The notes below the pieces were generated by a model. The model had not been told where the DNA came from. It did no database searches and was given only the letters and a program-made list of their open reading frames with translations. A stretch of 64,000 nucleotides of DNA from Acidobacteriaceae bacterium. GTDB lineage: Bacteria > Acidobacteriota > Terriglobia > Terriglobales > Acidobacteriaceae. The stretch lies in the NCBI GenBank assembly GCA_030041515.1, contig JASHNS010000081.1, positions 124,001 through 188,000 on the forward strand. The letters are read 5' to 3'. The position numbers and the translations under genes were made by a program. Shown here one piece after another: positions 1 to 64,000 of this stretch (within the stretch, counting starts at the first letter, position 1; each line of letters begins with the position of its first letter).

Positions 1-655
1 CGACAATCAGACCTCGTCGCGTCCCGTCCGCCGCCGCAGGATAGCGATAGCGGTGCATGCCGCAGCGTGTGGTCGCCGTCAACTCCGCGTTCACGTCGGG
101 AGTATCGAGATGCACGGCATAAAAGCCGGGCTGGGCCGTTTCCGTAGCGTGCGAGAAGGCTGATCGATAACCGCGTTCTGATTGGTTGAACACCCAGCCC
201 GAATCCTGCCCGATCGCCTCGGTCTGCGCTTCGGCCTGTTGCCCCGGAGCGCCCGCATTCCAGCTCCAGTTGCGCCCCTCCACCAGAGGCATCAGCAGCA
301 CGTCGCCCAGATCCGACGCGCCCGTGCCCTGCAGATGCGTGTGGCTGAAGCCGAGAATCGTGTTATCCGGATAGTGATAGCCGGAGCAGTGGTCCCACCC
401 GGTGATATCCCACTCGCCATTCCATTTGGCCTCGGGCGCGCCGCTGGTGTCCGGACTCACCTGCACCATCCCAAAGGGAGCCACCGCGCCCGGGAACATA
501 TGCCCGTGCCAGCCCGCGCCGATCAGCGGCAGCACGTTCTTCAGCGATTCGGCCGCGCCCCCGGCATTCTCTTCGCTAAGCGCCATCCGAGGCGCAGCCG
601 TCATCGTTCCCGCGGCCAGCACAGCCCAACCCTTCAGGAATTCGCGTCTGCGCAT
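1..655 (-). CDS. GH92-family alpha-mannosidase, N-terminal part (cut by window edge)
   Basis: Reading the minus strand from the ATG at 655 gives an open frame that runs off the window edge, about 218 residues. It begins MRRREFLKGW, a twin-arginine type signal, so export by Tat is likely. It then carries the segments PGAVAPFGMVQVSPDT, GWDHCSGYHY and LGFSHTHLQGTGASDLGDV, which are characteristic of the N-terminal domain of GH92 exo-acting alpha-mannosidases. Those enzymes are calcium-dependent and mostly remove alpha-1,2, -1,3 or -1,6 mannose from N-glycans. The catalytic domain lies outside the window. A strong ribosome site (GGAGGA) sits 7-12 bases before the ATG. The gene is divergent from the fucosidase-like gene and shares a 132-bp intergenic region with it, which suggests joint regulation. 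Confidence 0.88.
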   Translation of the reverse strand, partial: MRRREFLKGWAVLAAGTMTAAPRMALSEENAGGAAESLKNVLPLIGAGWHGHMFPGAVAPFGMVQVSPDTSGAPEAKWNGEWDITGWDHCSGYHYPDNTILGFSHTHLQGTGASDLGDVLLMPLVEGRNWSWNAGAPGQQAEAQTEAIGQDSGWVFNQSERGYRSAFSHATETAQPGFYAVHLDTPDVNAELTATTRCGMHRYRYPAAADGTRRGLIV

Positions 656-787
656 GATTACTGTCCTCCTCGAAGCTGAAACATTAACCTTAAAACATTT
701 CAAGAGACGGCGGCGCCCCAGGCATCATCCGGAGACGCCGCGACGCGCACGCTCCTTTATCCGGATGTAGTCTGACGTGGAGCATCG

Positions 788-2452
788 ATGAACAGACGTG
801 ACCTCCTCCGCACCCTTCCCGCTTTCGCGGCAGCCCGTTGGGGCGCCGATCCCTTCCTGCGCGCCGAAATTCTCCAGCCCTACGCCGGTCGCGCCATTGC
901 CCGCCCCACGCCGCAGCAAATCGCATGGCAGGATCTTGAAGTCGGCATGTTCATCCATTTCGCGCCCAATACCTGGCAGGATCGCGAATATGACGATCTC
1001 AGCACGCCGCTGTCGGCCATTGACCCCAAAGAACTGAACACCGACCAGTGGGCAGAAACGGCGCTCGCGCTCGGCGCACGCTACGTCGTCTTCGTCGCCA
1101 AACATGCAGGAGGGTTCTGCATGTGGCAGACAAAGACCACGGACTACGGCATCGCGCAGACGCCCTGGAAGAACGGCAAAGGCGACGTCGTCGCGGAGAT
1201 TGCGGCATCCTCTCGCCGTCGAGGGCTCAAGTTCGGCATCTATTGCTCGCCAGCCGACCGCCATTTTGGCGCCGGCATCGGCGGCAAGTGCAAAACGCCG
1301 CAGCTCCAGGCCCGCTACAACGCCATCTACCGCGAACAACTGACGGAGCTCTTCACCCGCTACGGCGACCTGGTCGAAATCTGGTTCGACGGATCCACGG
1401 TGACTCCCGTCGTCGATCTGATTCATCGCTATCAGCCCAACGCCATGGTCTTCCAGGGTCCCGCCGCCACCATCCGATGGGTCGGCAATGAAGACGGCTA
1501 CGCGCCATATCCGTGCTGGAATGGCATCCGCGCCTCGCTCGCCCGCCTCGGAACCGCAACCGCCCTCGACAGCGATCCCAACGGCTCCGTGTGGCTGCCC
1601 AACGAAGTTGATGTGTCCATCCGCCGCCCCGACTGGTTCTGGAGCACGACCAACTCAAACCTCGTGCTCTCTCCCGATCAGTTGATGTCCATCTACTATC
1701 GATCGGTCGGGCGCGGCGCGCAGCTCCTGCTGAACATCCCTCCCAACCGCCATGGCCTCATCGACGACAGGGACCGCGCCTCCGCGGCCGCGTTGGGCGC
1801 GCAAATCCGGCGGCGCTTCAAAACACCGCTCGCCGCAACCCGCGGCACCGGCCGCACCGTCACGCTGGAATTCGATAAGCCGTTGCGCATCGACACAGCG
1901 ATTCTTGAGGAAGAAATCGCGATGGGCGAACGCGTGCGCGCATTTCAGCTCGAAGGCAGAAGTGGCAGCGCCTGGACCCACCTCGGAAACGGAACCGCCA
2001 TCGGCCACAAACGCATTCTTCCGCTCCGCGCCGCCGTAGTGGACGCTGTGCGTCTGCGCGTCACCGAAGCTGCCGCGTTGCCCTGGTTTCGCTCCCTCGC
2101 CGTCTTCGACATCGGCACACCCCCGCCGCCGGACTGGAACGCGGCGACGGAGCTGTGGGCTCCGAACCTGGTGGGAAATTGGCGCGATGCGCGTTTCTCC
2201 CTCGATCTGGGCAACACCATCACCGCTGCCGCGCAATATACGCTGCGCTTCATCCCGGCTACGGGAACCGTGCGGGGGTTCTACGGCGTGTCTCTCAGGA
2301 TTGGCGGAATCGCCAGTCCGCAATTCCTTGAGATCGCAGCATCAGGGAAAGACGAGCTGCTGCTCGACATCACGGCTCTGAATTCCTCCATCGTCGTCTC
2401 CGGCGGTGTCACCGGCGCGGATCGCGGACAGATCACGCTCGAACGTCGATAA
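788..2452 (+). CDS. GH29-like alpha-L-fucosidase, exported
   Basis: The 554-residue product starts MNRRDLLRTLP, a Tat-like leader. It shows the GH29 pattern: GMFIHFAPNTW near residue 53, AKHAGGFCMW near 104, and VEIWFDGS near 197, whose Asp201 matches the family's catalytic nucleophile. Retaining alpha-fucosidases hydrolyse terminal alpha-linked L-fucose from glycans. The usual KHHDGF segment is changed to KHAGGF, so this is a divergent subgroup and the exact linkage cannot be stated. The C-terminal third looks beta-rich and may be a carbohydrate-binding or beta-sandwich module. It is divergent from the GH92 gene and upstream of the PNGase A-like gene, which fits a role in N-glycan trimming. 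No strong ribosome site precedes the ATG. Confidence 0.82.
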   Translation: MNRRDLLRTLPAFAAARWGADPFLRAEILQPYAGRAIARPTPQQIAWQDLEVGMFIHFAPNTWQDREYDDLSTPLSAIDPKELNTDQWAETALALGARYVVFVAKHAGGFCMWQTKTTDYGIAQTPWKNGKGDVVAEIAASSRRRGLKFGIYCSPADRHFGAGIGGKCKTPQLQARYNAIYREQLTELFTRYGDLVEIWFDGSTVTPVVDLIHRYQPNAMVFQGPAATIRWVGNEDGYAPYPCWNGIRASLARLGTATALDSDPNGSVWLPNEVDVSIRRPDWFWSTTNSNLVLSPDQLMSIYYRSVGRGAQLLLNIPPNRHGLIDDRDRASAAALGAQIRRRFKTPLAATRGTGRTVTLEFDKPLRIDTAILEEEIAMGERVRAFQLEGRSGSAWTHLGNGTAIGHKRILPLRAAVVDAVRLRVTEAAALPWFRSLAVFDIGTPPPPDWNAATELWAPNLVGNWRDARFSLDLGNTITAAAQYTLRFIPATGTVRGFYGVSLRIGGIASPQFLEIAASGKDELLLDITALNSSIVVSGGVTGADRGQITLERR

Positions 2453-2640
2453 GCCCCGTCGCCCTGGCTGAATCCCACCCTTTCCATCGCACAAAACCCG
2501 AGAAACTGATCGGCTGGCTGGATTCCGTGATCGTATGCTATGCTTCCTGCACTTTTTTTGATCGTTTCCGGGAGCACGGGAACGAAGCTACTCGCAACGC
2601 AGCGGCCCGGAGACTCATTTCGCAAAAAGGAGATTCTTCT

Positions 2641-4368
2641 ATGCCAGTGTTACGGCGCTGCTCGCTCCTTCCGGGGCGATGGATAGTCCCTGTCCTCCTG
2701 CTGCTGATCGCATCGGCGGCAAACTCCCACGCGCAGGTTGTCATTGTCCCACCCACGCCCCAGGTCGGCTCGTCCAATCCTGCCACCGCGGAGCCAACTG
2801 TCCCTCGTCCCACCACCAAACCATGCGTCGTCCAGCTCTTCCGGAACATGGTCTTCGAGAACTACACGCCGCAGACCTTCAGCTACGCGCCGCCGTCCTC
2901 TTGCCCCGGGCCCTGGGCGAAGGTCGTCTTCACGGCAGACTTCACGGTCACGGCCGGTACGCAGTATGACCGCACTGCCGCCTTCTATCTCGGCCACGCC
3001 AACATCTACTACGGCACCACCGCCGAACCGCGCACCGCCCTCAGCCCTTCCTGGCACGTCGAGCGCGACGTCACCGATCTCTCGGCGATTTTCAAGTCCG
3101 CCCAGACTGGCGAAGCCAACCTCGGCAACACCTATAACTCCACCTACAACGGGCTCATTTACGCGGACGCGGCGCTGGAATTCTATCCCGCGAACTTTCG
3201 CAATCCTGCGCCCCGCGTTCCTGACATCGTCATCCCGGTCAATGGTTCCGGCGGTGACGCCGGCACACTGAACACCGGCAGCGACCAGATCACGCAAACG
3301 CTGAACCTGCCGCAAAACGTCGAGCGCGTCTATCTGGATGTCATCACGCAAAGCCAGATCGGCGACGAATTCTGGTACTTCTGCGTGCCGGACAACGAGA
3401 CCGGCCCGCTCGAAAGCTGCGGCAACACCGCCTTCCGCGAAGGTGAGGTCTCCATCGACGGCAATCCCGCGGGTGTCGCTCCCGTCTACCCGTGGATCTT
3501 CACCGGCGGCATCGATCCCTTCCTGTGGGAGCCGATCACCGGCGTGCAGACGCTCGACTTCGTCCCCTATCGCGTCAATCTCACGCCCTTTGCCGGCCTG
3601 CTCGGCAATGGCGAGACGCACACCGTGGCCGTCAGCGTCTACAACGCCAACGGCTACTTCCTCGCTACCGGTAATCTCCTCGTCTATCTCGACCACGGAC
3701 GCGACAAGACCCCCGGCGGCCTCATCTCCAACACCCTCGCCTCTGAACCGAATCCGCAAATCCAGAACAACATCACGACGGACTCGAGTGGCAACTCCAC
3801 CGGCAATATCCTCACCACGTCGCGCCGGAACTTCACGATCAGCGGCTACGTGAACACGTCGCATGGCCGCGTCGTCACCACCGTGTCGCAGAGCGTCGAC
3901 TTCAGCAATAACCAGCAATTCGTCGTGAACGCAACCACCGACGAGCAGAATCTGCAGCAGTTGACGACGGTGCATTCCATCACGACGACCCAACAGGGGC
4001 CACAGTCGGTCACACGGCAACAGGATTTCCAGTATCCACTGAATATCGACTACCTGTACGCCGTGAATTCCGACGGCAGCTCCGCGCAGACCACCACCGT
4101 CCACCAGGCCGACCAGAAGAACAAAAGCACGCGCTTCAACTGGTTGCCGGTCGACAGCAGCAGCCTCAACAACGCCGTCGACTCAACCGACACGCTCAAC
4201 TTCGACGCTTCCGGCAACTTCACGGGAAACACCGGCAGCCAGTCCACGGGAACCTATACCTGGAGCAATTCTCGCGGTGGCTGCTTCAGCCGCACCATCA
4301 CGCAGAAGTCCCAGGTACTCACCTCGGTAAAGGACCAACCCTGGTGCTTCACACCGTCTGCGCACTGA
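2641..4368 (+). CDS. Peptide-N-glycosidase A-like amidase (PNGase A family), secreted
   Basis: A 575-residue protein with a Sec signal (MPVLRRCSLLPGRW..., cleavage probably after SHAQ). Residues about 60-250 resemble the PNGase A N-terminal domain: an aromatic-rich PWAKVVFTADFTVTAG, then QYDRTAAFYLG, a TAEP turn, and SWHVERDVTDLSAIFKS, where plant and bacterial PNGase A proteins have a W-x-V-E-K-D-V-T-x-Y-x-x-L-F pattern. PNGase A enzymes cleave the bond between Asn and the first GlcNAc of N-glycans, including core alpha-1,3-fucosylated ones. The start was chosen at 2641 because AAAAAGGAG lies just before it; an upstream in-frame start at 2527 has no such site and would bury the signal peptide. 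The neighbouring mannosidase and fucosidase support the assignment. Family call fairly firm, activity inferred. Confidence 0.72.
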   Translation: MPVLRRCSLLPGRWIVPVLLLLIASAANSHAQVVIVPPTPQVGSSNPATAEPTVPRPTTKPCVVQLFRNMVFENYTPQTFSYAPPSSCPGPWAKVVFTADFTVTAGTQYDRTAAFYLGHANIYYGTTAEPRTALSPSWHVERDVTDLSAIFKSAQTGEANLGNTYNSTYNGLIYADAALEFYPANFRNPAPRVPDIVIPVNGSGGDAGTLNTGSDQITQTLNLPQNVERVYLDVITQSQIGDEFWYFCVPDNETGPLESCGNTAFREGEVSIDGNPAGVAPVYPWIFTGGIDPFLWEPITGVQTLDFVPYRVNLTPFAGLLGNGETHTVAVSVYNANGYFLATGNLLVYLDHGRDKTPGGLISNTLASEPNPQIQNNITTDSSGNSTGNILTTSRRNFTISGYVNTSHGRVVTTVSQSVDFSNNQQFVVNATTDEQNLQQLTTVHSITTTQQGPQSVTRQQDFQYPLNIDYLYAVNSDGSSAQTTTVHQADQKNKSTRFNWLPVDSSSLNNAVDSTDTLNFDASGNFTGNTGSQSTGTYTWSNSRGGCFSRTITQKSQVLTSVKDQPWCFTPSAH

Positions 4369-4369
4369 T

Positions 4370-4411
4370 CAGGATGCGGCCGCCCTCCGCTGGGAGCGCG
4401 GCCGCATCCTG
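4370..4411. terminator. Perfect 14-bp hairpin just after the PNGase A-like gene
   Basis: CAGGATGCGGCCGC (4370-4383) and GCGGCCGCATCCTG (4398-4411) are exact reverse complements separated by 14 bases, and the left arm begins two bases after the stop codon. There is no run of T after it, so it may act as a transcript 3' end stabiliser or a factor-dependent stop, not a classic intrinsic terminator. Confidence 0.5.
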
Positions 4412-4543
4412 CCGCCTCGGCAGCCGAATTCCTCACTCTCGTTCATGAGTCCGCGCCCGCCCGGCCGCCAACAGCGCGTGGAGTTGAGCGTCCTGTATAC
4501 TACGCGCCGGGCCATTGCCATCCCCGTAAGAGGTCACAACTCA

Positions 4544-7500
4544 ATGATCAGAAGATCGTGGGCGGTTTCCGCCGCGCTTGTTGTTCCCTGTATCTTCACG
4601 TTCGCCCTCAGCGCAGGGGCGCAGGTGAACCCCAGCCTGTTTGCCGGCCTCCAGTGGCGCGACGACGGCCCCTTCCACGGCGGACGCATCTCGACGGTGA
4701 CCGGCGTCATCGGCCAGCCTGGCGTGTTCTACATGGGTACACCGCAGGGCGGCGTCTGGAAGACCACCAGCGCGGGGGTCACGTGGTTCCCGATCTTCGA
4801 TCAGATCACCAGCGTCGACAGCATCGGCGGCATTCAGGTAGCTCCCTCCAATCCTGACATTGTGTATGTGGGCGCCGGCGACCCCATTGGCGGCAGCCTC
4901 GGCAACGGCATGTGGAAGTCCACCGATGCCGGCAAGACCTGGCAACATATCGGCCTCGAGGATACGGTGAAGATCACCACCATCCTCGTCGATCCGAAGG
5001 ATCCCAACCTCGTGATCGTCTCCGCGCTGGGCGATAAAAAGCATCCCGGTGGCGGCGTCTACCGTTCCACCGATGGCGGCCAGACCTGGACCAGCGTCCT
5101 CAAGCCCGCGGGCTACGACGGCGTGCGCGATCTTGACTTCGCCTTCGACGACCCCAGCGTCATGGTGGCCGCCACCCAGGGCACCGGCGGCTTCGGGTTC
5201 GGCATGACCATGGGTCAGAAGAAGCTGCCGCCGCTGGTCTTCAAGTCCACCGATGAAGGCAGGACATGGACGCAGATCAAAATTCCCGCATTCCCCGGCC
5301 GCGTGGGCCTCGCCATCGCCATGCACACCCAGGGCCAGCGGATGTACATCGTCGGCAACAACATTGAGCACGGCTCCGGCCTCTTCCGCTCCGACGACGG
5401 CGGCGCCACATGGAAGCACATGGCCGGGCACGACACCCGCATCGAAAACGGCCAGGGCGCCTATAGCTGCGGCGTCTGGGTCGACTCGCAGAATCCCGAT
5501 GTCGTGTACACCGCAAGCACCGCCCTCTATCGCTCCACCGATGGCGGCGTTACCTTCCACGCCTTCAAGGGCGCGCCCGGCGGCGAAGATTACCACAAGC
5601 TCTGGATCGACCCCACCAATGGCGCCCGCATGCTCGTCGGCGCCGATCAGGGCGCCAGCGTCACCCTCGACAACGGCAAGACCTGGAGCCTCTGGTACAC
5701 CGAGCCCATCGCGCAGGTCTACCACGTCGCGACCGACGATGCCTATCCCTATCACATCATGGCCGCCCAGCAGGATACCGGCGCCGTCATGATCAATGAC
5801 GCCGGCAATTTTGGCCAGGTTAACATCATGGACTGGAGCCCGGTCCCTGCTTCGGAATTTGGTGTCCTCCGCGCCGATCCCAAAAACCCGAACATCATCT
5901 ATGCCGTGGGCTACGGCCCCGGCGGCGGTGGCAGCGGACTCGTCAAAATCGACATGGCCACCGGGCAGTGGGAGAATGTCGCGCCCAACTTCGGTGCCGA
6001 TGCTCGAAACTACCGCGCCTACCGCGATTTTCAGAAGAGATTCGACGTCGCCTTCGATCCCGGCGCTCTTTACGTTGCCTACCAGTGCCTGCTCGTTTCG
6101 CACGACGGCGCCCACTCCTTCACCGCCGCCAGCCCTGATCTCACAGTCGTCAAAGGTAAACCGGAGATTCCCTGCGGCCAGCCTCTGCCGCAACCGAAAC
6201 CCCAGCCCAAACCCGCGACTCTCCCTGCTGGCAAGAATGCCGTGAAAGCAGCCCTTCCCCCCGGAACCGCGCCGGCACCCAACACGGCCCCCGGCCCTGC
6301 GGGCAAGCCGGCCCCCAGGCCCGGCGCTCCGCCCGCGCGGCCGCCGTTTCCCCCGCCGCCTCCTGCCATCGCGGACTTCGACATCTCCCGCCTCAAGCCG
6401 GGCGTGATGTGGTCCGTCAGTTCCAACGGTCAAATCTACCGGACCATCGATCACGGCAAGGTGTGGACCAACGTCACCAACATCACAGATGCGCCGCCCA
6501 ACACGCAGTTCAGCACTATCGATGCGGGCGACACCATGGATACCGCCTATGTCGCCGGCCGCATCGCCCCGCAATTCTTCCAGAAGTTGCCGGATACGGA
6601 GGACCCCGACGTGCCGCTGATCTGGCGCACCACCGACGGTGGCAAGACCTGGACGAAAATCGTCAATGGTCTCCCCTCGGACGAGCGCACCGGAAGCTGG
6701 ATCAACAGCATTGCTGTCGATCCGGATCAACCCGGCCTGCTGTTCGCTGGCACCGAAAGCACCGTCTACGTCACCTTCGATAACGGCGATCACTGGCAGT
6801 CGCTGCAGCTCAATCTGCCCAGCACCTCCATTCGCGGCGTCGAGGTCCACACCGATCATCACCAGAATGATCTGGTCATCGGCACCTACGGCCGTGGCTT
6901 CTGGGTGCTCGATGACATCACGCCGCTGCGCCAGATCGCCGCAAACGGCCAGAGCATCGGCTCAGCGCCGGCGTATCTCTTTGCGCCGGAGGACGCGATC
7001 CGGGCTCGCAAAAACGCCAACTGGGATCAGCCCTTCTCCGTCGAAGTGCCCCATGCGAAGAATCCGCCCTATGGCGCAATCTTCGATTATTACCTGAGCC
7101 GGAAACCGACCGGGCCCATCCAGATCCAGGTCTTCGACGCCCAGGGAAATCTGGTCCGCACGATGTCCAGCACGCCCCCGCCCCCGATCGAAGGCCAGTG
7201 GTTCCCGCGCTACTGGCTCGCCACTCCCGAATCGCGCGCCCTCTCCACGAACGTGGGCGAGAATCGCTTCGCCTGGGATCTGAACTGGAACACCCCGCCA
7301 GCCCTCGATCACGACATCGAAAATCAGATGAACATGGTGGCGCACGATACCACCCCCGGACCGCACGGCCCCCAGGTCATTCCCGGCGTTTACACCGTCA
7401 AGCTCACCGTGGACGGCCAGGTCTACACCCGCAAGCTCACCGTCGTGAACGATCCGCGCGTCGGCCAGAGCCCCGCGCTCATGGCCGCGCTGCGCAGCCA

Positions 7501-8059
7501 GAACCGGATCACCCTGATGGAGTACCACGGCATGGAGCAGACCTTCGAAGGCCATACAGAAGTCCAGGCCGTCGAAAGCCAGCTCGCAAAGCTGATGAAG
7601 GGCAAGCTCCCCCCGGGCGTCGCCGCGCAGGCGAAGACGCTCGATGCCAATCTCAAAAAGATTGGCGGTGGCGCGCCCGGTCCCATGACCATCGAAGCCA
7701 TGATCCGCCGCATGCTGGCCGGTCCCAACCTCAGCGAGAACAAATCCTTCGCGGAAGAAAACAACGATGACAACACCATGGTCAGCATGATGCAGGTCGG
7801 CCTGGACATGGCCCCCACCCCGACACAGATCGCCACCGCGGAGAACGATTGCAAAACCTACAACCACACCGTGGCTGCCTGGAAGGGCGCACAGCAGCAG
7901 ATCACTGACTTCAACACGCTCCTCCGGAAGAACCAGCTGCAGCCGCTCACGCTGACCCCCGTGAAGGTCACGGACGCGGCTTGCGGCTCGATGCCCCAAA
8001 CAACCAGGAAGGCAGGGAAAACGGCGCCCCGGCCAGGGAAGGCAGCGCCCCAACAATAA
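4544..8059 (+). CDS. Large secreted BNR/sortilin-type beta-propeller protein
   Basis: The 1171-residue product starts MIRRSWAVSAALVV with a Sec signal ending near SAGAQ. At least nine Asp-box/BNR motifs (S-x-D-x-G-x-T-W) are visible, e.g. KSTDAGKTWQ, RSTDGGQTWT, KSTDEGRTWT, RSDDGGATWK, RTTDGGKTWT and VTFDNGDHWQ, which predicts one or two beta-propellers of the VPS10/sortilin or photosystem Ycf48-like sort. A proline-rich linker separates the propeller blocks at about residues 545-610, and the last 250 residues form a helical or beta-sandwich tail without recognised motifs. Such proteins are abundant in Acidobacteria and are often annotated as glycosyl hydrolases, but no catalytic residues can be named here. 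The start was placed at the internal ATG that follows AAGAGG; the upstream ATG at 4445 gives no signal peptide at the terminus. Confidence 0.75.
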   Translation: MIRRSWAVSAALVVPCIFTFALSAGAQVNPSLFAGLQWRDDGPFHGGRISTVTGVIGQPGVFYMGTPQGGVWKTTSAGVTWFPIFDQITSVDSIGGIQVAPSNPDIVYVGAGDPIGGSLGNGMWKSTDAGKTWQHIGLEDTVKITTILVDPKDPNLVIVSALGDKKHPGGGVYRSTDGGQTWTSVLKPAGYDGVRDLDFAFDDPSVMVAATQGTGGFGFGMTMGQKKLPPLVFKSTDEGRTWTQIKIPAFPGRVGLAIAMHTQGQRMYIVGNNIEHGSGLFRSDDGGATWKHMAGHDTRIENGQGAYSCGVWVDSQNPDVVYTASTALYRSTDGGVTFHAFKGAPGGEDYHKLWIDPTNGARMLVGADQGASVTLDNGKTWSLWYTEPIAQVYHVATDDAYPYHIMAAQQDTGAVMINDAGNFGQVNIMDWSPVPASEFGVLRADPKNPNIIYAVGYGPGGGGSGLVKIDMATGQWENVAPNFGADARNYRAYRDFQKRFDVAFDPGALYVAYQCLLVSHDGAHSFTAASPDLTVVKGKPEIPCGQPLPQPKPQPKPATLPAGKNAVKAALPPGTAPAPNTAPGPAGKPAPRPGAPPARPPFPPPPPAIADFDISRLKPGVMWSVSSNGQIYRTIDHGKVWTNVTNITDAPPNTQFSTIDAGDTMDTAYVAGRIAPQFFQKLPDTEDPDVPLIWRTTDGGKTWTKIVNGLPSDERTGSWINSIAVDPDQPGLLFAGTESTVYVTFDNGDHWQSLQLNLPSTSIRGVEVHTDHHQNDLVIGTYGRGFWVLDDITPLRQIAANGQSIGSAPAYLFAPEDAIRARKNANWDQPFSVEVPHAKNPPYGAIFDYYLSRKPTGPIQIQVFDAQGNLVRTMSSTPPPPIEGQWFPRYWLATPESRALSTNVGENRFAWDLNWNTPPALDHDIENQMNMVAHDTTPGPHGPQVIPGVYTVKLTVDGQVYTRKLTVVNDPRVGQSPALMAALRSQNRITLMEYHGMEQTFEGHTEVQAVESQLAKLMKGKLPPGVAAQAKTLDANLKKIGGGAPGPMTIEAMIRRMLAGPNLSENKSFAEENNDDNTMVSMMQVGLDMAPTPTQIATAENDCKTYNHTVAAWKGAQQQITDFNTLLRKNQLQPLTLTPVKVTDAACGSMPQTTRKAGKTAPRPGKAAPQQ

Positions 8060-8106
8060 GGACCGCCGGCTGATCGGCTCTGCTTCCAACCGATGAACCA
8101 CGCCTG

Positions 8107-8158
8107 AACCCCACTGGAAGGCTCTGCAACAGACGGCAGCCGTCCAGCGGGGTTTTTC
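8107..8158 (+). terminator. Intrinsic terminator after the BNR-repeat gene
   Basis: AACCCCACTGG (8107-8117) pairs with CCAGCGGGGTT (8144-8154) with one G-T type mismatch, followed by TTTTT. It lies about 50 bases after the stop codon and matches Rho-independent terminator form. Confidence 0.75.
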
Positions 8159-9029
8159 GTTTCCATTCCTGTCTATCGCCGCCAGCGGCATCGCCTTGCG
8201 GGCTTCGTCGTTCCGGCTTTGCTCTTCATGGCGTGCTGTGGGGCAATGCGGATCCTGTCCTCAGCGCGAGCCTGCCTCACACACCAAATTGCCAGTACGC
8301 GGCGCAACTCTTCGGCGCTGCAACCCGTCTGCTGGGTAGGCATGGAGTGCCTGCCCGGAGTGTGATTTCGGTCACTTTCCCCAGTTTTGCGGTTACTATA
8401 AAGCTACAAACAGGAGTTCCGCCTGCGTAAGCTGACTATCCTTTTCTGGCTCTTGCTCCCGTCGCTCGCTTTGGCGGCTCCGCACAGCGCAGCGCGTCCG
8501 GCGCTCCGTGCCGCGCATCGCGTGGTGCTGGCCCCAGGCACGGATTGCGGCGAGCGAACCCAGGCAAAGAATACGGTTCCCGGTCCGCTGCCATCGCTGC
8601 AGGCTGTCGCCGCGGGCCAGGAGGATTCCTCCCATCACCCGAGGCACCGCCGGCAATTGGCGGTCCTGGTCGATAATCGCGCCTCCTCCGTCGAAGCGGA
8701 ACCGGCACAGGCCCGTACGGCCGAGCGCCCGCCATTCTCCTCCCCATTCTTCCTTCCCGGACGTTCTCCTCCGTCCTGCTGATTCCACTGCTCTTCATTC
8801 GCTTCGTCTGACTGGGGCGTAACCGCCGCGGTGCAACCCATCGCTTGCGTCAGGCTTTGTTCCCGCCGTTGGGAGCATCGCCGGGCAGCGGCGGGTTCCG
8901 TTTACCCCGGAAAAGAGGCGAGGCTCTCGTCAATCCCCGATCCGCCTTCCCCACGCTGGATTCGGATCGGTTATCAGGCACGGTGCGGGCCAGCCAGGCG
9001 CCCGTCCCTGCCGGAGGTTTCTGGAGCTC
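8159..9029. other. Intergenic region upstream of the efflux operon
   Basis: About 870 bp between the terminator and the outer membrane factor gene. It contains a weak candidate small gene (8423-8782) and a TATAAA at 8397-8402 without a good -35 partner. I see no RNA gene, no repeat and no recognisable regulator in it. Confidence 0.4.
8423..8782 (+). CDS. Possible small secreted protein with a CTG start (uncertain)
   Basis: Reading from the CTG at 8423, six bases after CAGGAG, gives (M)RKLTILFWLLLPSLALAAP, a convincing signal peptide, then about 95 residues rich in Arg, Pro and Ala without any recognised domain. There is no ATG, GTG or TTG giving a complete signal peptide in this frame. The base composition of the mature part looks no more coding than its antisense. 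It could be a real small exported protein or chance; the ribosome site plus signal peptide is the only support. Confidence 0.25.
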   Translation: MRKLTILFWLLLPSLALAAPHSAARPALRAAHRVVLAPGTDCGERTQAKNTVPGPLPSLQAVAAGQEDSSHHPRHRRQLAVLVDNRASSVEAEPAQARTAERPPFSSPFFLPGRSPPSC

Positions 9030-10454
9030 ATGCGAATTGGCAGAGGGAAGTTTTGTTCCCTGGTCCCACTTTTCTTTCTGGGCGGCTTGCCCCTGCTGGC
9101 ACAGCAGCCGGCCGGTCCGCCGGTCCGCGAGTTCACGGTCGAGCAAGCGGTCGATTACGCTCTCGCCCATTACCCCTCGGTGCAGGCCTCTCTCGAGCAG
9201 TACAACGCCGCTCGATCCAGCGTGGCACTCGCCAGAACCGATCTGTTGCCCGATCTTCAAACCGTCTGGCAGGGCGACCGCGGCTCGCGCGAGAGCGTTC
9301 TCGGCGTCCTGTTGCCCCAATATCCCAATATTCTTACCGGAACCCAGGGCAGCGTCACGCCCCATGCCAATCGCCCCTTCTGGACTTCCGGCGCCGGCGT
9401 TCTCCTCTCCTGGGAACCCTTCACCTTCGGTTATCGCCATGCCGAGATTCGCTCCGCACTGGCCACCGAGCAGCGCACGCAGCAGCAGGTGACCCTTACC
9501 CGCCTCGGTGTGGCCTCCGCTGTTGCCGAAGCTTCTCTCGCATTGCTGGCGGACCAGCAACGCGTTACCGTCTCCCAGGCCGATCTCGACCAGCGCCAGG
9601 TCTTCGCTCGCTCCGTCCACGCCCTCGTGGATGCTCATCTCCGCCCCGGCGCCGACGCCTCGCGCGCCGACGCCGAAGTCGCCACCGCCCGCACCCGCCT
9701 CATCCAGGCCCAGACAGACCAGCACGTTGGCAGTGTGGCGCTGGCCCAGGTCCTCGGCCTCGCCGGCGCGCAGGTTTCCATTCAGCCCGGAGCTTTCCTT
9801 GAAACGCCTCCCGACGCGGGTTGGGCCGAGCCTCCCCCCGCTCGCAATCCCGCCGCGCTCGTGCAGCAGGGCCGCGTAGAGGAGGAAAAAGCGAAGGTCC
9901 GCGTGCTCAACCACGCCTGGTATCCCCACTTCACCCCGGAAGCGCTCCTTTCCGCGCGCGGCAGCGGCGAGCGTTCGAACGGAACCGTCGAGCCGGGAGC
10001 CAACGGCCTGGATTTCTCCGCCTGGAACTGGGAAGCCGGCCTCACCGCGCAGATGGATCTCACCAGCTTTTTCGCGATCCATGAGCGAAAAAAGGTGGAG
10101 CTCGCGAATTTCCGCCAGCAGGAGCAGCTCTATACGCAGACGTTGCAGAACGTCACCGCCCAGCAGCAGACCGCGCTCGCGGATCTCGATGGCGCTCGTC
10201 GCGTGGCGCAGAACACCCCCGTAGAACTGGAAGCCTCCCGCCAGGGCGAGCAACAGGCCACCGCCCGCTTCCGCGCCGGACTCGCCACCAGCGTCGACGT
10301 GGCCCAGGCCCAGGATCTGCTCGCCCAGGCCGAGATGGATGATTCCCTCGCCCGCCTCGGCATCTGGCGAGCGCTCGCCGAACTGGCCGCCGCGAACGGC
10401 GACCTCACCCCATTTCTCAGCATGGCCGCCAACACGCCTGCCGGAGGGCACTGA
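9030..10454 (+). CDS. TolC-family outer membrane efflux protein
   Basis: A 474-residue protein with a Sec signal (MRIGRGKFCSLVPLFFLGG, cleavage near LLAQ). It has the two OEP repeats of TolC-like proteins: a first block starting FTVEQAVDYALAHYPSVQA and a second in the C-terminal half ending in QGEQQATARFRAGLATSVDVAQAQ, the usual helical hairpin before the last strand. It should form the trimeric outer membrane duct of a tripartite pump. It is the first gene of an operon: six bases separate it from the RND permease and the adaptor follows. The ATG at 9030 follows GGAG at five bases. Confidence 0.9.
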   Translation: MRIGRGKFCSLVPLFFLGGLPLLAQQPAGPPVREFTVEQAVDYALAHYPSVQASLEQYNAARSSVALARTDLLPDLQTVWQGDRGSRESVLGVLLPQYPNILTGTQGSVTPHANRPFWTSGAGVLLSWEPFTFGYRHAEIRSALATEQRTQQQVTLTRLGVASAVAEASLALLADQQRVTVSQADLDQRQVFARSVHALVDAHLRPGADASRADAEVATARTRLIQAQTDQHVGSVALAQVLGLAGAQVSIQPGAFLETPPDAGWAEPPPARNPAALVQQGRVEEEKAKVRVLNHAWYPHFTPEALLSARGSGERSNGTVEPGANGLDFSAWNWEAGLTAQMDLTSFFAIHERKKVELANFRQQEQLYTQTLQNVTAQQQTALADLDGARRVAQNTPVELEASRQGEQQATARFRAGLATSVDVAQAQDLLAQAEMDDSLARLGIWRALAELAAANGDLTPFLSMAANTPAGGH

Positions 10455-10459
10455 CTTTT

Positions 10460-13400
10460 ATGTGGCTGATTCATGGCGCGCTGCGCCGTCCGTTTACCGT
10501 CCTCGTCGCCGTCATTGCCGTGGCGCTCTGCTCCATCCTTGCCATCGCGCGCATGCCCCGCGATATCTTCCCCAGTCTCGATCTGCCTGAGATCTACGTG
10601 GCCCAGCCTTACGGAGGCATGAGCCCTGCGCAGATGGAAGGCTATCTCACCTACTACTACGAATCGAATTTCCTCTACATCTCCGGCCTCCAGAGCGTCG
10701 AGTCCAAATCCGTCGAAAATTTCGCCCTCATCAAGCTCTCCTTCGAGCCTGGCACGGACATGAACCAGGCGCTCTCCCAGACTGTCTCCTACATCGAGCG
10801 CGCCCACGCTTACATGCCGCCCGGCACCGTCCCGCCCTTTGTCCTGCGTTTCGACGCCGGCAGCGTCCCCGTCGGCTACGTTGTCTTCACCAGCAAAACC
10901 CGCAGCGTCGATGAGCTCCAGGATCTCGCCCTGAACCGCGTGCGCCCCCTCTTCGCTACCTTGCCAGGGGTCTCTTCCCCCGCCACTTTCGGTGGCAGCT
11001 CGCGCACCATCGTGGTCAATGTCGACCGCGACAAACTGAACAGCTACCGGATGTCCACGGCGGAAGTCGTCAAGGCCCTCCTGGATGGCAATGTGATCGC
11101 GCCGGCCGGCGATGTCCGCACCGGCGACCTCGATCGCATCACGCCCACCAACGGCGTGGTCTCGAATATCCAGGACCTCGCCAATCTTCCCGTACGCACC
11201 GGATCCGGACCCACCGTCTTCATGCGCGATATCGGCACCGTTGAAGACGGCAGCGACCTGACGCTCGGCTATGCGCTGGTCAACGGCCGCCGCACCGTCT
11301 ATCTGCCCGTCACCAAGCGCGCCGATGCCTCCACGCTCGCGGTCGTCCACGCCGTCAAGTCCAGCATGGCCCGTTTCGAAAACGTGCTCCCCCCGGATGT
11401 AAAGGTCAGTTACGAATTCGACCAGTCGGGACGCGTCACCCGCGCTTTGATCGCTCTCGTGCTCGAGGGCGCGACCGGCGCCCTGCTCACCGGGCTCATG
11501 GTTTTCCTCTTTCTGCGGGAATGGCGCAGCGCCTTCATCGTCGTCACCACCATCCCGTTCGCCCTCGTCGCCGCCGTGGTCGGCCTCTGGCTCGCCGGAC
11601 AAACCATCAACATCATGACCCTCAGCGGTCTCGCCCTCGCTGTCGGCATGCTGGTCGATGAGGCCATGGTGGAAATCGAGAACATCCATCGCAATCTGCA
11701 GCTCACCGATAACATTCCCCGAGCTGTCCTCGACGGCACCCGTCAGACCCTGATCCCGCGCCTCCTGGCCATGCTCTCCATCGTGGCCGTCTTCGTTCCG
11801 TCGTTCCTCATGGTCGGCGTCACCCGCGCGCTCTTCGTCCCCCTGTCCATGGCCGTCGGCTTCGCCATGATCGCCTCCTATCTCCTCTCCAGCACTTTCG
11901 TACCTGTGGTGTACATCTGGCTGAACCGGCGTATGCATCGCAGGGCGGACGAGAGCGAGGGCCGCACCCGCTTCGATCACTTCCGTGACCGCTATGGGCG
12001 GTTCATCGAAAGGCTTCTTGCCGCCCGCAAACTGGTGATCATCGCTTATTTCGCGGTCGCCGCGGCCATCATTCTTTTGCTCGGCCCGCAGCTGGGACGA
12101 GAAATCTTCCCGCACATTCCGCAGAATCAGTTCCAGCTGCGTCTGCGTGCTCCCGCCGGAACCAGGATCGAGGTCACCGAACAGATGGCGCTCAAGGCCC
12201 TCGACGACATCAAAAAGCTCGCCGGTCCCGGCAACGTCGACCTCAGTATCGGCTATGTCGGCACCTATGCCCCCAGCTATCCCGTCAACCTGATTTATCT
12301 CTGGACCAGCGGCCCTCAGGATGCAGTGCTGAATGTGCAGCTCCGCCAGGGGGCCAACATCTCCGTCAGTCAATTCGAGGAGCGTCTCCGCACGATCCTG
12401 CCCCGCGACCTGCCCACGACCGAGCTGACCTTCGGATCTGCCGACATTGTCGACCAGATCATGGATCTTGGGTCCCCCACCCCGATCGAAGTTGATATCC
12501 AGGGATTCGACCTCGCCGCCGACCACGCCTTCGCCCGGCAGATCGAGGCGCAAATGGCCAAAATCCCCCATCTGCGGGACCTGCATTACGGTCAGCCGCT
12601 CCAGTATCCCAGCCTCAATGTGGACATTGATCGCGAGCGCGCCGCCCAGCTCGGCCTGACCGTCGATCAGGTCACGCGCTCCGTTGAGACCGCCACCTGG
12701 TCCAGCCGCTTCGTCTCCCGCAACTTCTGGCAGGATCCTGCCACCGGTATCGGTTATCAGGTTCAGGTCGAAGTCCCGCAGAAGCAGATGGCCTCCCTCG
12801 ATGATCTGGCCTCCATTCCGCTCATGAGCGGCGGCGCCTCCAACCATCCCGATGTTGGCGACGTGGCCAATCTCAGCTACGGCCAGGTGGTTGGCGAATT
12901 CGATCGCTACGACATGCAGCGCGTCATTACGCTCACCGCCAATGTCCAGGGCGAAGATATGGGCCGCGCCGCTCGCCAGGTCGAAGCGGCCATCCGCCGT
13001 ACCGGCCCACCGCCCCACGGCGTCGAAGTCCACGTCCGCGGCCAGATCGTTCCCATGGAGCAGACCTTTCACGATCTGACCCTGGGCCTGATCTTCTCCG
13101 TGGTCGCGATCTTCCTTCTCCTCGCCGCAAACTTCCAGTCCATCCGCCTCGCGCTCATCTCCGTCTCCGCCGCTCCTGCGGTCATCTGCGGCGTTATCCT
13201 CGCGCTCCTGATCAGTGGGACCACCCTCAACCTCCAGTCCTTCATGGGGTCCATCATGGCGCTCGGCGTCTCGGTCGCCAACTCCATCCTGCTCGTCACC
13301 TTCGCGGAACACCATCGGCGCCACAGCCAGGCATCCTCTTCTGAGGCGGCTGTCTTCGGCGGAAGGACGCGCCTGCGGCCCATCCTCATGACCAGCATTG

Positions 13401-13618
13401 CCATGATCGCCGGCATGGTGCCCATGGCGCTGGCCATCGGTGAGGGCGGCCATCAGACCGCCCCTCTGGGCCGCGCCGTCATTGGCGGCCTCGCCGCCTC
13501 CACCGTCGCCACGCTCCTCGTCCTTCCCGCCATCTTTTCGGCCGTCCAGCAACACGCACATCGCTCCTCTGCTTCGCTCGATGTCACCGACGAACAGAGT
13601 CCATACGCTTCGCTGTGA
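10460..13618 (+). CDS. RND-family efflux permease
   Basis: The 1052-residue product has the RND layout: a first membrane helix (FTVLVAVIAVALCSILAIA), a large periplasmic loop, a six-helix block, a second large loop and a final six-helix block. The TM4 segment GMLVDEAMVEIENIHR matches GLLVDDA of AcrB, with Asp400 and Glu401 at the proton-relay positions. The TM10 segment reads GVSVANSILLV, so the Lys used by AcrB is replaced by Ala940; this is also seen in other RND subgroups. Substrate cannot be told from sequence. It lies between the outer membrane factor and the adaptor gene, with the adaptor 16 bases downstream, so the three are very likely one operon. Confidence 0.92.
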   Translation: MWLIHGALRRPFTVLVAVIAVALCSILAIARMPRDIFPSLDLPEIYVAQPYGGMSPAQMEGYLTYYYESNFLYISGLQSVESKSVENFALIKLSFEPGTDMNQALSQTVSYIERAHAYMPPGTVPPFVLRFDAGSVPVGYVVFTSKTRSVDELQDLALNRVRPLFATLPGVSSPATFGGSSRTIVVNVDRDKLNSYRMSTAEVVKALLDGNVIAPAGDVRTGDLDRITPTNGVVSNIQDLANLPVRTGSGPTVFMRDIGTVEDGSDLTLGYALVNGRRTVYLPVTKRADASTLAVVHAVKSSMARFENVLPPDVKVSYEFDQSGRVTRALIALVLEGATGALLTGLMVFLFLREWRSAFIVVTTIPFALVAAVVGLWLAGQTINIMTLSGLALAVGMLVDEAMVEIENIHRNLQLTDNIPRAVLDGTRQTLIPRLLAMLSIVAVFVPSFLMVGVTRALFVPLSMAVGFAMIASYLLSSTFVPVVYIWLNRRMHRRADESEGRTRFDHFRDRYGRFIERLLAARKLVIIAYFAVAAAIILLLGPQLGREIFPHIPQNQFQLRLRAPAGTRIEVTEQMALKALDDIKKLAGPGNVDLSIGYVGTYAPSYPVNLIYLWTSGPQDAVLNVQLRQGANISVSQFEERLRTILPRDLPTTELTFGSADIVDQIMDLGSPTPIEVDIQGFDLAADHAFARQIEAQMAKIPHLRDLHYGQPLQYPSLNVDIDRERAAQLGLTVDQVTRSVETATWSSRFVSRNFWQDPATGIGYQVQVEVPQKQMASLDDLASIPLMSGGASNHPDVGDVANLSYGQVVGEFDRYDMQRVITLTANVQGEDMGRAARQVEAAIRRTGPPPHGVEVHVRGQIVPMEQTFHDLTLGLIFSVVAIFLLLAANFQSIRLALISVSAAPAVICGVILALLISGTTLNLQSFMGSIMALGVSVANSILLVTFAEHHRRHSQASSSEAAVFGGRTRLRPILMTSIAMIAGMVPMALAIGEGGHQTAPLGRAVIGGLAASTVATLLVLPAIFSAVQQHAHRSSASLDVTDEQSPYASL

Positions 13619-13634
13619 TCTCAGGGAGAACCTC

Positions 13635-14828
13635 ATGAACCGCAAACCAACGTTCCGCTCCATCTCAACCGCAATCGGCCTCCTCGCCGCCGCCGGGATT
13701 CTCGCCGTCGCGCTTTCCGGCTGCGACTCGGACGGGCACGCCGCAGCTTCCGTCGCCGCGCAGCCTTCCGCGCCGATCCCCGTCGATACGGTGCGCGTCA
13801 TCTCCCGGCGCCTCGACACGTCCATCAATCTTCCCGGCGAGCTCCAGCCTTACCAGGAAGTCCGCGTCTTTCCCCGCGTCAGCGGCTTCGTGCAGTGGAT
13901 CGGTGTCGATCGCGGCTCGAAGGTGAAGAAGGGGCAGCTCCTCGCCATCCTCACCGCTCCCGAAATCGTCGCGCAGAAAGCCGCTGCCCAGTCGCAGCTG
14001 ATGAGCGCGGAAAACCAGCGTATCGCCGGCGAAGCCAAACTCGCCGCCGATCAGGCTACCTGGCTACGGCTGAAGGCCGCCTCCGCCACCCCCGGCGCGA
14101 TCTCCGACGAGGAGCTGGACATGGCGGACAAAGCCGCGCAGGCCGACCGCGCTCGAGTCGTCGCGCTGCAGCACACAACCGATGCCGCCCGCGCCAATCT
14201 CCACGCTGCTCAGGAAATGGAGGGCTACCTCCGCATTTACGCGCCCTTCGATGGCGTCGTCACCCGCCGCAACGTCCACCCCGGCGCGCTGGTCGGTCCT
14301 GAAACCGGATCGAGCTCAGAGCACTCCATGGTGCGCATCGAAGAAGTCGCCCACCTTCGTCTCGTTGTCGCTGTCCCGGAGGCGGATGTCGCCGGAATCG
14401 AATCGGGCGCCAGGGTCTCCTTCACCGTTCCCGCCTTTCCCGGGCGCACCTTCACCGGCACCATCGCGCGGCTCGCGGATTCCATCGATGTTTCCACCCG
14501 CACCATGCCCGTCGAGGCCGACGTCTGGAACCCCCGCATGGAGCTGTCTTCCGGCATGTTTCCTCAGGTTTCCTGGCCTGTGCACCGTCCCGCGCCTTCC
14601 CTCTTCGTTCCCCAGTCCTCGGTCGCCCGCTCGGCCGACCAGGCTTACCTCCTGCGCATCCGCGACGGCAAAGTGGAACAGGTGACCGTTACCACCGGAG
14701 CCTCGGTCGGCAATCTGACGGAGGTATTCGGGGATCTGCATGCCGGCGACGAAGTCGCGCTCCATCCCACCGACGATCTGCACGCCGGCACGCAGGTCCA
14801 GCCCCAGGAGAAACCATTGCCGATGTGA
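13635..14828 (+). CDS. RND efflux periplasmic adaptor (HlyD/MFP family), lipoprotein
   Basis: A 397-residue protein. The N-terminus carries a lipobox (VALSGCDSDG), so it is probably anchored to the inner membrane by an acylated Cys. The order of modules is typical: a barrel-sandwich hybrid half (INLPGELQPYQEVRVFPRVSG), a helical hairpin (about residues 105-190), the second half of the lipoyl-like domain (IYAPFDGVVTRRNVHPG) and a beta-barrel plus membrane-proximal domain. It links the permease at 10460 to the TolC-like protein at 9030. The start at 13635 follows GGGAGAA; the longer upstream frame overlaps the permease. Confidence 0.92.
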   Translation: MNRKPTFRSISTAIGLLAAAGILAVALSGCDSDGHAAASVAAQPSAPIPVDTVRVISRRLDTSINLPGELQPYQEVRVFPRVSGFVQWIGVDRGSKVKKGQLLAILTAPEIVAQKAAAQSQLMSAENQRIAGEAKLAADQATWLRLKAASATPGAISDEELDMADKAAQADRARVVALQHTTDAARANLHAAQEMEGYLRIYAPFDGVVTRRNVHPGALVGPETGSSSEHSMVRIEEVAHLRLVVAVPEADVAGIESGARVSFTVPAFPGRTFTGTIARLADSIDVSTRTMPVEADVWNPRMELSSGMFPQVSWPVHRPAPSLFVPQSSVARSADQAYLLRIRDGKVEQVTVTTGASVGNLTEVFGDLHAGDEVALHPTDDLHAGTQVQPQEKPLPM

Positions 14829-14879
14829 GAGCTGTCGCGCGCACATTCTTTCCCGAACGAGAATCGGCGCGTCTTCGGT

Positions 14880-16070
14880 CTATGCCTGCAACGACGGCTC
14901 GGGTACCTGCACAGGAGCCGTCGCCACGGGAGCCTGCGCCATCAGATCGCATTCCCCCGCCCGAAAGACCGTGCGCCGCAGCAGCATGCGGGATGGGTCG
15001 CTGCCCAGCGCCACGATCAGCGCCAGCGGCATCCTCAGCCACCATGGCGCTCCGTCGTCCCAGTAAAACGAGAGGGGATGCACGCTGTATCCTTCCAGGT
15101 CCACAAACGTCCGGCTCGTGAACCTCCTGCGCCCATGCGGGTGACGCGGGTAATACCGAACCGCATCCGCCACCGTTTCCAGCTGGCGCAGCGCCAGCGG
15201 CTCCTCATACGAGGGCAACAGCAGGATCTCGCTGCGCCGCTCGCACCGCACTTCCGCCACAAATTCCGCAAAACCTTCGGCCCGCGTGACGTTCAGCACG
15301 GTATTGGCGCGACAACCATGCCGGTCGCCGCCCGCCACCGTTGGCATTCCCATTTCCTCGGCCATCCGCAACGCTGCCTGATTTTCGCCGCTCGATCGCA
15401 GCCCATTGACCTCCAGCGCGTGAACCCACTCGCCACAGACCGCCAGAAACTGCCGCACCGCCCCCTCATGTTCCGCCGTCCCCACCCGCGCTACGTCCCA
15501 GCAGGGGTGATTCAGCACAATCAGCGTTTCCCGGTTCTCGGCCACCATGGCCAGCAATTCACGGAGGTCTCCGCTCGATGGGTCCGCCGTGTACCGCAGC
15601 AGCTCCAGCATCGTTGCCGCTGCCCGATCGACTGCCAGGTTGTGCATGCCGACGTGCAGATAATCGCCTGCAAGGGGCACCGTCCATTCCACAGACACCT
15701 GTGCGTCCTGCCGCCCCGCCTGGTGCCGCAGCTCCAGCCCCGCCGCAATGGAATCGTGGTCGGTGATGGAGATGAAGGGCCTCATCCCCAGTTTCTCGAT
15801 CTGCCTTCGCTCTGTTTCGTACACCTGGCCCGCCGACATCGGAGGCGTCCACCACGTCCGGCGGAAATCGAAGGGCTTCCCGTTCCCCTCCTCGTAGTCG
15901 CTCAATTTGCGCCGGATGATTCCCCGCAGCACCGGAATCCGCTCCGCCTGCAGCGGCAGATGTTCCAGGCTTTCCCGCGAGTGCAGAGTGTGGCTGTGCA
16001 GAGAGATCGCAGTCGGATACCGCCCCAAATCCTTTGCGGCGTCTTTCAGGCGCAGTACGCGCGTTTGCAT
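14880..16070 (-). CDS. PHP-domain putative metal-dependent phosphoesterase
   Basis: About 396 residues. Metal-binding PHP motifs are visible in order: SLHSHTLHS near the N-terminus, SITDHDSIAAG, a central VLNHPCWD and GGDRHG. PHP domains are trinuclear metal hydrolases acting on phosphate esters; members range from DNA polymerase exonucleases to histidinol phosphatase and small nucleotide phosphatases, and the substrate here is not evident. The C-terminal part contains a hydrophobic stretch (WWLRMPLALIVALG) that could associate with the membrane. The ATG at 16070 lacks a good ribosome site; a TTG at 16079 has GGAG eight bases before it and may be the true start. It is convergent with the adaptor gene and divergent from enolase. 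Confidence 0.7.
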   Translation of the reverse strand: MQTRVLRLKDAAKDLGRYPTAISLHSHTLHSRESLEHLPLQAERIPVLRGIIRRKLSDYEEGNGKPFDFRRTWWTPPMSAGQVYETERRQIEKLGMRPFISITDHDSIAAGLELRHQAGRQDAQVSVEWTVPLAGDYLHVGMHNLAVDRAAATMLELLRYTADPSSGDLRELLAMVAENRETLIVLNHPCWDVARVGTAEHEGAVRQFLAVCGEWVHALEVNGLRSSGENQAALRMAEEMGMPTVAGGDRHGCRANTVLNVTRAEGFAEFVAEVRCERRSEILLLPSYEEPLALRQLETVADAVRYYPRHPHGRRRFTSRTFVDLEGYSVHPLSFYWDDGAPWWLRMPLALIVALGSDPSRMLLRRTVFRAGECDLMAQAPVATAPVQVPEPSLQA

Positions 16071-16289
16071 TCGACGCAATTCATCATCTCCGGAGAAAAC
16101 TGCGGCCTGAGGGTACCAGTAAGTTTGATGCTGTCCGCCGCCTTCGCAGAATCTGGAGGCGCCTGGGAGAGTCGGCATCAAAGAGCCTTGACCACGATAC
16201 TATCTTCTTCATTGCGCGTGAAATGCCCATGACAGCGCGATGACAAATTCTCCTCCCGCCGCTTTTCACCCCTGAAGGGGGCCCCGTGA

Positions 16290-17768
<1,479 letters not shown>

Positions 17769-17823
17769 CCGTACCATGGTGGCGCGGGCGCGGCACCCAC
17801 GCCGCGCCCTGCCGGGAGGCCTT

Positions 17824-18762
17824 ATGCGGAGAATTCTGCCACGCACCTCAACTTTGGCTCTTGCCTTGTTCACCCTGCCCGGATGGGCGCAGCAGCCTGC
17901 GGCTCCGGCGGCTGCCTCAGCCCCCAAAACCATCACGGTCTCGTCCGGGATCATGGCTGGCCAACGCATCGGCGGCGAGAATCCCCGCTACCCGGCCATT
18001 GCCAAAGCGGCGCATGTCTCCGGCACCGTCGTGCTCCGCGCCTCCATCTCCGCGCAGGGCGCGATTGAAAAGCTAACCGTGGTCAGCGGACCGCCCATGC
18101 TCCAGCAGGCTGCCCTCGATGCTGTCCGCACCTGGATCTATAAACCGTATCTGCTGAACGGCACGCCTGTGCAGGTGGAAACCCGGGTCAACATTGTCTT
18201 CACTCTGCCCGAGCCAGCCTCGGGCGGCGCGCAACCGAACGCGCCCGCAGGCCAGACCCCTCAGGACATCCATACCCAGGTGGTACAAGCCGCGCCTCAG
18301 CCGTCAGAGGCCCCCATCCCGCCGCCACCTCCCGCCAATCCCATCACCGCGGACCAGGTCCACGAGCTCATGCAGCTCACCGGCACCGTCAACCTGACGA
18401 AGCAGATGCTCGATGGCATGATGCCCACTCTCCGCCAGTCCATGCCTCCCTACATGCCCCCCGACGTCCTCGACGATTTCGAGAAAACGCTCCTCGGCGC
18501 CGATTTTGAGGCCATGCTCGTCCACACCTACCAGGCCCACCTCTCCACCGAAGACGCCGCCCAGATCATCGCCTTCTACAGAACGCCAGCCGGACAGCGC
18601 ATGATGGCCGCCATGCCCCAGATTGCCAGAGAGAGCCAGGCCGCCGGCCAGCAACTCGGTGAACAGGTCATGATCGAGGTGCTCGAGCGCCACAAGGCCG
18701 AGATCGAGGCTGCCAAAGAAAAATACCAGACGCAGCATCCATGGACCGCGCCCAACAACTAG
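17824..18762 (+). CDS. TonB C-terminal domain protein fused to DUF2059
   Basis: A 312-residue exported protein (signal MRRILPRTSTLALALFTLPG, cleavage near GWAQ). Residues about 45-125 form a TonB C-terminal-like domain (IGGENPRYPAIAKAAHVSGT, then AALDAVRTWIYKPYLLNG and VETRVNIVFTL). After a Pro-rich linker, residues about 170-305 match the DUF2059 pattern: ELMQLTGTVNLTKQMLDGMM, FEKTLLGADFEAMLVHTYQ, LSTEDAAQIIAFYRTPAGQR. There is no N-terminal membrane anchor as in a classical TonB, so it more likely acts as a soluble periplasmic protein. GGGAGG lies five bases before the ATG. It lies just downstream of eno; the functional link is unknown. Confidence 0.78.
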   Translation: MRRILPRTSTLALALFTLPGWAQQPAAPAAASAPKTITVSSGIMAGQRIGGENPRYPAIAKAAHVSGTVVLRASISAQGAIEKLTVVSGPPMLQQAALDAVRTWIYKPYLLNGTPVQVETRVNIVFTLPEPASGGAQPNAPAGQTPQDIHTQVVQAAPQPSEAPIPPPPPANPITADQVHELMQLTGTVNLTKQMLDGMMPTLRQSMPPYMPPDVLDDFEKTLLGADFEAMLVHTYQAHLSTEDAAQIIAFYRTPAGQRMMAAMPQIARESQAAGQQLGEQVMIEVLERHKAEIEAAKEKYQTQHPWTAPNN

Positions 18763-18850
18763 CCCGGCACAGTGGCAGCGGGGTGCCATCGGGGAACAAC
18801 ATGAATTCCGGTCATCGAATCTGCGGTGTCGCGCCTGAGACGAGTGCGCT

Positions 18851-20041
18851 TCAGTCCACCCCGTTGCGAGCCGCCACCGCATGTTCGCCAGGAACTGTCA
18901 CCGTCGTGCGCCCGCGTCCTGCCAGCCAGCGCTTCAGCTTCGACGGCCAGTTCGGGTCCATGCACGGCCGCTCGATCAGAACGAAGAAGCCCACTGAAAC
19001 CAGCATGACCGGCACGCCCGTCACGATCAGTTGGATCAGGAAGTTTGGCCAGTACCCGAATCCCGCAACAATGCAGTGCCGGGTCGCCTTAAAGAAGACC
19101 GCAATGAACTGGAAGTGCATCAGGTAGATCGAATAGCACATGCCCCCGATGGTGGCGACCCAGGAAGTCGAGAAGAAACGGCGCACAATGACACCGCGCA
19201 GCGCAGCAACGAACAGCAACGACATGGCCCACGGCATCACGACCTGGTTCGCCACAAACGCCCCCGGCAGATCGAACATGCAGACGAGGCCCACCAGCCC
19301 CGCGATATCGCAGTACCAGAAGGAGCGAAGCCGATGGCCGTCGGCAACGTAAATATCCGCGAGCAGCAGCCCCATCACAAAAAACTGCGCGTAGTAAACA
19401 ATGCTGAGAATGCTGCGCGGCGAGCCCTGAACGAAAAACTGCCCAAGGCTGATGGCCACAATCAGCACTCCCATGATCAGGCGCCGCTGAACTTTGCCCG
19501 GCATCCGGAACATCAGCATGAAAAGCGGCGCTGCGAGATAAAACTGTATCTCGACTTCGAGGCTCCACGAAACCGGATTGACGTGCGTCATCGTTCCGTA
19601 AATCAGGTTATGGAGGTAAAACATCGAAGCAAGACCGTGCCTCAGCATGTCGGCCGAAATGTGTCTCGTGTAAACCCATACAAGCGTGAGGAAAATCAGA
19701 ACAGAGAGGATATACGGCGGCTCGAGCCGGGTGACCCGCCGCAGGAAATACTTTCGCAGCGAGACATGTGTCCCTCCGCTCAGGTATTGGCGCGCGAACG
19801 GAAGCGCCAGCACAAATCCGCTGATAATAAAGAAGAGTCGAACGCCACGATCTCCGTGAGCAAATGGATGGAACGCGCCCAGGTAGCCTGTCTCGGGTGC
19901 AAAATGGTGGCCGCTGCGCTTGCTCAGCTCGCCGCCCATGTGGAACATGAATACGCTCATGATCGCCAGAAACCGCAATCCGTCGATTTCCGGAATCCAG
20001 CGGCCGTCGCGCGTCACGCGCCTGAGCCGTTCCAGCACCAT
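18851..20041 (-). CDS. Acyltransferase 3 family membrane protein (OafA/YrhL-like)
   Basis: A 396-residue integral membrane protein with about ten hydrophobic helices. The N-terminal signature WIPEIDGLRFLAIMSVFMFH contains the His expected in the active site, followed by GDRGVRLFFIISGFVLALPF, both hallmarks of acyltransferase 3. Such enzymes O-acetylate or otherwise acylate surface polysaccharides and lipids. It is encoded about 2 kb from the exopolysaccharide locus on the opposite strand and could modify that polymer, which is an inference only. The ATG at 20041 has AGAGG seven bases upstream; an ATG at 20086 would add 15 residues without similarity. Confidence 0.87.
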   Translation of the reverse strand: MVLERLRRVTRDGRWIPEIDGLRFLAIMSVFMFHMGGELSKRSGHHFAPETGYLGAFHPFAHGDRGVRLFFIISGFVLALPFARQYLSGGTHVSLRKYFLRRVTRLEPPYILSVLIFLTLVWVYTRHISADMLRHGLASMFYLHNLIYGTMTHVNPVSWSLEVEIQFYLAAPLFMLMFRMPGKVQRRLIMGVLIVAISLGQFFVQGSPRSILSIVYYAQFFVMGLLLADIYVADGHRLRSFWYCDIAGLVGLVCMFDLPGAFVANQVVMPWAMSLLFVAALRGVIVRRFFSTSWVATIGGMCYSIYLMHFQFIAVFFKATRHCIVAGFGYWPNFLIQLIVTGVPVMLVSVGFFVLIERPCMDPNWPSKLKRWLAGRGRTTVTVPGEHAVAARNGVD

Positions 20042-20163
20042 GCAAAGCCTCTCGATTGGCCGATGAGTTCCAGGATAATAGCACAAACACTACGTAGTTG
20101 TGACACCCGGCGATCGCCGCGCGACCTCATCGGCAGGCGATCCCGCAAAAATGAGGAGATTGG

Positions 20164-21765
20164 ATGTCTGTCCTGAAAAAACCTGTTGTTCTTACCATCC
20201 TCGATGGTTGGGGTTACCGTCCGCAAACCGAAAACAATGCCATCGCGCTCGCCCGCAAACCCGTCTACGACAAGCTGTTGCAGCACTACCCCAACACGCT
20301 CCTCCACGCCTCCGATCATTTCGTCGGCCTGCCCGATGGCCAGATGGGCAACAGCGAAGTCGGCCATCTCAACATCGGCGCCGGCCGCGTCGTGCAGATG
20401 GATATCACCCGCATCGATGCCCTGATCGCCGCCGGTGAATTCTTCACCCATCCCGTCCTCGTTGAGGCCATGCAGAAGGCCCGCAAAACCCAGCTTCACC
20501 TCTTCGGCCTCGTCTCCGACGGCGGCGTCCACTCCCACCAGGAACACCTCTACGCCCTGCTGAAAACGGCAAAGCAGCAGGGAGTCGAAAAAGTCTTCGT
20601 CCACGCCTTCATGGATGGCCGCGACACGCTGCCCACCAGCGGCGCCGGCTATCTTGCCGCCCTCGAGCAGAAAATGCGCGAGTTCGGCGGCAAATTAGCC
20701 AGCGTCTCCGGCCGCTACTACGCCATGGATCGTGACCGCCGCTGGGAGCGCGAAAAGAAGGCTTTCGACGCCATGGTCAAAGGCCAGGCCGAAGGCGGCG
20801 CGTACCAGGATGCCATCGCTCGCGTGAAAGAGTCCTACAACAATGGCGTCACCGACGAATTCATCGTCCCCTTCGTCGTCACCGACGGCCACGGCCGCCC
20901 CAACGGCGTCATCCGCGACGAAGACGTCTGCATCATGTTCAACTACCGCGCCGACCGCGCCCGCCAGATCACCCGCGTCCTCGCCCGCAACAGCGGACTC
21001 ACCAAAGAAGCCGGCCGCGACCTCCAGTCCGCCGAAGAACTCGACGCAACCATCCCCCGCAGCGAGATCCCGAGCAACCTCCACTACGTCTGCATGACGC
21101 AGTACGACAAGCTCTTCACCCTCCCCATGGTCATCCTCCCGGAGTCCATGGAAAACCTGCTCGCCAACATGATGGCTCAGGCAAATCTCCGCAATCTCCG
21201 CACCGCCGAGACCGAGAAGTACGCCCACGTCACCTATTTCTTCAACGGCGGTATCGAAAAGCCTTTCCCCGGCGAAGATCGCATCCTGGTGCCTTCGCAG
21301 AAGGTCGCCACCTACGATCTCGCCCCGGAAATGTCCGCGCAGGGCATTGCCGACACCGTCGTCAAAGCCGTCAACGACACCGCCTTCGACGTCATCGTCG
21401 TCAATTTTGCCAACGCCGATATGGTCGGCCACTCCGGCAAAATCGAGCCCACCGTCAAAGGGGTGGAGACCATCGACGCCTGCCTCGGCCAAATCGAGAA
21501 GGCCATTCGTCAGCGCAACGGGGTCTGGCTCATCACCGCCGATCATGGCAACGCCGAGCTCATGGTCGATCCCGTGACCGGCGGTCCGCATACAGCGCAC
21601 ACCACCAATCCCGTGCCTTTCATTTATGTGGCGGAAGACGCGAGCCAGTTCTCTCTCAGGCCCGGCGGCTCACTCCGGGATATTTCACCCACGATGCTGA
21701 GCCTCCTCGACATTCCTCAGCCAAAGCAGATGACCGGCGGCGATTTGCGCAGCCGTCGTGTCTGA
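20164..21765 (+). CDS. gpmI: 2,3-bisphosphoglycerate-independent phosphoglycerate mutase
   Basis: This enzyme interconverts 3- and 2-phosphoglycerate using two Mn ions and a phosphoserine intermediate. The 533-residue product has the alkaline-phosphatase-like metal site ([10 protein letters not shown]), the catalytic serine loop [17 protein letters not shown], the mutase insertion with [10 protein letters not shown] and HAFMDGRDT, and the C-terminal metal ligands in [11 protein letters not shown] and ADHGNAE. GAGGAG precedes the ATG. Enolase, the next step of the pathway, is encoded 2.4 kb upstream on the same strand. Confidence 0.96.
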
Positions 21766-21881
21766 CGTCCCGTCGCTGAGGGCCTTTGTATAAACGAATA
21801 AACGGCTATTCTGCGCGAACGTGCGACCTGGCCTGCTGGGTGTAACTTCCCGCAGGCCGCGCGCGTCTTACTACCAAAACC

Positions 21882-22094
21882 ATGCCATTTCCCGTCAAAA
21901 CCTGCGTCGTTTGCGGAGAGGAGTTCGAACTCCGCCCGGATAAACCTGGCTTTGCCAATCGTTGCCCCGCCTGCAGCCAACCGGAACCGGACGAGCAGCC
22001 TGGCTCCGGTGCCGACACCTTCAGCCATGATCCCGAAGCCGCCGCCGCCCGCCGCCGCGCTATGCGCGATCTGCTTTATCGGAAAGACAGTTGA
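21882..22094 (+). CDS. Small zinc-ribbon protein
   Basis: A 70-residue protein with two CxxC knuckles, KTCVVCGEEF and NRCPACSQP, spaced 19 residues apart, which should bind one zinc ion. The rest is acidic, then Arg-rich (AAAARRRAMRDLL). No known function. It begins 117 bases after gpmI; a weak promoter-like pair (TTGTAT at 21786, TATTCT at 21807, spacer 15) lies between them. No clear ribosome site precedes the ATG, but the codon pattern and Cys arrangement support a real gene. Confidence 0.65.
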   Translation: MPFPVKTCVVCGEEFELRPDKPGFANRCPACSQPEPDEQPGSGADTFSHDPEAAAARRRAMRDLLYRKDS

Positions 22095-22146
22095 AAAGAC
22101 AGTTGATTGCATCGGCCAACCAGGGCTGGCCATGCTCCATGGGACG

Positions 22147-22959
22147 TCAGATCTCAGGGCTGGGAGCCGGAGCCATCGTCGTGTAATCGTTGGCGTACCG
22201 TTCGGTTTCCGGCAGAGTCACCGTCCGGTGCTGGCTGACCTCCGTGCGGCTCAGGCAGGCGCCAAATGTCCTCCACAGGAGTTCCACGTCGCTCCGGAAA
22301 CTGGCGGTGCCCATGTACTCCAGATCCAAAGTTGCCTTGGCCGGCTTGATGAATCTCTCGTAGAACGCTTCCACCTCGTTTTGCGGAATCGCCGACAGCA
22401 GCGCTTCTTCGTCGCGAAACGCCAGCGTCGCGGCTCCGGTGATTCCGGGCCGGCACGTCATGTGCAGCGGCTCCAGGTGGGGTAGTTTCGGCCGGGGCCC
22501 CACCAGCGCCATATCCCCGCGCAGCACATTCCAGAACTGCGGCAATTCATCCAGCTTGTGCCGCCGCAGAAATGCTCCGGCCCGCGTGATGCGCGCGTCT
22601 CCGCTGACCGTGATGCACGTCTGTTGCCCCTTTTCCACTCGCATGGATCGGAACTTGTACAGGGTGAATTCTTTGCCGTCACGCCCCATGCGCTGCTGAC
22701 GGAAAAGAATCGGACCGCGCGAATCCAGCCACACCAGGGCAGCCGCGAAGGCCAGCACCGGCATCAAAAGCACCAGTGCCGCGGCGGACACCCCGAACTC
22801 CATCGCACGGCGCGGGGCAGATTTTGCCCATGGGCTTGCGTCGCTCACCATGCGCTCCTGGCTCGCCAGCGAAGGCTTGCCTTGCCATTCCACTGGCACG
22901 CGGACCCTTTCCGGCGCTTCTCCGGTGTCCGGGATCTTATCGAAGAAAAGCGAACTCAT
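22147..22959 (-). CDS. Bacterial sugar transferase (initiating undecaprenyl-phosphate sugar-1-P transferase)
   Basis: A 270-residue protein of the short, PglC-like type: one membrane segment (about residues 55-80, FGVSAAALVLLMPVLAFAAA) followed by the catalytic domain with FRQQRMGRDGKEFTLYKFRS, the KLDELPQFWNVLRGDM signature and VGPRP. These enzymes place the first sugar phosphate on undecaprenyl phosphate and thus begin polysaccharide repeat-unit synthesis. It lacks the four extra N-terminal helices of WcaJ/WbaP. Start at 22959 chosen over a GTG at 22974. It is divergent from the SLBB export gene, sharing a 285-bp control region, and marks the left end of the exopolysaccharide locus. Confidence 0.88.
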   Translation of the reverse strand: MSSLFFDKIPDTGEAPERVRVPVEWQGKPSLASQERMVSDASPWAKSAPRRAMEFGVSAAALVLLMPVLAFAAALVWLDSRGPILFRQQRMGRDGKEFTLYKFRSMRVEKGQQTCITVSGDARITRAGAFLRRHKLDELPQFWNVLRGDMALVGPRPKLPHLEPLHMTCRPGITGAATLAFRDEEALLSAIPQNEVEAFYERFIKPAKATLDLEYMGTASFRSDVELLWRTFGACLSRTEVSQHRTVTLPETERYANDYTTMAPAPSPEI

Positions 22960-23087
22960 CCCACCCACCACCACGTACAGGGTTTTCTCACACTATCCAG
23001 GCCTGGTCATTCCCGGCGCGGCCTGCTCCCGGATATTAAAGTAATCACTTGGGGTAAATTCGGTTCTGCGATCTGCGCCGCAGTAAA

Positions 23088-23117
23088 ATCAGGAACCTGT
23101 TTAGAGTATCAGGAACC
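23088..23117. repeat. Direct repeat ATCAGGAACC, 20-bp spacing, upstream of the export gene
   Basis: ATCAGGAACC occurs at 23088-23097 and again at 23108-23117, exactly two helical turns apart, in the divergent control region between the sugar transferase and the SLBB export gene. This arrangement suits a dimeric regulator binding site; the regulator is not identified. Confidence 0.45.
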
Positions 23118-23244
23118 CGGTAGAATAGTAGGTTAGATGCTGGATTCCTGGGAGAAAGAGGCAAGTTTGGGACAGTCAGGCGTTTCCCAAATTCGAGCAG
23201 AGGCGAACTCCATCGCCGCCTCCGCTGATTACAACATTGTTATC

Positions 23245-25926
23245 ATGTTATCTGCTTTACGCCGGTTTTTCGCCCCCTTCCCGGCCCTCTGCCGTCGATC
23301 CCGCAGGCCCATTGCCGGCCTCGCGTCGCTCCTCCTTCTCCTGCTCGCAGCCTGCCCCTTCGCGCGCGCACAAGACATGCAGAATCAGGACATTCTTAAC
23401 TCAGGCAGCACCAACCTGCCCAATCAGAACCAGCAAAATCCATCAGAGTGCTCCGATCCCCTGATGGCCAATTCCGACCTTTGTTCTACAGCCAGAGGAG
23501 GCCAGGGACTGCCGATTTCACCGCTTTCCACAACCTCGGCAGGCATGGTGGAGCCTCTCGCGTACAACTACAGCGATGTTGAGTCGTTTGGCAGCAACGG
23601 CCGCCCCTCCAAACCCGTAAAGCTCCCGCCGCAGCCTCTTACCGAGTTCCAGAAGTTCGTCGCATCCACCACCGGTCAGGTGCTCCCCATTTTCGGCGCC
23701 GACCTCTTCGATGCAATGCCCTCCACCTTCTCTCCTCTCAACATGACGCCCGTTCCCCCGGACTACGTGATCGGTCCTGGCGACGAGTTGCGCGTCCGGG
23801 TTTGGGGCCAGGTGAATTTCAGTGTCGATGTGCTCGTCGACCGCACCGGCGAAATCTATCTGCCCCAGATTGGCCAGGTGCGCGTCGCGGGGCTGCCCTA
23901 CTCCGATCTCGAGAATCACCTCCGCGCGGCGATCAGCCGGGTCTATCGCAATTTTCATCTCACCGCCGACCTCGGCCGCATCCGCTCCGTTCAGGTGTAT
24001 GTCACCGGCCAGGCTCGCGCCCCGGGCGTCTACACGGTTAGTTCTCTCAGTACTTTAGTGGACGCCATCTTCGCGAGCGGCGGACCCTCTCCCAGCGGCT
24101 CCATGCGTCGCATCGAACTGCGCCGCAACGGCAACGTGGTCACGGTCTTCGACCTCTACGCGCTCCTGCTCCATGGCGACAAGACCAAAGACGCGCCGCT
24201 TCAATCCGGCGATGTCATCTTTATCCCTCCCGTGGGTCCCCGGATCGCCCTCCTGGGAAGCGTACGCGATCCCGCCATCTATGAGACGACCCCGGGCGAG
24301 CCACTCTCGCAGGCCATTGCCTATGCCGGCGGACCCACGGCAGTCGCGTCCCAAACCAGCGTCTCCATCGAACGCATCGACGAGCACCGCGACCGCTATG
24401 CGATGGACGTCAACTGGGATCCGGCGGGTCTGGCCACCCCGCTGCGCGATGGCGACCTCGTGCGGCTCTATTCCATCGTGCCTCTCTATCAAAAGACCGT
24501 GACCCTGCGCGGCAATACCGCGAACCCCGGTCGCTTCGCATGGCATCCGGGCATGCGTCTCAGCGATCTGATTCCCGACAAGGCCTCTCTCATCACCCGC
24601 GACTACTGGTGGAAACGCGCCCAGCTTGGGCTGCCTGCGCCGGAATTCGAGCCTCTCCTCAATTTCCCGCCACTGCTGCAGCCCAGCGCCCCCGAGGAAC
24701 TTCCGCGCGAGCAATTTCTGGGCCAGGCTCCGGCTGCGGCAACCGCTACAACCTCTTCCGATATCACCGCCGCGCAAACCGGCACCGCCCCCACCGGTTC
24801 CACCAGCCAGACCGGCGCCTCTGCTGGCGCCAGTTCCGCCGCCGCCAATCCTTCCGCGCAGCAGCGCGCCAGCAGTGCGTCGCTCGCAGCCGGGCTGACC
24901 GCTCCCTCCACCCAGAATCAGACCCCCCGCAATACGGTCGGACCGATCGCTCCTGATATTGACTGGGATTACGCCGTGGTCGAGCGGCTGGACCCCGGCA
25001 CTCTCCGGACCAAACTGATCCCTTTCGACCTCGGGCGTCTCGTCCTGAATCACGATCCATCTCAAAACCTCTTGCTCCAGCCGGGCGACGTGGTCACCGT
25101 CTTCTCGCAGGCCGACATCCACGTCCCCCTCAGTCAGCAGACGAAATTCGTGCGTCTTGAGGGCGAGTTCGTTCATGCGGGCGTGTATACGGTGCATCCC
25201 GGCGAAACGCTGCGCGACCTGGTTCGCCGCGCGGGTGGCTTTGCTCCCGGCGCCTATCTCTACGGATCTCAGTTCACCCGCGAATCCACCCGCGTTCTCC
25301 AGCAGGAGCGCATCGATGAATATATCCAGCAGCTCGAGCTGGAAATGCAAAGCAACGCGATGTCCATGATTTCCGCTGCCGCCGCAACCCCGGGAGCCCT
25401 CGCGGGTGCCCCGGCCGCTCAAACCAGTGAGCAGGCCATGATCGCCAAGTTACGCCAGGTCCGCGCGACGGGAAGAATCGTTCTTCAGTTCAATCCGCGC
25501 AGCAAGGGCCTGGATGTGCTCCCGGATATAGTCCTCGAAAATGGCGACAAGTTTGTCGTGCCCCCCGTGCCCGCCGCCGTCAACGTCGTCGGAGCCGTTT
25601 ACGATCAGAACTCGTTCCTCTTCCGTCCTGGTATGCGTGCTGGTGAGTACCTCCGTCTGGCTGGCGGCCCCGACCGCGATGCCGACTCCAAACACGCGTT
25701 CATCATCCGCGCCGACGGTTCTGTCATCAGCCGTGCGGCCGCCAGCACTCTCTGGGGCAATCAGTTCGACGCTTTGGCGATGAATCCCGGCGATACCATC
25801 GTTGTGCCGCAGAAGGTCGTCAAGCCGTCTGCCCTGCTGACCGCCATGGCGTGGACGGGATTGTTCGCTCAGTTCTCGCAGCTGGCGCTGGGTGCAGCGA
25901 CCATCGGCATTCTGGCCAACCAGTAG
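23245..25926 (+). CDS. SLBB-domain polysaccharide export protein (Wza/OPX-like)
   Basis: About 893 residues, with an N-terminal signal (MLSALRRFFAPF... then a Leu-rich core); the LLAAC sequence allows either lipoprotein processing or signal peptidase I cleavage after ARAQ. A polysaccharide export domain starts near residue 170 (PPDYVIGPGDELRVRVWG) and several SLBB repeats follow (e.g. QVYVTGQARAPGVYTV, IALLGSVRDPAIYETTPG, VTLRGNTANPGRFAWHPG, VRLEGEFVHAGVYTVHPG, VNVVGAVYDQNSFLFRPG). An Ala/Thr/Ser-rich linker lies at about 490-560. The protein should form or line the outer membrane exit channel. It is about twice as long as E. coli Wza. Start uncertain: ATG 23137 is also in frame but would place the signal peptide 36 residues inside. 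Confidence 0.9.
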   Translation: MLSALRRFFAPFPALCRRSRRPIAGLASLLLLLLAACPFARAQDMQNQDILNSGSTNLPNQNQQNPSECSDPLMANSDLCSTARGGQGLPISPLSTTSAGMVEPLAYNYSDVESFGSNGRPSKPVKLPPQPLTEFQKFVASTTGQVLPIFGADLFDAMPSTFSPLNMTPVPPDYVIGPGDELRVRVWGQVNFSVDVLVDRTGEIYLPQIGQVRVAGLPYSDLENHLRAAISRVYRNFHLTADLGRIRSVQVYVTGQARAPGVYTVSSLSTLVDAIFASGGPSPSGSMRRIELRRNGNVVTVFDLYALLLHGDKTKDAPLQSGDVIFIPPVGPRIALLGSVRDPAIYETTPGEPLSQAIAYAGGPTAVASQTSVSIERIDEHRDRYAMDVNWDPAGLATPLRDGDLVRLYSIVPLYQKTVTLRGNTANPGRFAWHPGMRLSDLIPDKASLITRDYWWKRAQLGLPAPEFEPLLNFPPLLQPSAPEELPREQFLGQAPAAATATTSSDITAAQTGTAPTGSTSQTGASAGASSAAANPSAQQRASSASLAAGLTAPSTQNQTPRNTVGPIAPDIDWDYAVVERLDPGTLRTKLIPFDLGRLVLNHDPSQNLLLQPGDVVTVFSQADIHVPLSQQTKFVRLEGEFVHAGVYTVHPGETLRDLVRRAGGFAPGAYLYGSQFTRESTRVLQQERIDEYIQQLELEMQSNAMSMISAAAATPGALAGAPAAQTSEQAMIAKLRQVRATGRIVLQFNPRSKGLDVLPDIVLENGDKFVVPPVPAAVNVVGAVYDQNSFLFRPGMRAGEYLRLAGGPDRDADSKHAFIIRADGSVISRAAASTLWGNQFDALAMNPGDTIVVPQKVVKPSALLTAMAWTGLFAQFSQLALGAATIGILANQ

Positions 25927-25950
25927 TCTGAACGCCGTTCCTCCCGTGCT

Positions 25951-27075
25951 ATGCGTCGAACCATCGTTCACATCGGAAAATTCTATCCCCCCCACCCCGG
26001 GGGGATAGAAACTCATGTGCAGACTCTGGTCCGTGGGTTGAGCGGTTCGAGCAACGTTCAGGTGCTTGCTGCCGGAAATGCGATTCACGCAAAGATCGAG
26101 CGGCTGGACGGAGCGACCATCATGCGGCTCCCCACATGGGGCGTGGTCGCATCCCTGCCGTTAACTCCCACCCTCCCTCTTGAACTCAGGAAACTCAAGC
26201 CCTCGCTTTTGCATGTGCATGTGCCCAATCCGGCCGCAGCCTTCGCGGTCGCCGTCACCGGATATCGCGGGCCTCTGGTCGTCACGCATCATGCCGATAC
26301 CCTGGGACGAAAGCTCCTGAAGAAGCTTACCGCTCCTTATGTGAGAGAGATGATGCGGCGAGCCGACCGCATCATCGTCACGTCTCATCGCTATCTCGAG
26401 AGCTCCGAAGAGCTCGCGCCGTTTAAGTCGAAGTGCGCGGTCATCCCCCTCGGAATGAACTATCCGGAGCCGGTCGCGTCGTCCCTCGCGGACGCAATCC
26501 CGCCCAGTTGGGTACCTCCTCTGATTCTCTCTGTCGGCAGACTGGTGCCGTATAAGGGATACATTTGCCTCCTCCAGGCCATGCAGGCGGTCAACGCCAC
26601 TCTTCTGCTCATCGGGGCCGGCCCCCTCGAGCGCGATCTGAAATCAGCCGCGCAGAACCTTGGCGTATGCGGCAAAGTAAAATTTCTCGGCTGGATCGAC
26701 GATCTGCAGCCCTATTACCGCGCCAGCTCCCTCTTTGTTCTCCCATCCATCACGCGAGCCGAAGCCTTCGGCCTGGTTCAGCTGGAAGCCATGGCTGCCG
26801 GCCTTCCCGTCATCAACACCGATATTGATTCCGGCGTTCCCGAAGTGTCCCCGGACGGCATCACGGGGATTACCGTTCCTCCCGGCGATTCCACGGCGCT
26901 CGCTCAGGCCATCAACACGTTGCTCGAGACTCCGGGATTGTGCCAAAGAATGGGTGCCGCGGCCAGGGCTCGCGCCCGCTCCGAATTCAGCGCGGACCTC
27001 ATGATCCGCCGCACTCTGAACGTCTATGACGAAGTACTAGCTGGGCGCACGCTTCGGTCGTCGGCCGCGGATTAG
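25951..27075 (+). CDS. Glycosyltransferase family 4 (EPS locus)
   Basis: A 374-residue GT-B fold enzyme. The N-terminal loop FYPPHPGGIETHV and the C-terminal donor-binding region with LPSITRAEAFGLVQLEAMA (the E-x7-E motif of GT4) are clear, and ILSVGRLVPYKGY matches the start of the Glycos_transf_1 domain. It should transfer a nucleotide-activated sugar, retaining stereochemistry, to a growing lipid-linked repeat unit at the inner face of the membrane. It begins 24 bases after the export gene, so they are probably co-transcribed. A perfect 12-bp inverted repeat falls inside codons 11-20. Confidence 0.9.
   Translation: MRRTIVHIGKFYPPHPGGIETHVQTLVRGLSGSSNVQVLAAGNAIHAKIERLDGATIMRLPTWGVVASLPLTPTLPLELRKLKPSLLHVHVPNPAAAFAVAVTGYRGPLVVTHHADTLGRKLLKKLTAPYVREMMRRADRIIVTSHRYLESSEELAPFKSKCAVIPLGMNYPEPVASSLADAIPPSWVPPLILSVGRLVPYKGYICLLQAMQAVNATLLLIGAGPLERDLKSAAQNLGVCGKVKFLGWIDDLQPYYRASSLFVLPSITRAEAFGLVQLEAMAAGLPVINTDIDSGVPEVSPDGITGITVPPGDSTALAQAINTLLETPGLCQRMGAAARARARSEFSADLMIRRTLNVYDEVLAGRTLRSSAAD
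25981..26010. repeat. Perfect 12-bp inverted repeat inside the start of the GT4 gene
   Basis: TTCTATCCCCCC (25981-25992) and GGGGGGATAGAA (25999-26010) are exact reverse complements around a 6-base loop. They encode the conserved FYPPHPGGIE segment of the glycosyltransferase. A stable hairpin this close to the start could slow translation. Confidence 0.7.
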
Positions 27076-27878
27076 TCGCGCCTGATGCTCACAAATTCGA
27101 CACTGGTGGCGAAGTAGCGAAGCGGTGTATGGAACGTTACAAACTGGTCGAGCCTCTCGAACATCCGAAACAATGGATAATGCACTCTGTTCTTGGGTAA
27201 TATCTGCCGATACCAGGAATCGATAAGTTCGAGGCCCGCTGCCGGCAGCATCTTCCTGATCAGTTCCTCGCTGTACAGTCGGTCGTGGTAGAAATCCCCT
27301 CTCCAGTGGGAGACCTTCTGCGTCCACGACAAAACCGTCGGCAGATTGAAACAAAAGAACAGTCCTCCCGGCTTCAGCACTCGGCCAATCTCCGCAAGAG
27401 AAGCTCGATCGTTGGGCACGTGTTCCAGAACGCCCACGCTGAGTGCGACATCGAAGCTCGCGCCCCCATAAGGAAGCTGAGATTCATGGTTGAGCGGCGT
27501 TACGCGAATCCCGAATTTCCGGATGATCGGCGTTTCCTGCCCGAAGGCGGAATCCTCACTCGCGGAAGCAATGTCGCAGCTCTCCACCGAGGCAGGAGAC
27601 AGATCGCGCATCAGCTTGCTGACGTGCCCTTTGCCGCAGCCCCAGTCCAGAACCGAGAGGCCGCTGAATGGACGTCCGAGGACTGCCTCCGAAGCCGCTC
27701 GCACAAACCGCGTCAGATAGACGTACACCAGCTGGCCTGCGGGGTTCCGGAGAAAGCTGTGCGAAGGCTCGCCCTCCGCCGCCGCCGCGATCTGTCCGTC
27801 CAGCTGCCATGGGGCTGAAAACGTTTCGTATCGCGCAGACCTGACGATTTTGCTGAGCTGGGACACTTCGGTTTTCAT
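27072..27878 (-). CDS. SAM-dependent class I methyltransferase (EPS locus)
   Basis: A 268-residue protein with motif I LSVLDWGCGKGHVSKLM, a later VALSVGVLEHVPN and EIGRVLKPGGLFFCFNLP, the standard Methyltransf_11/25 layout. It may methylate a sugar of the polysaccharide or a terminal residue that stops chain growth, but the substrate is not evident. It is encoded convergently with the GT4 gene and their ends overlap by four bases (27072-27075). Only a weak ribosome site (GGAT) precedes the ATG. Confidence 0.8.
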   Translation of the reverse strand: MKTEVSQLSKIVRSARYETFSAPWQLDGQIAAAAEGEPSHSFLRNPAGQLVYVYLTRFVRAASEAVLGRPFSGLSVLDWGCGKGHVSKLMRDLSPASVESCDIASASEDSAFGQETPIIRKFGIRVTPLNHESQLPYGGASFDVALSVGVLEHVPNDRASLAEIGRVLKPGGLFFCFNLPTVLSWTQKVSHWRGDFYHDRLYSEELIRKMLPAAGLELIDSWYRQILPKNRVHYPLFRMFERLDQFVTFHTPLRYFATSVEFVSIRRD

Positions 27879-28172
27879 GTCGATCCATCAGATCTGCGAT
27901 TCAAAGACCGGCATGCAGCGTGCCACTCAGCAACTGGGCTGCCGCGACGCGGCTGCAGGGCCATTTTTCTGCAGTTCCCAACGGGTATTGTATTCTGAAG
28001 GTTCAGCCGCGGAGTCGGGATGCTTAAAGAGTGTGTTCCGCGCGCCGCGATCCACTGCCGAAAGACACGGCGCGGGAACCGATTGAAATCCGATCGTGAG
28101 TGTCTAGCCGCGGAGGATGCCAGCCAATTCCATGGAACGATGAACCTGCGCAGGCTGGACTGAATTACGAGC

Positions 28173-29306
28173 ATGGACGTTTTCTTCAATAATTTCGGCC
28201 ATCTGCTGCCCTGGATGCTGCTCCTCACAGCGTACCTTGCCCTCTCGGTCCATGCCGAGCTGACAAACCGCCGCGTCTTCATCTTCGCATCGCTGGCCTT
28301 GCTTGTTATTTTCGCCGGCCTCCGCCAGTCTTTCACGCCCGACCTCCTGCGCTACAGGAACATGTATGAAGATCCCGACCTTCTTACCTTTGGCTTTATG
28401 GAGCCAACCTTTATTCTCATCTCGAAAGCGCTGGGCGCGCTTGGTCTGGATTACCATGCCCTGTATCTTGTCTATACGGCCATAACACTGGCATTTATAT
28501 ATGCCGGGATCAATAACCTGACCCGTCATATCCGCCTGGCCTTATTCCTTTACATCTCCATCCCCGCCTGCTTCCTCAATCTCTTTGTCGAGATGCGCCA
28601 GGTCTGCGCCATCGCCATCACCTTCTACGCGACCAGCATCTTCCTGAAGAAGGAAACTCGCCATCGGCTGCTGAAGGTCTCAGGATTGGCGATACTCTCC
28701 ATCCTCTTCCATTATTCCTCGCTTCTTTATTGGGTCATCCTTTTCTGCTCCTGCAAACTCATCCGCCGGTCGTATCCCACGCTGCTCTATATCGCCGCCA
28801 TGGCGGTCAGTATGGCCATTCCAACCTCGCTCATCATCTCTGGCTTTATGTTCGTGGCGAGTCCTGTGATGCCCGCCAAATTGGGGGAGATCCTCAATGC
28901 CTTCGCTCACAGCACCGCGAGTTTGGCTGAAGCCGGCCAGATGTTGAAGTCCGCCGTCTACATCGCAATCGGCATTTTCTTCGTCCTGCGCCTCCGCCGG
29001 CATAAAGATGACGCGAGTTTTCGAGCGCTCGTGAACCTGTTCGTCATCGGCGTGGTCATCCTCAATCTGGCTCGCGGTTTCGCGGTGGCCAGCAGATTGG
29101 CCTATTTCTTCCTCGTTTATCAGATCATCGTCTTTCCCGAAATCCTCGATGATGTGAAAGAGAGAGCACGATCGCTGCTGGCGGGCTACGCTCTGGTATT
29201 GTTCTATCTGGGGCAATTCCTGTGGGGCGTATTTTACTTTTCTGAGGAAGCTCAGAGTTATGTCTACCTGCATTACCAGAATGCTCTGTCCCTGCTCTTC
29301 CGGTAA
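28173..29306 (+). CDS. EpsG-like polysaccharide polymerase (Wzy type), integral membrane
   Basis: A 377-residue protein with about ten membrane helices. The segments FAGLRQSFTPDLLRYRNMY and GFMEPTFILISKALGALGLDY match the EpsG family, and the extracytoplasmic FVEMRQVCAIAITFYA contains the R-Q pair commonly conserved there. EpsG proteins are thought to polymerise repeat units outside the membrane. Sited between the methyltransferase and a GT4 gene, it is the only polymerase candidate in the locus. Its GC content and codon use look somewhat less biased than in the housekeeping genes, as is common for Wzy-type genes. Confidence 0.8.
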   Translation: MDVFFNNFGHLLPWMLLLTAYLALSVHAELTNRRVFIFASLALLVIFAGLRQSFTPDLLRYRNMYEDPDLLTFGFMEPTFILISKALGALGLDYHALYLVYTAITLAFIYAGINNLTRHIRLALFLYISIPACFLNLFVEMRQVCAIAITFYATSIFLKKETRHRLLKVSGLAILSILFHYSSLLYWVILFCSCKLIRRSYPTLLYIAAMAVSMAIPTSLIISGFMFVASPVMPAKLGEILNAFAHSTASLAEAGQMLKSAVYIAIGIFFVLRLRRHKDDASFRALVNLFVIGVVILNLARGFAVASRLAYFFLVYQIIVFPEILDDVKERARSLLAGYALVLFYLGQFLWGVFYFSEEAQSYVYLHYQNALSLLFR

Positions 29307-29336
29307 GTTTCGGCGACGTCGTTCCCCTCATTTCGT

Positions 29337-30443
29337 ATGACCGCCGGCTCGCACATCGCCATCGACCTCCGCATGTACCGCAGGAGCGGCATCGGCAGAT
29401 ACCTGCAGACGCTGCTGCCTGGCCTTTTGCCTTTGCTCGATGCTGTGGAGATTACGATCCTGGGCGAGCCGCAGGACCTGAAGAGGGAAATGTGGGCGTC
29501 TGACCCCAGAATCAGATTCCGGCAGCACGATGCCCGCATCTTCAGTTTCGCGGAGCAACTCGCCGTCCCGCGCGGCCTCTATCGCGGCCTGGACCTTTTG
29601 TGGACCCCCCAGTACAACATTCCGGTCTGTTATCGCGGTCGATTGATTGTCACCATTCATGACCTGTGCCAGCTGGCGATCCCGGAAACTCTGGGCAGTC
29701 CTCTGCAGCGCTGGTATGCGCGGTTCCTCTTTTCGCGCGTGGCCGCCCGCGCCTCGGCGGTGCTCTGTGTTTCTGAATTCACCGCCGCCGAGGCGGAGCG
29801 GCGCGTCGGCATCGACCGTGAGCGAATTACGGTGGCGTATCCCTGTTTGAATGATTCCTGGTCCACCTCTGCTGCTCCGGGGCCGGTCCCGCACTCAGGT
29901 CCGTATTTCCTCACCGTCGGCAATTTAAAGAAGCACAAAAATCTGATTGCGGCGATTGCGGCCTTTCGCCAGATTCAGGACAGAATCCCCCACGATCTTG
30001 TTATCGTTGGGGAACGAGAAGGTCTTCTCAATGCGGATACCGCCCTCGACGCGGAACTCGCCCGCTCGAATTCGCGCATTGTATGGACCGGCCATGTAAC
30101 GGACGAGGAACTCCAGCGATACTACCGTCATGCGGAGGCTCTGATCTTTCCGTCGCTCTATGAAGGATTTGGCTATCCCCTCGTGGAGGCTATGGCTCTT
30201 GAATGCCCGATTGCGTGTTCCCGGTCAGCCTCCCTTCCCGAGGTTGCAGGCGAGGCCGCGCTGTATTTCGAGCCGACAAATCCGGAGGAGATTGCAGCAG
30301 CCTTCCTTCGCCTCGCCGGAAACAAAGCTCTCCGGGCTGAGCTGAAGGAAAGAGGCGCAGCTCGCCTCGAACGCTTCCGCGGGGATAAGTCCCCTAAAGC
30401 TGTTGCCGCGGTGATGAATGCGCTTCTGAAGGATCGATCTTAG
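29337..30443 (+). CDS. Glycosyltransferase family 4 (mannosyltransferase-like)
   Basis: A 368-residue GT4 enzyme. Recognisable parts are IDLRMYRRSGIGRYLQTLLP at the N-terminus, LIVTIHDLCQL, VLCVSEFTAAEAERR, YFLTVGNLKKHKNL at the start of the C-terminal domain and IFPSLYEGFGYPLVEAMA with the E-x7-E motif. This pattern is common among mannosyltransferases of O-antigen and exopolysaccharide clusters, but donor specificity cannot be read. It follows the EpsG-like gene by 30 bases. Its last four bases overlap the end of the next, convergent GT2 gene. Confidence 0.9.
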   Translation: MTAGSHIAIDLRMYRRSGIGRYLQTLLPGLLPLLDAVEITILGEPQDLKREMWASDPRIRFRQHDARIFSFAEQLAVPRGLYRGLDLLWTPQYNIPVCYRGRLIVTIHDLCQLAIPETLGSPLQRWYARFLFSRVAARASAVLCVSEFTAAEAERRVGIDRERITVAYPCLNDSWSTSAAPGPVPHSGPYFLTVGNLKKHKNLIAAIAAFRQIQDRIPHDLVIVGEREGLLNADTALDAELARSNSRIVWTGHVTDEELQRYYRHAEALIFPSLYEGFGYPLVEAMALECPIACSRSASLPEVAGEAALYFEPTNPEEIAAAFLRLAGNKALRAELKERGAARLERFRGDKSPKAVAAVMNALLKDRS

Positions 30444-31336
30444 CTATCCCTGGCTTGCCGTCTATTTGCGAGAAACCGTCTTCCCTCAGTCCATGCTTGA
30501 ACCCGGATGCAGTGTTTCTCACGAGTATCGAGTCTGGCGAGATACCGCACGGTCAGATAAGCCGGATAAATAATGTTAAGAAGAATCTGATAAGGACGCG
30601 GCAGATTCTTGCTGATAAAGTATGCTCTGTTCCTGGTCCCATAGTGCAGCGCAAAAGGACTCAGAAATCCCGTCAGGCTGCTGACCTTGTGCCACAGTCT
30701 GGCCTCTGGTATATACCATGCGGCAATATCGGCCCTCAGGCAGCGATACATAAAGTCGGTATCTTCCACATAAGCAAAGTACTGCTCGTCCAGAAGCCCA
30801 ACTTCCTCAAAGACATTCCGCGCGATGAGCACGCAGCAAAATGGAGCAAAAGTGATTCTGCGCGGCAATCCGAATTGCTCTGAGTCCAGTTGGTCGTGGC
30901 CCCGATGAGTCCCTCGGGCCAGCCAGGACTGGAGTTCTCCACCGGCAGCCCAGATCCTGTTCGGAGGCTCGTGATAATACATTTTGGGAGCCGTGATCTG
31001 GCACTGATGTGCGCGGAGCCCCGTCACCAGCCGCTCCAGAAGCTCCCCGTCAAGAACCACATCGTTGTTCAGCAGGAGCACAGCATCGCATCCGTCCGCC
31101 AGGGCGCGCCGGATTCCCTGGTTTGTTCCCCCCGCAAACCCCGCATTGTGTGCATTCTCGATCACGACGCTCCCGGCCGGCATGCCACCGGCAAGCAGAG
31201 AACGCGTCTTGTCCGTTGACGCATTATCCACAACGTACAGTACGTAATCCGAGTAAGTCTGCGCTTTCAGCGAGCGCAGGAAGTCCTCGAGCACCTGCTC
31301 GCTGTTGAACGTGACCGTGACAATCGCAACTTTCAT
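30440..31336 (-). CDS. Glycosyltransferase family 2 (rhamnosyltransferase-like)
   Basis: A 298-residue inverting GT-A enzyme. The opening KVAIVTVTFNSEQVLEDFL, VVDNASTDKT and the nucleotide-binding LLNNDVVLDGE with the DxD-like site are visible; RIWAAGGELQSW and DEQYFAYVEDTDFMYR are typical of dTDP-rhamnosyl and related transferases. Start at 31336 was chosen because the sequence beyond it (to 31402) overlaps the next gene and has no similarity. It begins 32 bases after the end of the GT4 gene at 31368 on the same strand, so the minus-strand genes 34113 to 30440 probably form one operon. Confidence 0.9.
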   Translation of the reverse strand: MKVAIVTVTFNSEQVLEDFLRSLKAQTYSDYVLYVVDNASTDKTRSLLAGGMPAGSVVIENAHNAGFAGGTNQGIRRALADGCDAVLLLNNDVVLDGELLERLVTGLRAHQCQITAPKMYYHEPPNRIWAAGGELQSWLARGTHRGHDQLDSEQFGLPRRITFAPFCCVLIARNVFEEVGLLDEQYFAYVEDTDFMYRCLRADIAAWYIPEARLWHKVSSLTGFLSPFALHYGTRNRAYFISKNLPRPYQILLNIIYPAYLTVRYLARLDTREKHCIRVQAWTEGRRFLANRRQARDS

Positions 31337-31367
31337 CTTTCTCTTGGTCTGGCTGAATTGGCCAATT

Positions 31368-32531
31368 CTAGCCGGCGGAATGCTCTTCGCCGTGCCGCGC
31401 ATCGATAGTCCGGGATACGATGCTTACGATGTGGTTCTGGAACTTTGTTCGGGTAAACCACTCCGTTGCCCATGCGCGCGCCGCTTCACCCATCCTGGTT
31501 CTCAATTCCCCGTCCTTCAGCAGAATCTCCAGTTTGGAGGCGAGATCTTCGGCATCCCCCGCTTCATAGAGAAATCCATTCCACCCCTCTCGAATCAGCT
31601 CCACAGTTCCGCCAGACCGGGTACCTACAACAGGCTTGCCGAGCTTCATCGCTTCGACCGTGACGCGGCCAAACGCCTCGCATCGTGAGCAGACGATGGC
31701 GACGTCGCACGACGCCATCAGTGGCAGAGGATTCGGGATGTGGCCGGTAAATTCGACATCGCTCTCCAGTCCGAGCTCTCTGGCCAGAATTCTAAGCTCG
31801 TCCAGGTAGCTTCCGCCTCCACCCATAAGGACCAGTTCGGCATCCACGCCACGGTCCTTCAGGTGCTTCAGAGCCCAGACGGCGTCCTTCTGGCCTTTAC
31901 CTTCCGTGATTCGTCCGGCAATGCAGATTCTAGGTTTCCCCGTGCGCGGAATAGCCGCCGTCGCCCCACTCGTATCGACGGAGTTCAGGTGGACACTGTA
32001 ATAAAGAAGGCGCAGCTTACCGGCGCTGATCAGGCTTTGGAACTTTGAGGCGACCGCGACGGAGTTGACCAGAACCAGAACAGACGTCCGATCGATCAGC
32101 CAGGTCGAGAACTTCTCTCCGAAATTGAACTCGAGGCCATGGTCCTCCCTGCCAAATTCGTGAATCCACCATATATGAGGGAGCCGCATGATCGTCCCCG
32201 CAAGAGCCCCTGCCGGAGTCGCCAGAGTATTTGTGATCACCAGGTCGCATCGGCTCCGGGCAAAAAATGCGGAGAGCCTGATGGCTGAGAGGAGACAGGC
32301 GACCCCGGATCGAAGACGCTCCCATGCGGACCGTCGATCGCCCACCCACCAGCCGTACTTCAGAACCTTGCAGGTGGTCCCCTGAACCCGCAACGCCTGG
32401 GCGAGAGAACCTTCGCCAGGAAGCACAACCAGGCACTCGATTCCCGCGTCGCGAAGCACCTCGACAGTCTCAATCAGTACACGCTCCGCGCCGCCGTCCC
32501 CCGCACTGTGACTCACGACACATACTTTCAT
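31368..32531 (-). CDS. Glycosyltransferase family 4 (EPS locus)
   Basis: A 387-residue GT4 enzyme starting MKVCVVSHSAGDGGAERVLI, the glycine-rich acceptor-side loop, with RICIAGRITEGKGQKDAVWA opening the C-terminal domain and SRCEAFGRVTVEAMKLGKPVV carrying the E-x7-E donor motif. It follows the flippase gene by four bases and precedes the GT2 gene, all on the minus strand. Alternative ATGs at 32552 and 32549 would overlap the flippase gene end; no ribosome site separates these choices clearly. Confidence 0.9.
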   Translation of the reverse strand: MKVCVVSHSAGDGGAERVLIETVEVLRDAGIECLVVLPGEGSLAQALRVQGTTCKVLKYGWWVGDRRSAWERLRSGVACLLSAIRLSAFFARSRCDLVITNTLATPAGALAGTIMRLPHIWWIHEFGREDHGLEFNFGEKFSTWLIDRTSVLVLVNSVAVASKFQSLISAGKLRLLYYSVHLNSVDTSGATAAIPRTGKPRICIAGRITEGKGQKDAVWALKHLKDRGVDAELVLMGGGGSYLDELRILARELGLESDVEFTGHIPNPLPLMASCDVAIVCSRCEAFGRVTVEAMKLGKPVVGTRSGGTVELIREGWNGFLYEAGDAEDLASKLEILLKDGELRTRMGEAARAWATEWFTRTKFQNHIVSIVSRTIDARHGEEHSAG

Positions 32532-32535
32532 CGAC

Positions 32536-34113
32536 TCAATCCTCGCCATCAAATGCGGTTGAACCGTGCTTACGCGCCCGGCGCCGGCCGATCATGCCCC
32601 ATAACAGTCCCCTCTCCATCTCATCCAGCGCGTAAAAATAGAGAACAATGACATATACCGCCATGGCGCAGCCGAACAGGAGGATCTTGTCGCGCAGAGG
32701 ATCGGCAGATGCAACCCAGAGCAACGGCAAAATCAGGACCGAAAAGGCTGCAAGCGTAATGGTTCCGGCTGAAAGTGCGGCCTGCGCATCCCGGAACTTC
32801 ATCCCAAAGCTTCGGACGGCAATCGCAAAAAGCACGCCGGTTTCTACAATCGTCCGAATGGTGAACGACAGCGCAGCCCCCACAATTCCCCATCGGGAAG
32901 CCAGGAACAGGGTAAATACAATATTGATGGGAACTTCAGCCAGATAGATCCAGAAGAGCAGGTCAGGCCGGCTCCTTCCCTCCGCCAGCGCTCCTGAAAT
33001 CGGCGCCATCAGGCCGATCATCATTCCTGCTGCAATGATTTGCAGAGGAAGTGTGGCGTGCAGGGCGAACTCATGACCAATCCAGAGCTGAAATATGTTG
33101 TTTGCAAACACAATTGCCGCAAACACGCAGGGGGCAATGAAAAAAAAGATGTATTTATGCGCCCGGACAAAAAGAGCCGTAGTTCTCGATAAGTCCCCTG
33201 CCCCCTGGAGCGAACTGAACGCAGGCATGAGAGGCCCCACCAATGCTCCAGGGACAATTTGAAGCCGTTGCAGTGAGTCGAATGCAACCGAGTAATAACC
33301 GACGGCGGCAATGGATACAACCGCACCAATCACGAAGCGATCGGTGTAAAGCAAAATCGGCCCGAGGACGCCGGCCGCCGTAACCCAGCCGCCAAAGCCG
33401 AGCAGAGCGCGGACTAGACCAGGCTGGAAGCGCATGACATGCAGGCTCGGATGGATGCGCAGGGACTGCAGGATGACGACGATTACGGAGGCTGATCGAA
33501 GCAGGACCAGGCCAAACACAATAGCTGGCAATCCGTAACCCAGCGCGATCGCAGCGACTGGAATCAGGCCCATCAGGACGCCAACCGGTATGTTGACGGC
33601 GTTCAGAAGATCGAAGCGCTGGGAGGCCGCGAGTACGCCGCGGAACGAGCCCGCGACAAAATCCACGGGCAGGGCCACCGCCATGATCAGAAAAACCGTC
33701 CGTGCCTCGGATTGAAGACCAGGTGGGATCCTGAGTATATGTTTCACCAGCAGGGGAGACGCCGCAGCCAAAAGTAAGCCGCCTGCCAGACCAAGAAAGA
33801 GCTGGCTGCCCACCGCCGTCCACACAAGATCAGCGAGGCCGTCGGTTTCGCCCCTGCCCAGCAGTTCTGCCACATATTTCGTGGTGGCCGGCCCGATCCC
33901 CAAATTGAACAGAGCGAAATAGCCCACCACGATCAGGGCCAGCGAATAGAGACCGTATCGATCCGCCCCGAGGTGATGGATCACATAGGGAACCGTGAAA
34001 ATCGCCACCAGGAGCGGCACTGCACGGCCAGCAAGGTTCAGAAGCGCATTCCGCGCCAGCAACGTCCCGCTCACAGCAACGTGGGTTGTAGGCTTCTGCT
34101 CGGGACACATCAT
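32536..34113 (-). CDS. Wzx-like polysaccharide flippase (MATE/MOP superfamily)
   Basis: A 525-residue protein with about 12-14 membrane helices and the polysaccharide synthase opening RNALLNLAGRAVPLLVAIFT, then VIHHLGADRYGLYSLAL. It should flip lipid-linked repeat units to the outer face for polymerisation by the EpsG-like protein. AGGA lies five bases before the ATG at 34113. First gene of the minus-strand cluster, divergent from the plus-strand GT2 genes across 448 bp. Confidence 0.88.
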   Translation of the reverse strand: MMCPEQKPTTHVAVSGTLLARNALLNLAGRAVPLLVAIFTVPYVIHHLGADRYGLYSLALIVVGYFALFNLGIGPATTKYVAELLGRGETDGLADLVWTAVGSQLFLGLAGGLLLAAASPLLVKHILRIPPGLQSEARTVFLIMAVALPVDFVAGSFRGVLAASQRFDLLNAVNIPVGVLMGLIPVAAIALGYGLPAIVFGLVLLRSASVIVVILQSLRIHPSLHVMRFQPGLVRALLGFGGWVTAAGVLGPILLYTDRFVIGAVVSIAAVGYYSVAFDSLQRLQIVPGALVGPLMPAFSSLQGAGDLSRTTALFVRAHKYIFFFIAPCVFAAIVFANNIFQLWIGHEFALHATLPLQIIAAGMMIGLMAPISGALAEGRSRPDLLFWIYLAEVPINIVFTLFLASRWGIVGAALSFTIRTIVETGVLFAIAVRSFGMKFRDAQAALSAGTITLAAFSVLILPLLWVASADPLRDKILLFGCAMAVYVIVLYFYALDEMERGLLWGMIGRRRARKHGSTAFDGED

Positions 34114-34561
34114 GCAATCCTAAAGCTTTGCACTTCTCATTGGCCCTGGGGCACTCTCTCTTGGGTCAATGAGCAGGGGAGAACAGGCTGCCGCCGTCGA
34201 TACAGGTTTTTTCAGTCATTGATTCCGACCGCTTCACTGTCTCACGCTTCCCGGCAGCAATCCAATCGAGGTGCGAGCACTCCTCAATTCGTTGCGCCCT
34301 CCCCGGAACATGCTCTCATTCCTCGGCTCAGATCATTATAGCGATGCAGTCGAACAGCGCTCCCACCCCGGCGTTTTGCTGCTGAAGCTGTCCCGGACGC
34401 CCCTTCCCGTGCCCCCTCCAGTCCTGCAGGCTCGGAGTCCGCTCTCTGGTATTGCGCGCAGTCGCCTTGTTTGGGCCCGGCACGCATAGAATCGATGGAA
34501 GAATGATCGTGCCCCCGCTCCATCTGCAGAGAAGACCATCCCGCACCGGGAGCGCCACCCC
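34114..34561. other. Intergenic region between divergent flippase and GT2 genes
   Basis: About 450 bp without a supported gene. An inverted repeat, CTCATTGGCCC (34136-34146) with GGGTCAATGAG (34163-34173), one G-T pair in eleven, lies in the flippase leader. No RNA gene or convincing promoter consensus was found in the rest. Confidence 0.4.
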
Positions 34562-35419
34562 TTGACCTCTGTCTGCGCTGTGATCGTCACCTACAATCCC
34601 GGCGCGGATCTGCTTCGCAATGTTTTGGCTCTCCGCGACCAGGTAAAACATTTAATTGTCGTGGACAATGCATCGTCAGGAGCGGCTCTCGAAAGAGTCA
34701 GGGAAGTACAGGCGCAGATCTCCTGCACAGTCATTTATAACGAAGCTAACCTTGGCATTGCCGCCGCGCTCAACATCGGGTTCCGCGTTGCGGTGGACAA
34801 TCAGTGCGAGTGGATCGTTGCCTTCGACCAGGATAGTACCGTCACCGGGGGATTTGTGCCGGCGCTTTTGGAGACCGCTGCCACCGCATCGGCGCCGGGC
34901 CTCATCTGCCCCGTGTACATCGATCGGCGCTCAATGACCGAGATGGTGATGCCCCGATTGCCTTCCGGAGAGCCCCTCACTGTAATGACGTCCGGTAGCA
35001 TGTTGCGCCGAGCCACCTATCTGAAAGTCGGCCCCTTCAACGAAAGACTCTATATCGACTCGGTTGATAACGAATACTGTCTTAGAATTCGCTCCATGGG
35101 CATGCATATCGCCCAGTCTGAAAAGGCGATCCTGCTTCACTCTCTCGGTAAGATTACATTCAGGCGTATAGGCACAAAGAAGCTGGCAGCGACCAATCAC
35201 AGTCCCGCGCGCTGCTATTACATAACCCGCAATCGGCTTTATTTGATATTTCATTACCCTCGTGCCTGGCGCTGGATCCTGTTTAGCTTGCAGGAGATGG
35301 TGCGCGAGTTCATGGCCATTCTCTTCGTCGAACAACAGAAGCTCGCGAAAATCGGCTACATGCTCAAAGGAGCAGCGGACTTTGCTCGTGGCCGATGGGG
35401 GCGCCAGGTTCCTCTCTGA
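34562..35419 (+). CDS. Glycosyltransferase family 2 (RfbF-type rhamnosyltransferase)
   Basis: A 285-residue GT2 enzyme with AVIVTYNPGADLLRNVLAL, LIVVDNASSG, and WIVAFDQDSTV, the FDQDS variant of the metal-binding site seen in the rhamnosyltransferase subgroup. LYIDSVDNEYCLRIRSMG later in the chain is also typical. The start is a TTG at 34562 preceded by GGGAG; no ATG gives the conserved N-terminus. Co-directional with the next GT2 gene and separated from it by only a few bases to 18 bases depending on the start. Confidence 0.88.
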   Translation: MTSVCAVIVTYNPGADLLRNVLALRDQVKHLIVVDNASSGAALERVREVQAQISCTVIYNEANLGIAAALNIGFRVAVDNQCEWIVAFDQDSTVTGGFVPALLETAATASAPGLICPVYIDRRSMTEMVMPRLPSGEPLTVMTSGSMLRRATYLKVGPFNERLYIDSVDNEYCLRIRSMGMHIAQSEKAILLHSLGKITFRRIGTKKLAATNHSPARCYYITRNRLYLIFHYPRAWRWILFSLQEMVREFMAILFVEQQKLAKIGYMLKGAADFARGRWGRQVPL

Positions 35420-35437
35420 GGATTGAGTATTCGGGAC

Positions 35438-36436
35438 ATGAACGAAATTTCAGTATCTCCGCAGGATGGCAAAGCGCAGGTGCATCTCTCCGTCGCCATG
35501 TGTACGTGGAACGGAGCGCGCTACCTGAGCGAGCAGTTGAGAAGCATTGCGGAGCAATCTCTCCTTCCCGGTGAATTGATCGTCTGCGATGACGGGTCCT
35601 CCGATGAGACCCTCGCGATTCTGGAGAACTTCGCTCGGATTGCCCCGTTTCCCGTCCGCGTTTTCATGAATGAACGGAACCTCGGGCCCGCGAAGAATTT
35701 CGAGAAAGCTATCCAGCTCTGCCGCGGAGAATTGATTGCCCTGAGCGATCAGGACGACATCTGGTACCCGCAGAAGCTGTCCATTTTGGCCCGCATCCTC
35801 GGTGAAGATGCGACTTTGGGAGGGGTCTTCTCCGACGGAACTCTCATCGACGACTCTTCAGCTCCCGTGCGTGGTCGCCTGTGGCAGCGGGTGCGTTATC
35901 GGCCGCCATCCGATTCTCTCCATGTCGAAAGCTCTCTCGCCGCCTGCCTGCTGAAGCGGAATGTCGTGACCGGCGCCGCTTTGATGATTCGCGCCAGCGT
36001 GCGGGACATCATCCTGCCGGTTCCTGACCCGTGGCTGCACGATGGATGGATTGCCTGGATGCTCGTTCTCCATTCGGGAGTCGCTGCAGTGCCGGAGCCG
36101 CTGATTGGCTATCGGGTTCATCGCGCGCAGCATGCCGGCCTGTCGCCCGGTTCGCTCCCGCAACGGATCGCCGCTGCACGGCGGGCACGGAGGAACGAGT
36201 GTCTCCCCACTGCCACCCAGTTTGAAGTCTTGCACGCCCATCTGGCTCGGCAACCCCAGGGCCGCTTCGAGGAGCTGCAAGCCAGCGCATACGATAAGAT
36301 CAACCACCTGCGGCGCAGAGCCCATCTTCCCCAAACTCTCTTGCCCAGGGTCCTCCAGGTTCTCGCCGCGCGGAACGAATATCGACTCTACTCGAACGGC
36401 CTCTCGACCATGTTGAAAGATATTTTTCTGGCGTGA
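35438..36436 (+). CDS. Glycosyltransferase family 2 (SDQDDIW-type, rhamnosyltransferase-like)
   Basis: About 332 residues. The signature runs SVAMCTWNGARYLSEQLRSI, LIVCDDGSSDETLAIL and ALSDQDDIWYPQKL; this last form of the DxD region is typical of a subgroup that adds rhamnose or other deoxysugars to O-antigen or exopolysaccharide. Residues WLHDGWIAWM probably form part of the acceptor site. Start unclear: ATG 35438 lacks a good ribosome site and TTG 35423 is in frame with GAGGA directly before it. It ends convergently with the beta-propeller lipoprotein gene, 14 bases away. Confidence 0.87.
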   Translation: MNEISVSPQDGKAQVHLSVAMCTWNGARYLSEQLRSIAEQSLLPGELIVCDDGSSDETLAILENFARIAPFPVRVFMNERNLGPAKNFEKAIQLCRGELIALSDQDDIWYPQKLSILARILGEDATLGGVFSDGTLIDDSSAPVRGRLWQRVRYRPPSDSLHVESSLAACLLKRNVVTGAALMIRASVRDIILPVPDPWLHDGWIAWMLVLHSGVAAVPEPLIGYRVHRAQHAGLSPGSLPQRIAAARRARRNECLPTATQFEVLHAHLARQPQGRFEELQASAYDKINHLRRRAHLPQTLLPRVLQVLAARNEYRLYSNGLSTMLKDIFLA

Positions 36437-36450
36437 TGCGTTGTCAGCAG

Positions 36451-37968
36451 TTACGGAAGTGCGTAACCCAGAAGCTCTCCCCCCGATGCGCCGCTTCCGC
36501 AGCTCGGATCGTGGCTGACAAAATGGCTTCGCCTGAAGACGCAACTATAGAGCGGCACTAAACTGAGGCCGGCCGCAGGCTTCGAATAACCAAACCCGTC
36601 CAGTCCAAGCACTCTCGCTCCCCCACACGCACTGTCCGTTGAGACGAAATAATCGTAACTGCCGCCCTTACACCCATAAAGGGCCAGGGTTGCCCCATGT
36701 TGCGGAGTTGGATAGAGATGTCCGAGGGTCGACTGCACTGTGAAACCGGCTGGCCCATCGATCCATCCCGTCGTAGCTTCCGTCACGATCCCGTTCGAGT
36801 AACTTTTCAGTGCCAGCAATGGCTGTGTGGGTGTCCAGACAATCTTGCCAATATCCCATTGGGGAGGCTCCGCGGAAAGCGCCGCCTGGGCAGGCGATGC
36901 GCTCCAGGATGGGTATGGATCGGAGATTGATGGAAACAGCTCGATGGATGGATAGGGGCCGATGTTCACGCGCCCATACTCGTCGCGCAGCAGACCCGCT
37001 ATGAATACAGACTCGTTTCCCAGCGAATTCGTGTCGAACGAGCCGAGCAGTTGCCACGGCGTGCTTCCTGAAAGCAGCGAGTCTGCGGGAATTCGATACA
37101 AGAGCACCCCTGACTGCCCCCGCTCCTGCACATTCCCTGTCGTCGCCGGATTCCGGCAAGACTCATTGAACACGGCATACCACTCGCGTGCCTGCGCATC
37201 GTATGCCATGTCCCCCCAGGTGTGATCGGTCAGCGGGCTGTCGAGTCCGTTCTCCGTCAGTGTCCCCTGAACCGAAAAATGAATCCCGTCCGTCGAGATG
37301 GCCTCGACATGGCGTGTGGGAGTCTGGCCCGGCGAGTCTTCGTAAAAAAGCCAAATTCCCGACTTTTCATCGCTGTTGTAGACGGCCGGTTGTCCTACTC
37401 CATAGCCTGGATCATTCACCCCGGAAATAACGGGTGTGCCATACTTCCTCCAATGAATGCCATCCGCGGAAAAAGCGACGCCGATGCTGTTGCCGGCGCC
37501 GCCGGATGAGGCCGTCGCGACATAATACATGGCGTAGGAATAACTGCGGCCATCGCCAAAGGGATTCTGAAATACACCTCCAATCACTTTGGGGTTGCAT
37601 GTAAAAACCGAGTCCCAGGCTCCCGGCGTCTCTGCCAGCACTGTCTCCGGCCCACTCAGGACGTGGGTCGTCAGATTGAGCGACGCGTACTGGATGGTAT
37701 CGGTGTCCTGAGACGGGTTTTCCGGATTCGTCGCCTGCCCGCACCACCAGAACTGCTGCACGTTCCCGATCTGAATCGCAGTTGGAGAATAGTTGTAAAC
37801 GCCCGCCTGTCCCAGGAATGCTCCCGAAGGAGGTCCGCCGAGAGAAACCCCGCATCCGGTTGCCAGGGTCAGCGCCAAAAACGCCTGGACGCATGCCAGC
37901 AGCGGATGCTGGTTGCTCCTCTGCGAACCGCAATCCCTGGGATGATCGGTGTGTACGCGTTCAGCCAT
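36451..37968 (-). CDS. Secreted beta-propeller lipoprotein with Cys-rich C-terminal repeats
   Basis: About 505 residues. The N-terminus ends in FLALTLATGCGVS, a likely lipobox. The central part reads like a five-bladed propeller of the GH32/43/68 clan or a BNR fold (YAMYYVATASS, IGVAFSADGIHWRKYG, EAISTDGIHFSVQG, DMAYDAQAREWYAVF), but no catalytic triad can be named. The last 90 residues hold two repeats with paired Cys, TLALYGCKGGSYDYFVST and LVPLYSCVFRRSHFVSHD, resembling the DUF5648 type. The gene lies in the middle of the polysaccharide locus on the minus strand, so it may bind or trim the polymer. Start at 37968 follows GGAAGG; ATG 38007 touches the upstream hairpin. Confidence 0.65.
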   Translation of the reverse strand: MAERVHTDHPRDCGSQRSNQHPLLACVQAFLALTLATGCGVSLGGPPSGAFLGQAGVYNYSPTAIQIGNVQQFWWCGQATNPENPSQDTDTIQYASLNLTTHVLSGPETVLAETPGAWDSVFTCNPKVIGGVFQNPFGDGRSYSYAMYYVATASSGGAGNSIGVAFSADGIHWRKYGTPVISGVNDPGYGVGQPAVYNSDEKSGIWLFYEDSPGQTPTRHVEAISTDGIHFSVQGTLTENGLDSPLTDHTWGDMAYDAQAREWYAVFNESCRNPATTGNVQERGQSGVLLYRIPADSLLSGSTPWQLLGSFDTNSLGNESVFIAGLLRDEYGRVNIGPYPSIELFPSISDPYPSWSASPAQAALSAEPPQWDIGKIVWTPTQPLLALKSYSNGIVTEATTGWIDGPAGFTVQSTLGHLYPTPQHGATLALYGCKGGSYDYFVSTDSACGGARVLGLDGFGYSKPAAGLSLVPLYSCVFRRSHFVSHDPSCGSGASGGELLGYALP

Positions 37969-38008
37969 GGCCTGGGCCTTCCAGTCTCTCCATCTCGAAC
38001 CGAACATC

Positions 38009-38044
38009 CGGCCCGTGACCGTCCTTCGGGACGGTCACGGGCCG
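38009..38044. repeat. Perfect 16-bp hairpin with TTCG loop upstream of the beta-propeller gene
   Basis: CGGCCCGTGACCGTCC (38009-38024) and GGACGGTCACGGGCCG (38029-38044) are exact reverse complements closed by TTCG on the plus strand (CGAA on the minus strand). No T-run follows on either side. On the minus strand it falls in the likely 5' leader of the beta-propeller lipoprotein gene. Confidence 0.85.
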
Positions 38045-38527
38045 ATGATCTGCCCTGACAAAGACAGCACCGAATGCACTGCACGGGGAAGCTCCAATTG
38101 TAACGCTGCAGGCAGACGAAGAGGGTGTCTGCGCCTCTTACGCATCCTCGGCGCAGCGGGTCCCTGCAAACCTCGGCGTAGCCGCGGCCCCGAGGCGGTC
38201 GGATGAACGCCTTGCGGCCGTGCTGATGCGCTGGGGCCCCTTTGCAATCCTTGCTAACCCCACGGATGCCAACCGGTTAGGTTTCCGCCAGGCTTGCCGG
38301 AAGCCCCGGTCCGGCCGCTCCGGGGAACTCTGGTGCGGCCCCGGGGTGAATCGAACGCATCCGAGCGATATGATTGGTGTACCGGGAAGAATGTTGACGC
38401 GTTCTGCGCTGAGTATCTTCCTGGAGTCGCAACGCCTCTGGCAACTTGCCTGAGACGCGAGAGCGTCCATGTCGTTGATTTGCAGAAGGGCGATAGCGTC
38501 GGCATCAGGGAGACACGCACACACTGA
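38045..38527. other. Intergenic region upstream of the Wzz-like gene
   Basis: About 480 bp, GC-rich, without a supported gene. It contains short stretches such as GCAAACC near 38165 that recall c-di-GMP riboswitches, but the rest of that consensus is absent. It probably carries the promoter of the Wzz-like gene; I cannot point to it. Confidence 0.35.
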
Positions 38528-39802
38528 ATGGCAACCGAAACGTCCGTTTCTGATCTCCAGGAATCCCCAACGACGACCCGGCCGCCGCTGGCATCCGGAG
38601 CTTCCGGCAGCGGCGACCGCAACGAAAGCTCTCTGCTCGACTTCACTCTCACCATCGTGCAGCGGCGAAAGACGGTCGCCTGGGTCACCGGGATTTGCGT
38701 TCTCATCGCCGCCCTTCTCGCCTTTCTCCTGCCCAAAGAGTTCAAGGCTGAGGTGATTCTGCTCCCCCCCCAGCAGGAATCCTCTTTATCCTCGGCTCTC
38801 GGCTCGGAGCTGGAAGGCCTCAATGCCCTGGCAAAGTTGGCCGGCGGCGGCCTCGGAATCAAAAACCCAAACGACATGTACATTTCCATGCTGAAGAGCC
38901 ACGCCGTTGAAGACGGGATGGTCCAGCATTTCGGCCTGATGCAGGAATACCATGCGAAGCTCCTCTCCCAGGCCCGCGCTGCGTTCGAAGCTCATGTCAC
39001 GATCCGCGGCAACGAGAAGGACGGCCTGCTCCATATCGCGGTCGAGGACCGCAGCCCGCAACGCGCCGCCCAGCTCGCCAACGGCTATGTGGATCAATTT
39101 CGCGACCTTTCCCAGCATCTGGCCATCACCGAAGCAGGTCAGCGGGCGCTTTTCTTTCAGGACCAGCTGGAGCAGGCCAAAGACAACCTTGCCAACGCGG
39201 AAGAATCTCTGAAGGAACTGGAGCAAACTTCGGGAGTCATCGAACCGACCAGCCAGGCGAGTGCGCTCATCGATACAGCCATCAGTCTGCGCGCGCAGGT
39301 TGCGGCCAAGCAGGTCCAGATTCAGGCCTTGAAGACGTTTGCCACTGGCGGCAATTCCCAGCTGATCCAGGCGCAGCAGGAGCTGAAAGGTCTCCAGGAA
39401 CAGCTGGCAAAGATTGCCGGCTCGCAGGAGAACCCCAATTCGCTGCTCATCCCCAAAGGAAAGGTGCCCCAGGTCAGCCTCGACTACGTGCGTCGGCTGC
39501 GCGACGTGAAGTATTACGAAACCATCTTCGAGGTCCTGGCGCGCCAGTACGAACTGGCCAAACTGGACGAGGCAAGAGAGGGCTCTCCCATTCAGGTCAT
39601 GGATCCGGCCATCGTCCCGGACCACAAATCATCGCCCCACCGCGCCCTCATTCTGATCATTGGAGCCTTCGCGGGACTCGTCCTGGGCATTCTCATCGCC
39701 CTCATGCAGGAAGGGTGGAGATCCATGAAAGAGGACCCGGAGAACGGATCCAAAATCGCAGCCATCCGAACCGAACTGCACCGCCGACCATCATCTCGCT
39801 AG
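38528..39802 (+). CDS. Wzz/chain-length determinant protein (EPS locus)
   Basis: A 424-residue inner membrane protein with a cytoplasmic N-terminus, a first helix at about 55-75 (VAWVTGICVLIAALLAFLLP), a long periplasmic part rich in coiled coil (about 190-300, e.g. DQLEQAKDNLANAEESLKEL), and a second helix near 375-400 (ALILIIGAFAGLVLGILIAL) after the conserved Pro-rich DPAIVPDHKSSPHRA. This is the layout of Wzz and polysaccharide co-polymerases, which set chain length together with the polymerase. No tyrosine kinase domain follows the second helix and none is seen elsewhere in the window. No strong ribosome site. Confidence 0.87.
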   Translation: MATETSVSDLQESPTTTRPPLASGASGSGDRNESSLLDFTLTIVQRRKTVAWVTGICVLIAALLAFLLPKEFKAEVILLPPQQESSLSSALGSELEGLNALAKLAGGGLGIKNPNDMYISMLKSHAVEDGMVQHFGLMQEYHAKLLSQARAAFEAHVTIRGNEKDGLLHIAVEDRSPQRAAQLANGYVDQFRDLSQHLAITEAGQRALFFQDQLEQAKDNLANAEESLKELEQTSGVIEPTSQASALIDTAISLRAQVAAKQVQIQALKTFATGGNSQLIQAQQELKGLQEQLAKIAGSQENPNSLLIPKGKVPQVSLDYVRRLRDVKYYETIFEVLARQYELAKLDEAREGSPIQVMDPAIVPDHKSSPHRALILIIGAFAGLVLGILIALMQEGWRSMKEDPENGSKIAAIRTELHRRPSSR

Positions 39803-40008
39803 CCGCCGTCTGCGGCATTCATATTCGCGGCCATGAACCCAGCCACTCCCATCCTCGGCACCGGCTCCTGCCGCTCCCTGCGCCATCGCGGAATGTGCCC
39901 GCGCCATCGGCGCCGCCGCCGCCCGGTAAGAATCACCCCTGCGGAGCCCGCTTTCCCGATCGCTTCCGTTAACATCCAAAGCAGGGAAGTTCCACCGGAG
40001 GATGTGCC

Positions 40009-42669
40009 TTGAAACTGCGGACTCTGCCTTTTCTCGTGCTTTCGTGCCTCACCGTCGCCGCGTGCGCGCAGTCAGCCACCGATGTTCAGCCCGTCCGCGC
40101 CACGCTGCCCAACGGCATGAAGGTCGTTGTCCTCCGCAACGTCCTGGCCCCCGTCGTCACCGTCGAAGCCAACGTTCTCGCGGGCGGCAATGAGACGCCC
40201 GACGGCTTCCCCGGCATGGCCCACGCGCAGGAGCACATGGCCTTCCGCGGGTGCCATGACATGACCGCCGACCAGACCGCCGCCATCTACGCCCTCCTCG
40301 GCGGCGACGACGATGCCGATACCCAGCAGAACATCACCCAGTTCTTCGCTACCGTGCCCGCCGCCGATGTCGATGTTGCCCTTCGCGCTCAGGCTGATTG
40401 CTTCGCCGGCATTCAGGATTCCCAGGCCCAGTGGGATAAGGAGCGCGGCGCCATCGAGCAGGAAGTCGCCAGCGACCTCTCCAATCCCGAATACAAATTC
40501 ATCGATCGCCTGAACACCGAAATGTTCGCCGGCACGCCTTACGCCCACGATCCTCTCGGCACCAAAGCCTCCTTCGACAAAACCACCGGCCCCATGCTGA
40601 AGGACTTCTACGACAAGTGGTATTCTCCGTCGAACGTCGTCCTCATCGTTGCCGGCGACGTGGACCCCGTGGCCACGATGGCCAAAATCAGGGCGCTCTA
40701 CGGTTCCATTCCCAGCCATCCGGTCCCCCCGCACCCGGCCATCCATCTGCAGCCCTTCCAGTCCACCAGCTTCACTCTCACCAGCAATCTCCCCTACGTC
40801 CTCGGCTTCATCGCATGGCGCATGCCGGGTACGGACTCGCCCGACTACGCCGCCATCGACATCCTCTGCGACGTCCTCGCCAGCCAGCGCGCCGATCTCT
40901 ACGGCATGGTTCCCGCCGGCAAAGCTCTCGGCACCGAATTCGGCCTCGCTGAGACCTATCGCAAAGCCAGCGTCGCCTTCGGCCTTGTGGCTCAGCCCAC
41001 CGGCGTCGACGTCAAAGCTTCCATCGAGGAGATGCGCGGCATCATCGCCAACTACGCCGCCCACGGCGTCCCCCCCGATCTCGTCGCCGCCGCCAGGCGC
41101 TCCGAACTTGCCCAGGCCGAGTTCCAGCGCAACTCCATCCCTGGCCTCGCCGAAGAGTGGTCCTCCGCGCTCGCCGCCGAAGGCCGCACTTCTCCGCAGC
41201 AGGATATCGACGCCATCAGCAAAGTCACCGTCGCCGACGTCGACCGCGTTGCCAAACAGTACCTGCTCAACGCACCCACCATTACCGCGATCCTGCAGCC
41301 CTCGCCCAGCCCTGAGCCCGTCTCCGGCAAGGGATTCGGCGGCAGCGAAAAAGCCACCGTCGCCCCCACCAAACCCGTTCAGCTTCCCGCCTGGGCTGCC
41401 GGGCCCCTGGACAAAATTCAGGTTCCCACAACCTTCCTGCCCGTTTCCGACACCACCCTGCCCAACGGCATTCGCCTCATCGTCCGCACCGACACCACCA
41501 GCCCCACCGTCACGCTCGTCGGCCGAATTAAGCACGATTCCGATCTGCAAACCCCGAAGGGCCAGGATGGCGTCGCCTCCGTCCTCGACCAGCTCTACTC
41601 CTACGGCACCACCACCCTCAATCGCATCGCCTTCCAGAAGGCCCTCGACGACATTGCCGCCAATGAGAGCGCCGGTTACGATTTCTCCCTCGAGGTGCTG
41701 AAGCAGTATTTCTCCCGGGGCGTGCAGCTCCTCGCCGATAACGAGCTTCATCCCGCGCTCCCCGAACGTGCGTTCAGGATCACCCAGATGCAGACCGCGC
41801 ATTTCGTCGCCGGCAATCTCCAGAGCCCCGGTTACCGCACCACGCGCGCTCTCTCCGTCGCTCTGTTGCCGCCCGGCGATCCCGCTCTGCGCGAAACCAC
41901 TCCCCAAACCGTCTCCAGTCTCACTCTCGCCGACGTGCAGCAATACCACGACGCGACCGTGCGTCCTGATCTCACCACCATCGTCGTCATCGGCGACATC
42001 ACCCCAGCCGAAGCCAGGGCGGCCATCGAAAAATCGTTCGGCGACTGGAAAGCCACCGGCCCCAGGCCCAACACCACTCTGCCCCCCATCCCCCTCAACA
42101 AGCCCTCCTCCGCGCACGTCCCCGATCCGGAACGCGTCCAGGACGCCGTTTATCTCTCCGAGCAGATTGCCATCAACCGTTTCAGCCCCGGCTACTATCC
42201 CCTGGAACTCGGCAATCACGTTCTCGGCGGCGGCTTCTATGCCACGCGTCTCTATCACGATCTGCGCGAGGAGGGCGGCCTCGTCTATTTCGTCGGCGCC
42301 GATATCAGCGCGGACAAAACCCGCGCCAGCTATTCCGTCGAGTACGGCTGCAACCCGGAGAACGTCACCAAAGCCCGCGCCCTCATCATTCGCGATCTCG
42401 ACCAGATGCGTACCCAGGACGTCTCGCCCGCCGAGCTCCGCCAGGCCAAAGCTCTCCTTCTGCGCTCCATTCCTTTGGGCGAATCCAGTGAGGACGCCGT
42501 GGCCGGCGGTCTCCTCGGCCGCGCCGTCATCGGGCTCCCATTGAATGATCCCGTGATCGCGGCAAAGAAGTATGAAGCCCTTACCGCTGACCAGGTCCGC
42601 GCCGCTTTCTCGAAATACGTGCAGCCCGACAACCTCGTCCAGGTCGTCCGCGGCCCCGCACCGCAATAG
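40009..42669 (+). CDS. M16-family zinc peptidase (insulinase/pitrilysin type), exported
   Basis: An 886-residue protein carrying two tandem M16 units. The first contains the inverted zinc motif HAQEH at residues 72-76 and the distal Glu in KERGAIEQEVASD near 150, so it should be catalytic; the second, from about residue 480 (LPVSDTTLPNGIRLIVRTDT), lacks HxxEH and would be the inactive partner. Such pairs cut small or misfolded polypeptides within a closed chamber. The N-terminus (LVLSCLTVAACAQ) could be a lipoprotein or a Sec signal. The start is a TTG at 40009 with GGAGG eight bases upstream; no ATG fits. Confidence 0.9.
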   Translation: MKLRTLPFLVLSCLTVAACAQSATDVQPVRATLPNGMKVVVLRNVLAPVVTVEANVLAGGNETPDGFPGMAHAQEHMAFRGCHDMTADQTAAIYALLGGDDDADTQQNITQFFATVPAADVDVALRAQADCFAGIQDSQAQWDKERGAIEQEVASDLSNPEYKFIDRLNTEMFAGTPYAHDPLGTKASFDKTTGPMLKDFYDKWYSPSNVVLIVAGDVDPVATMAKIRALYGSIPSHPVPPHPAIHLQPFQSTSFTLTSNLPYVLGFIAWRMPGTDSPDYAAIDILCDVLASQRADLYGMVPAGKALGTEFGLAETYRKASVAFGLVAQPTGVDVKASIEEMRGIIANYAAHGVPPDLVAAARRSELAQAEFQRNSIPGLAEEWSSALAAEGRTSPQQDIDAISKVTVADVDRVAKQYLLNAPTITAILQPSPSPEPVSGKGFGGSEKATVAPTKPVQLPAWAAGPLDKIQVPTTFLPVSDTTLPNGIRLIVRTDTTSPTVTLVGRIKHDSDLQTPKGQDGVASVLDQLYSYGTTTLNRIAFQKALDDIAANESAGYDFSLEVLKQYFSRGVQLLADNELHPALPERAFRITQMQTAHFVAGNLQSPGYRTTRALSVALLPPGDPALRETTPQTVSSLTLADVQQYHDATVRPDLTTIVVIGDITPAEARAAIEKSFGDWKATGPRPNTTLPPIPLNKPSSAHVPDPERVQDAVYLSEQIAINRFSPGYYPLELGNHVLGGGFYATRLYHDLREEGGLVYFVGADISADKTRASYSVEYGCNPENVTKARALIIRDLDQMRTQDVSPAELRQAKALLLRSIPLGESSEDAVAGGLLGRAVIGLPLNDPVIAAKKYEALTADQVRAAFSKYVQPDNLVQVVRGPAPQ

Positions 42670-42859
42670 CGCGGCTCGCCGAGTGCCGTTCACCGTCTGC
42701 ACATTAACACTCTCGTGCGATCCATCCCTGCCGCATAAGTCGCAGGTGACACAGCAGTTCTCTCTTTCACGGCTTCCATTCGCCTGAGACAATGGATCTG
42801 TGCATGCGATCCGACGCCGGGACTGGATCGCCCATGCTCGCACCGCTGAGGGGACGCCA

Positions 42860-43030
42860 ATGAACATATCGCATCGAATGCTCACGAATCTGCTTGCCGA
42901 TGAATCCGGGCAGGACATTATCGAATACGCGCTGATGGCGGCGCTGATTGCGCTCGCCGCGGTCTCCGCCATGCAAACCGTCGGCAAGAAGATCAGCAAT
43001 ACGTTCAACTCAGTCGGCAGCGATATCTAG
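42860..43030 (+). CDS. Flp/Fap-type pilin
   Basis: A 56-residue protein with a short positively charged leader, then DESGQDIIEYALMAALIALA, the hydrophobic N-terminal helix of Flp pilins with Glu at the fifth position of the mature protein after Gly. It would be processed by a prepilin peptidase and polymerised by a Tad machine, none of which is encoded in this window. GAGGGG lies before the ATG at 42860; an earlier start at 42800 lacks a ribosome site. Confidence 0.85.
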   Translation: MNISHRMLTNLLADESGQDIIEYALMAALIALAAVSAMQTVGKKISNTFNSVGSDI

Positions 43031-43191
43031 CGTCCCGTTCTCAAGCCCATCGCAAAAGGGTGTGCGTGTCATTCCGGGTGCAGGAGACAGTCGAAACTCC
43101 CTCCCCTTGCTGCGCCCGCACATCTTCGTGCTGGGACCTGACACGCGCCCAGCAGCCAGCGTTTCCTGCTAGCCTCAGGCAAGGGGGGCGG

Positions 43192-44460
43192 ATGGCGCGG
43201 AGTTCCTGGGGTTGCCGATCGAAACCTGCGCAGAGGATCCATCGCCGAACAGCGGCATGCCTCGCGGCAGGACTCGCCTGCGCGCTCACAGCGAGCGCCC
43301 AAATCGCGCTAGGACCGTCCTCGCAGTTGGCGCAGTTGCTCGCGCAGAACCATGTGAAGCAGGCAATCCTCAAGCCGCCCCAGGGAATCCTCAGATATCC
43401 CTACCTCGTTCCCAGTGGCCCCTACTACGAGCTCTTTGACTGGGACAGCTATTTCATGGGCGTGGCCCTCAGCTACGACCATCAGGGCGAACCGCTCGCC
43501 AGCTCCGTCGAAGATTTTCTGAGCTTCGTCAACGAGAATGCCGACGACCCCGGCTACACGCCGCGAGAGATCGCGCCCACCACCTTCTGGGCGCTCCCCG
43601 AGATGTGCAAGCCCTTCCTCGCCCAGGCCGCCTACCGCGCCTCGCTCACTATGGGCAGCGTCGAGTGGCTCCGCCCCTGGTACAGGCGTCTCGCTGACAC
43701 GATCCATTTCTGGGAGGACACCCGCCAACAGCCCAACGGCCTCTTCGTCTGGTTCAACGGCGTCGAAAGCGGCGTCGACAACAACCCCGCCGTCAGCGAT
43801 CGCCCCGCTCTCTCCACTGAAGGCGTCGATCTCCAGTGCTACCTCTACCGCGAGTACGAAGCGATGGCCATCCTCGCTGCGAAACTCGGATACGCGCGCG
43901 ATGCCGCGGAATATCGCGACAAGGCCGCCGCCCTCAGGAGCCGGATCCAGACGCTCATGTGGTCACCCAGCGCAGGCATGTACCTCAACATCGACGCCCG
44001 CACCGGAAAAAAGATCGACATCCTCACCTGGACCGACTTCGTCCCCCTCTGGGCCGGCGTCGCAACCCCCGCGCAAGCCCACCAGATGATCGACGCGCAT
44101 CTCCTCAACCCAAAGGAATTCTGGACTCCTTACGGCATCCGCGGCCTCGCCCCCAATCAGCCCCTCTACGATCCGGTCCACGGCTACTGGCGCGGCCCTG
44201 TCTGGATCCTCACCAATTACCTGCTCATGCACGGCCTCATGAACTACGGCTATCCGAAGCAGGCCATCCAGCTCGCCCGTAACACGCAGAACCTCCTCAT
44301 CCGCGACCTCAAAGCCACCGGCGGCATGAACGAGTGCTACAACCCCGACACCGGCAAGCCCGAAGGCGACGACCATTTCGTCAGTTGGGATCTCCTCGCC
44401 GAGCACATGCTCGAAGAAGCCCAGACCAACCACGACCCCACCGCGCTCAAAATGTTTTGA
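43192..44460 (+). CDS. GH63/GH37-like alpha-glucosidase or trehalase-like protein, secreted
   Basis: A 422-residue protein with a Sec signal (RRTAACLAAGLACALTASAQ region). The (alpha/alpha)6-barrel signatures of the GH63/GH37/MGH group are visible: LFDWDSYFMGVALSY, WFNGVESGVDNNP, STEGVDLQCYLYREYEAMA, YGIRGLAPNQPLYDP and GYWRGPVWILTNYLL. Members hydrolyse terminal alpha-glucose from glycoprotein glycans, trehalose or mannosylglycerate; the exact substrate is not clear. It could work with the glycan-trimming enzymes at the left end of the window, but lies far from them. Start at the ATG after GGGGGGCGG. Confidence 0.82.
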   Translation: MARSSWGCRSKPAQRIHRRTAACLAAGLACALTASAQIALGPSSQLAQLLAQNHVKQAILKPPQGILRYPYLVPSGPYYELFDWDSYFMGVALSYDHQGEPLASSVEDFLSFVNENADDPGYTPREIAPTTFWALPEMCKPFLAQAAYRASLTMGSVEWLRPWYRRLADTIHFWEDTRQQPNGLFVWFNGVESGVDNNPAVSDRPALSTEGVDLQCYLYREYEAMAILAAKLGYARDAAEYRDKAAALRSRIQTLMWSPSAGMYLNIDARTGKKIDILTWTDFVPLWAGVATPAQAHQMIDAHLLNPKEFWTPYGIRGLAPNQPLYDPVHGYWRGPVWILTNYLLMHGLMNYGYPKQAIQLARNTQNLLIRDLKATGGMNECYNPDTGKPEGDDHFVSWDLLAEHMLEEAQTNHDPTALKMF

Positions 44461-45184
44461 GCGGAAACCTCACTCCGCTCTCCCGCCCCCGAATCTCGCC
44501 CATCGAATAAGTTCTGTCATCCTGATCAGATCTGCCATCCTGAGCGTAAGCTCCGTCATCCTGAGCGTAAGACCTGTCATCCTGAGCGGAGTTCGGCGCG
44601 CTCGGCGCGACGAACGCAGTCGAAGGACCTGCATTTCCGGCTGGGTGCCCCACCCTTGTCGCGCGCAACTCGCGCGGCAGAGTGGGGAGCCACCAAACTT
44701 CGTATCAGGGAAGACCCCCCATAGCCCACAGAAAAAGCACCCCGAGACAGGGGCTTCGTATCAGGGCACGACTTCACAGGCTGCGGAAATAGTCGATTCT
44801 TTGAAGGGGCCCGGCTCAGCCGGGCCGAAAAATCGGCAAAATCAATTCGGCTTCAGCCGCTGAGGGACGTTTTTTCCTGCACGACGGGATCTTTCTGCAA
44901 GCTCTTCAGCCGTGCTGAAAACGCCCCAGAAGAGAACGGGCATCACGCCCTGCGCCCCCGTATCAGGGCCCTGCGCAGCAGGGCTGCGGTAGAAGCACCG
45001 GGCTTCAGCCCGGTGATCAGATCTCCTCGAAGAGCGGCTTGAGCCGCGGAGCACGCAACCTTTTATCAAGCCACGACCCCACCCCTTCGCAAAAGCATTG
45101 CAAGGCCGACGCCCTGTATCACGCCACGACTTCAGTCGTGCCGAAAAGGCCCCAGAACAGAGCGGGCTTCAGCCCCTGTGAAGC
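44461..45184. repeat. Repeat-rich intergenic region (tcatcctgagcg tract and hairpin modules)
   Basis: No gene is supported. At 44514-44634 there are four close copies of a gtcatcctgagcg-type unit ending in GCAGTCGAAGGACCTGCAT, the same end as in the 172-bp array at 49.2 kb. At 44643-44686 there is a CCCCAC...GTGGGG dyad with inner CGCGCG arms. From 44755 to 45180 there is a mosaic of short hairpins, e.g. GGCCCGGCTCAGCCGGGCC, CGGCTTCAGCCG and CACGACTTCAGTCGTG (45125-45140) followed by GGGCTTCAGCCCC (45164-45176). Confidence 0.8.
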
Positions 45185-45574
45185 TCACCCTTGCAGCGCG
45201 GCGCCCTCTCCCGCCTTCGGCTCGCACAGCGCAATCTGGTTCCCGAACGGATCCAGCAGGTTCAGCCGAGGCATGCCCCAAAAGCTCTCCGTGATTCCCG
45301 GCCGCCAGTATCGGTAATTCTTCGCCGACAACTCCGCGTGGAGTTCCTGCACGCCCTCGAAATCCACCTGAACCCGCGCCCCCGGCGACCCGTCGCCATA
45401 ATGCTCCGAAAGGTGCACCACCAGCCCATTCCGCGAAACCTGCATATAGAGCGGCGCTGTTGGGGCAAAGCGATGCTCCCAGTCCAGGTGGCAGCCCAGA
45501 TAGTCGAGATAAAACTCCCGCGCCTTTTCCTCCGAAAAGATCCGCAGAATCGGAATCACCCGCAGCGTCCGCAT
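45185..45574 (-). CDS. VOC-superfamily (glyoxalase/bleomycin-resistance-like) protein
   Basis: A 129-residue protein with one betaalphabetabetabeta pair: VIPILRIFSEEKAREFYLDYLG, then VHLSEHYGDGSPGARVQVDF and RLNLLDPFGNQIALCEP. These resemble the bleomycin-binding and glyoxalase-like group, with a Glu near the C-terminus as a possible metal ligand. Function unknown; such proteins may bind drugs or act on small metabolites. The ATG lies two bases after the dapD stop codon, so the two genes are translated from one transcript. Confidence 0.82.
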   Translation of the reverse strand: MRTLRVIPILRIFSEEKAREFYLDYLGCHLDWEHRFAPTAPLYMQVSRNGLVVHLSEHYGDGSPGARVQVDFEGVQELHAELSAKNYRYWRPGITESFWGMPRLNLLDPFGNQIALCEPKAGEGAALQG

Positions 45575-45576
45575 AC

Positions 45577-46413
45577 TCACCGCAGCAGCTCTTCCAGCGC
45601 CGCGCTCAGCTCCGTCTTCTCGTCCCGATACTTCACGATCACCGGCGTATACACGCTCACACCCCACTCTGCCCCTTTACCCTTCGTCACCGCGCGCGCC
45701 CCCGGCACCACCACCGCGCCCTCCGGAATCACCAGCGGCCGTTCGCCCTCCGCCCGCAGCACCTCGCCCCGCACCACGTCGTACACCGGCGTGCCCCGCG
45801 TCAGAATCGTCCCCGCCGCCAGCACCGCCCGCCGCCGCACCACTGTTCCTTCATACACGCCGCAGTTCCCGCCCACCAGCACATCGTCTTCCAGAATCAC
45901 CGGGCTTGCGTTTACCGGCTCCAGCACGCCGCCCACCTGCGCTGCTGCGCTCAGGTGCACGCGCCTGCCCACCTGCGCGCAGCTCCCCACCAGCGCGTGC
46001 GAGTCGATCATCGTCCCCTCGTCCACATACGCCCCCACATTCACCCAGCTCGGCGGCATCATCACCACGCCGCGCGCCACGTACGCGCCCGACCGCACCG
46101 CCGAGCCCCCCGGCACCACGCGCACTCCATGGTCCGCCACAAATCGCCGCGGAGGAAACGTGTCCTTATCCACAAACGACAGCTCCACGCCGCTCGCTTC
46201 CATCTGTCCCAGCCGAAACCCCAGCAGGATCCCCTGCTTCACCCACGCATTCACCCGCCACCCAATGGGCGCAGATGCATCCGGCTCCGCAGCCCGCAGG
46301 ACCCCGGCTTCCAGCGCCGCCCGCAGCTCCACAAACGCCTGCATCGCCCCGGAGTCGCCCACCGCCTCCGCCCCCGCCGCAAAATACCGCTCAATGTCCG
46401 TTTGCAAACTCAT
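45577..46413 (-). CDS. dapD: Tetrahydrodipicolinate N-succinyltransferase
   Basis: The enzyme succinylates tetrahydrodipicolinate in the succinylase branch of lysine and diaminopimelate synthesis. The 278-residue product has a helical N-terminal domain and a left-handed beta-helix built from hexapeptide repeats, with FVADHGVRVVPGGSAVRSGA, MMPSWVNVGAYVDEGTMIDS-like text (actual MMPPSWVNVGAYVDEGTMI), GSCAQVGRRVHLSAAAQVGG and IVIEDDVLVGGNCGVYEG-like text (actual VILEDDVLVGGNCGVYEG). ATG 46413 matches the usual N-terminus; the longer frame to 46545 runs into a repeat element. First gene of a two-gene unit with the VOC protein. Confidence 0.93.
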   Translation of the reverse strand: MSLQTDIERYFAAGAEAVGDSGAMQAFVELRAALEAGVLRAAEPDASAPIGWRVNAWVKQGILLGFRLGQMEASGVELSFVDKDTFPPRRFVADHGVRVVPGGSAVRSGAYVARGVVMMPPSWVNVGAYVDEGTMIDSHALVGSCAQVGRRVHLSAAAQVGGVLEPVNASPVILEDDVLVGGNCGVYEGTVVRRRAVLAAGTILTRGTPVYDVVRGEVLRAEGERPLVIPEGAVVVPGARAVTKGKGAEWGVSVYTPVIVKYRDEKTELSAALEELLR

Positions 46414-46499
46414 CGCTGAATCCGAATCGTGGGTCGATCCGCGCTTGCCCTGAAGACTTTTCCCCTTCACAGCTTGCGGAAGAATCCTCTTGTAGAGGG

Positions 46500-46572
46500 G
46501 CTTTGTATCAGGGCATGACTTCAGTCGTGCCGAAAAGTTGCCCAATGGGAACCGGGCTTGAGCCCCTGAGGA
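46500..46572. repeat. Two-hairpin repeat element between dapD and thiL
   Basis: GCATGACTTCAGTCGTGC (one mismatch in the stem), then CGAAAAG and a 20-base spacer, then GGGCTTGAGCCCC. It follows TTTGTATCAGG, which also precedes the copies at 49.12 and 50.17 kb. It fills most of the gap between the divergent dapD and thiL genes. Confidence 0.75.
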
Positions 46573-46643
46573 ATCATCGACCCGGCCTCGGCCTCAACCG
46601 AAGTGTATCAACCTCTCAGTCCGCAAAATGTATCCTCAAATCC

Positions 46644-47804
46644 GTGCCTCGCCCCACCCCATCCCGAGCCCTCCCCTCCGAGCTCGCCCTCATCCGCGAC
46701 CTCCGCCGCCAGGCCGCGTCCATCTCCTCTCGCTCCCTCATCGCCGGCATCGGCGACGACTGCGCTCTCCTTCGCCCCAAACCCAACCACGACCTCTGCG
46801 TCACCACCGACTTCTCCCTCGAAGGCGTTCACTTCCGCCGCGACTGGCACCCTCCCCAATCCGCAGGACACCGCTGCCTCGCCCGCGGCCTCAGCGACCT
46901 CGCCGCCATGGGTGCCGACCCCGTTGCGGTCTTCCTCTCCCTCGCGCTTCCCGCGCGCCTGCCGCGCACCTGGCTCGACGGCTTCCTCCAGGGCTTCCTC
47001 GCCCTCGCCCGCCAACACCGCGTCCCTCTCGCCGGCGGCGACACCGCCCAATCTCCCGGCCGGATCACCGCCGACATTGTCGCCATCGGCCAACTCCCCC
47101 GCAACACCGCGCGCCTCCGCTCCACCGCCCGCCCCGGCGATCTCCTCTATGTCACCGGCGCTCTCGGCGGATCCGCTGCCGAACTCCTCGCGCTCTCCAC
47201 GACGCCCGCAGACAAGACAGCTTCAGTTTTCAGGGGGCACGGCTCCGCAACTCTCGCCAGTGCTTCTGCTTTGAAGGGGCACGGCTCCCCAGTTCTCGCC
47301 AGTGCTTCTGCTTTGAAGGGGCACGGCTTCAGCCGTGCCATCAATGCCTCAAAGAAGAAAGGGGCTTTAGCCCCTGAGGCAAACCATCCCCATCTCTACC
47401 CCGAACCTCGCCTCGCCGTCGGCCGCCGTCTCCGCCCGCTCGTCCACGCCATGATCGACATCAGCGATGGCCTCTCCACCGACCTCGCCCATCTCTGTGA
47501 AGAATCCGGCGTCGCCGCAGACATCGAAGTAGCCGCGCTCCCCATCCACCCTCTCGCACTCCAGCTCGGTTCAAAGCGCCGCGCGCGCTCGGCCCTTCAC
47601 CTCGCTCTCCACGGCGGCGAAGACTACGAATTGCTCTTCACCGCCCCTCCCTCGGCCAAAATTCCGCGCTCCATCGCCGGCGTCCCCATCCATCGCATCG
47701 GCGCCATCCGCAGACCTCGCCCCCATGGCCCCCGCATCCTGCTGAAAACAAAAGGCGCCCCGCACACCCCACTCACGCCCGCCGGCTGGCAGCATTTCCG
47801 CTGA
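46644..47804 (+). CDS. thiL: Thiamine-monophosphate kinase with an in-frame repeat insertion
   Basis: ThiL phosphorylates thiamine monophosphate to the diphosphate cofactor. The product, about 386 residues from a GTG at 46644, has all expected motifs: IAGIGDDCALL, CVTTDFSLEGVHF, LAGGDTAQSPGR, MIDISDGLSTDLAHL and LHGGEDYELLFT. ThiL is normally about 310-345 residues. Here residues about 192-248 do not belong to the family: they consist of GHGSATLASASALK, GHGSPVLASASALK and a partial third copy, then a hairpin-encoded segment. The insert lies between the N- and C-terminal domains where a loop would tolerate it. No good ribosome site was found; the start is a best guess. Confidence 0.85.
   Translation: MPRPTPSRALPSELALIRDLRRQAASISSRSLIAGIGDDCALLRPKPNHDLCVTTDFSLEGVHFRRDWHPPQSAGHRCLARGLSDLAAMGADPVAVFLSLALPARLPRTWLDGFLQGFLALARQHRVPLAGGDTAQSPGRITADIVAIGQLPRNTARLRSTARPGDLLYVTGALGGSAAELLALSTTPADKTASVFRGHGSATLASASALKGHGSPVLASASALKGHGFSRAINASKKKGALAPEANHPHLYPEPRLAVGRRLRPLVHAMIDISDGLSTDLAHLCEESGVAADIEVAALPIHPLALQLGSKRRARSALHLALHGGEDYELLFTAPPSAKIPRSIAGVPIHRIGAIRRPRPHGPRILLKTKGAPHTPLTPAGWQHFR
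47231..47379. repeat. In-frame 42-bp tandem repeat plus two-hairpin element inside thiL
   Basis: GGGCACGGCT begins at 47235, 47277 and 47319, a period of 42 bp (14 codons). The third copy runs into GCACGGCTTCAGCCGTGC (47321-47338), and GGGGCTTTAGCCCC follows at about 47361-47374. The latter pair is the same two-hairpin element found in nearby intergenic gaps, so the repeat family has entered a coding gene without breaking the frame. Confidence 0.85.
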
Positions 47805-47952
47805 GAATTTCTCCCCCCGCGCGGGCGACCAACTTCGTGCTGCTCCGCATCCAATCGAACGCTATAACAGCTCCTGTACATCCATCTCCTGGACATCAGG
47901 AACTGCTGTAAGGTTCTGCCGCCTGCACGGTCGGCGCCGGGGAGTCCATCGC

Positions 47953-48426
47953 ATGCCGCAGTTCCTTCCCACAACTGGCGATCCGGATTCGCCTCCGGAG
48001 GCCCAGACCTACGAGCACAGGCTCTTCAAGCGTGCCGGGGCGGGGCGCGGAATTCTGATCGTGGATGATGAGCCCGCGATCACCGAGACTCTCTCCGCCG
48101 TCTTCACCCACAGCGGCTACACCGTTCGCACCGCGCTCTCGGCCGAAGAAGCCATCGAAACCGTCGCCGTCTGGGAGCCCGACCTCGCCATCCTCGATGT
48201 CATGCTCCCGCGCATGAACGGACTCGATCTCGCCGTCGTTCTCCGCGACAACCACCCCCGCTGCCGCCTCGTCCTCTTCTCGGGCAACGTCAACACTCCC
48301 GCCCTCGCTGAAGAAGCCGCGAAGAAAGGCAATTTCTTCGAGATCCTCTCCAAACCTGTCCATCCCCTCTTCATGCTCGACTACGTCGCCAGCCTCTTCT
48401 CTGAACCCACCCCCGGCATCGCTTGA
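47953..48426 (+). CDS. Single-domain response regulator (CheY-like)
   Basis: A 157-residue protein: about 32 poorly conserved residues, then one receiver domain with GILIVDDEPAIT (acidic pair Asp38, Asp39), the phosphoacceptor Asp82 in LAILDVMLPRMNGLDL, Ser110 at the switch position in LVLFSGN and Lys134 in ILSKPVHP. No output domain follows. It probably interacts with a histidine kinase encoded elsewhere. The 148-bp gap before it holds an imperfect dyad and repeat of CTCCTGKACATC at about 47871-47896. Confidence 0.9.
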   Translation: MPQFLPTTGDPDSPPEAQTYEHRLFKRAGAGRGILIVDDEPAITETLSAVFTHSGYTVRTALSAEEAIETVAVWEPDLAILDVMLPRMNGLDLAVVLRDNHPRCRLVLFSGNVNTPALAEEAAKKGNFFEILSKPVHPLFMLDYVASLFSEPTPGIA

Positions 48427-48512
48427 GTCAGCCGGAGGCCACTCTGATCGAGTGTTGTCAGCGTCAGGGTGGGCCCCTACCACGGACCCCAGATCAACGG
48501 CTGCTGTTCTTT

Positions 48513-48932
48513 CGCAGGCAGGCCTGTAAGCCGGATTCTGTCGAGGACGGCCATTCCTCTTGGCGCCGCATTGCTGCGGTCGCTCCAGCGACCTACCCGA
48601 AACTTCCATCCGTTACCGGATGCCCCTCCGGGGTTGACGCGCCGGGCCGGCGCGTGCGGACATTGCTGCCCGTCTCGTTCCCTATTTGGTCTTGCTCCGT
48701 GTGGGGTTTACCATGCCTCCGTCGTTACCGCCGGAGCGGTGCGCTCTTACCGCACCTTTTCACCCTTACCCCAATCCCTTTCGAAACCAGGGCGGTATCT
48801 TCTCTGTGGCACTTGCCGTCCCTGAGCCTTTACGCTCAGGTCCCGGACGTTATCCGGCACACTGCCCTCTGGAGTCCGGACTTTCCTCCAGCGGAGTCGC
48901 CCCCGCCAGCGGCCGTCCAGCCTGCCTGCTCG
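48513..48932 (-). ncRNA. rnpB: RNase P RNA
   Basis: The catalytic RNA of RNase P, which trims tRNA 5' leaders. On the minus strand, after GAGCAGGCAGGCTGG come the conserved segments GAGGAAAGTCCGGACTCC, AGGGCAGTG, GGTAAGGGTGAAAAGG, GGTAAGAGCGCACC, GGTAAACCCCAC, GCAAGACCAAATAGGGA and, near the 3' end, GACAGAATCCGGCTTACAGG. This is the type A bacterial arrangement, about 420 nucleotides. A TATCAT on the minus strand at 48942-48937 would place transcription start close to 48931. Ends are approximate. Confidence 0.97.
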
Positions 48933-48976
48933 TCTGATGATACGCCGACGCGCTGCCTTCCCCGCGCCGGCGCCCC

Positions 48977-49111
48977 TCAACGTCCCGTCATTTTCTTGAG
49001 CGCTTCCGGATAGCGCTGCCCCTCCACCGGAATCTTCGCCGACCCCTCATCCATCTCGCCCAGATCGTCTGCGCCCCGGGCGCGCCTCCACGCCTCGCGA
49101 ACAATCCCCTG
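48977..49111 (-). pseudogene. C-terminal remnant of a gene, interrupted by repeat DNA
   Basis: The minus strand encodes VREAWRRARGADDLGEMDEG and then SAKIPVEGQRYPEALKKMTG-R before a TGA at 48979-48977. It has a protein-like composition and sensible codon use, unlike the flanking repeats, but no start codon with a ribosome site; upstream it runs straight into the two-hairpin repeat at 49120. It may be the end of a truncated gene or a very short gene starting at the inner ATG. I do not recognise the family. Confidence 0.35.
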
Positions 49112-49119
49112 AGGGAGAG

Positions 49120-49188
49120 GCCTTGTATCAGGGCACGACTTCAGTCGTGCCGAACGCGGTCCAATTACGGCGGGGCTTCAGCCCCTGA
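49120..49188. repeat. Two-hairpin repeat element left of the 172-bp array
   Basis: CTTGTATCAGG, then GCACGACTTCAGTCGTGC (49133-49150), CGAACGCGG and a spacer, then GGGGCTTCAGCCCC (49172-49185). Same order and spacing as the copies at 45.12 and 46.51 kb. Confidence 0.85.
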
Positions 49189-49233
49189 AAAAGACGCCAT
49201 CCCGCCAATCCCTCAACCCCAACCCCAAACAAA

Positions 49234-50063
49234 CCGTCATCCTGAGCGAAGTGGAACGCGCCATCAGCGCGGTCCACGCAGTCGAAGGACCTGCATGGCG
49301 GCGCTTTCCATTACTGCGGCCCCAGCCCACGCCGCAGCCGCGCGCGCCGGAGGGGCAACGTTGATGAGCCCAGCACTCCTGCCAATCCCGCAATCCCCAA
49401 ACAATCCGTCATCCTGAGCGGAGTGGAACGCGCCATGGGCGCGGTCCACGCAGTCGAAGGACCTGCATGGCGGCGCTTTCCATCACCGCGGCCCCAGCCC
49501 ACGCCGCAGCCGCGCGCGCCGGAGGCGCAACGCAGGATAGCCCAGCACTCCTGCCAATCCCGCAACCCCCAAACAATCCGTCATCCTGAGCGGAGTGGAA
49601 CGCGCCATGGGCGCGGTCCACGCAGTCGAAGGACCTGCATCGCGGCGCTTTCCATCACCGCGGCCCCAGCCCACGCCCCAGCCGCGCGCGCCGGAGGCGC
49701 AACGCAGGATAGCCCAGCACTCCTGCCAATCCCGCAACCCCCAAACAATCCGTCATCCTGAGCGGAGTGGAACGCGCCATGGGCGCGGTCCACGCAGTCG
49801 AAGGACCTGCATGGCGGCGCTTTCCATCACCGCGGCCCCAGCCCACGCCGCAGCCGCGCGCGCCGGAGGCGCAACGCAGGATAGCCCAGCACTCCTGCCA
49901 ATCCCGCAACCCCAAACAATCCGTCATCCTGAGCGGAGTGGAACGCGCCATGGGCGCCGTCCACGCAGTCGAAGGACCTGCATCGCGGCGCTTTCCATCA
50001 TTGCGGCCCCAGCCCACGCCGCAGCCGCGCGCGCCGGAGGTGCAACGCAGGATAGCCCAGCAC
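49234..50063. repeat. Five-copy tandem array, 172-bp period
   Basis: Units start with CCGTCATCCTGAGCG at 49234, 49406, 49578, 49750 and 49921, giving spacings of 172, 172, 172 and 171 bp. Each contains GTGGAACGCGCCAT, GCAGTCGAAGGACCTGCAT, GGCGGCGCTTTCCATCA, CCGCGCGCGCCGGAGG and CCCAGCACTCCTGCC. The last four copies are almost identical; the first is more diverged. The fifth ends at 50063 where the sequence changes to a full CCCAGCACTTCAGTGCTGGG hairpin (50056-50075). Long open frames on both strands here are repeat artefacts. Confidence 0.95.
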
Positions 50064-50400
50064 TTCAGTGCTGGGAAAGCCGCGGAAAAACCCGAGCCCC
50101 GGAGGGGCGGCGCGCACACGCCATGCATCACGGCACGACCCCAAAGCCTGCCAAAACCCTCCGAGACAGGGGCCCCGTATCAGGGCACGACTTCACAGGC
50201 TGCGGAAAAACACATGGAGACAGGAGCTTTGTATCAGGGCACGAGTTGACTCGCGCCGAAACGGTCCCAAAATGAGTCCCGCTTTAGCCGCTGCGGTCTC
50301 CCTCCCGTCTTCATCCGGAGTTTTTCCGCAAGCTGTTCAGTCGTGCCACAAGCGATCCAGGAATGGCCGGGCTTCAGCCCCTGCGCCTTTCCCAACCACC
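50056..50400. repeat. Mosaic of hairpin repeats right of the array
   Basis: Begins with the perfect CCCAGCACTTCAGTGCTGGG at 50056-50075. Two degenerate copies of the GTATCAGGGCACGACTTCA type follow at about 50168 and 50233, each losing one hairpin arm, then CAGTCGTGCC near 50339 and GGGCTTCAGCCCC at about 50369-50381. No gene is supported. Confidence 0.75.
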
Positions 50401-50598
50401 TGCGATGGAAACCGCGCCACACCTTGCGTCCCTTGCGCCGCGCGTCCAAACCCTCGCAAAATCTGACCTGTTCCTACCCCCTATCCCCTGCATTTCTTGT
50501 CAACCCCCGCACCTCTTCACCAAAGTAACCACCGTTGATTCCAATGAAGATCTCCTCCAAAACCAATGAAAATATTTGGCAGTCTAATTCTTCTAACT

Positions 50599-50607
50599 TG
50601 GTATTCT
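50599..50607 (+). promoter_or_regulatory. Extended -10 promoter candidate
   Basis: TGGTATTCT matches an extended -10 (TGnTATnnT) within an unusually AT-rich 120-bp stretch (50500-50630). A TTGGCA lies at 50576 but the spacer of 20 is long. Transcription would begin near 50614, just before two terminators. Confidence 0.4.
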
Positions 50608-50629
50608 GAACTTAGATAGAAAGAAAGCA

Positions 50630-50656
50630 AAAAGCCCGCCCCGCGCGGGCTTTTTT
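50630..50656. terminator. Strong intrinsic terminator 1
   Basis: AAAAGCCCGC, a 5-base loop, GCGGGC and TTTTTT. Runs of A and T on both sides make it potentially bidirectional. No gene on the plus strand ends nearby. Confidence 0.9.
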
Positions 50657-50675
50657 CTTTCTCCTCATTCCTCGC

Positions 50676-50711
50676 CGCCGCCGGTGACCCATTCACCGGC
50701 GGCGCTTTTTT
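50676..50711 (+). terminator. Strong intrinsic terminator 2
   Basis: CGCCGCCGGTGA (50676-50687), loop CCCAT, TCACCGGCGGCG (50693-50704), then CTTTTTT. A perfect 12-bp stem only 20 bases after terminator 1. Confidence 0.9.
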
Positions 50712-50801
50712 CTGACTACCGACTACTGCCTGCTAACTACCGGCCGCTGCCATCTGGCGCCTATCCCGAAACCGTAACCCGTACCTCGTAAGGAGGCATT
50801 C

Positions 50802-51527
50802 ATGCCCAACGACCAACCTCTCCCGGAACCCATCCCGTATCCCATCGGCCGCCTCGACCCCGCCCACGCCAAACCCATCCCTTCTTCGCGCCCACGCTGC
50901 CGCGCCCTCACCGTCGACGGCCATCGCTGCAAAAACTATGTCGTCGGCGGACTCCATCTCTGCTTCTCCCACTACCGCTACCGCCGCCCCGCCTTCCCCG
51001 AGGCGCGCAACTTCTCCACCCCTCTCATCGAAGACCGCGCCACCCTCCAGCTCGTCTCCACCCAGGTCGTTCAGGGCATCCTCTCCAATCGCCTCGATCC
51101 GGTCCGCGCCCGCATCGCCATCGCCGCCCTGCGCGTCGCTGCCCTCACCATCCCCGGCCTCTACAAGCCCGTCGCCCCGCCCAAACAGGCTGTCACCGAA
51201 CCCTCCGCCCAAACCCCCGCAGAGACCCCTGAAGACACCGTCTGCCACCTCGGCCGCGATCACGAGGACTTCATCAGCGCCGACGGCGACCTCTCCGAGC
51301 CGCCCCTCAATCCCTCCTGCTCCGTCGCCGAGTCCGCCGACGCCGCCCGCCACCTCCTCAACACGCTTCAGCCCGTCAGCCATTGCAATCCCGAAGACGA
51401 GGACCCCGAAATCGTCGTTCCCCCCGACACCCACGACTGGCAAACCTGCCACTGCTTCACCTGCACTGACTTCCGCGATGATGTCCACCGGCGCATCGAG
51501 CGCGATCGCATCGCAGCGGAAGGGTAA
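50802..51527 (+). CDS. Cys/His-rich protein with a DUF5763-like zinc motif
   Basis: A 241-residue protein. Residues about 31-60 read PRCRALTVDGHRCKNYVVGG then LHLCFSHYRYRR, a C-x9-C-x9-C-x3-H pattern resembling small zinc modules (DUF5763-like) found on many proteins of Acidobacteria and actinobacteria. The rest is helical (LVSTQVVQGILSNRLDPVRA...) and then Pro/acid-rich; a second Cys/His cluster (DWQTCHCFTCTDF) lies near the end. Function unknown; DNA or RNA contact is possible. A strong GGAGG precedes the ATG. Two terminators lie between a promoter candidate and this gene, and a perfect hairpin spans its stop codon. Confidence 0.7.
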   Translation: MPNDQPLPEPIPYPIGRLDPAHAKPIPSSRPRCRALTVDGHRCKNYVVGGLHLCFSHYRYRRPAFPEARNFSTPLIEDRATLQLVSTQVVQGILSNRLDPVRARIAIAALRVAALTIPGLYKPVAPPKQAVTEPSAQTPAETPEDTVCHLGRDHEDFISADGDLSEPPLNPSCSVAESADAARHLLNTLQPVSHCNPEDEDPEIVVPPDTHDWQTCHCFTCTDFRDDVHRRIERDRIAAEG

Positions 51528-51546
51528 TACCCGCAGGGTATTACCC
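51522..51546. repeat. Perfect 11-bp hairpin overlapping a stop codon
   Basis: GGGTAATACCC (51522-51532), loop GCA, GGGTATTACCC (51536-51546). The TAA at 51525-51527 is the stop codon of the Cys/His-rich gene. No T-run follows; a role at the transcript 3' end is likely. Confidence 0.75.
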
Positions 51547-51708
51547 CGCAAGCTAAATGCAATCAGCAGCTTGTCGTAATCCCAACCCTCAAAATAGTTT
51601 CTCTATGCCATCGCGCTGCAGAAAGTAGGTCCGCTGCGAATCATCGACGACCGATGACTGACGACTGAATTGCTGGCAGCCGAAAGCTGGCAAGCCGGCC
51701 CCTGGCCG

Positions 51709-52173
51709 CTACGTCCGCCGCCACGTCCCGCTCTTGCCACCCGACTTGCTCTCCAGCCGCACCTCGCGAATCACGATACCCTTATCCGCCGCCTTGCACA
51801 TGTCGTACACCGTCAGCGCGGCCACCGCCGCCGCCGTCAGCGCCTCCATCTCGACGCCCGTCTGCGCCGTCGTCGCCGCCGTCGCCCGGACCGCAATTCC
51901 GCCCTCCGCCGGTTCCACGCGCACGTCCACGTGGCTCAGCGGCAGCGGATGGCACATCGGAATCAGCTCCGCCGTGCGCTTCGCTGCCTGAATCCCCGCG
52001 ATCCGCGCCACTTCCAGCGGATTCCCCTTGGGATTGCGGGGCAGCTCTGCCAGTGTCGCCGCGCTCATGGCCACGAATGCCGACGCCTCGGCCTCGCGCC
52101 GCGTCTCGGCCTTCGCGCTCACGTCCACCATCCGCGCCTCGCCGGCCTCATCGAAATGCGACAGCTTGCTCAT
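51709..52173 (-). CDS. moaC: Cyclic pyranopterin monophosphate synthase
   Basis: MoaC acts with MoaA in the first step of molybdenum cofactor synthesis. The 154-residue product is full length and contains [36 protein letters not shown] and [16 protein letters not shown], which hold the conserved active-site His and Lys-Asp residues. It lies 10 bases downstream of the DUF5522 gene in the same direction. No other mo genes are in the window. No clear ribosome site, which suggests translation coupled to the preceding genes. Confidence 0.95.
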
Positions 52174-52183
52174 GCGTTCAAGA

Positions 52184-52360
52184 CTAACGCGGCCGCTGCT
52201 CCTCCGGCAGATCGCGCCAGGGACAATGCCGGCAGCCCGACCCGCAGCACCGCCCGCGCCGCCGCAGATACGCCTCGGTGAAGACAACGTAGGGACCCTC
52301 GCGGTAGAAGTCCTCGCCCTCCACCAGTGGCTGATTGGGAGCGCCCCCGGACTCAGGCAA
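52184..52360 (-). CDS. Small Cys-rich protein, DUF5522 family
   Basis: A 58-residue protein between lhr and moaC. The sequence [20 protein letters not shown] followed by [17 protein letters not shown] matches the DUF5522 pattern (Y-x-F-T-x-x-Y-H/L-x-x-R-G-x-C-C-G-x-G-C-R-H-C-P). The four clustered Cys and His probably bind zinc or iron. The start is a TTG at 52360 that overlaps the lhr stop codon region, nine bases after AGGAGG. Function unknown. Confidence 0.82.
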
Positions 52361-55300
52361 GCGCGCCGCCCTCCTGCTCCGGAGCTCCCCAGGCGAACGC
52401 GCCCGGAACCGGCATCGCTGGCGCGGGGGTTTCGGCCGGGGTCTCCGCAGGCGGCAGGGTCACCGTGTTGCCGGCAATCGCCGCCGTCCGCTCGCCGGGG
52501 ATCAACACGCCGATCAGGTTCATGGGATCGGCAGCGGCCATCGTCAGCGGGGGCATTTCGCCAAGGGTCCGGGACCGGCCGGCGCGCAGCGCATCCGCCG
52601 CTTCGGGCAGCGCGAACTGCTCGCCGCCAAAGCCGGAGACGAAGCGCCCGCCGCGCACCGCGCCGCGCGCTTCCAGGCGGCGGAACATCGCCACCAGCTC
52701 GCGCCACGGCGGAACCGTCGTCTCCCGCGCCAGCACATCGCGGAACACCACGCCGTACCGCCGCAGCAGCATCCGGCACGCCGACTCCACCTGAGCATCC
52801 CGCCTCGCCGCCGCGCGGCCGGCGGCTTCCACGTCGCCGCGGGCCACCGGCTCCTCGGCTTCGGTCAGCAGCGCCCAGCGGCCGGCCGCGTTTTTAGCCT
52901 TCCCGCTGCGAGGGGTGCTGAACTCCCGCTTGCGCCGGGGATCGACCAGCGCCCGCAGGCTGTCGAAGCCGTCCGCCGTCACCAGACCCGCAGCCACCAG
53001 CTCCCAGAGCGCGCGATGCACGTCCTCGGCAGGCTCGCCCAGAGCTCGGATGAGATCCCCGGCGAACATCGCCCCGCGCTCGCCGAGGCAGGAGCGCACG
53101 CGATTCGCAATACCGCCCAGCGCCGCGTTCAGCGTCGTCTCCGGAATCTGTCGCCGTGACAGGCACAAATCCATCCATTGCGCCTCTTCGCGCACGAAGA
53201 ACGTCACCGGCGCCATGCTGGTCGGGACCACCCGCCTTGGGCCCCCGCTCGCTGCATCCGCAAACGCGGGATGCGGCGAAATCCGGCCCCATCCCACCGC
53301 GCCCGTCAGGCACAGCGCGTCCAGCCAGCGCGGATCGTATCCGGCGACCCGCTGGGGCAGCAGGCTCCGCTCCCACTCCGCCGCCGGCGCCTCGAACCCC
53401 TCCAGCCCGCGCAGAGCCTCCAGCAGGCCCTGCTCGCCGGTCAGCTGCCGCCGTTCGCCCAGATGTTGCCAGTCCAGCAGGAACCGCAGGTACGCCGCCG
53501 GCGTGACCGGCTCAATTTGCTTCCGCAGCGCATGGAGCGTCCGCTTGTGGATCCGCTGCAAAATCCGCCGCTCGCACCACTCTACCTCGTGGTCCGCGGG
53601 CGGTTCCGCTTCAGCAGTGCGCTCGAAAACCCCGCGCAGCACGGTTCCCGCGGCTTCCAGCCGCAGCATCTCGCGCCAGATCGCGCCAGGCTCCACCCCC
53701 AGCCGCGCTGCGAGCCCCGTCGAGGTGGTCGGCCCGACGATTTGTAACCAGCCCTGGCACGTTTTTGCGAGAATGTCACTCAAATGGGGCACTTTATCGG
53801 AAGTTCCCCACATTTCCACAGGGAATTCCACCGCCGGCCACAGTTCCCGCAGCCACGCCGCTCGCTCGGCAGCGGCCACATACTCCCGCCCGTTCACGCG
53901 CGCTACCGCCGCCCGCCCCGTCCGCTCCAGCCGCGCCAGGAACGTGGCCCAGTCCCGCGCCCCAGGCTCGTTCAGCATCTCCGCCGGAACGACCACCAGA
54001 CTGCACAGCAGGTCGTGCAGCTCGTGCTCATCGCGAAGATCCGGCCAGATCTCCTCACGGACCTCGGCGATGGCATCCGGCGAAAGCCGTCCCGCCTCGC
54101 CCAGCACCGCATCGGGCACCACGCCGCGCATCTGCACCGCCCGCGTACGCCGTTCTTCCAGCCCCGCATCGTCGAGAAACGCATACGGGTTTGCGTTCAA
54201 TAGTTCGTGCGCAAAGGCGGAGGGCGTCGTCGTGTCCACGGCCACGCAACGGATCTGTCCCTCCTGCATCGCGCGCAACAGGGCCTTCAGACCCTCCAGG
54301 TCCATCGCTTCCTGGAGCACGTCGCGCATCACCTCTCCCACCAGCGGGTGATCCGGAATCTGAATGTCGCCCTCGATGTTCTCGAAGCACGCCGCCGCCT
54401 GCGGAAAGACGCTGGCCAGCAGATCGTCGGAGCGAATCCGCTGGATTTGCGGCGCGACCTTCTTTCCTTTTTGGAACCGTAACAGTTGCAGACTTCGCGA
54501 CGCATCCCACCGCCAGCGCGTTTTGAAGATCGGCGAGGCGAGCGACGCCTGCTCCAGCAGTTCCGTAACGGTTTGGTCCGTGAGAAAGTGAAACACCTCG
54601 CTCAGCGGGAAGCTGTGCTGTTCCGCGAGGCAGATGTTCAGCCCATTGTCCGTGGCCGCCGCCTGCAGCTCGAAGTTGAAGCCGCGGCAGAAGCGCTTGC
54701 GCAGCGCCAGCCCCCACGCCTTGTTGATCCGTCCGCCGAAAGGTGCATGCAGGATCAGCTGCATCCCGCCGCCTTCATCGAAGAACCGTTCCGCCACAAT
54801 GGTGGTAAGGGAGGGCACCGTCCCCAGTACAGCGCGCCCGGCTGCGACGTACGCAATCAGCTGTTCGGCGCCCGCGTCGTCCACGCCGCAATCCTGCTTC
54901 AGGAAGGCGGCCGCGTCCGCAACCTCCGGCATCGTCTGGCTCACGTAACCCGGCAGCACGTTGCGCGTGCGCCGGTCGATCTCCTCGCGCAGTTCCGAGA
55001 CAAACTCGCTCAGTTCGCGCGTCCGCTGCGGAGCCTCGCCGAACCAGAAGGGAAGCGTCGGCGGCGCACCCTGCGCGTCCTCGACCAGGACGCGGCCCGC
55101 TGCCTCGATCCGCTGGATGCGCCAGCTCGCATTGCCCAGCTGCACCACATCGCCCGGTGACGAATCCACCGCGAAATGCTCGTCCAGTGTCGCAATTTGT
55201 ACGCCTTCCGGTTGCAAAATCACCGGAAACAGTGCCGTATCCGGAATCGCGCCGCCGTTCGTGATCGCCGTTGTTCGCGCGCCACGCCTTGCCTGCACGC

Positions 55301-56831
55301 GCCCCTGCACGCGGTCACGCAGCAGATACGCACCGTACCGTCCCCGGCTCGACTCGATTCCTTCCGTCAGCAGGCACAGCGCCTTGTCGAACTCCTCCCA
55401 TGCCAGATCCCGATACGGATGCGCTCGCCGGAATACCTCCCAGAGCGCCCGCTCTTCCCACGGCTCCGCGGCGCAAGCCGCCACAACTTGCTGCATCAGC
55501 ACGTCGAACGGCTTCGCCGGAATCTCCAGCCGGTCCAGCACGCCGCTGCGCATCGCGCGCACCAGCGCCGCCTGCTCCATCAGATCGTCGCGCGTGACCG
55601 CGAAGAAGCGGCCTTTGGGAACCGCCCCACGCCAGTGGCCGGCGCGGCCGACGCGCTGCGTTCCGACTGAGATCGAGCGCGGCGACTGTAGCTGGCACAC
55701 CAGATCCACCGTTCCAATGTCGATGCCCAGCTCGAGCGATGCGGTCGCCACCAGCGCGCGAATCTCGCCCTGCTTCAGCCGCCGCTCCGCATCCAGGCGC
55801 AGCTTCCGCGACAAGCTGCCGTGGTGGCACGCCACGTTTTCCGCGCCCAGCCGCTCGCCCAGCTGAAAGGCCAGCCGTTCGGCCATGCGCCGGGTATTCA
55901 CGAAGACCAGTGTGGAGCGGTGCGCCATCGCCAGTTCTGCCAGCCGCGTGTACACGCCCTCCCAGATCGATGTCGTCGCGACGGCCCCGAGCTCGTCCGC
56001 CGGCGCCTCAATCGCCAAATCAAGAGCCCGACGCTCGCCCGCGCGGACGATCGCTACGCGACGCTCTTGCGAGTCCGCTCGCCATGGCTCGAGGAACTCC
56101 GCCACCAGCTCGATGGGGTTCTGCGTCGCCGAAAGGCCAATGCGCAAGGGACGCGGGTGCGGGAGCAGGCTTGCCCCTGCCATGAGCGTGTTCTGGCCCA
56201 TCACCAGTGCGTCCAGCCGCTCCAGGCTCAGTGCCAGATGCGATCCCCTCTTGTCATCGGCAATGGCGTGAATCTCATCCACGATGACCGTGTGCACGCG
56301 CCGCAGATGCTCACGGCTCTGTTGCGCGGTCAGCAGGATGTAGAGGGACTCAGGAGTCGTGACCAAAATATGTGGGGGCGATTTAAGCATCGCCCGCCGT
56401 TCCGCCGCAGGGGTGTCGCCGGTTCGCACCCCCGCGCGCACCGGCGGGCAGAGATAGCCCCGCTCGAGCGCCAGCTGCTGAATCTCTCGCAGCGGGGTCT
56501 CCAGGTTCTTGTGTACGTCATTCGAGAGCGCCTTCAGCGGCGAGACGTACACGACTTCGGTTGCCAGTCCGAGTCTCCCCTCGAGCGCTTTCCTGATCAA
56601 ACCGTCAATACAGATCAGGAATGCGGCCAGCGTCTTCCCGGAGCCGGTCGGCGCGGAAATCAGCACCGGTCGTCCCGCATGGATGTGCGGCCAGCCAAGC
56701 TCCTGCGGCTCCGTCGGCGTGCCGAAGCGGCGCACAAACCACTCCTGCACCAGAGGGTGCGCCCACGCGAGCGACTGCAGGACAGAGGGTTCGGCCGCAG
56801 GCTCCGGCGCTGGGGTTACCGGGGACAGCAT
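52353..56831 (-). CDS. lhr: Lhr-type DEAD/DEAH superfamily 2 helicase
   Basis: A 1492-residue protein, close to the length of full Lhr. Helicase motifs: [17 protein letters not shown] (Lys67 of Walker A), [30 protein letters not shown] (DEIH box), [27 protein letters not shown] and [20 protein letters not shown] with [19 protein letters not shown]. These are followed by the winged-helix and Lhr-core domains and a long C-terminal domain with DNA-glycosylase or tetramer functions in characterised homologues. Lhr proteins unwind RNA-DNA hybrids and are linked to DNA repair. First gene of an operon with DUF5522 and moaC. A 230-residue C-terminal addition (after about residue 1260) is Ala/Arg-rich. 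Confidence 0.93.
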
Positions 56832-56976
56832 CTTCCGATTCTACTCCGCATTTTCGTTTCTTCTTCGCCCGAATTCCGGCCTGGCTGCATTGACAAAGAC
56901 GCGACCCCCTGCGAATTTAGGCCGTTCCCGCTGCCGTGGAGCCGTATACTCCCGCCAACCCTGAAAGGAGGCGTCA

Positions 56977-57426
56977 ATGGGTAAGATCAACTTTGGTCGC
57001 GTGCTTCTCGGCGGTATCGTTGCAGGAATCGTCATCGACGTTTTGTCATACGTCTCGGATGGAGTGATTCTGAAGTCACGGTGGGCAGCCGCGTACCAGG
57101 GCAGTTTTACGACCGGGCAGATCATGGGCTTCTGCATTTTGGGCCTCATCGCCGGCGTGATCACGATCTGGTTCTATGCTGCGTGCAAGCCACGGCTTGG
57201 GACTCGTTATAGAACCGCGTTGAATGTCGGGTTGGCGGTCTGGATCATCGGTTATGTGTTGCCCAACGCCGGCTATCTGTACATCAGCGGCCATCAGCAC
57301 AATCTCATGATTTACACGACGTTGGGGAATCTCGTGGAAGTCCTGGCCGGAACCTTCATCGGCGCCGCGTTCTGCAAGGAATCAGGCGTGCTCGAAGCCG
57401 CGGCTCCCAAACCGGCCGCAGTCTAG
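56977..57426 (+). CDS. Small four-helix membrane protein of unknown function
   Basis: A 149-residue protein with four likely membrane helices: VLLGGIVAGIVIDVLSYVSD, IMGFCILGLIAGVITIWFYA, ALNVGLAVWIIGYVLPNAGY and TLGNLVEVLAGTFIGAAFC. Short charged loops and a His-containing SGHQHN loop between helices 3 and 4. Similar small membrane proteins are frequent in Acidobacteria; no function is known. AAAGGAGGC lies eight bases before the ATG, a very strong site. Confidence 0.82.
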   Translation: MGKINFGRVLLGGIVAGIVIDVLSYVSDGVILKSRWAAAYQGSFTTGQIMGFCILGLIAGVITIWFYAACKPRLGTRYRTALNVGLAVWIIGYVLPNAGYLYISGHQHNLMIYTTLGNLVEVLAGTFIGAAFCKESGVLEAAAPKPAAV

Positions 57427-57589
57427 GGAAAAGTCCGACCCGCCTGCGGCAGCAGCAGTGACGGGCCTTCATCCTTCGGCCGCACAGCCGAAAGCTTCGC
57501 GTCGCGGGAAATGCCTGCGGCCTGGGGGCCGCCCTCCTTCCGTGATTCCCCATCCGGTATGCTGGGGGCAGCCGCGAGCCTGGCGCCCC

Positions 57590-58417
57590 ATGCCCGAACT
57601 TCCTGAAGTCGAAACCATCGCCACGGGCGTGCATCGGCAGCTTCGTGGCGACACCATTCTCTCCGTTTGGTTCTCTCGCTATCGAGAGCCGTTCAAGACG
57701 CCACCCGACGAGATGGCCGCTGCCCTGTGCAACCGACGCATCAGGCAGGTTCGGCGCGTCGGCAAGCATATTGTTTTCGACCTTGAACCCACGCCCCAGG
57801 CATCTGCGAGCTTCCGCCCTCGAATCCAGTGGACCGTGCACCTGGGCATGTCAGGCCGACTACTGATCGCCACCCCCCGGTCGCCGGAAATGCGTCACAC
57901 CCATGCCGTGCTGCATCTGGGTTCCGGGCGTGAACTGCGGTTCGTTGATCCGCGTCGCTTTGGACGCCTGTCGCTCGAGCCAGGGGATTTTCAGGGTCCC
58001 GGAACCGAGCCGCTCGCGGTCTCCCTTGCCGATTTCACTGCCCTTTTTCGAGGACGGAAGCTCTCCATCAAAGCCGCATTGCTGAATCAGTCGCTGCTCC
58101 ACGGAGTGGGAAATATCTACGCGGACGAAAGCCTGTTTCGCGCGGGGATTCGCCCCACACGCCCTGCTGGTCGACTCACGCGCGCCGAACTTGGACGGCT
58201 CCGCACCGCCCTGCGTGCGGTCCTCCGCGCCGCCATCCGCGCCGGCGGATCCTCCGTGTCCGATTATGTGGATGCCGAAGGCAGCAAGGGCTTCTTCCAG
58301 GTGCAGCACCGCGTGTACGGCTGCAAAGGAAAACCATGCCGGGTCTGCGGAATGCCCATTCGCCGCATTGTCCTGGCAGGCCGGGGTACGCATTTCTGTC
58401 CCCGATGCCAGGAGTAA
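57590..58417 (+). CDS. mutM: Formamidopyrimidine-DNA glycosylase (Fpg/MutM)
   Basis: The enzyme removes 8-oxoguanine and ring-opened purines and nicks the DNA by beta,delta-elimination. The 275-residue product starts MPELPEVET, with the catalytic Pro and Glu right after the initiator Met. It contains VHLGMSGRL, the helix-two-turn-helix region LLNQSLLHGVGNIYADESLF and the C-terminal zinc finger VYGCKGKPCRVCG ... HFCPRCQE with four Cys in two CxxC pairs. The start is set at 57590; upstream frame has no similarity and would block the Pro nucleophile. Confidence 0.95.
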   Translation: MPELPEVETIATGVHRQLRGDTILSVWFSRYREPFKTPPDEMAAALCNRRIRQVRRVGKHIVFDLEPTPQASASFRPRIQWTVHLGMSGRLLIATPRSPEMRHTHAVLHLGSGRELRFVDPRRFGRLSLEPGDFQGPGTEPLAVSLADFTALFRGRKLSIKAALLNQSLLHGVGNIYADESLFRAGIRPTRPAGRLTRAELGRLRTALRAVLRAAIRAGGSSVSDYVDAEGSKGFFQVQHRVYGCKGKPCRVCGMPIRRIVLAGRGTHFCPRCQE

Positions 58418-58576
58418 CCATGATGGGTCCGGTCTTATGGAATTTCGGAAACCGGTGCTCCGTGTCTACGAGATTCTGAAGGATTTATATCGATCACTGG
58501 GCGTTAAGATGGTTTGTTTTCTTTAACATCCAGAACGGCGATCCGATTGCAACAATCACGTTGCCAGCGACGCACA

Positions 58577-58785
58577 GGCCTCCGTCAGAGGGGCCGCTGC
58601 GACAGAGATTCCGGTTGATGAGAGCATCGCCCTCGGATGGTTTTGCCCCAACCGGAACGAACCAAGCCCATGTATATCCCGATTTGTTCCGTCAGGTGCA
58701 GGGACGAAAAGGCATTTCAGGGGGGCCAGTGACTGGCCATTGAGACGAAGGGCCATCCGCAACGCGGATGGCCTCATTCTATTGT
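58577..58785 (+). ncRNA. Candidate structured RNA ending in a hairpin terminator
   Basis: Four hairpins in a row: GGCCTC..GAGGGGCC near 58578-58595; TTCCGGTTG (58609-58617) with CAACCGGAA (58649-58657), enclosing CATC..GATG; GGCCAG TGA CTGGCC (58724-58738); and the terminator-like GGCCATCCGC AAC GCGGATGGCC (58751-58773) followed by TCATTCTATT. No protein frame explains these. Could be a small RNA or a cis-acting leader; boundaries are guesses. Confidence 0.35.
58751..58783 (+). terminator. Perfect 10-bp hairpin, terminator-like
   Basis: GGCCATCCGC (58751-58760), loop AAC, GCGGATGGCC (58764-58773), followed by a T-rich TCATTCTATT. It lies 330 bp after mutM and would end the candidate RNA above or a mutM read-through transcript. 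Confidence 0.6.
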
Positions 58786-58882
58786 GCGCAGGAACCGGTC
58801 TGCATCGCGCATCCTGTAAGGCCGCATCAAATTAGTTGCAGGGGATCAACTCTCAGGGTAGTATTGTATTTGCCCATCGAGC

Positions 58883-58917
58883 GGCTGAAGCCATGCTGTA
58901 AACCGGCGAGGCTCGCC
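58883..58917 (-). repeat. Isolated two-hairpin repeat
   Basis: On the minus strand GGCGAGCCTCGCC, then GGTTTACAGCAT, then GGCTTCAGCC. It resembles the two-hairpin elements of the 44-50 kb region and lies alone here. Confidence 0.55.
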
Positions 58918-59215
58918 GCTACACTCGAGAGTCTGGAATCGGCCCCGGGTTTCTCCCGCTGCTGCGTATGTGCTGGCGGAGAGCGAACCGGGGGCGAATG
59001 GTGAATCAGGATCGGACGGCGATTTCATTGCGTTCCGTTGATCGACGTGGCATTCGGTTGCGCGACTGTACTTCCCCGGAGTTCCCGGTGGGGATTCCGG
59101 CGATGAGGGCGCGCGTGCTTCCGTTTTGCCGCAACATAAACTTTTCGGCTGCATTCAACGCGGCGTGTATGCGGGGTTTGAGCCGGAGCTGACATACATC
59201 ACGACTCCCGATTCC

Positions 59216-59236
59216 CGGTGAGAAGGGTTCTCACCG
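59216..59236. repeat. Perfect 9-bp hairpin 86 bases upstream of the receiver-like gene
   Basis: CGGTGAGAA, loop GGG, TTCTCACCG. It may form part of the 5' leader of the gene at 59323. No T-run follows. Confidence 0.5.
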
Positions 59237-59322
59237 TGTACGGCCAGCCCGCGGTTGAAGTCCGCCGGGAGGGCAGGACGGGAAAAAGGGGCGTACAGTC
59301 CATCGCACCAGGAAGTGCAAGC

Positions 59323-60219
59323 ATGACAACAGAGCAGAACCAGCCTCAGCCGCCGGCGGAATACCAGCCCCAGGCACAGGCGTCGAATCAGTCGCAGGCG
59401 CAGAACCAGGGTCAGGGCGGCCATCGCCGCCGCCGCCGTCGTAAGCGGAACAAAGGAGGCGCTCAGGCTCAGCAGCAGGGCCAGCAGCCGCAGAATCAGC
59501 AGGTTCAGCCTCCGCCGCAGCAGCATAAGCAGAAGCCGCTCAAGCAGCAGCCCTCCAGCCAGAGCCGGTTCTTCCGGAGCAACGGTCAGCAGCAGGGCGG
59601 TCAGGGCGGAGGGCGCCGTCGCAACAAGCAGCGTCGCGAGCGCGTCTTCGTGGGGCCTATGGACCACAGCTATCGTGGTGTTAACGGCAATGTCGCCGAC
59701 GCGCCGCCTTCCACGATTGAGTTCCGCAATGGCAATGGCAACGTGAACGGCAACAGCTTCTATATGGAGGCGAGCGGCCGGGAAGCCCCGCCACCCATCC
59801 GTGAGGATGCGCCGACTCGCATCTTCCTCTTCATCGAGGATCTGTTCTTCTTCGCGAAGATCAATGAGACCGCGCGCAAACTCGGAGTTAAAGTTGCTTT
59901 CGTGAAGAATGATCCCGAAACGATGGCGCGGATTGTGGACGCTCCGGAAGAGGAGCGACCCTCTCTGATCGTCTTCGATCTGAACAACGCGGCCGCCAAG
60001 CCGCTGACCCTCATTCCGAAGCTCAAGGGAAAGCTCAAGCGCGGGACGTCGGTCATTGGATTTCTTTCGCACCTGCAGGGCGACCTCAAGGCCAAAGCTC
60101 TCGAAGCCGGCTGCGACATGGTCATGCCGCGCAGCGCGTTTTCGCAGAACCTGCCCACGCTGTTGCGCCGCCATGGCGTCGACGAAGAGCAGCAGGAAAT
60201 GGAATACGCTGAAGCCTGA
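59323..60219 (+). CDS. Protein with Gln/Asn/Arg-rich disordered region and a receiver-like domain
   Basis: A 298-residue protein. Residues 1-105 are rich in Gln, Asn and Pro with Arg/Lys patches (HRRRRRRKRNKGG at 34-46, GGGRRRNKQRR at 95-105) and must be disordered; such composition favours RNA binding or condensate formation. Residues 110-160 are Gly/Asn-rich. Residues about 165-285 form a CheY-like fold: TRIFLFIEDLFFFAKINETA, SLIVFDLNN with Asp219 where a phosphoacceptor would be, and SVIGFLSHLQGDLKAKALEA, then MVMPRSAF, where the usual Lys is Arg. The acidic pair at the start of a true receiver is reduced, so phosphorylation is doubtful. AGGAAG precedes the ATG. The neighbour at 60328 is also uncharacterised. 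Confidence 0.75.
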   Translation: MTTEQNQPQPPAEYQPQAQASNQSQAQNQGQGGHRRRRRRKRNKGGAQAQQQGQQPQNQQVQPPPQQHKQKPLKQQPSSQSRFFRSNGQQQGGQGGGRRRNKQRRERVFVGPMDHSYRGVNGNVADAPPSTIEFRNGNGNVNGNSFYMEASGREAPPPIREDAPTRIFLFIEDLFFFAKINETARKLGVKVAFVKNDPETMARIVDAPEEERPSLIVFDLNNAAAKPLTLIPKLKGKLKRGTSVIGFLSHLQGDLKAKALEAGCDMVMPRSAFSQNLPTLLRRHGVDEEQQEMEYAEA

Positions 60220-60327
60220 TCGCCGGGGGTTACCTCCTGGCGACGGGGCTGTTCCTTTCTCTTGTGGAAACACCGGCCGCGCCGATAGGGTAAGAAGCGG
60301 CGTCGCCTGCCGTCAGGCGAACAAAAC

Positions 60328-60816
60328 ATGATGACTCGCCGAGAACTCATCCTCCACATTATTCAGCGTGCTCGCGCGCATGGCTTTCCGTTCCGCGCGT
60401 GGTATGAGAAGACCATTGAACCGGAGTGGAAGGGCATCGATCACGCCCTGCACACGCTGGAGCATGGTCACCGCTATTACGCTCTTCTCTTTTCTCACGA
60501 ATTTGCATCGCATTTCTGGAAGAAGGGAACTCAGATCACCTTCGTGCTGCCCTCTCGCGAGTACACGCGGCTGGATCGCAACGGAAACATCGTGACCATC
60601 CAGCGGAAGTCGTTTACGCGCCGTACATCTCGCTCGACGTCCAACAATCTCTGGCAATACCACCTGGAGCAAATGGCGGTTTGGGAAGAGCCGCTGCGTT
60701 ACATCCGGCGCTTTATTCTCACCGACGAGGAAATCGAGGATGCCGGGAACAGCGCCCCTGCTTCCGTCCCGAAAAAATCCTCCGGCCTTGCACGCCGGCG
60801 CGTCGATTGGTGCTGA
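60328..60816 (+). CDS. Conserved-looking protein of unknown function
   Basis: A 162-residue, basic protein: an N-terminal helix (TRRELILHIIQRARAHGFPF), an aromatic-rich middle part (WYEKTIEPEWKGIDHALHTL, HRYYALLFSHEFASHFWKKG), an Arg-rich strand region (RLDRNGNIVTIQRKSFTRRT) and a Ser/Ala-rich tail. No signal peptide, no membrane helix, no motif I recognise. Starts with two consecutive ATG codons. It lies 108 bases after the receiver-like gene on the same strand and before the tRNA, possibly in one transcript with the former. Confidence 0.6.
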   Translation: MMTRRELILHIIQRARAHGFPFRAWYEKTIEPEWKGIDHALHTLEHGHRYYALLFSHEFASHFWKKGTQITFVLPSREYTRLDRNGNIVTIQRKSFTRRTSRSTSNNLWQYHLEQMAVWEEPLRYIRRFILTDEEIEDAGNSAPASVPKKSSGLARRRVDWC

Positions 60817-60901
60817 CCGGGTCAGAGGCTTCCGTGACTGTTGTGCATTTCGCGGTGTCTGATCGCAGAGACTTTCCGCGGCGCTTCTGGGCGTCGCCGC
60901 G

Positions 60902-60930
60902 TTGCTCGCCTCCATCGGAACTGCTATCCT
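60902..60930 (+). promoter_or_regulatory. Promoter candidate for tRNA-Arg
   Basis: TTGCTC (60902-60907) and TATCCT (60925-60930) are separated by 17 bp. The predicted start near 60937 gives a 5' leader of about 20 bases before the mature tRNA at 60956. Confidence 0.5.
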
Positions 60931-60955
60931 CAATTAAGTCTGTTCAGACGCAAGC

Positions 60956-61032
60956 GCGCCCTTAGCTCAGTTGGATAGAGCGACTGACTACGAATCAGTA
61001 GGTCGGGAGTTCGAATCTCTCAGGGCGCGCCA
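60956..61032 (+). tRNA. tRNA-Arg(ACG)
   Basis: All four stems are present. The acceptor stem GCGCCCT pairs with AGGGCGC, followed by G and an encoded CCA. The D-arm contains AGCTCAGTTGGATAGAGC, the anticodon arm is ACTGA-CTACGAA-TCAGT with anticodon ACG, and the T-arm contains GAGTTCGAATCTC. A34 is normally changed to inosine so that CGU, CGC and CGA are read. No integrase or attachment-site duplication was found beside it. Confidence 0.97.
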
Positions 61033-61207
61033 TAACTTCAATTAGAATCAGCCAGATTGTCGGCGCACGGGTTGTCTCGAGCGCGTGGATCCGGGCGAAT
61101 GTCTTTTGCGCCGTGCTCGGCGCTCTGCTCGTCGTCTGCCTGCAAAGACACCGGCGTGGGGCTCGCGTACATTGGAGCAAGGAAGCCGTCTCAAGGGGAA
61201 TCGCTGT

Positions 61208-62179
61208 ATGAGCTGTATGAGGGGTTGGTGGCTGACCTGCGGAATGATCCTCGGGCTTTTTGCGCAAACATCTGGACCGGCGGGTCAGACTCCGCCGACC
61301 GCTTCGCCAAAGCTTCCCGCCCTCAGCCGTCATCCGGTGGTTGCGCTTACCTTTGACGATCTCCCCGCGGGCGGGGGGCTGCACCCCGGCTACACGCGTA
61401 CCGGGATTGCGACGCAGCTCACCAGCGAACTTCGAGCCGCTCACCTTAAAGGTGTCTACGGGTTTATGAATGGCGATGGTGTTGCCGATGATCCCGACAT
61501 GCAGCAGGCCCTGCGCGTCTGGATTGCCGCAGGCATGAATATCGGCAACCACACTTTTTCGCATCCCGCGCTTTCCAGCGAAACCGCCGCGGAGTTCGAA
61601 CAGAACATCGCAATGAACGAACCGCTGCTGCGCCAGTACGCTGGCAACCGGGACTGGCACTGGTTTCGCTTTCCGTATCTCGAAGAAGGTGCCACGCTCC
61701 AGCAACGGGACGAGGTCCGCAACTGGCTTCAATCCCACGGCTATCGCATTGCAGAAGTTACGCTGAACTTCAACGACGACGACTGGGACGATCCTTACGG
61801 CCGCTGCCTCGTCAAACACGATGAGGCGGGAGTCGCCTGGCTCAAACAGAGCTACTTGCAGAATGCCGAGGAGTTTATCCGGCTGGGCCGGGAAACCGAA
61901 CAGCTGGCATTCGGCCATGAGATTCCCGGCGTGCTGCTGCTCCACGAAACGTCCTTCACTACGCTCATGCTTCCCAGCCTGTTGCAACTGCTGCGCGGGG
62001 AGGGCTTTCGCTTTGCTTCGCTCCCGAAAGTCGAACGCAATCCGGCCTACTCGCTCAACCCGAACATCGGACTCCCGAACGGCGATTCCTTCCCTGACGA
62101 GTTTCTGGACGTCCGCAGGACGGCGTATCCGTATTTCGAACCCGAGCCGGTGCAGAAATTGGACAGCATTTGCCGATAG
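61208..62179 (+). CDS. NodB-family polysaccharide deacetylase, secreted
   Basis: A 323-residue protein with a short signal-like N-terminus (CMRGWWLTCGMILGLFAQ). NodB homology motifs: VVALTFDDLPAGGG, with the catalytic Asp pair, NIGNHTFSHPAL, the metal-binding His pair, RDWHWFRFPYLEEGAT and GVLLLHETSF near the end. Members remove acetyl groups from peptidoglycan, chitin-type or exopolysaccharide sugars using a divalent metal. It could deacetylate the polymer of the 22-40 kb locus, but no link is shown. AAGGGG precedes the ATG at 61208; a second ATG at 61217 is possible. Confidence 0.85.
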   Translation: MSCMRGWWLTCGMILGLFAQTSGPAGQTPPTASPKLPALSRHPVVALTFDDLPAGGGLHPGYTRTGIATQLTSELRAAHLKGVYGFMNGDGVADDPDMQQALRVWIAAGMNIGNHTFSHPALSSETAAEFEQNIAMNEPLLRQYAGNRDWHWFRFPYLEEGATLQQRDEVRNWLQSHGYRIAEVTLNFNDDDWDDPYGRCLVKHDEAGVAWLKQSYLQNAEEFIRLGRETEQLAFGHEIPGVLLLHETSFTTLMLPSLLQLLRGEGFRFASLPKVERNPAYSLNPNIGLPNGDSFPDEFLDVRRTAYPYFEPEPVQKLDSICR

Positions 62180-62270
62180 CGTCGGAAAGATCGCGCGGCC
62201 CCCGGAGAGTTCACAGGTGATACAGGGGACAGGCAGGATATCCGGCACAGGAATTTCAGAAACCTCTTCG

Positions 62271-64000
62271 ATGCAGCGCATGCGGCCACTCCTTTGGCGT
62301 CATCGGGCCGCCTGGAATGGAGTCGTGAGCTGTCTGGCAGGGCTCATGATGGCGTTGCAGCTTGGCGCGCAGCTGACATCCGGGCCGTCAACGGTTTTGG
62401 CGGGCACGGTTCGCACAACGTCGGGCGCGCCTGTCGTCGGTGCCACGGTGACTGTAGTTACCACAGGTGCGCACCGGAAACGACGTACGACCGTTAGCGG
62501 CGGGGGCGGACACTTTACCCTGGAGCCGATTGCGCCGGGGCGATACAACGTCATCGTCCGGCTGCCGGGTCGACCGTCGACAGTTCCATCTGCCATCGAT
62601 GTGGACGGGGTCTCACTCGTCCTCACTGTTTCGGACCGGGGCGCACTCGAAGTATCGATGCAACCTCAGGTTCTCGTGCCGATGGTCCTGAGTCCCAGCG
62701 CGAGCGCTGCGCGCGATGCCACCGAAACAACCGGCGGCGAGAAGCTGTCGAGCCAGTCCGTCAGCGAGTTGCCGCTGAATGGGCGCGATTTCAGCACCCT
62801 GCTGCTGCTGGCCGCAGGAACCATGACCGATGTCAACGGTGCGACGAATTTCACGCAGCAGTTTGCCATCAACGGGCAGCGGGGCGTGGAAGCGGCGTTC
62901 GCAATGGATGGCGCCGACATCAGCGATCCCGAGATGGGAGGCACCATCTTCACCAACTTCAATGTTGACGCGATTCAGGAGCTGCAATCCAGCTCCGGGT
63001 GGATGCCGGCGGAGATTGGCCGCGGCGCCTCAGGCTTCACCAACATTGTGACGCGATCGGGCAAAAGCGGATTTCACGGGTCGTTCTTCGAGTTTGTGCG
63101 CAACTCGGTGCTCGATGCGCGCAATTACTTCGATCATCCATCGATCGCGGACCCGGGAAGAATCCCTCCCTTTCGGCGGAACGAATTTGGCTTCACCAAC
63201 GGCGGCGCGGTGATCCTGCCGCACATCTACGATGGCCGTGGCCGTACGTTCTATTTTGGCGAGTACCAGGGTTTCCGCCAGCTCCTCGGGACGACCCAGG
63301 TGCTGGCGGTACCGACGGCGGCGGAGCGGGCGGGCGAAGATGTGGTGACCTACCCGGGCGGCACGACCGACACGCTGGAAGTGCCGGTCAATCCGGAGAT
63401 TGCGGCGATTCTGGCGCGATACCCACTGCCGAACTCGCCGACAGGCGCGTACGGGGAGCGCACCTACGCAGCTCCGTCGAACGTGGACACCAACGCCGAC
63501 CAGTTTTCGATCCGTCTCGATCAAAAGATGGGCGCCAGGGGGCAGTTTTTCGGCCGGTTCACCTACGACAATCTCACGGGACCGACAACAAATCCGGACC
63601 AGACGTTGCTCAATCCCAGCTTCGGTGTGCAATATGTGGATCGGCAGCGGAACGTGGTCTTCACTTATACACGTACGGTATCGCCGCGATATCTGTGGGC
63701 GGCATCGTTCAGTGTCACTCGCTCGACGCCTTCTTTTCCCACGCCGAACCACACGGACCCGGCGCTCAAATTTGTCGACGGCCTGTATGAGCCTTACAAC
63801 TCAGCCGCAGGCTCGGTGATGTCTGCGTTTGGCAATCTTTTCCAGGGACAGTTGAACTTCACCTGGACCTCGGGCCAGCACGAGGTGAAGTGGGGCGTGG
63901 AAGCCCGGCTCAATCGGGACACCACCTATTTCGGCATCAGCCCCAATGGAGAGTATGACTTTGGTGGAGGAACGGTTTACTCCCCGGTTTTCATTCCGTC
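62271..64000 (+). CDS. TonB-dependent receptor, Oar-like, N-terminal part (runs past the window)
   Basis: The open frame from 62271 continues past the window end, at least 576 residues. After a signal sequence (VVSCLAGLMMALQLGAQ) comes a carboxypeptidase-regulatory-like domain (about residues 37-120: VLAGTVRTTSGAPVVGATVT, GGHFTLEPIAPGRYNVIV), then a plug domain with VSELPLNGRDFSTLLLLAAG, FAINGQRGVEAAFAMDGADI and FNVDAIQELQSSSGWMPAEI plus GFTNIVTRSGKSGFHGSFFE, and the first beta-barrel strands (RRNEFGFTNGGAVILPHIYD, GRTFYFGEYQGFRQ). This is the Oar/SusC-related layout widespread in Acidobacteria; it probably imports oligosaccharides or peptides with TonB energy. ATG 62280 is an alternative start. 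Confidence 0.92.
   Translation, partial: MQRMRPLLWRHRAAWNGVVSCLAGLMMALQLGAQLTSGPSTVLAGTVRTTSGAPVVGATVTVVTTGAHRKRRTTVSGGGGHFTLEPIAPGRYNVIVRLPGRPSTVPSAIDVDGVSLVLTVSDRGALEVSMQPQVLVPMVLSPSASAARDATETTGGEKLSSQSVSELPLNGRDFSTLLLLAAGTMTDVNGATNFTQQFAINGQRGVEAAFAMDGADISDPEMGGTIFTNFNVDAIQELQSSSGWMPAEIGRGASGFTNIVTRSGKSGFHGSFFEFVRNSVLDARNYFDHPSIADPGRIPPFRRNEFGFTNGGAVILPHIYDGRGRTFYFGEYQGFRQLLGTTQVLAVPTAAERAGEDVVTYPGGTTDTLEVPVNPEIAAILARYPLPNSPTGAYGERTYAAPSNVDTNADQFSIRLDQKMGARGQFFGRFTYDNLTGPTTNPDQTLLNPSFGVQYVDRQRNVVFTYTRTVSPRYLWAASFSVTRSTPSFPTPNHTDPALKFVDGLYEPYNSAAGSVMSAFGNLFQGQLNFTWTSGQHEVKWGVEARLNRDTTYFGISPNGEYDFGGGTVYSPVFIP

Follow-up and report, generated by a model that had tools for sequence, protein, structure and literature searches.

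A REP-type repeat integrated in frame in thiL and other genes of an acidobacterial genus

Palindromic repeats that lie in frame within protein-coding genes have been described from several bacterial systems. The GTAG/CGTC REPs of Opitutus terrae, Rickettsia conorii, Thauera, Xanthomonas and others are short palindromes, mostly intergenic and in some cases in frame, and the catalogue of in-frame REPs published in 2013 covers several species and includes repair genes, tRNA synthetases, double insertions within one gene and recB genes of two Xanthomonas species struck at nearly the same position (main text of PMC3733652). The same text describes acidobacterial TIRYT/TIRtrons in Koribacter, A. capsulatum, T. 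saanensis and G. mallensis, in which RAYT-like genes are flanked by inverted repeats, some of them belonging to repeat families; its main body mentions no coding insertions of these TIRs. The Rickettsia palindromic elements, as presented in the available text of PMC10969869 and PMC3733652, are selfish DNA of about 150 bp that falls into ten families, has no transposase named there and occurs in frame in many unrelated genes. Finally, subclass 2.4 RAYT genes carry REP insertions that keep the frame and occupy a peripheral region, with the transposase gene itself being struck, generally between its HuH and Y motifs (available text of PMC6006769).

The repeat analyzed here, found in frame in thiL, an essential gene for vitamin B1, of an Acidobacteriaceae bacterium, shares features with all of these systems as described and differs from the descriptions in several respects. 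In contrast to those of the GTAG/CGTC REPs, its hairpins are not accompanied by a GTAG or CGTC tag, its host is acidobacterial, one tlyA loop is occupied in seven of 12 congeners, and the insertions in thiL and tlyA show tandem and nested growth. It is likened to the TIRtrons by description rather than by comparison of TIR sequences, and it is likewise by description that we set it apart from the Rickettsia elements, being about 69 bp long, composed of two hairpins and found flanking RAYT genes. Unlike the situation in subclass 2.4, unrelated housekeeping genes are struck, and in both RAYT genes examined the element sits at the 3' end. The initial annotation had cited Rickettsia for protein-coding palindromic elements; the phenomenon is known beyond that genus (main text of PMC3733652). 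Because in-frame REPs and Rickettsia elements are already known, we view the present case as a new example in another phylum and not as a new category; what appears to be new is the phylum, the genes struck, the spread across a genus and the recurrence in the same loop with growth in place. Among the papers listed in the literature searches, none described an acidobacterial coding insertion of such repeats, and the terms thiL, RecG, alanyl and tlyA are absent from the main text of PMC3733652, the target ORFs of which are given in its supplements.

The window, meaning the whole stretch of DNA analyzed, covers 64,000 nucleotides of contig JASHNS010000081.1. Its source genome (G000) was studied together with 11 others of the same genus (G000-G011 in all), among them a sister species, G008. 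Both are drafts, of 123 contigs for G000 and of 450 contigs with 88% completeness for G008; gene calls were made partly by eye, and this is the one genus studied closely. The features of the gene and its insert are as follows.

46644..47804, + strand: thiL, thiamine-phosphate kinase, 386 aa, GTG start, insert-bearing (TIGR01379, AIRS/AIRS_C domains, PDB ThiL matches)
47199..47384, + strand: expanded linker, residues 186-247 (alignments A2 and A3, linker lengths)
47220..47328, + strand: 42-bp (14-codon) tandem repeat that includes the 5' end of the element (TRF; sequence)
47312..47379, + strand: intact type-B REP/TIR-type element of 68 bp, with its predicted translation lying within ALKGHGFSRAINASKKKGALAPEA (model R1 match of 74.1 bits, G000:C119:171312-171379; fold)
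47320..47339, + strand: hairpin 1, GGCACGGCTTCAGCCGTGCC (blastn, fold, sequence)
47361..47374, + strand: hairpin 2, GGGGCTTTAGCCCC, followed by TGAGG (blastn, fold, sequence)

The gene encodes a thiamine-phosphate kinase: TIGR01379 matches with 267.3 bits against a cut-off of 184.15, in two stretches, Pfam finds AIRS and AIRS_C domains, the top PDB matches by sequence and by fold are ThiL, and no other ThiL match occurs in G000 at E<=0.001. Pfam begins AIRS_C inside the insert, which we took as alignment slippage. Between S185 and P253 the linker measures 67 aa. In nine of the 11 readable ThiLs of the genus (a count that includes G000 and leaves out G002, whose gene is interrupted by N's) it measures 20-23 aa, the exceptions being G000 itself and G008, where it reaches 128 aa at the same site. 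The net gain is thus about 47 residues and not the roughly 58 first estimated, and the expectation that orthologues would lack the insert holds for the nine and fails for G008. Distant orthologues with the same residues had been named as evidence that would speak against an insertion; the 45 other ThiLs of alignment A3, drawn from 80 loci fetched, have linkers of 14-39 aa. A search across 250 genomes of the family, scored for presence only, returned ThiL matches in 234. The protein, said at first to keep every catalytic motif, looks intact by alignment outside the linker: of the columns that do not vary among the remaining sequences, it retains 26 of 26 in A3 (45 remaining rows) and 114 of 115 in A2 (11 remaining rows). 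In the ThiL of a further genus (G074, L065) the linker at this site is 47 aa long and has the sequence TRVPHSSAGAPFTRGLIAVEWAGKK; as this differs from the present element it was not counted as a copy, and it is perhaps another repeat family.

Within the insert, the frame of thiL stays open and both remaining forward frames contain stops. Its DNA bears out the repeat structure initially described, as GGGCACGGC begins at 47235, 47277 and 47319 with a spacing of exactly 42 bp, or 14 codons, and TRF reports a period of 42 with 2.6 copies, 89% matches and a score of 169. Two partial units, not identical to one another, precede the start of a third, which runs into the complete two-hairpin element. 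Apart from the query's own locus, the matches listed for the insert DNA in G000 all start at query position 82 or later.

The same two-hairpin element was said to lie in nearby intergenic gaps, and the window indeed holds five further model matches, all on the + strand, with no coding frame found through any of them.

44800..44865, + strand: element copy, no coding frame through it found (model R1, 64.9 bits; blastn; scan)
45113..45181, + strand: element copy, no coding frame through it found (model R1, 66.4 bits; scan)
46502..46571, + strand: type-A copy just 5' of thiL, no coding frame through it found (model R1, 77.3 bits; scan)
49122..49190, + strand: element copy, no coding frame through it found (model R1, 78.9 bits; scan)
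50228..50296, + strand: element copy, no coding frame through it found (model R1, 62.1 bits; scan)

An Rfam search of window positions 44000-51000 returned two families, neither at an element copy: bacterial class A RNase P RNA at 48511-48928 on the - strand (RF00010, 272.3 bits) and an Acido-Lenti-1 RNA match at 50030-50075, also on the - strand (RF01687, 40.6 bits against a gathering threshold of 37). The latter overlaps the end of a 172-bp tandem repeat at 49223-50064 (4.9 copies, 96% matches).

Model R1 is a covariance model built from 21 aligned G000 copies, the consensus of which reads approximately TTTG(TATCA or AA)GGGCACG(A/G)CTTCAG(T/C)CGTGCC, a variable spacer of about 20 nt and then GGGGCTTTAGCCCCTGAGG. 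A literature search with the two hairpin strings returned no match. The element is abundant, with at least 140 model matches in G000 (best 150 of 2287 candidates scored), at least 144 in G008 (150 candidates scored) and from at least 22 to at least 119 in each of the other ten genomes of the genus (150 candidates scored per genome). With 50 candidates scored per genome, at least one copy at E<=1e-6 was found in at least 91 of 100 genomes of the family, representing at least 75 of 79 genera. A simple string rule divides the 140 G000 copies into 111 of type A, 20 of type B and nine others, and the 141 usable G008 copies into 67, 64 and ten, respectively. In G000 the element is often readable, and more so in sense: its sense frames are open in 230 of 420 cases and its antisense frames in 93 of 420. 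G008 lacks the sense bias, with 137 and 127 of 423, respectively. Some copies form dense head-to-tail arrays, several per approximately 1 kb, as in L170 (G000:C109:80826-81692), L148 (C78:13023-13949) and L172 (C111:12365-13056). Contigs with at least two separate blocks carry them in one orientation in 14 of 15 cases in G008 and six of 14 in G000, a tally in which gene orientation is not controlled; a replication-strand bias of copy orientation would fit single-strand transposition.

What moves the element is suggested by its neighbors. Two of the six PF01797 loci in G000 lie between inverted copies: C84:26431-26646 is bracketed by type-B copies at 26213-26279 (+) and 26734-26800 (-), and C111:11982-12215 by type-A copies at 11841-11909 (+) and 12365-12427 (-). 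At a third, C15:56651-56932, two + strand copies (57312-57380 and 57969-58037) lie on the same side, and the remaining three (C6, C17 and C90) have none within 30 kb among the matches listed. The C84 protein matches the NCBIfam entry NF047646, REP_Tyr_transpos, with 106.1 bits (cut-off 80). It contains PDHFH and YIHLNP, and the C111 protein PEHVH and YIAQNP, motifs whose presumed roles we counted toward RAYT identity. The 3' ends of both RAYT genes examined enter the flanking element (about 1717-2240 on the - strand of L172 and 1566-2150 on the + strand of L149); the predicted C-terminus of the C111 protein, AQGLKPSSNGALCGTTKVMP, and the stop codon after it are encoded by the element read antisense, and the C84 frame likewise continues through its element. 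Identity, copy number and RAYT flanking are thus directly supported: this is a RAYT-flanking REP/TIR-type repeat, short, palindromic and present in at least 140 copies in G000. Typical RAYT-associated REPs carry a GT[AG]G foot (available text of PMC6006769). The canonical 5' GT[AG]G is absent from the hairpin foot here, where the 21 aligned copies read TTTGTATCAGGGCACG or TTTGAAGGGGCACG and similar, and for this reason we do not class the element with the canonical GTAG REPs. Its affinity may be with TIRYT, the acidobacterial transposases flanked by TIRs (main text of PMC3733652).

The search for other coding insertions that the initial annotation proposed was productive. Copies were scanned with a dicodon model trained on 125 ORFs and their frames were read by eye, a procedure that reports open frames and leaves frame-breaking insertions uncounted. 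Three of eight candidate rows were accepted in G000 and six of ten in G008; the C84 RAYT gene surfaced in the first scan only. Nine rows (C90, C96, C100 and C101 twice in G000; C13, C136, C193 and C270 in G008) were judged by eye to be upstream of starts or spurious frames, and purK of G000 and purF of G010, both named by eye, were not counted as the element lies upstream of the likely start. The in-frame copies are those of thiL, recG and alaS in G000 (three of the 140 listed copies) and, in G008, those of thiL, with three copies spread over two sites, of recG, of tlyA, of murF, where the copy is antisense, and of one more gene, on C297 and TolB-like by eye (seven of the 144 listed). So small a share in open coding frames would be expected if hits in genes are mostly harmful.

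Orthologues were located in the 12 genomes by six-frame search regardless of frame. The RecG insert falls between residues 590 and 593 of its best PDB homologue, 1gm5, and the AlaRS insert between residues 272 and 275 of 3hxu, with two residues at that place in each structure. RecG linkers measure 115, 110 and 99 aa in G000, G008 and G009, where the element is present (antisense in G009), and 74-84 aa in the nine genomes without it. AlaRS was read in nine genomes and has element peptides in G000 and G005; in G007 its linker is long with no recognizable element. Element peptides occur in the TlyA of seven of 12 genomes, namely G003, G004 (in tandem), G006, G008, G009, G010 (two copies) and G011, where the loop measures 72-153 aa. 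The loop is short in G000, G001, G002, G005 and G007, the last read partly, and measures 35-39 aa in four genomes without the element. The TIGR00478 match to the TlyA proteins of G008 and G010 is split in two stretches, and the basis for the murF insertion of G008 is likewise a profile match in two stretches only. All three recG and all seven tlyA genes bearing the element keep one open frame across it. Seventeen of the 19 accepted coding copies are in sense and two are antisense (RecG of G009 and MurF of G008). Fourteen of the 16 sense copies written out, a set that omits these two and one thiL copy of G008, show the pattern GH-x-x-x-R/H-A followed by an ending of the form xxxAPx, for instance GALAPE; the exceptions are RecG of G000, which uses another 5' frame, and the shortened copy ThiL_G008c. 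In-frame integration in unrelated genes, with orthologues that lack the element, is therefore observed directly for thiL, recG, alaS and tlyA, and in this broad sense the repeat is a protein-coding palindromic element.

The histories of these insertions seem to differ. The ThiL tree makes G000 and G008 sisters with a local support of 0.93, with G007, which lacks the insert, adjoining them. The RecG tree and a concatenated three-gene tree give G007 with G008 supports of no more than 0.05 and 0.26, the latter grouping running against the ThiL tree, so the order of events that we infer for thiL rests on a weakly resolved tree. The ThiLs of G000 and G008 share the ASV...GHG and GALAPE peptides at the same point, which suggests a single ancestral type-B insertion that would have been followed by tandem amplification in G000 and by type-A loading in G008. 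The recG copies point to three separate events, since those of G000 and G008 differ in subtype and frame and that of G009 lies antisense. In the five type-B tlyA copies, four or five residues separate APEG/APAG from the downstream strand by eye; one old insertion with several losses would fit, and repeated insertion is possible.

Comparison of these five copies also indicates what is being conserved. Over ten non-independent pairs, identity at codon positions 1, 2 and 3 is 0.90, 0.88 and 0.93 in the hairpins, 0.90, 0.91 and 0.66 in the flanks and 0.64, 0.59 and 0.40 in the seven-codon spacer. The absence of codon periodicity implies that the hairpins are held or renewed as DNA, a signature compatible with recurrent recent insertion, with conversion between copies or with selection on structure. 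Since the embedded hairpins are conserved like a DNA structure and not like codons, a function of the peptide finds no support in them; the lower third-position identity in the spacer is at most a hint of peptide selection. Twelve of 16 coding copies form hairpin 1 with a stem of 8 bp, and the mean predicted fold energy of these 16 is -29.5 kcal/mol compared with -23.6 kcal/mol for 131 other G000 copies, sets that differ somewhat in length and genome, so that the comparison is only indicative of coding copies folding at least as well as the others. The structural check proposed at the outset gave a qualified answer, with the insert modeled at low confidence on a confident core. AlphaFold2 (46 sequences) returned a mean pLDDT of 87.7 for the window ThiL, most core blocks scoring 91-99, and values of 64, 42, 30, 42, 53 and 70 for the ten-residue blocks of positions 191-250, where short helices (e.g. 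228-239) are drawn with low confidence. The insert is probably a disordered excursion between the two ThiL domains.

We consider it very probable that the insert in thiL represents a mobile repeat of REP type that is translated and grew in place, and that the same process acted in other genes. A draft of 123 contigs with many similar element copies does invite the suspicion that a repeat was misplaced in thiL by assembly or sequencing error. Such an artefact is nevertheless extremely unlikely, given that an insert of larger size occupies this site in the separate G008 assembly, that the tandem units differ, that one frame is open while two forward frames are stopped and that the tandem part has no second source among the 47 matches listed for the insert DNA against G000 (40 of 59 candidates scored). 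Mobile elements also commonly strike genes that are being lost, and thiL of G008 has three model matches, so that the insertion might be tolerated in a decaying or silenced gene. Decay is very unlikely, however, in a sole ThiL gene that has no stop or frameshift and retains the conserved columns described above, and recG, alaS and tlyA behave alike. The strong hairpins in the mRNA could instead point to an insert removed before or during translation, in an intron-like or intein-like manner or by ribosome bypassing, with the open frame being incidental; the coding scan, having picked open frames, provides no test of this idea. We find it highly improbable because the element-bearing recG and tlyA orthologues, located irrespective of frame, all keep the open frame that removal would not require, and Pfam reported no domains other than AIRS in ThiL.

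Retention of the insert for a selected function of its peptide or hairpins, such as a flexible arm, mRNA structure or regulation, is unlikely, if less so. The occupancy of tlyA in seven of 12 species, the spacing of four or five residues, by eye, in its type-B copies, the prevalence of the 8-bp stem and the high third-position identity of the hairpins relative to their flanks would all be accommodated by it. Recent repeated insertion of a uniform mobile element yields the same signature, however, and the spacers vary freely, while the element is absent from five of 12 tlyA, nine of 12 recG and nine of 11 readable thiL genes.

According to the preferred reading, that of a translated mobile repeat, an element of about 69 bp would have entered the linker that joins the two domains of ThiL, probably in an ancestor shared by G000 and G008, and would have survived because it kept the frame, is poor in stops and met a linker that tolerates changes in length. 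It would be translated directly into a presumably neutral peptide, and would have grown, in G000 through tandem amplification of 42-bp units at its 5' end and in G008 through the addition of element copies, with the same process placing copies in loops of recG, alaS, tlyA, murF and others. The element may well be mobilized by the RAYT, probably on single-stranded DNA as for IS200/IS605. A broader idea, which we put forward as possible but doubtful, is that RAYT-linked repeats are a standing source of protein insertions in this genus: loops such as those of tlyA, recG, alaS and thiL would be reoccupied or inherited, copies would grow in place, the coding hairpin would be held by selection or conversion at the DNA level, genes would serve as stable refuges and proteins would gain disordered arms. 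In any event, the finding adds the Acidobacteria, where a likely transposase is present for study, to the hosts of in-frame selfish DNA, for which Rickettsia is the best-known case, and the occurrence of orthologues with and without the element in one genus offers a comparative test of whether translated repeats are tolerated or used.
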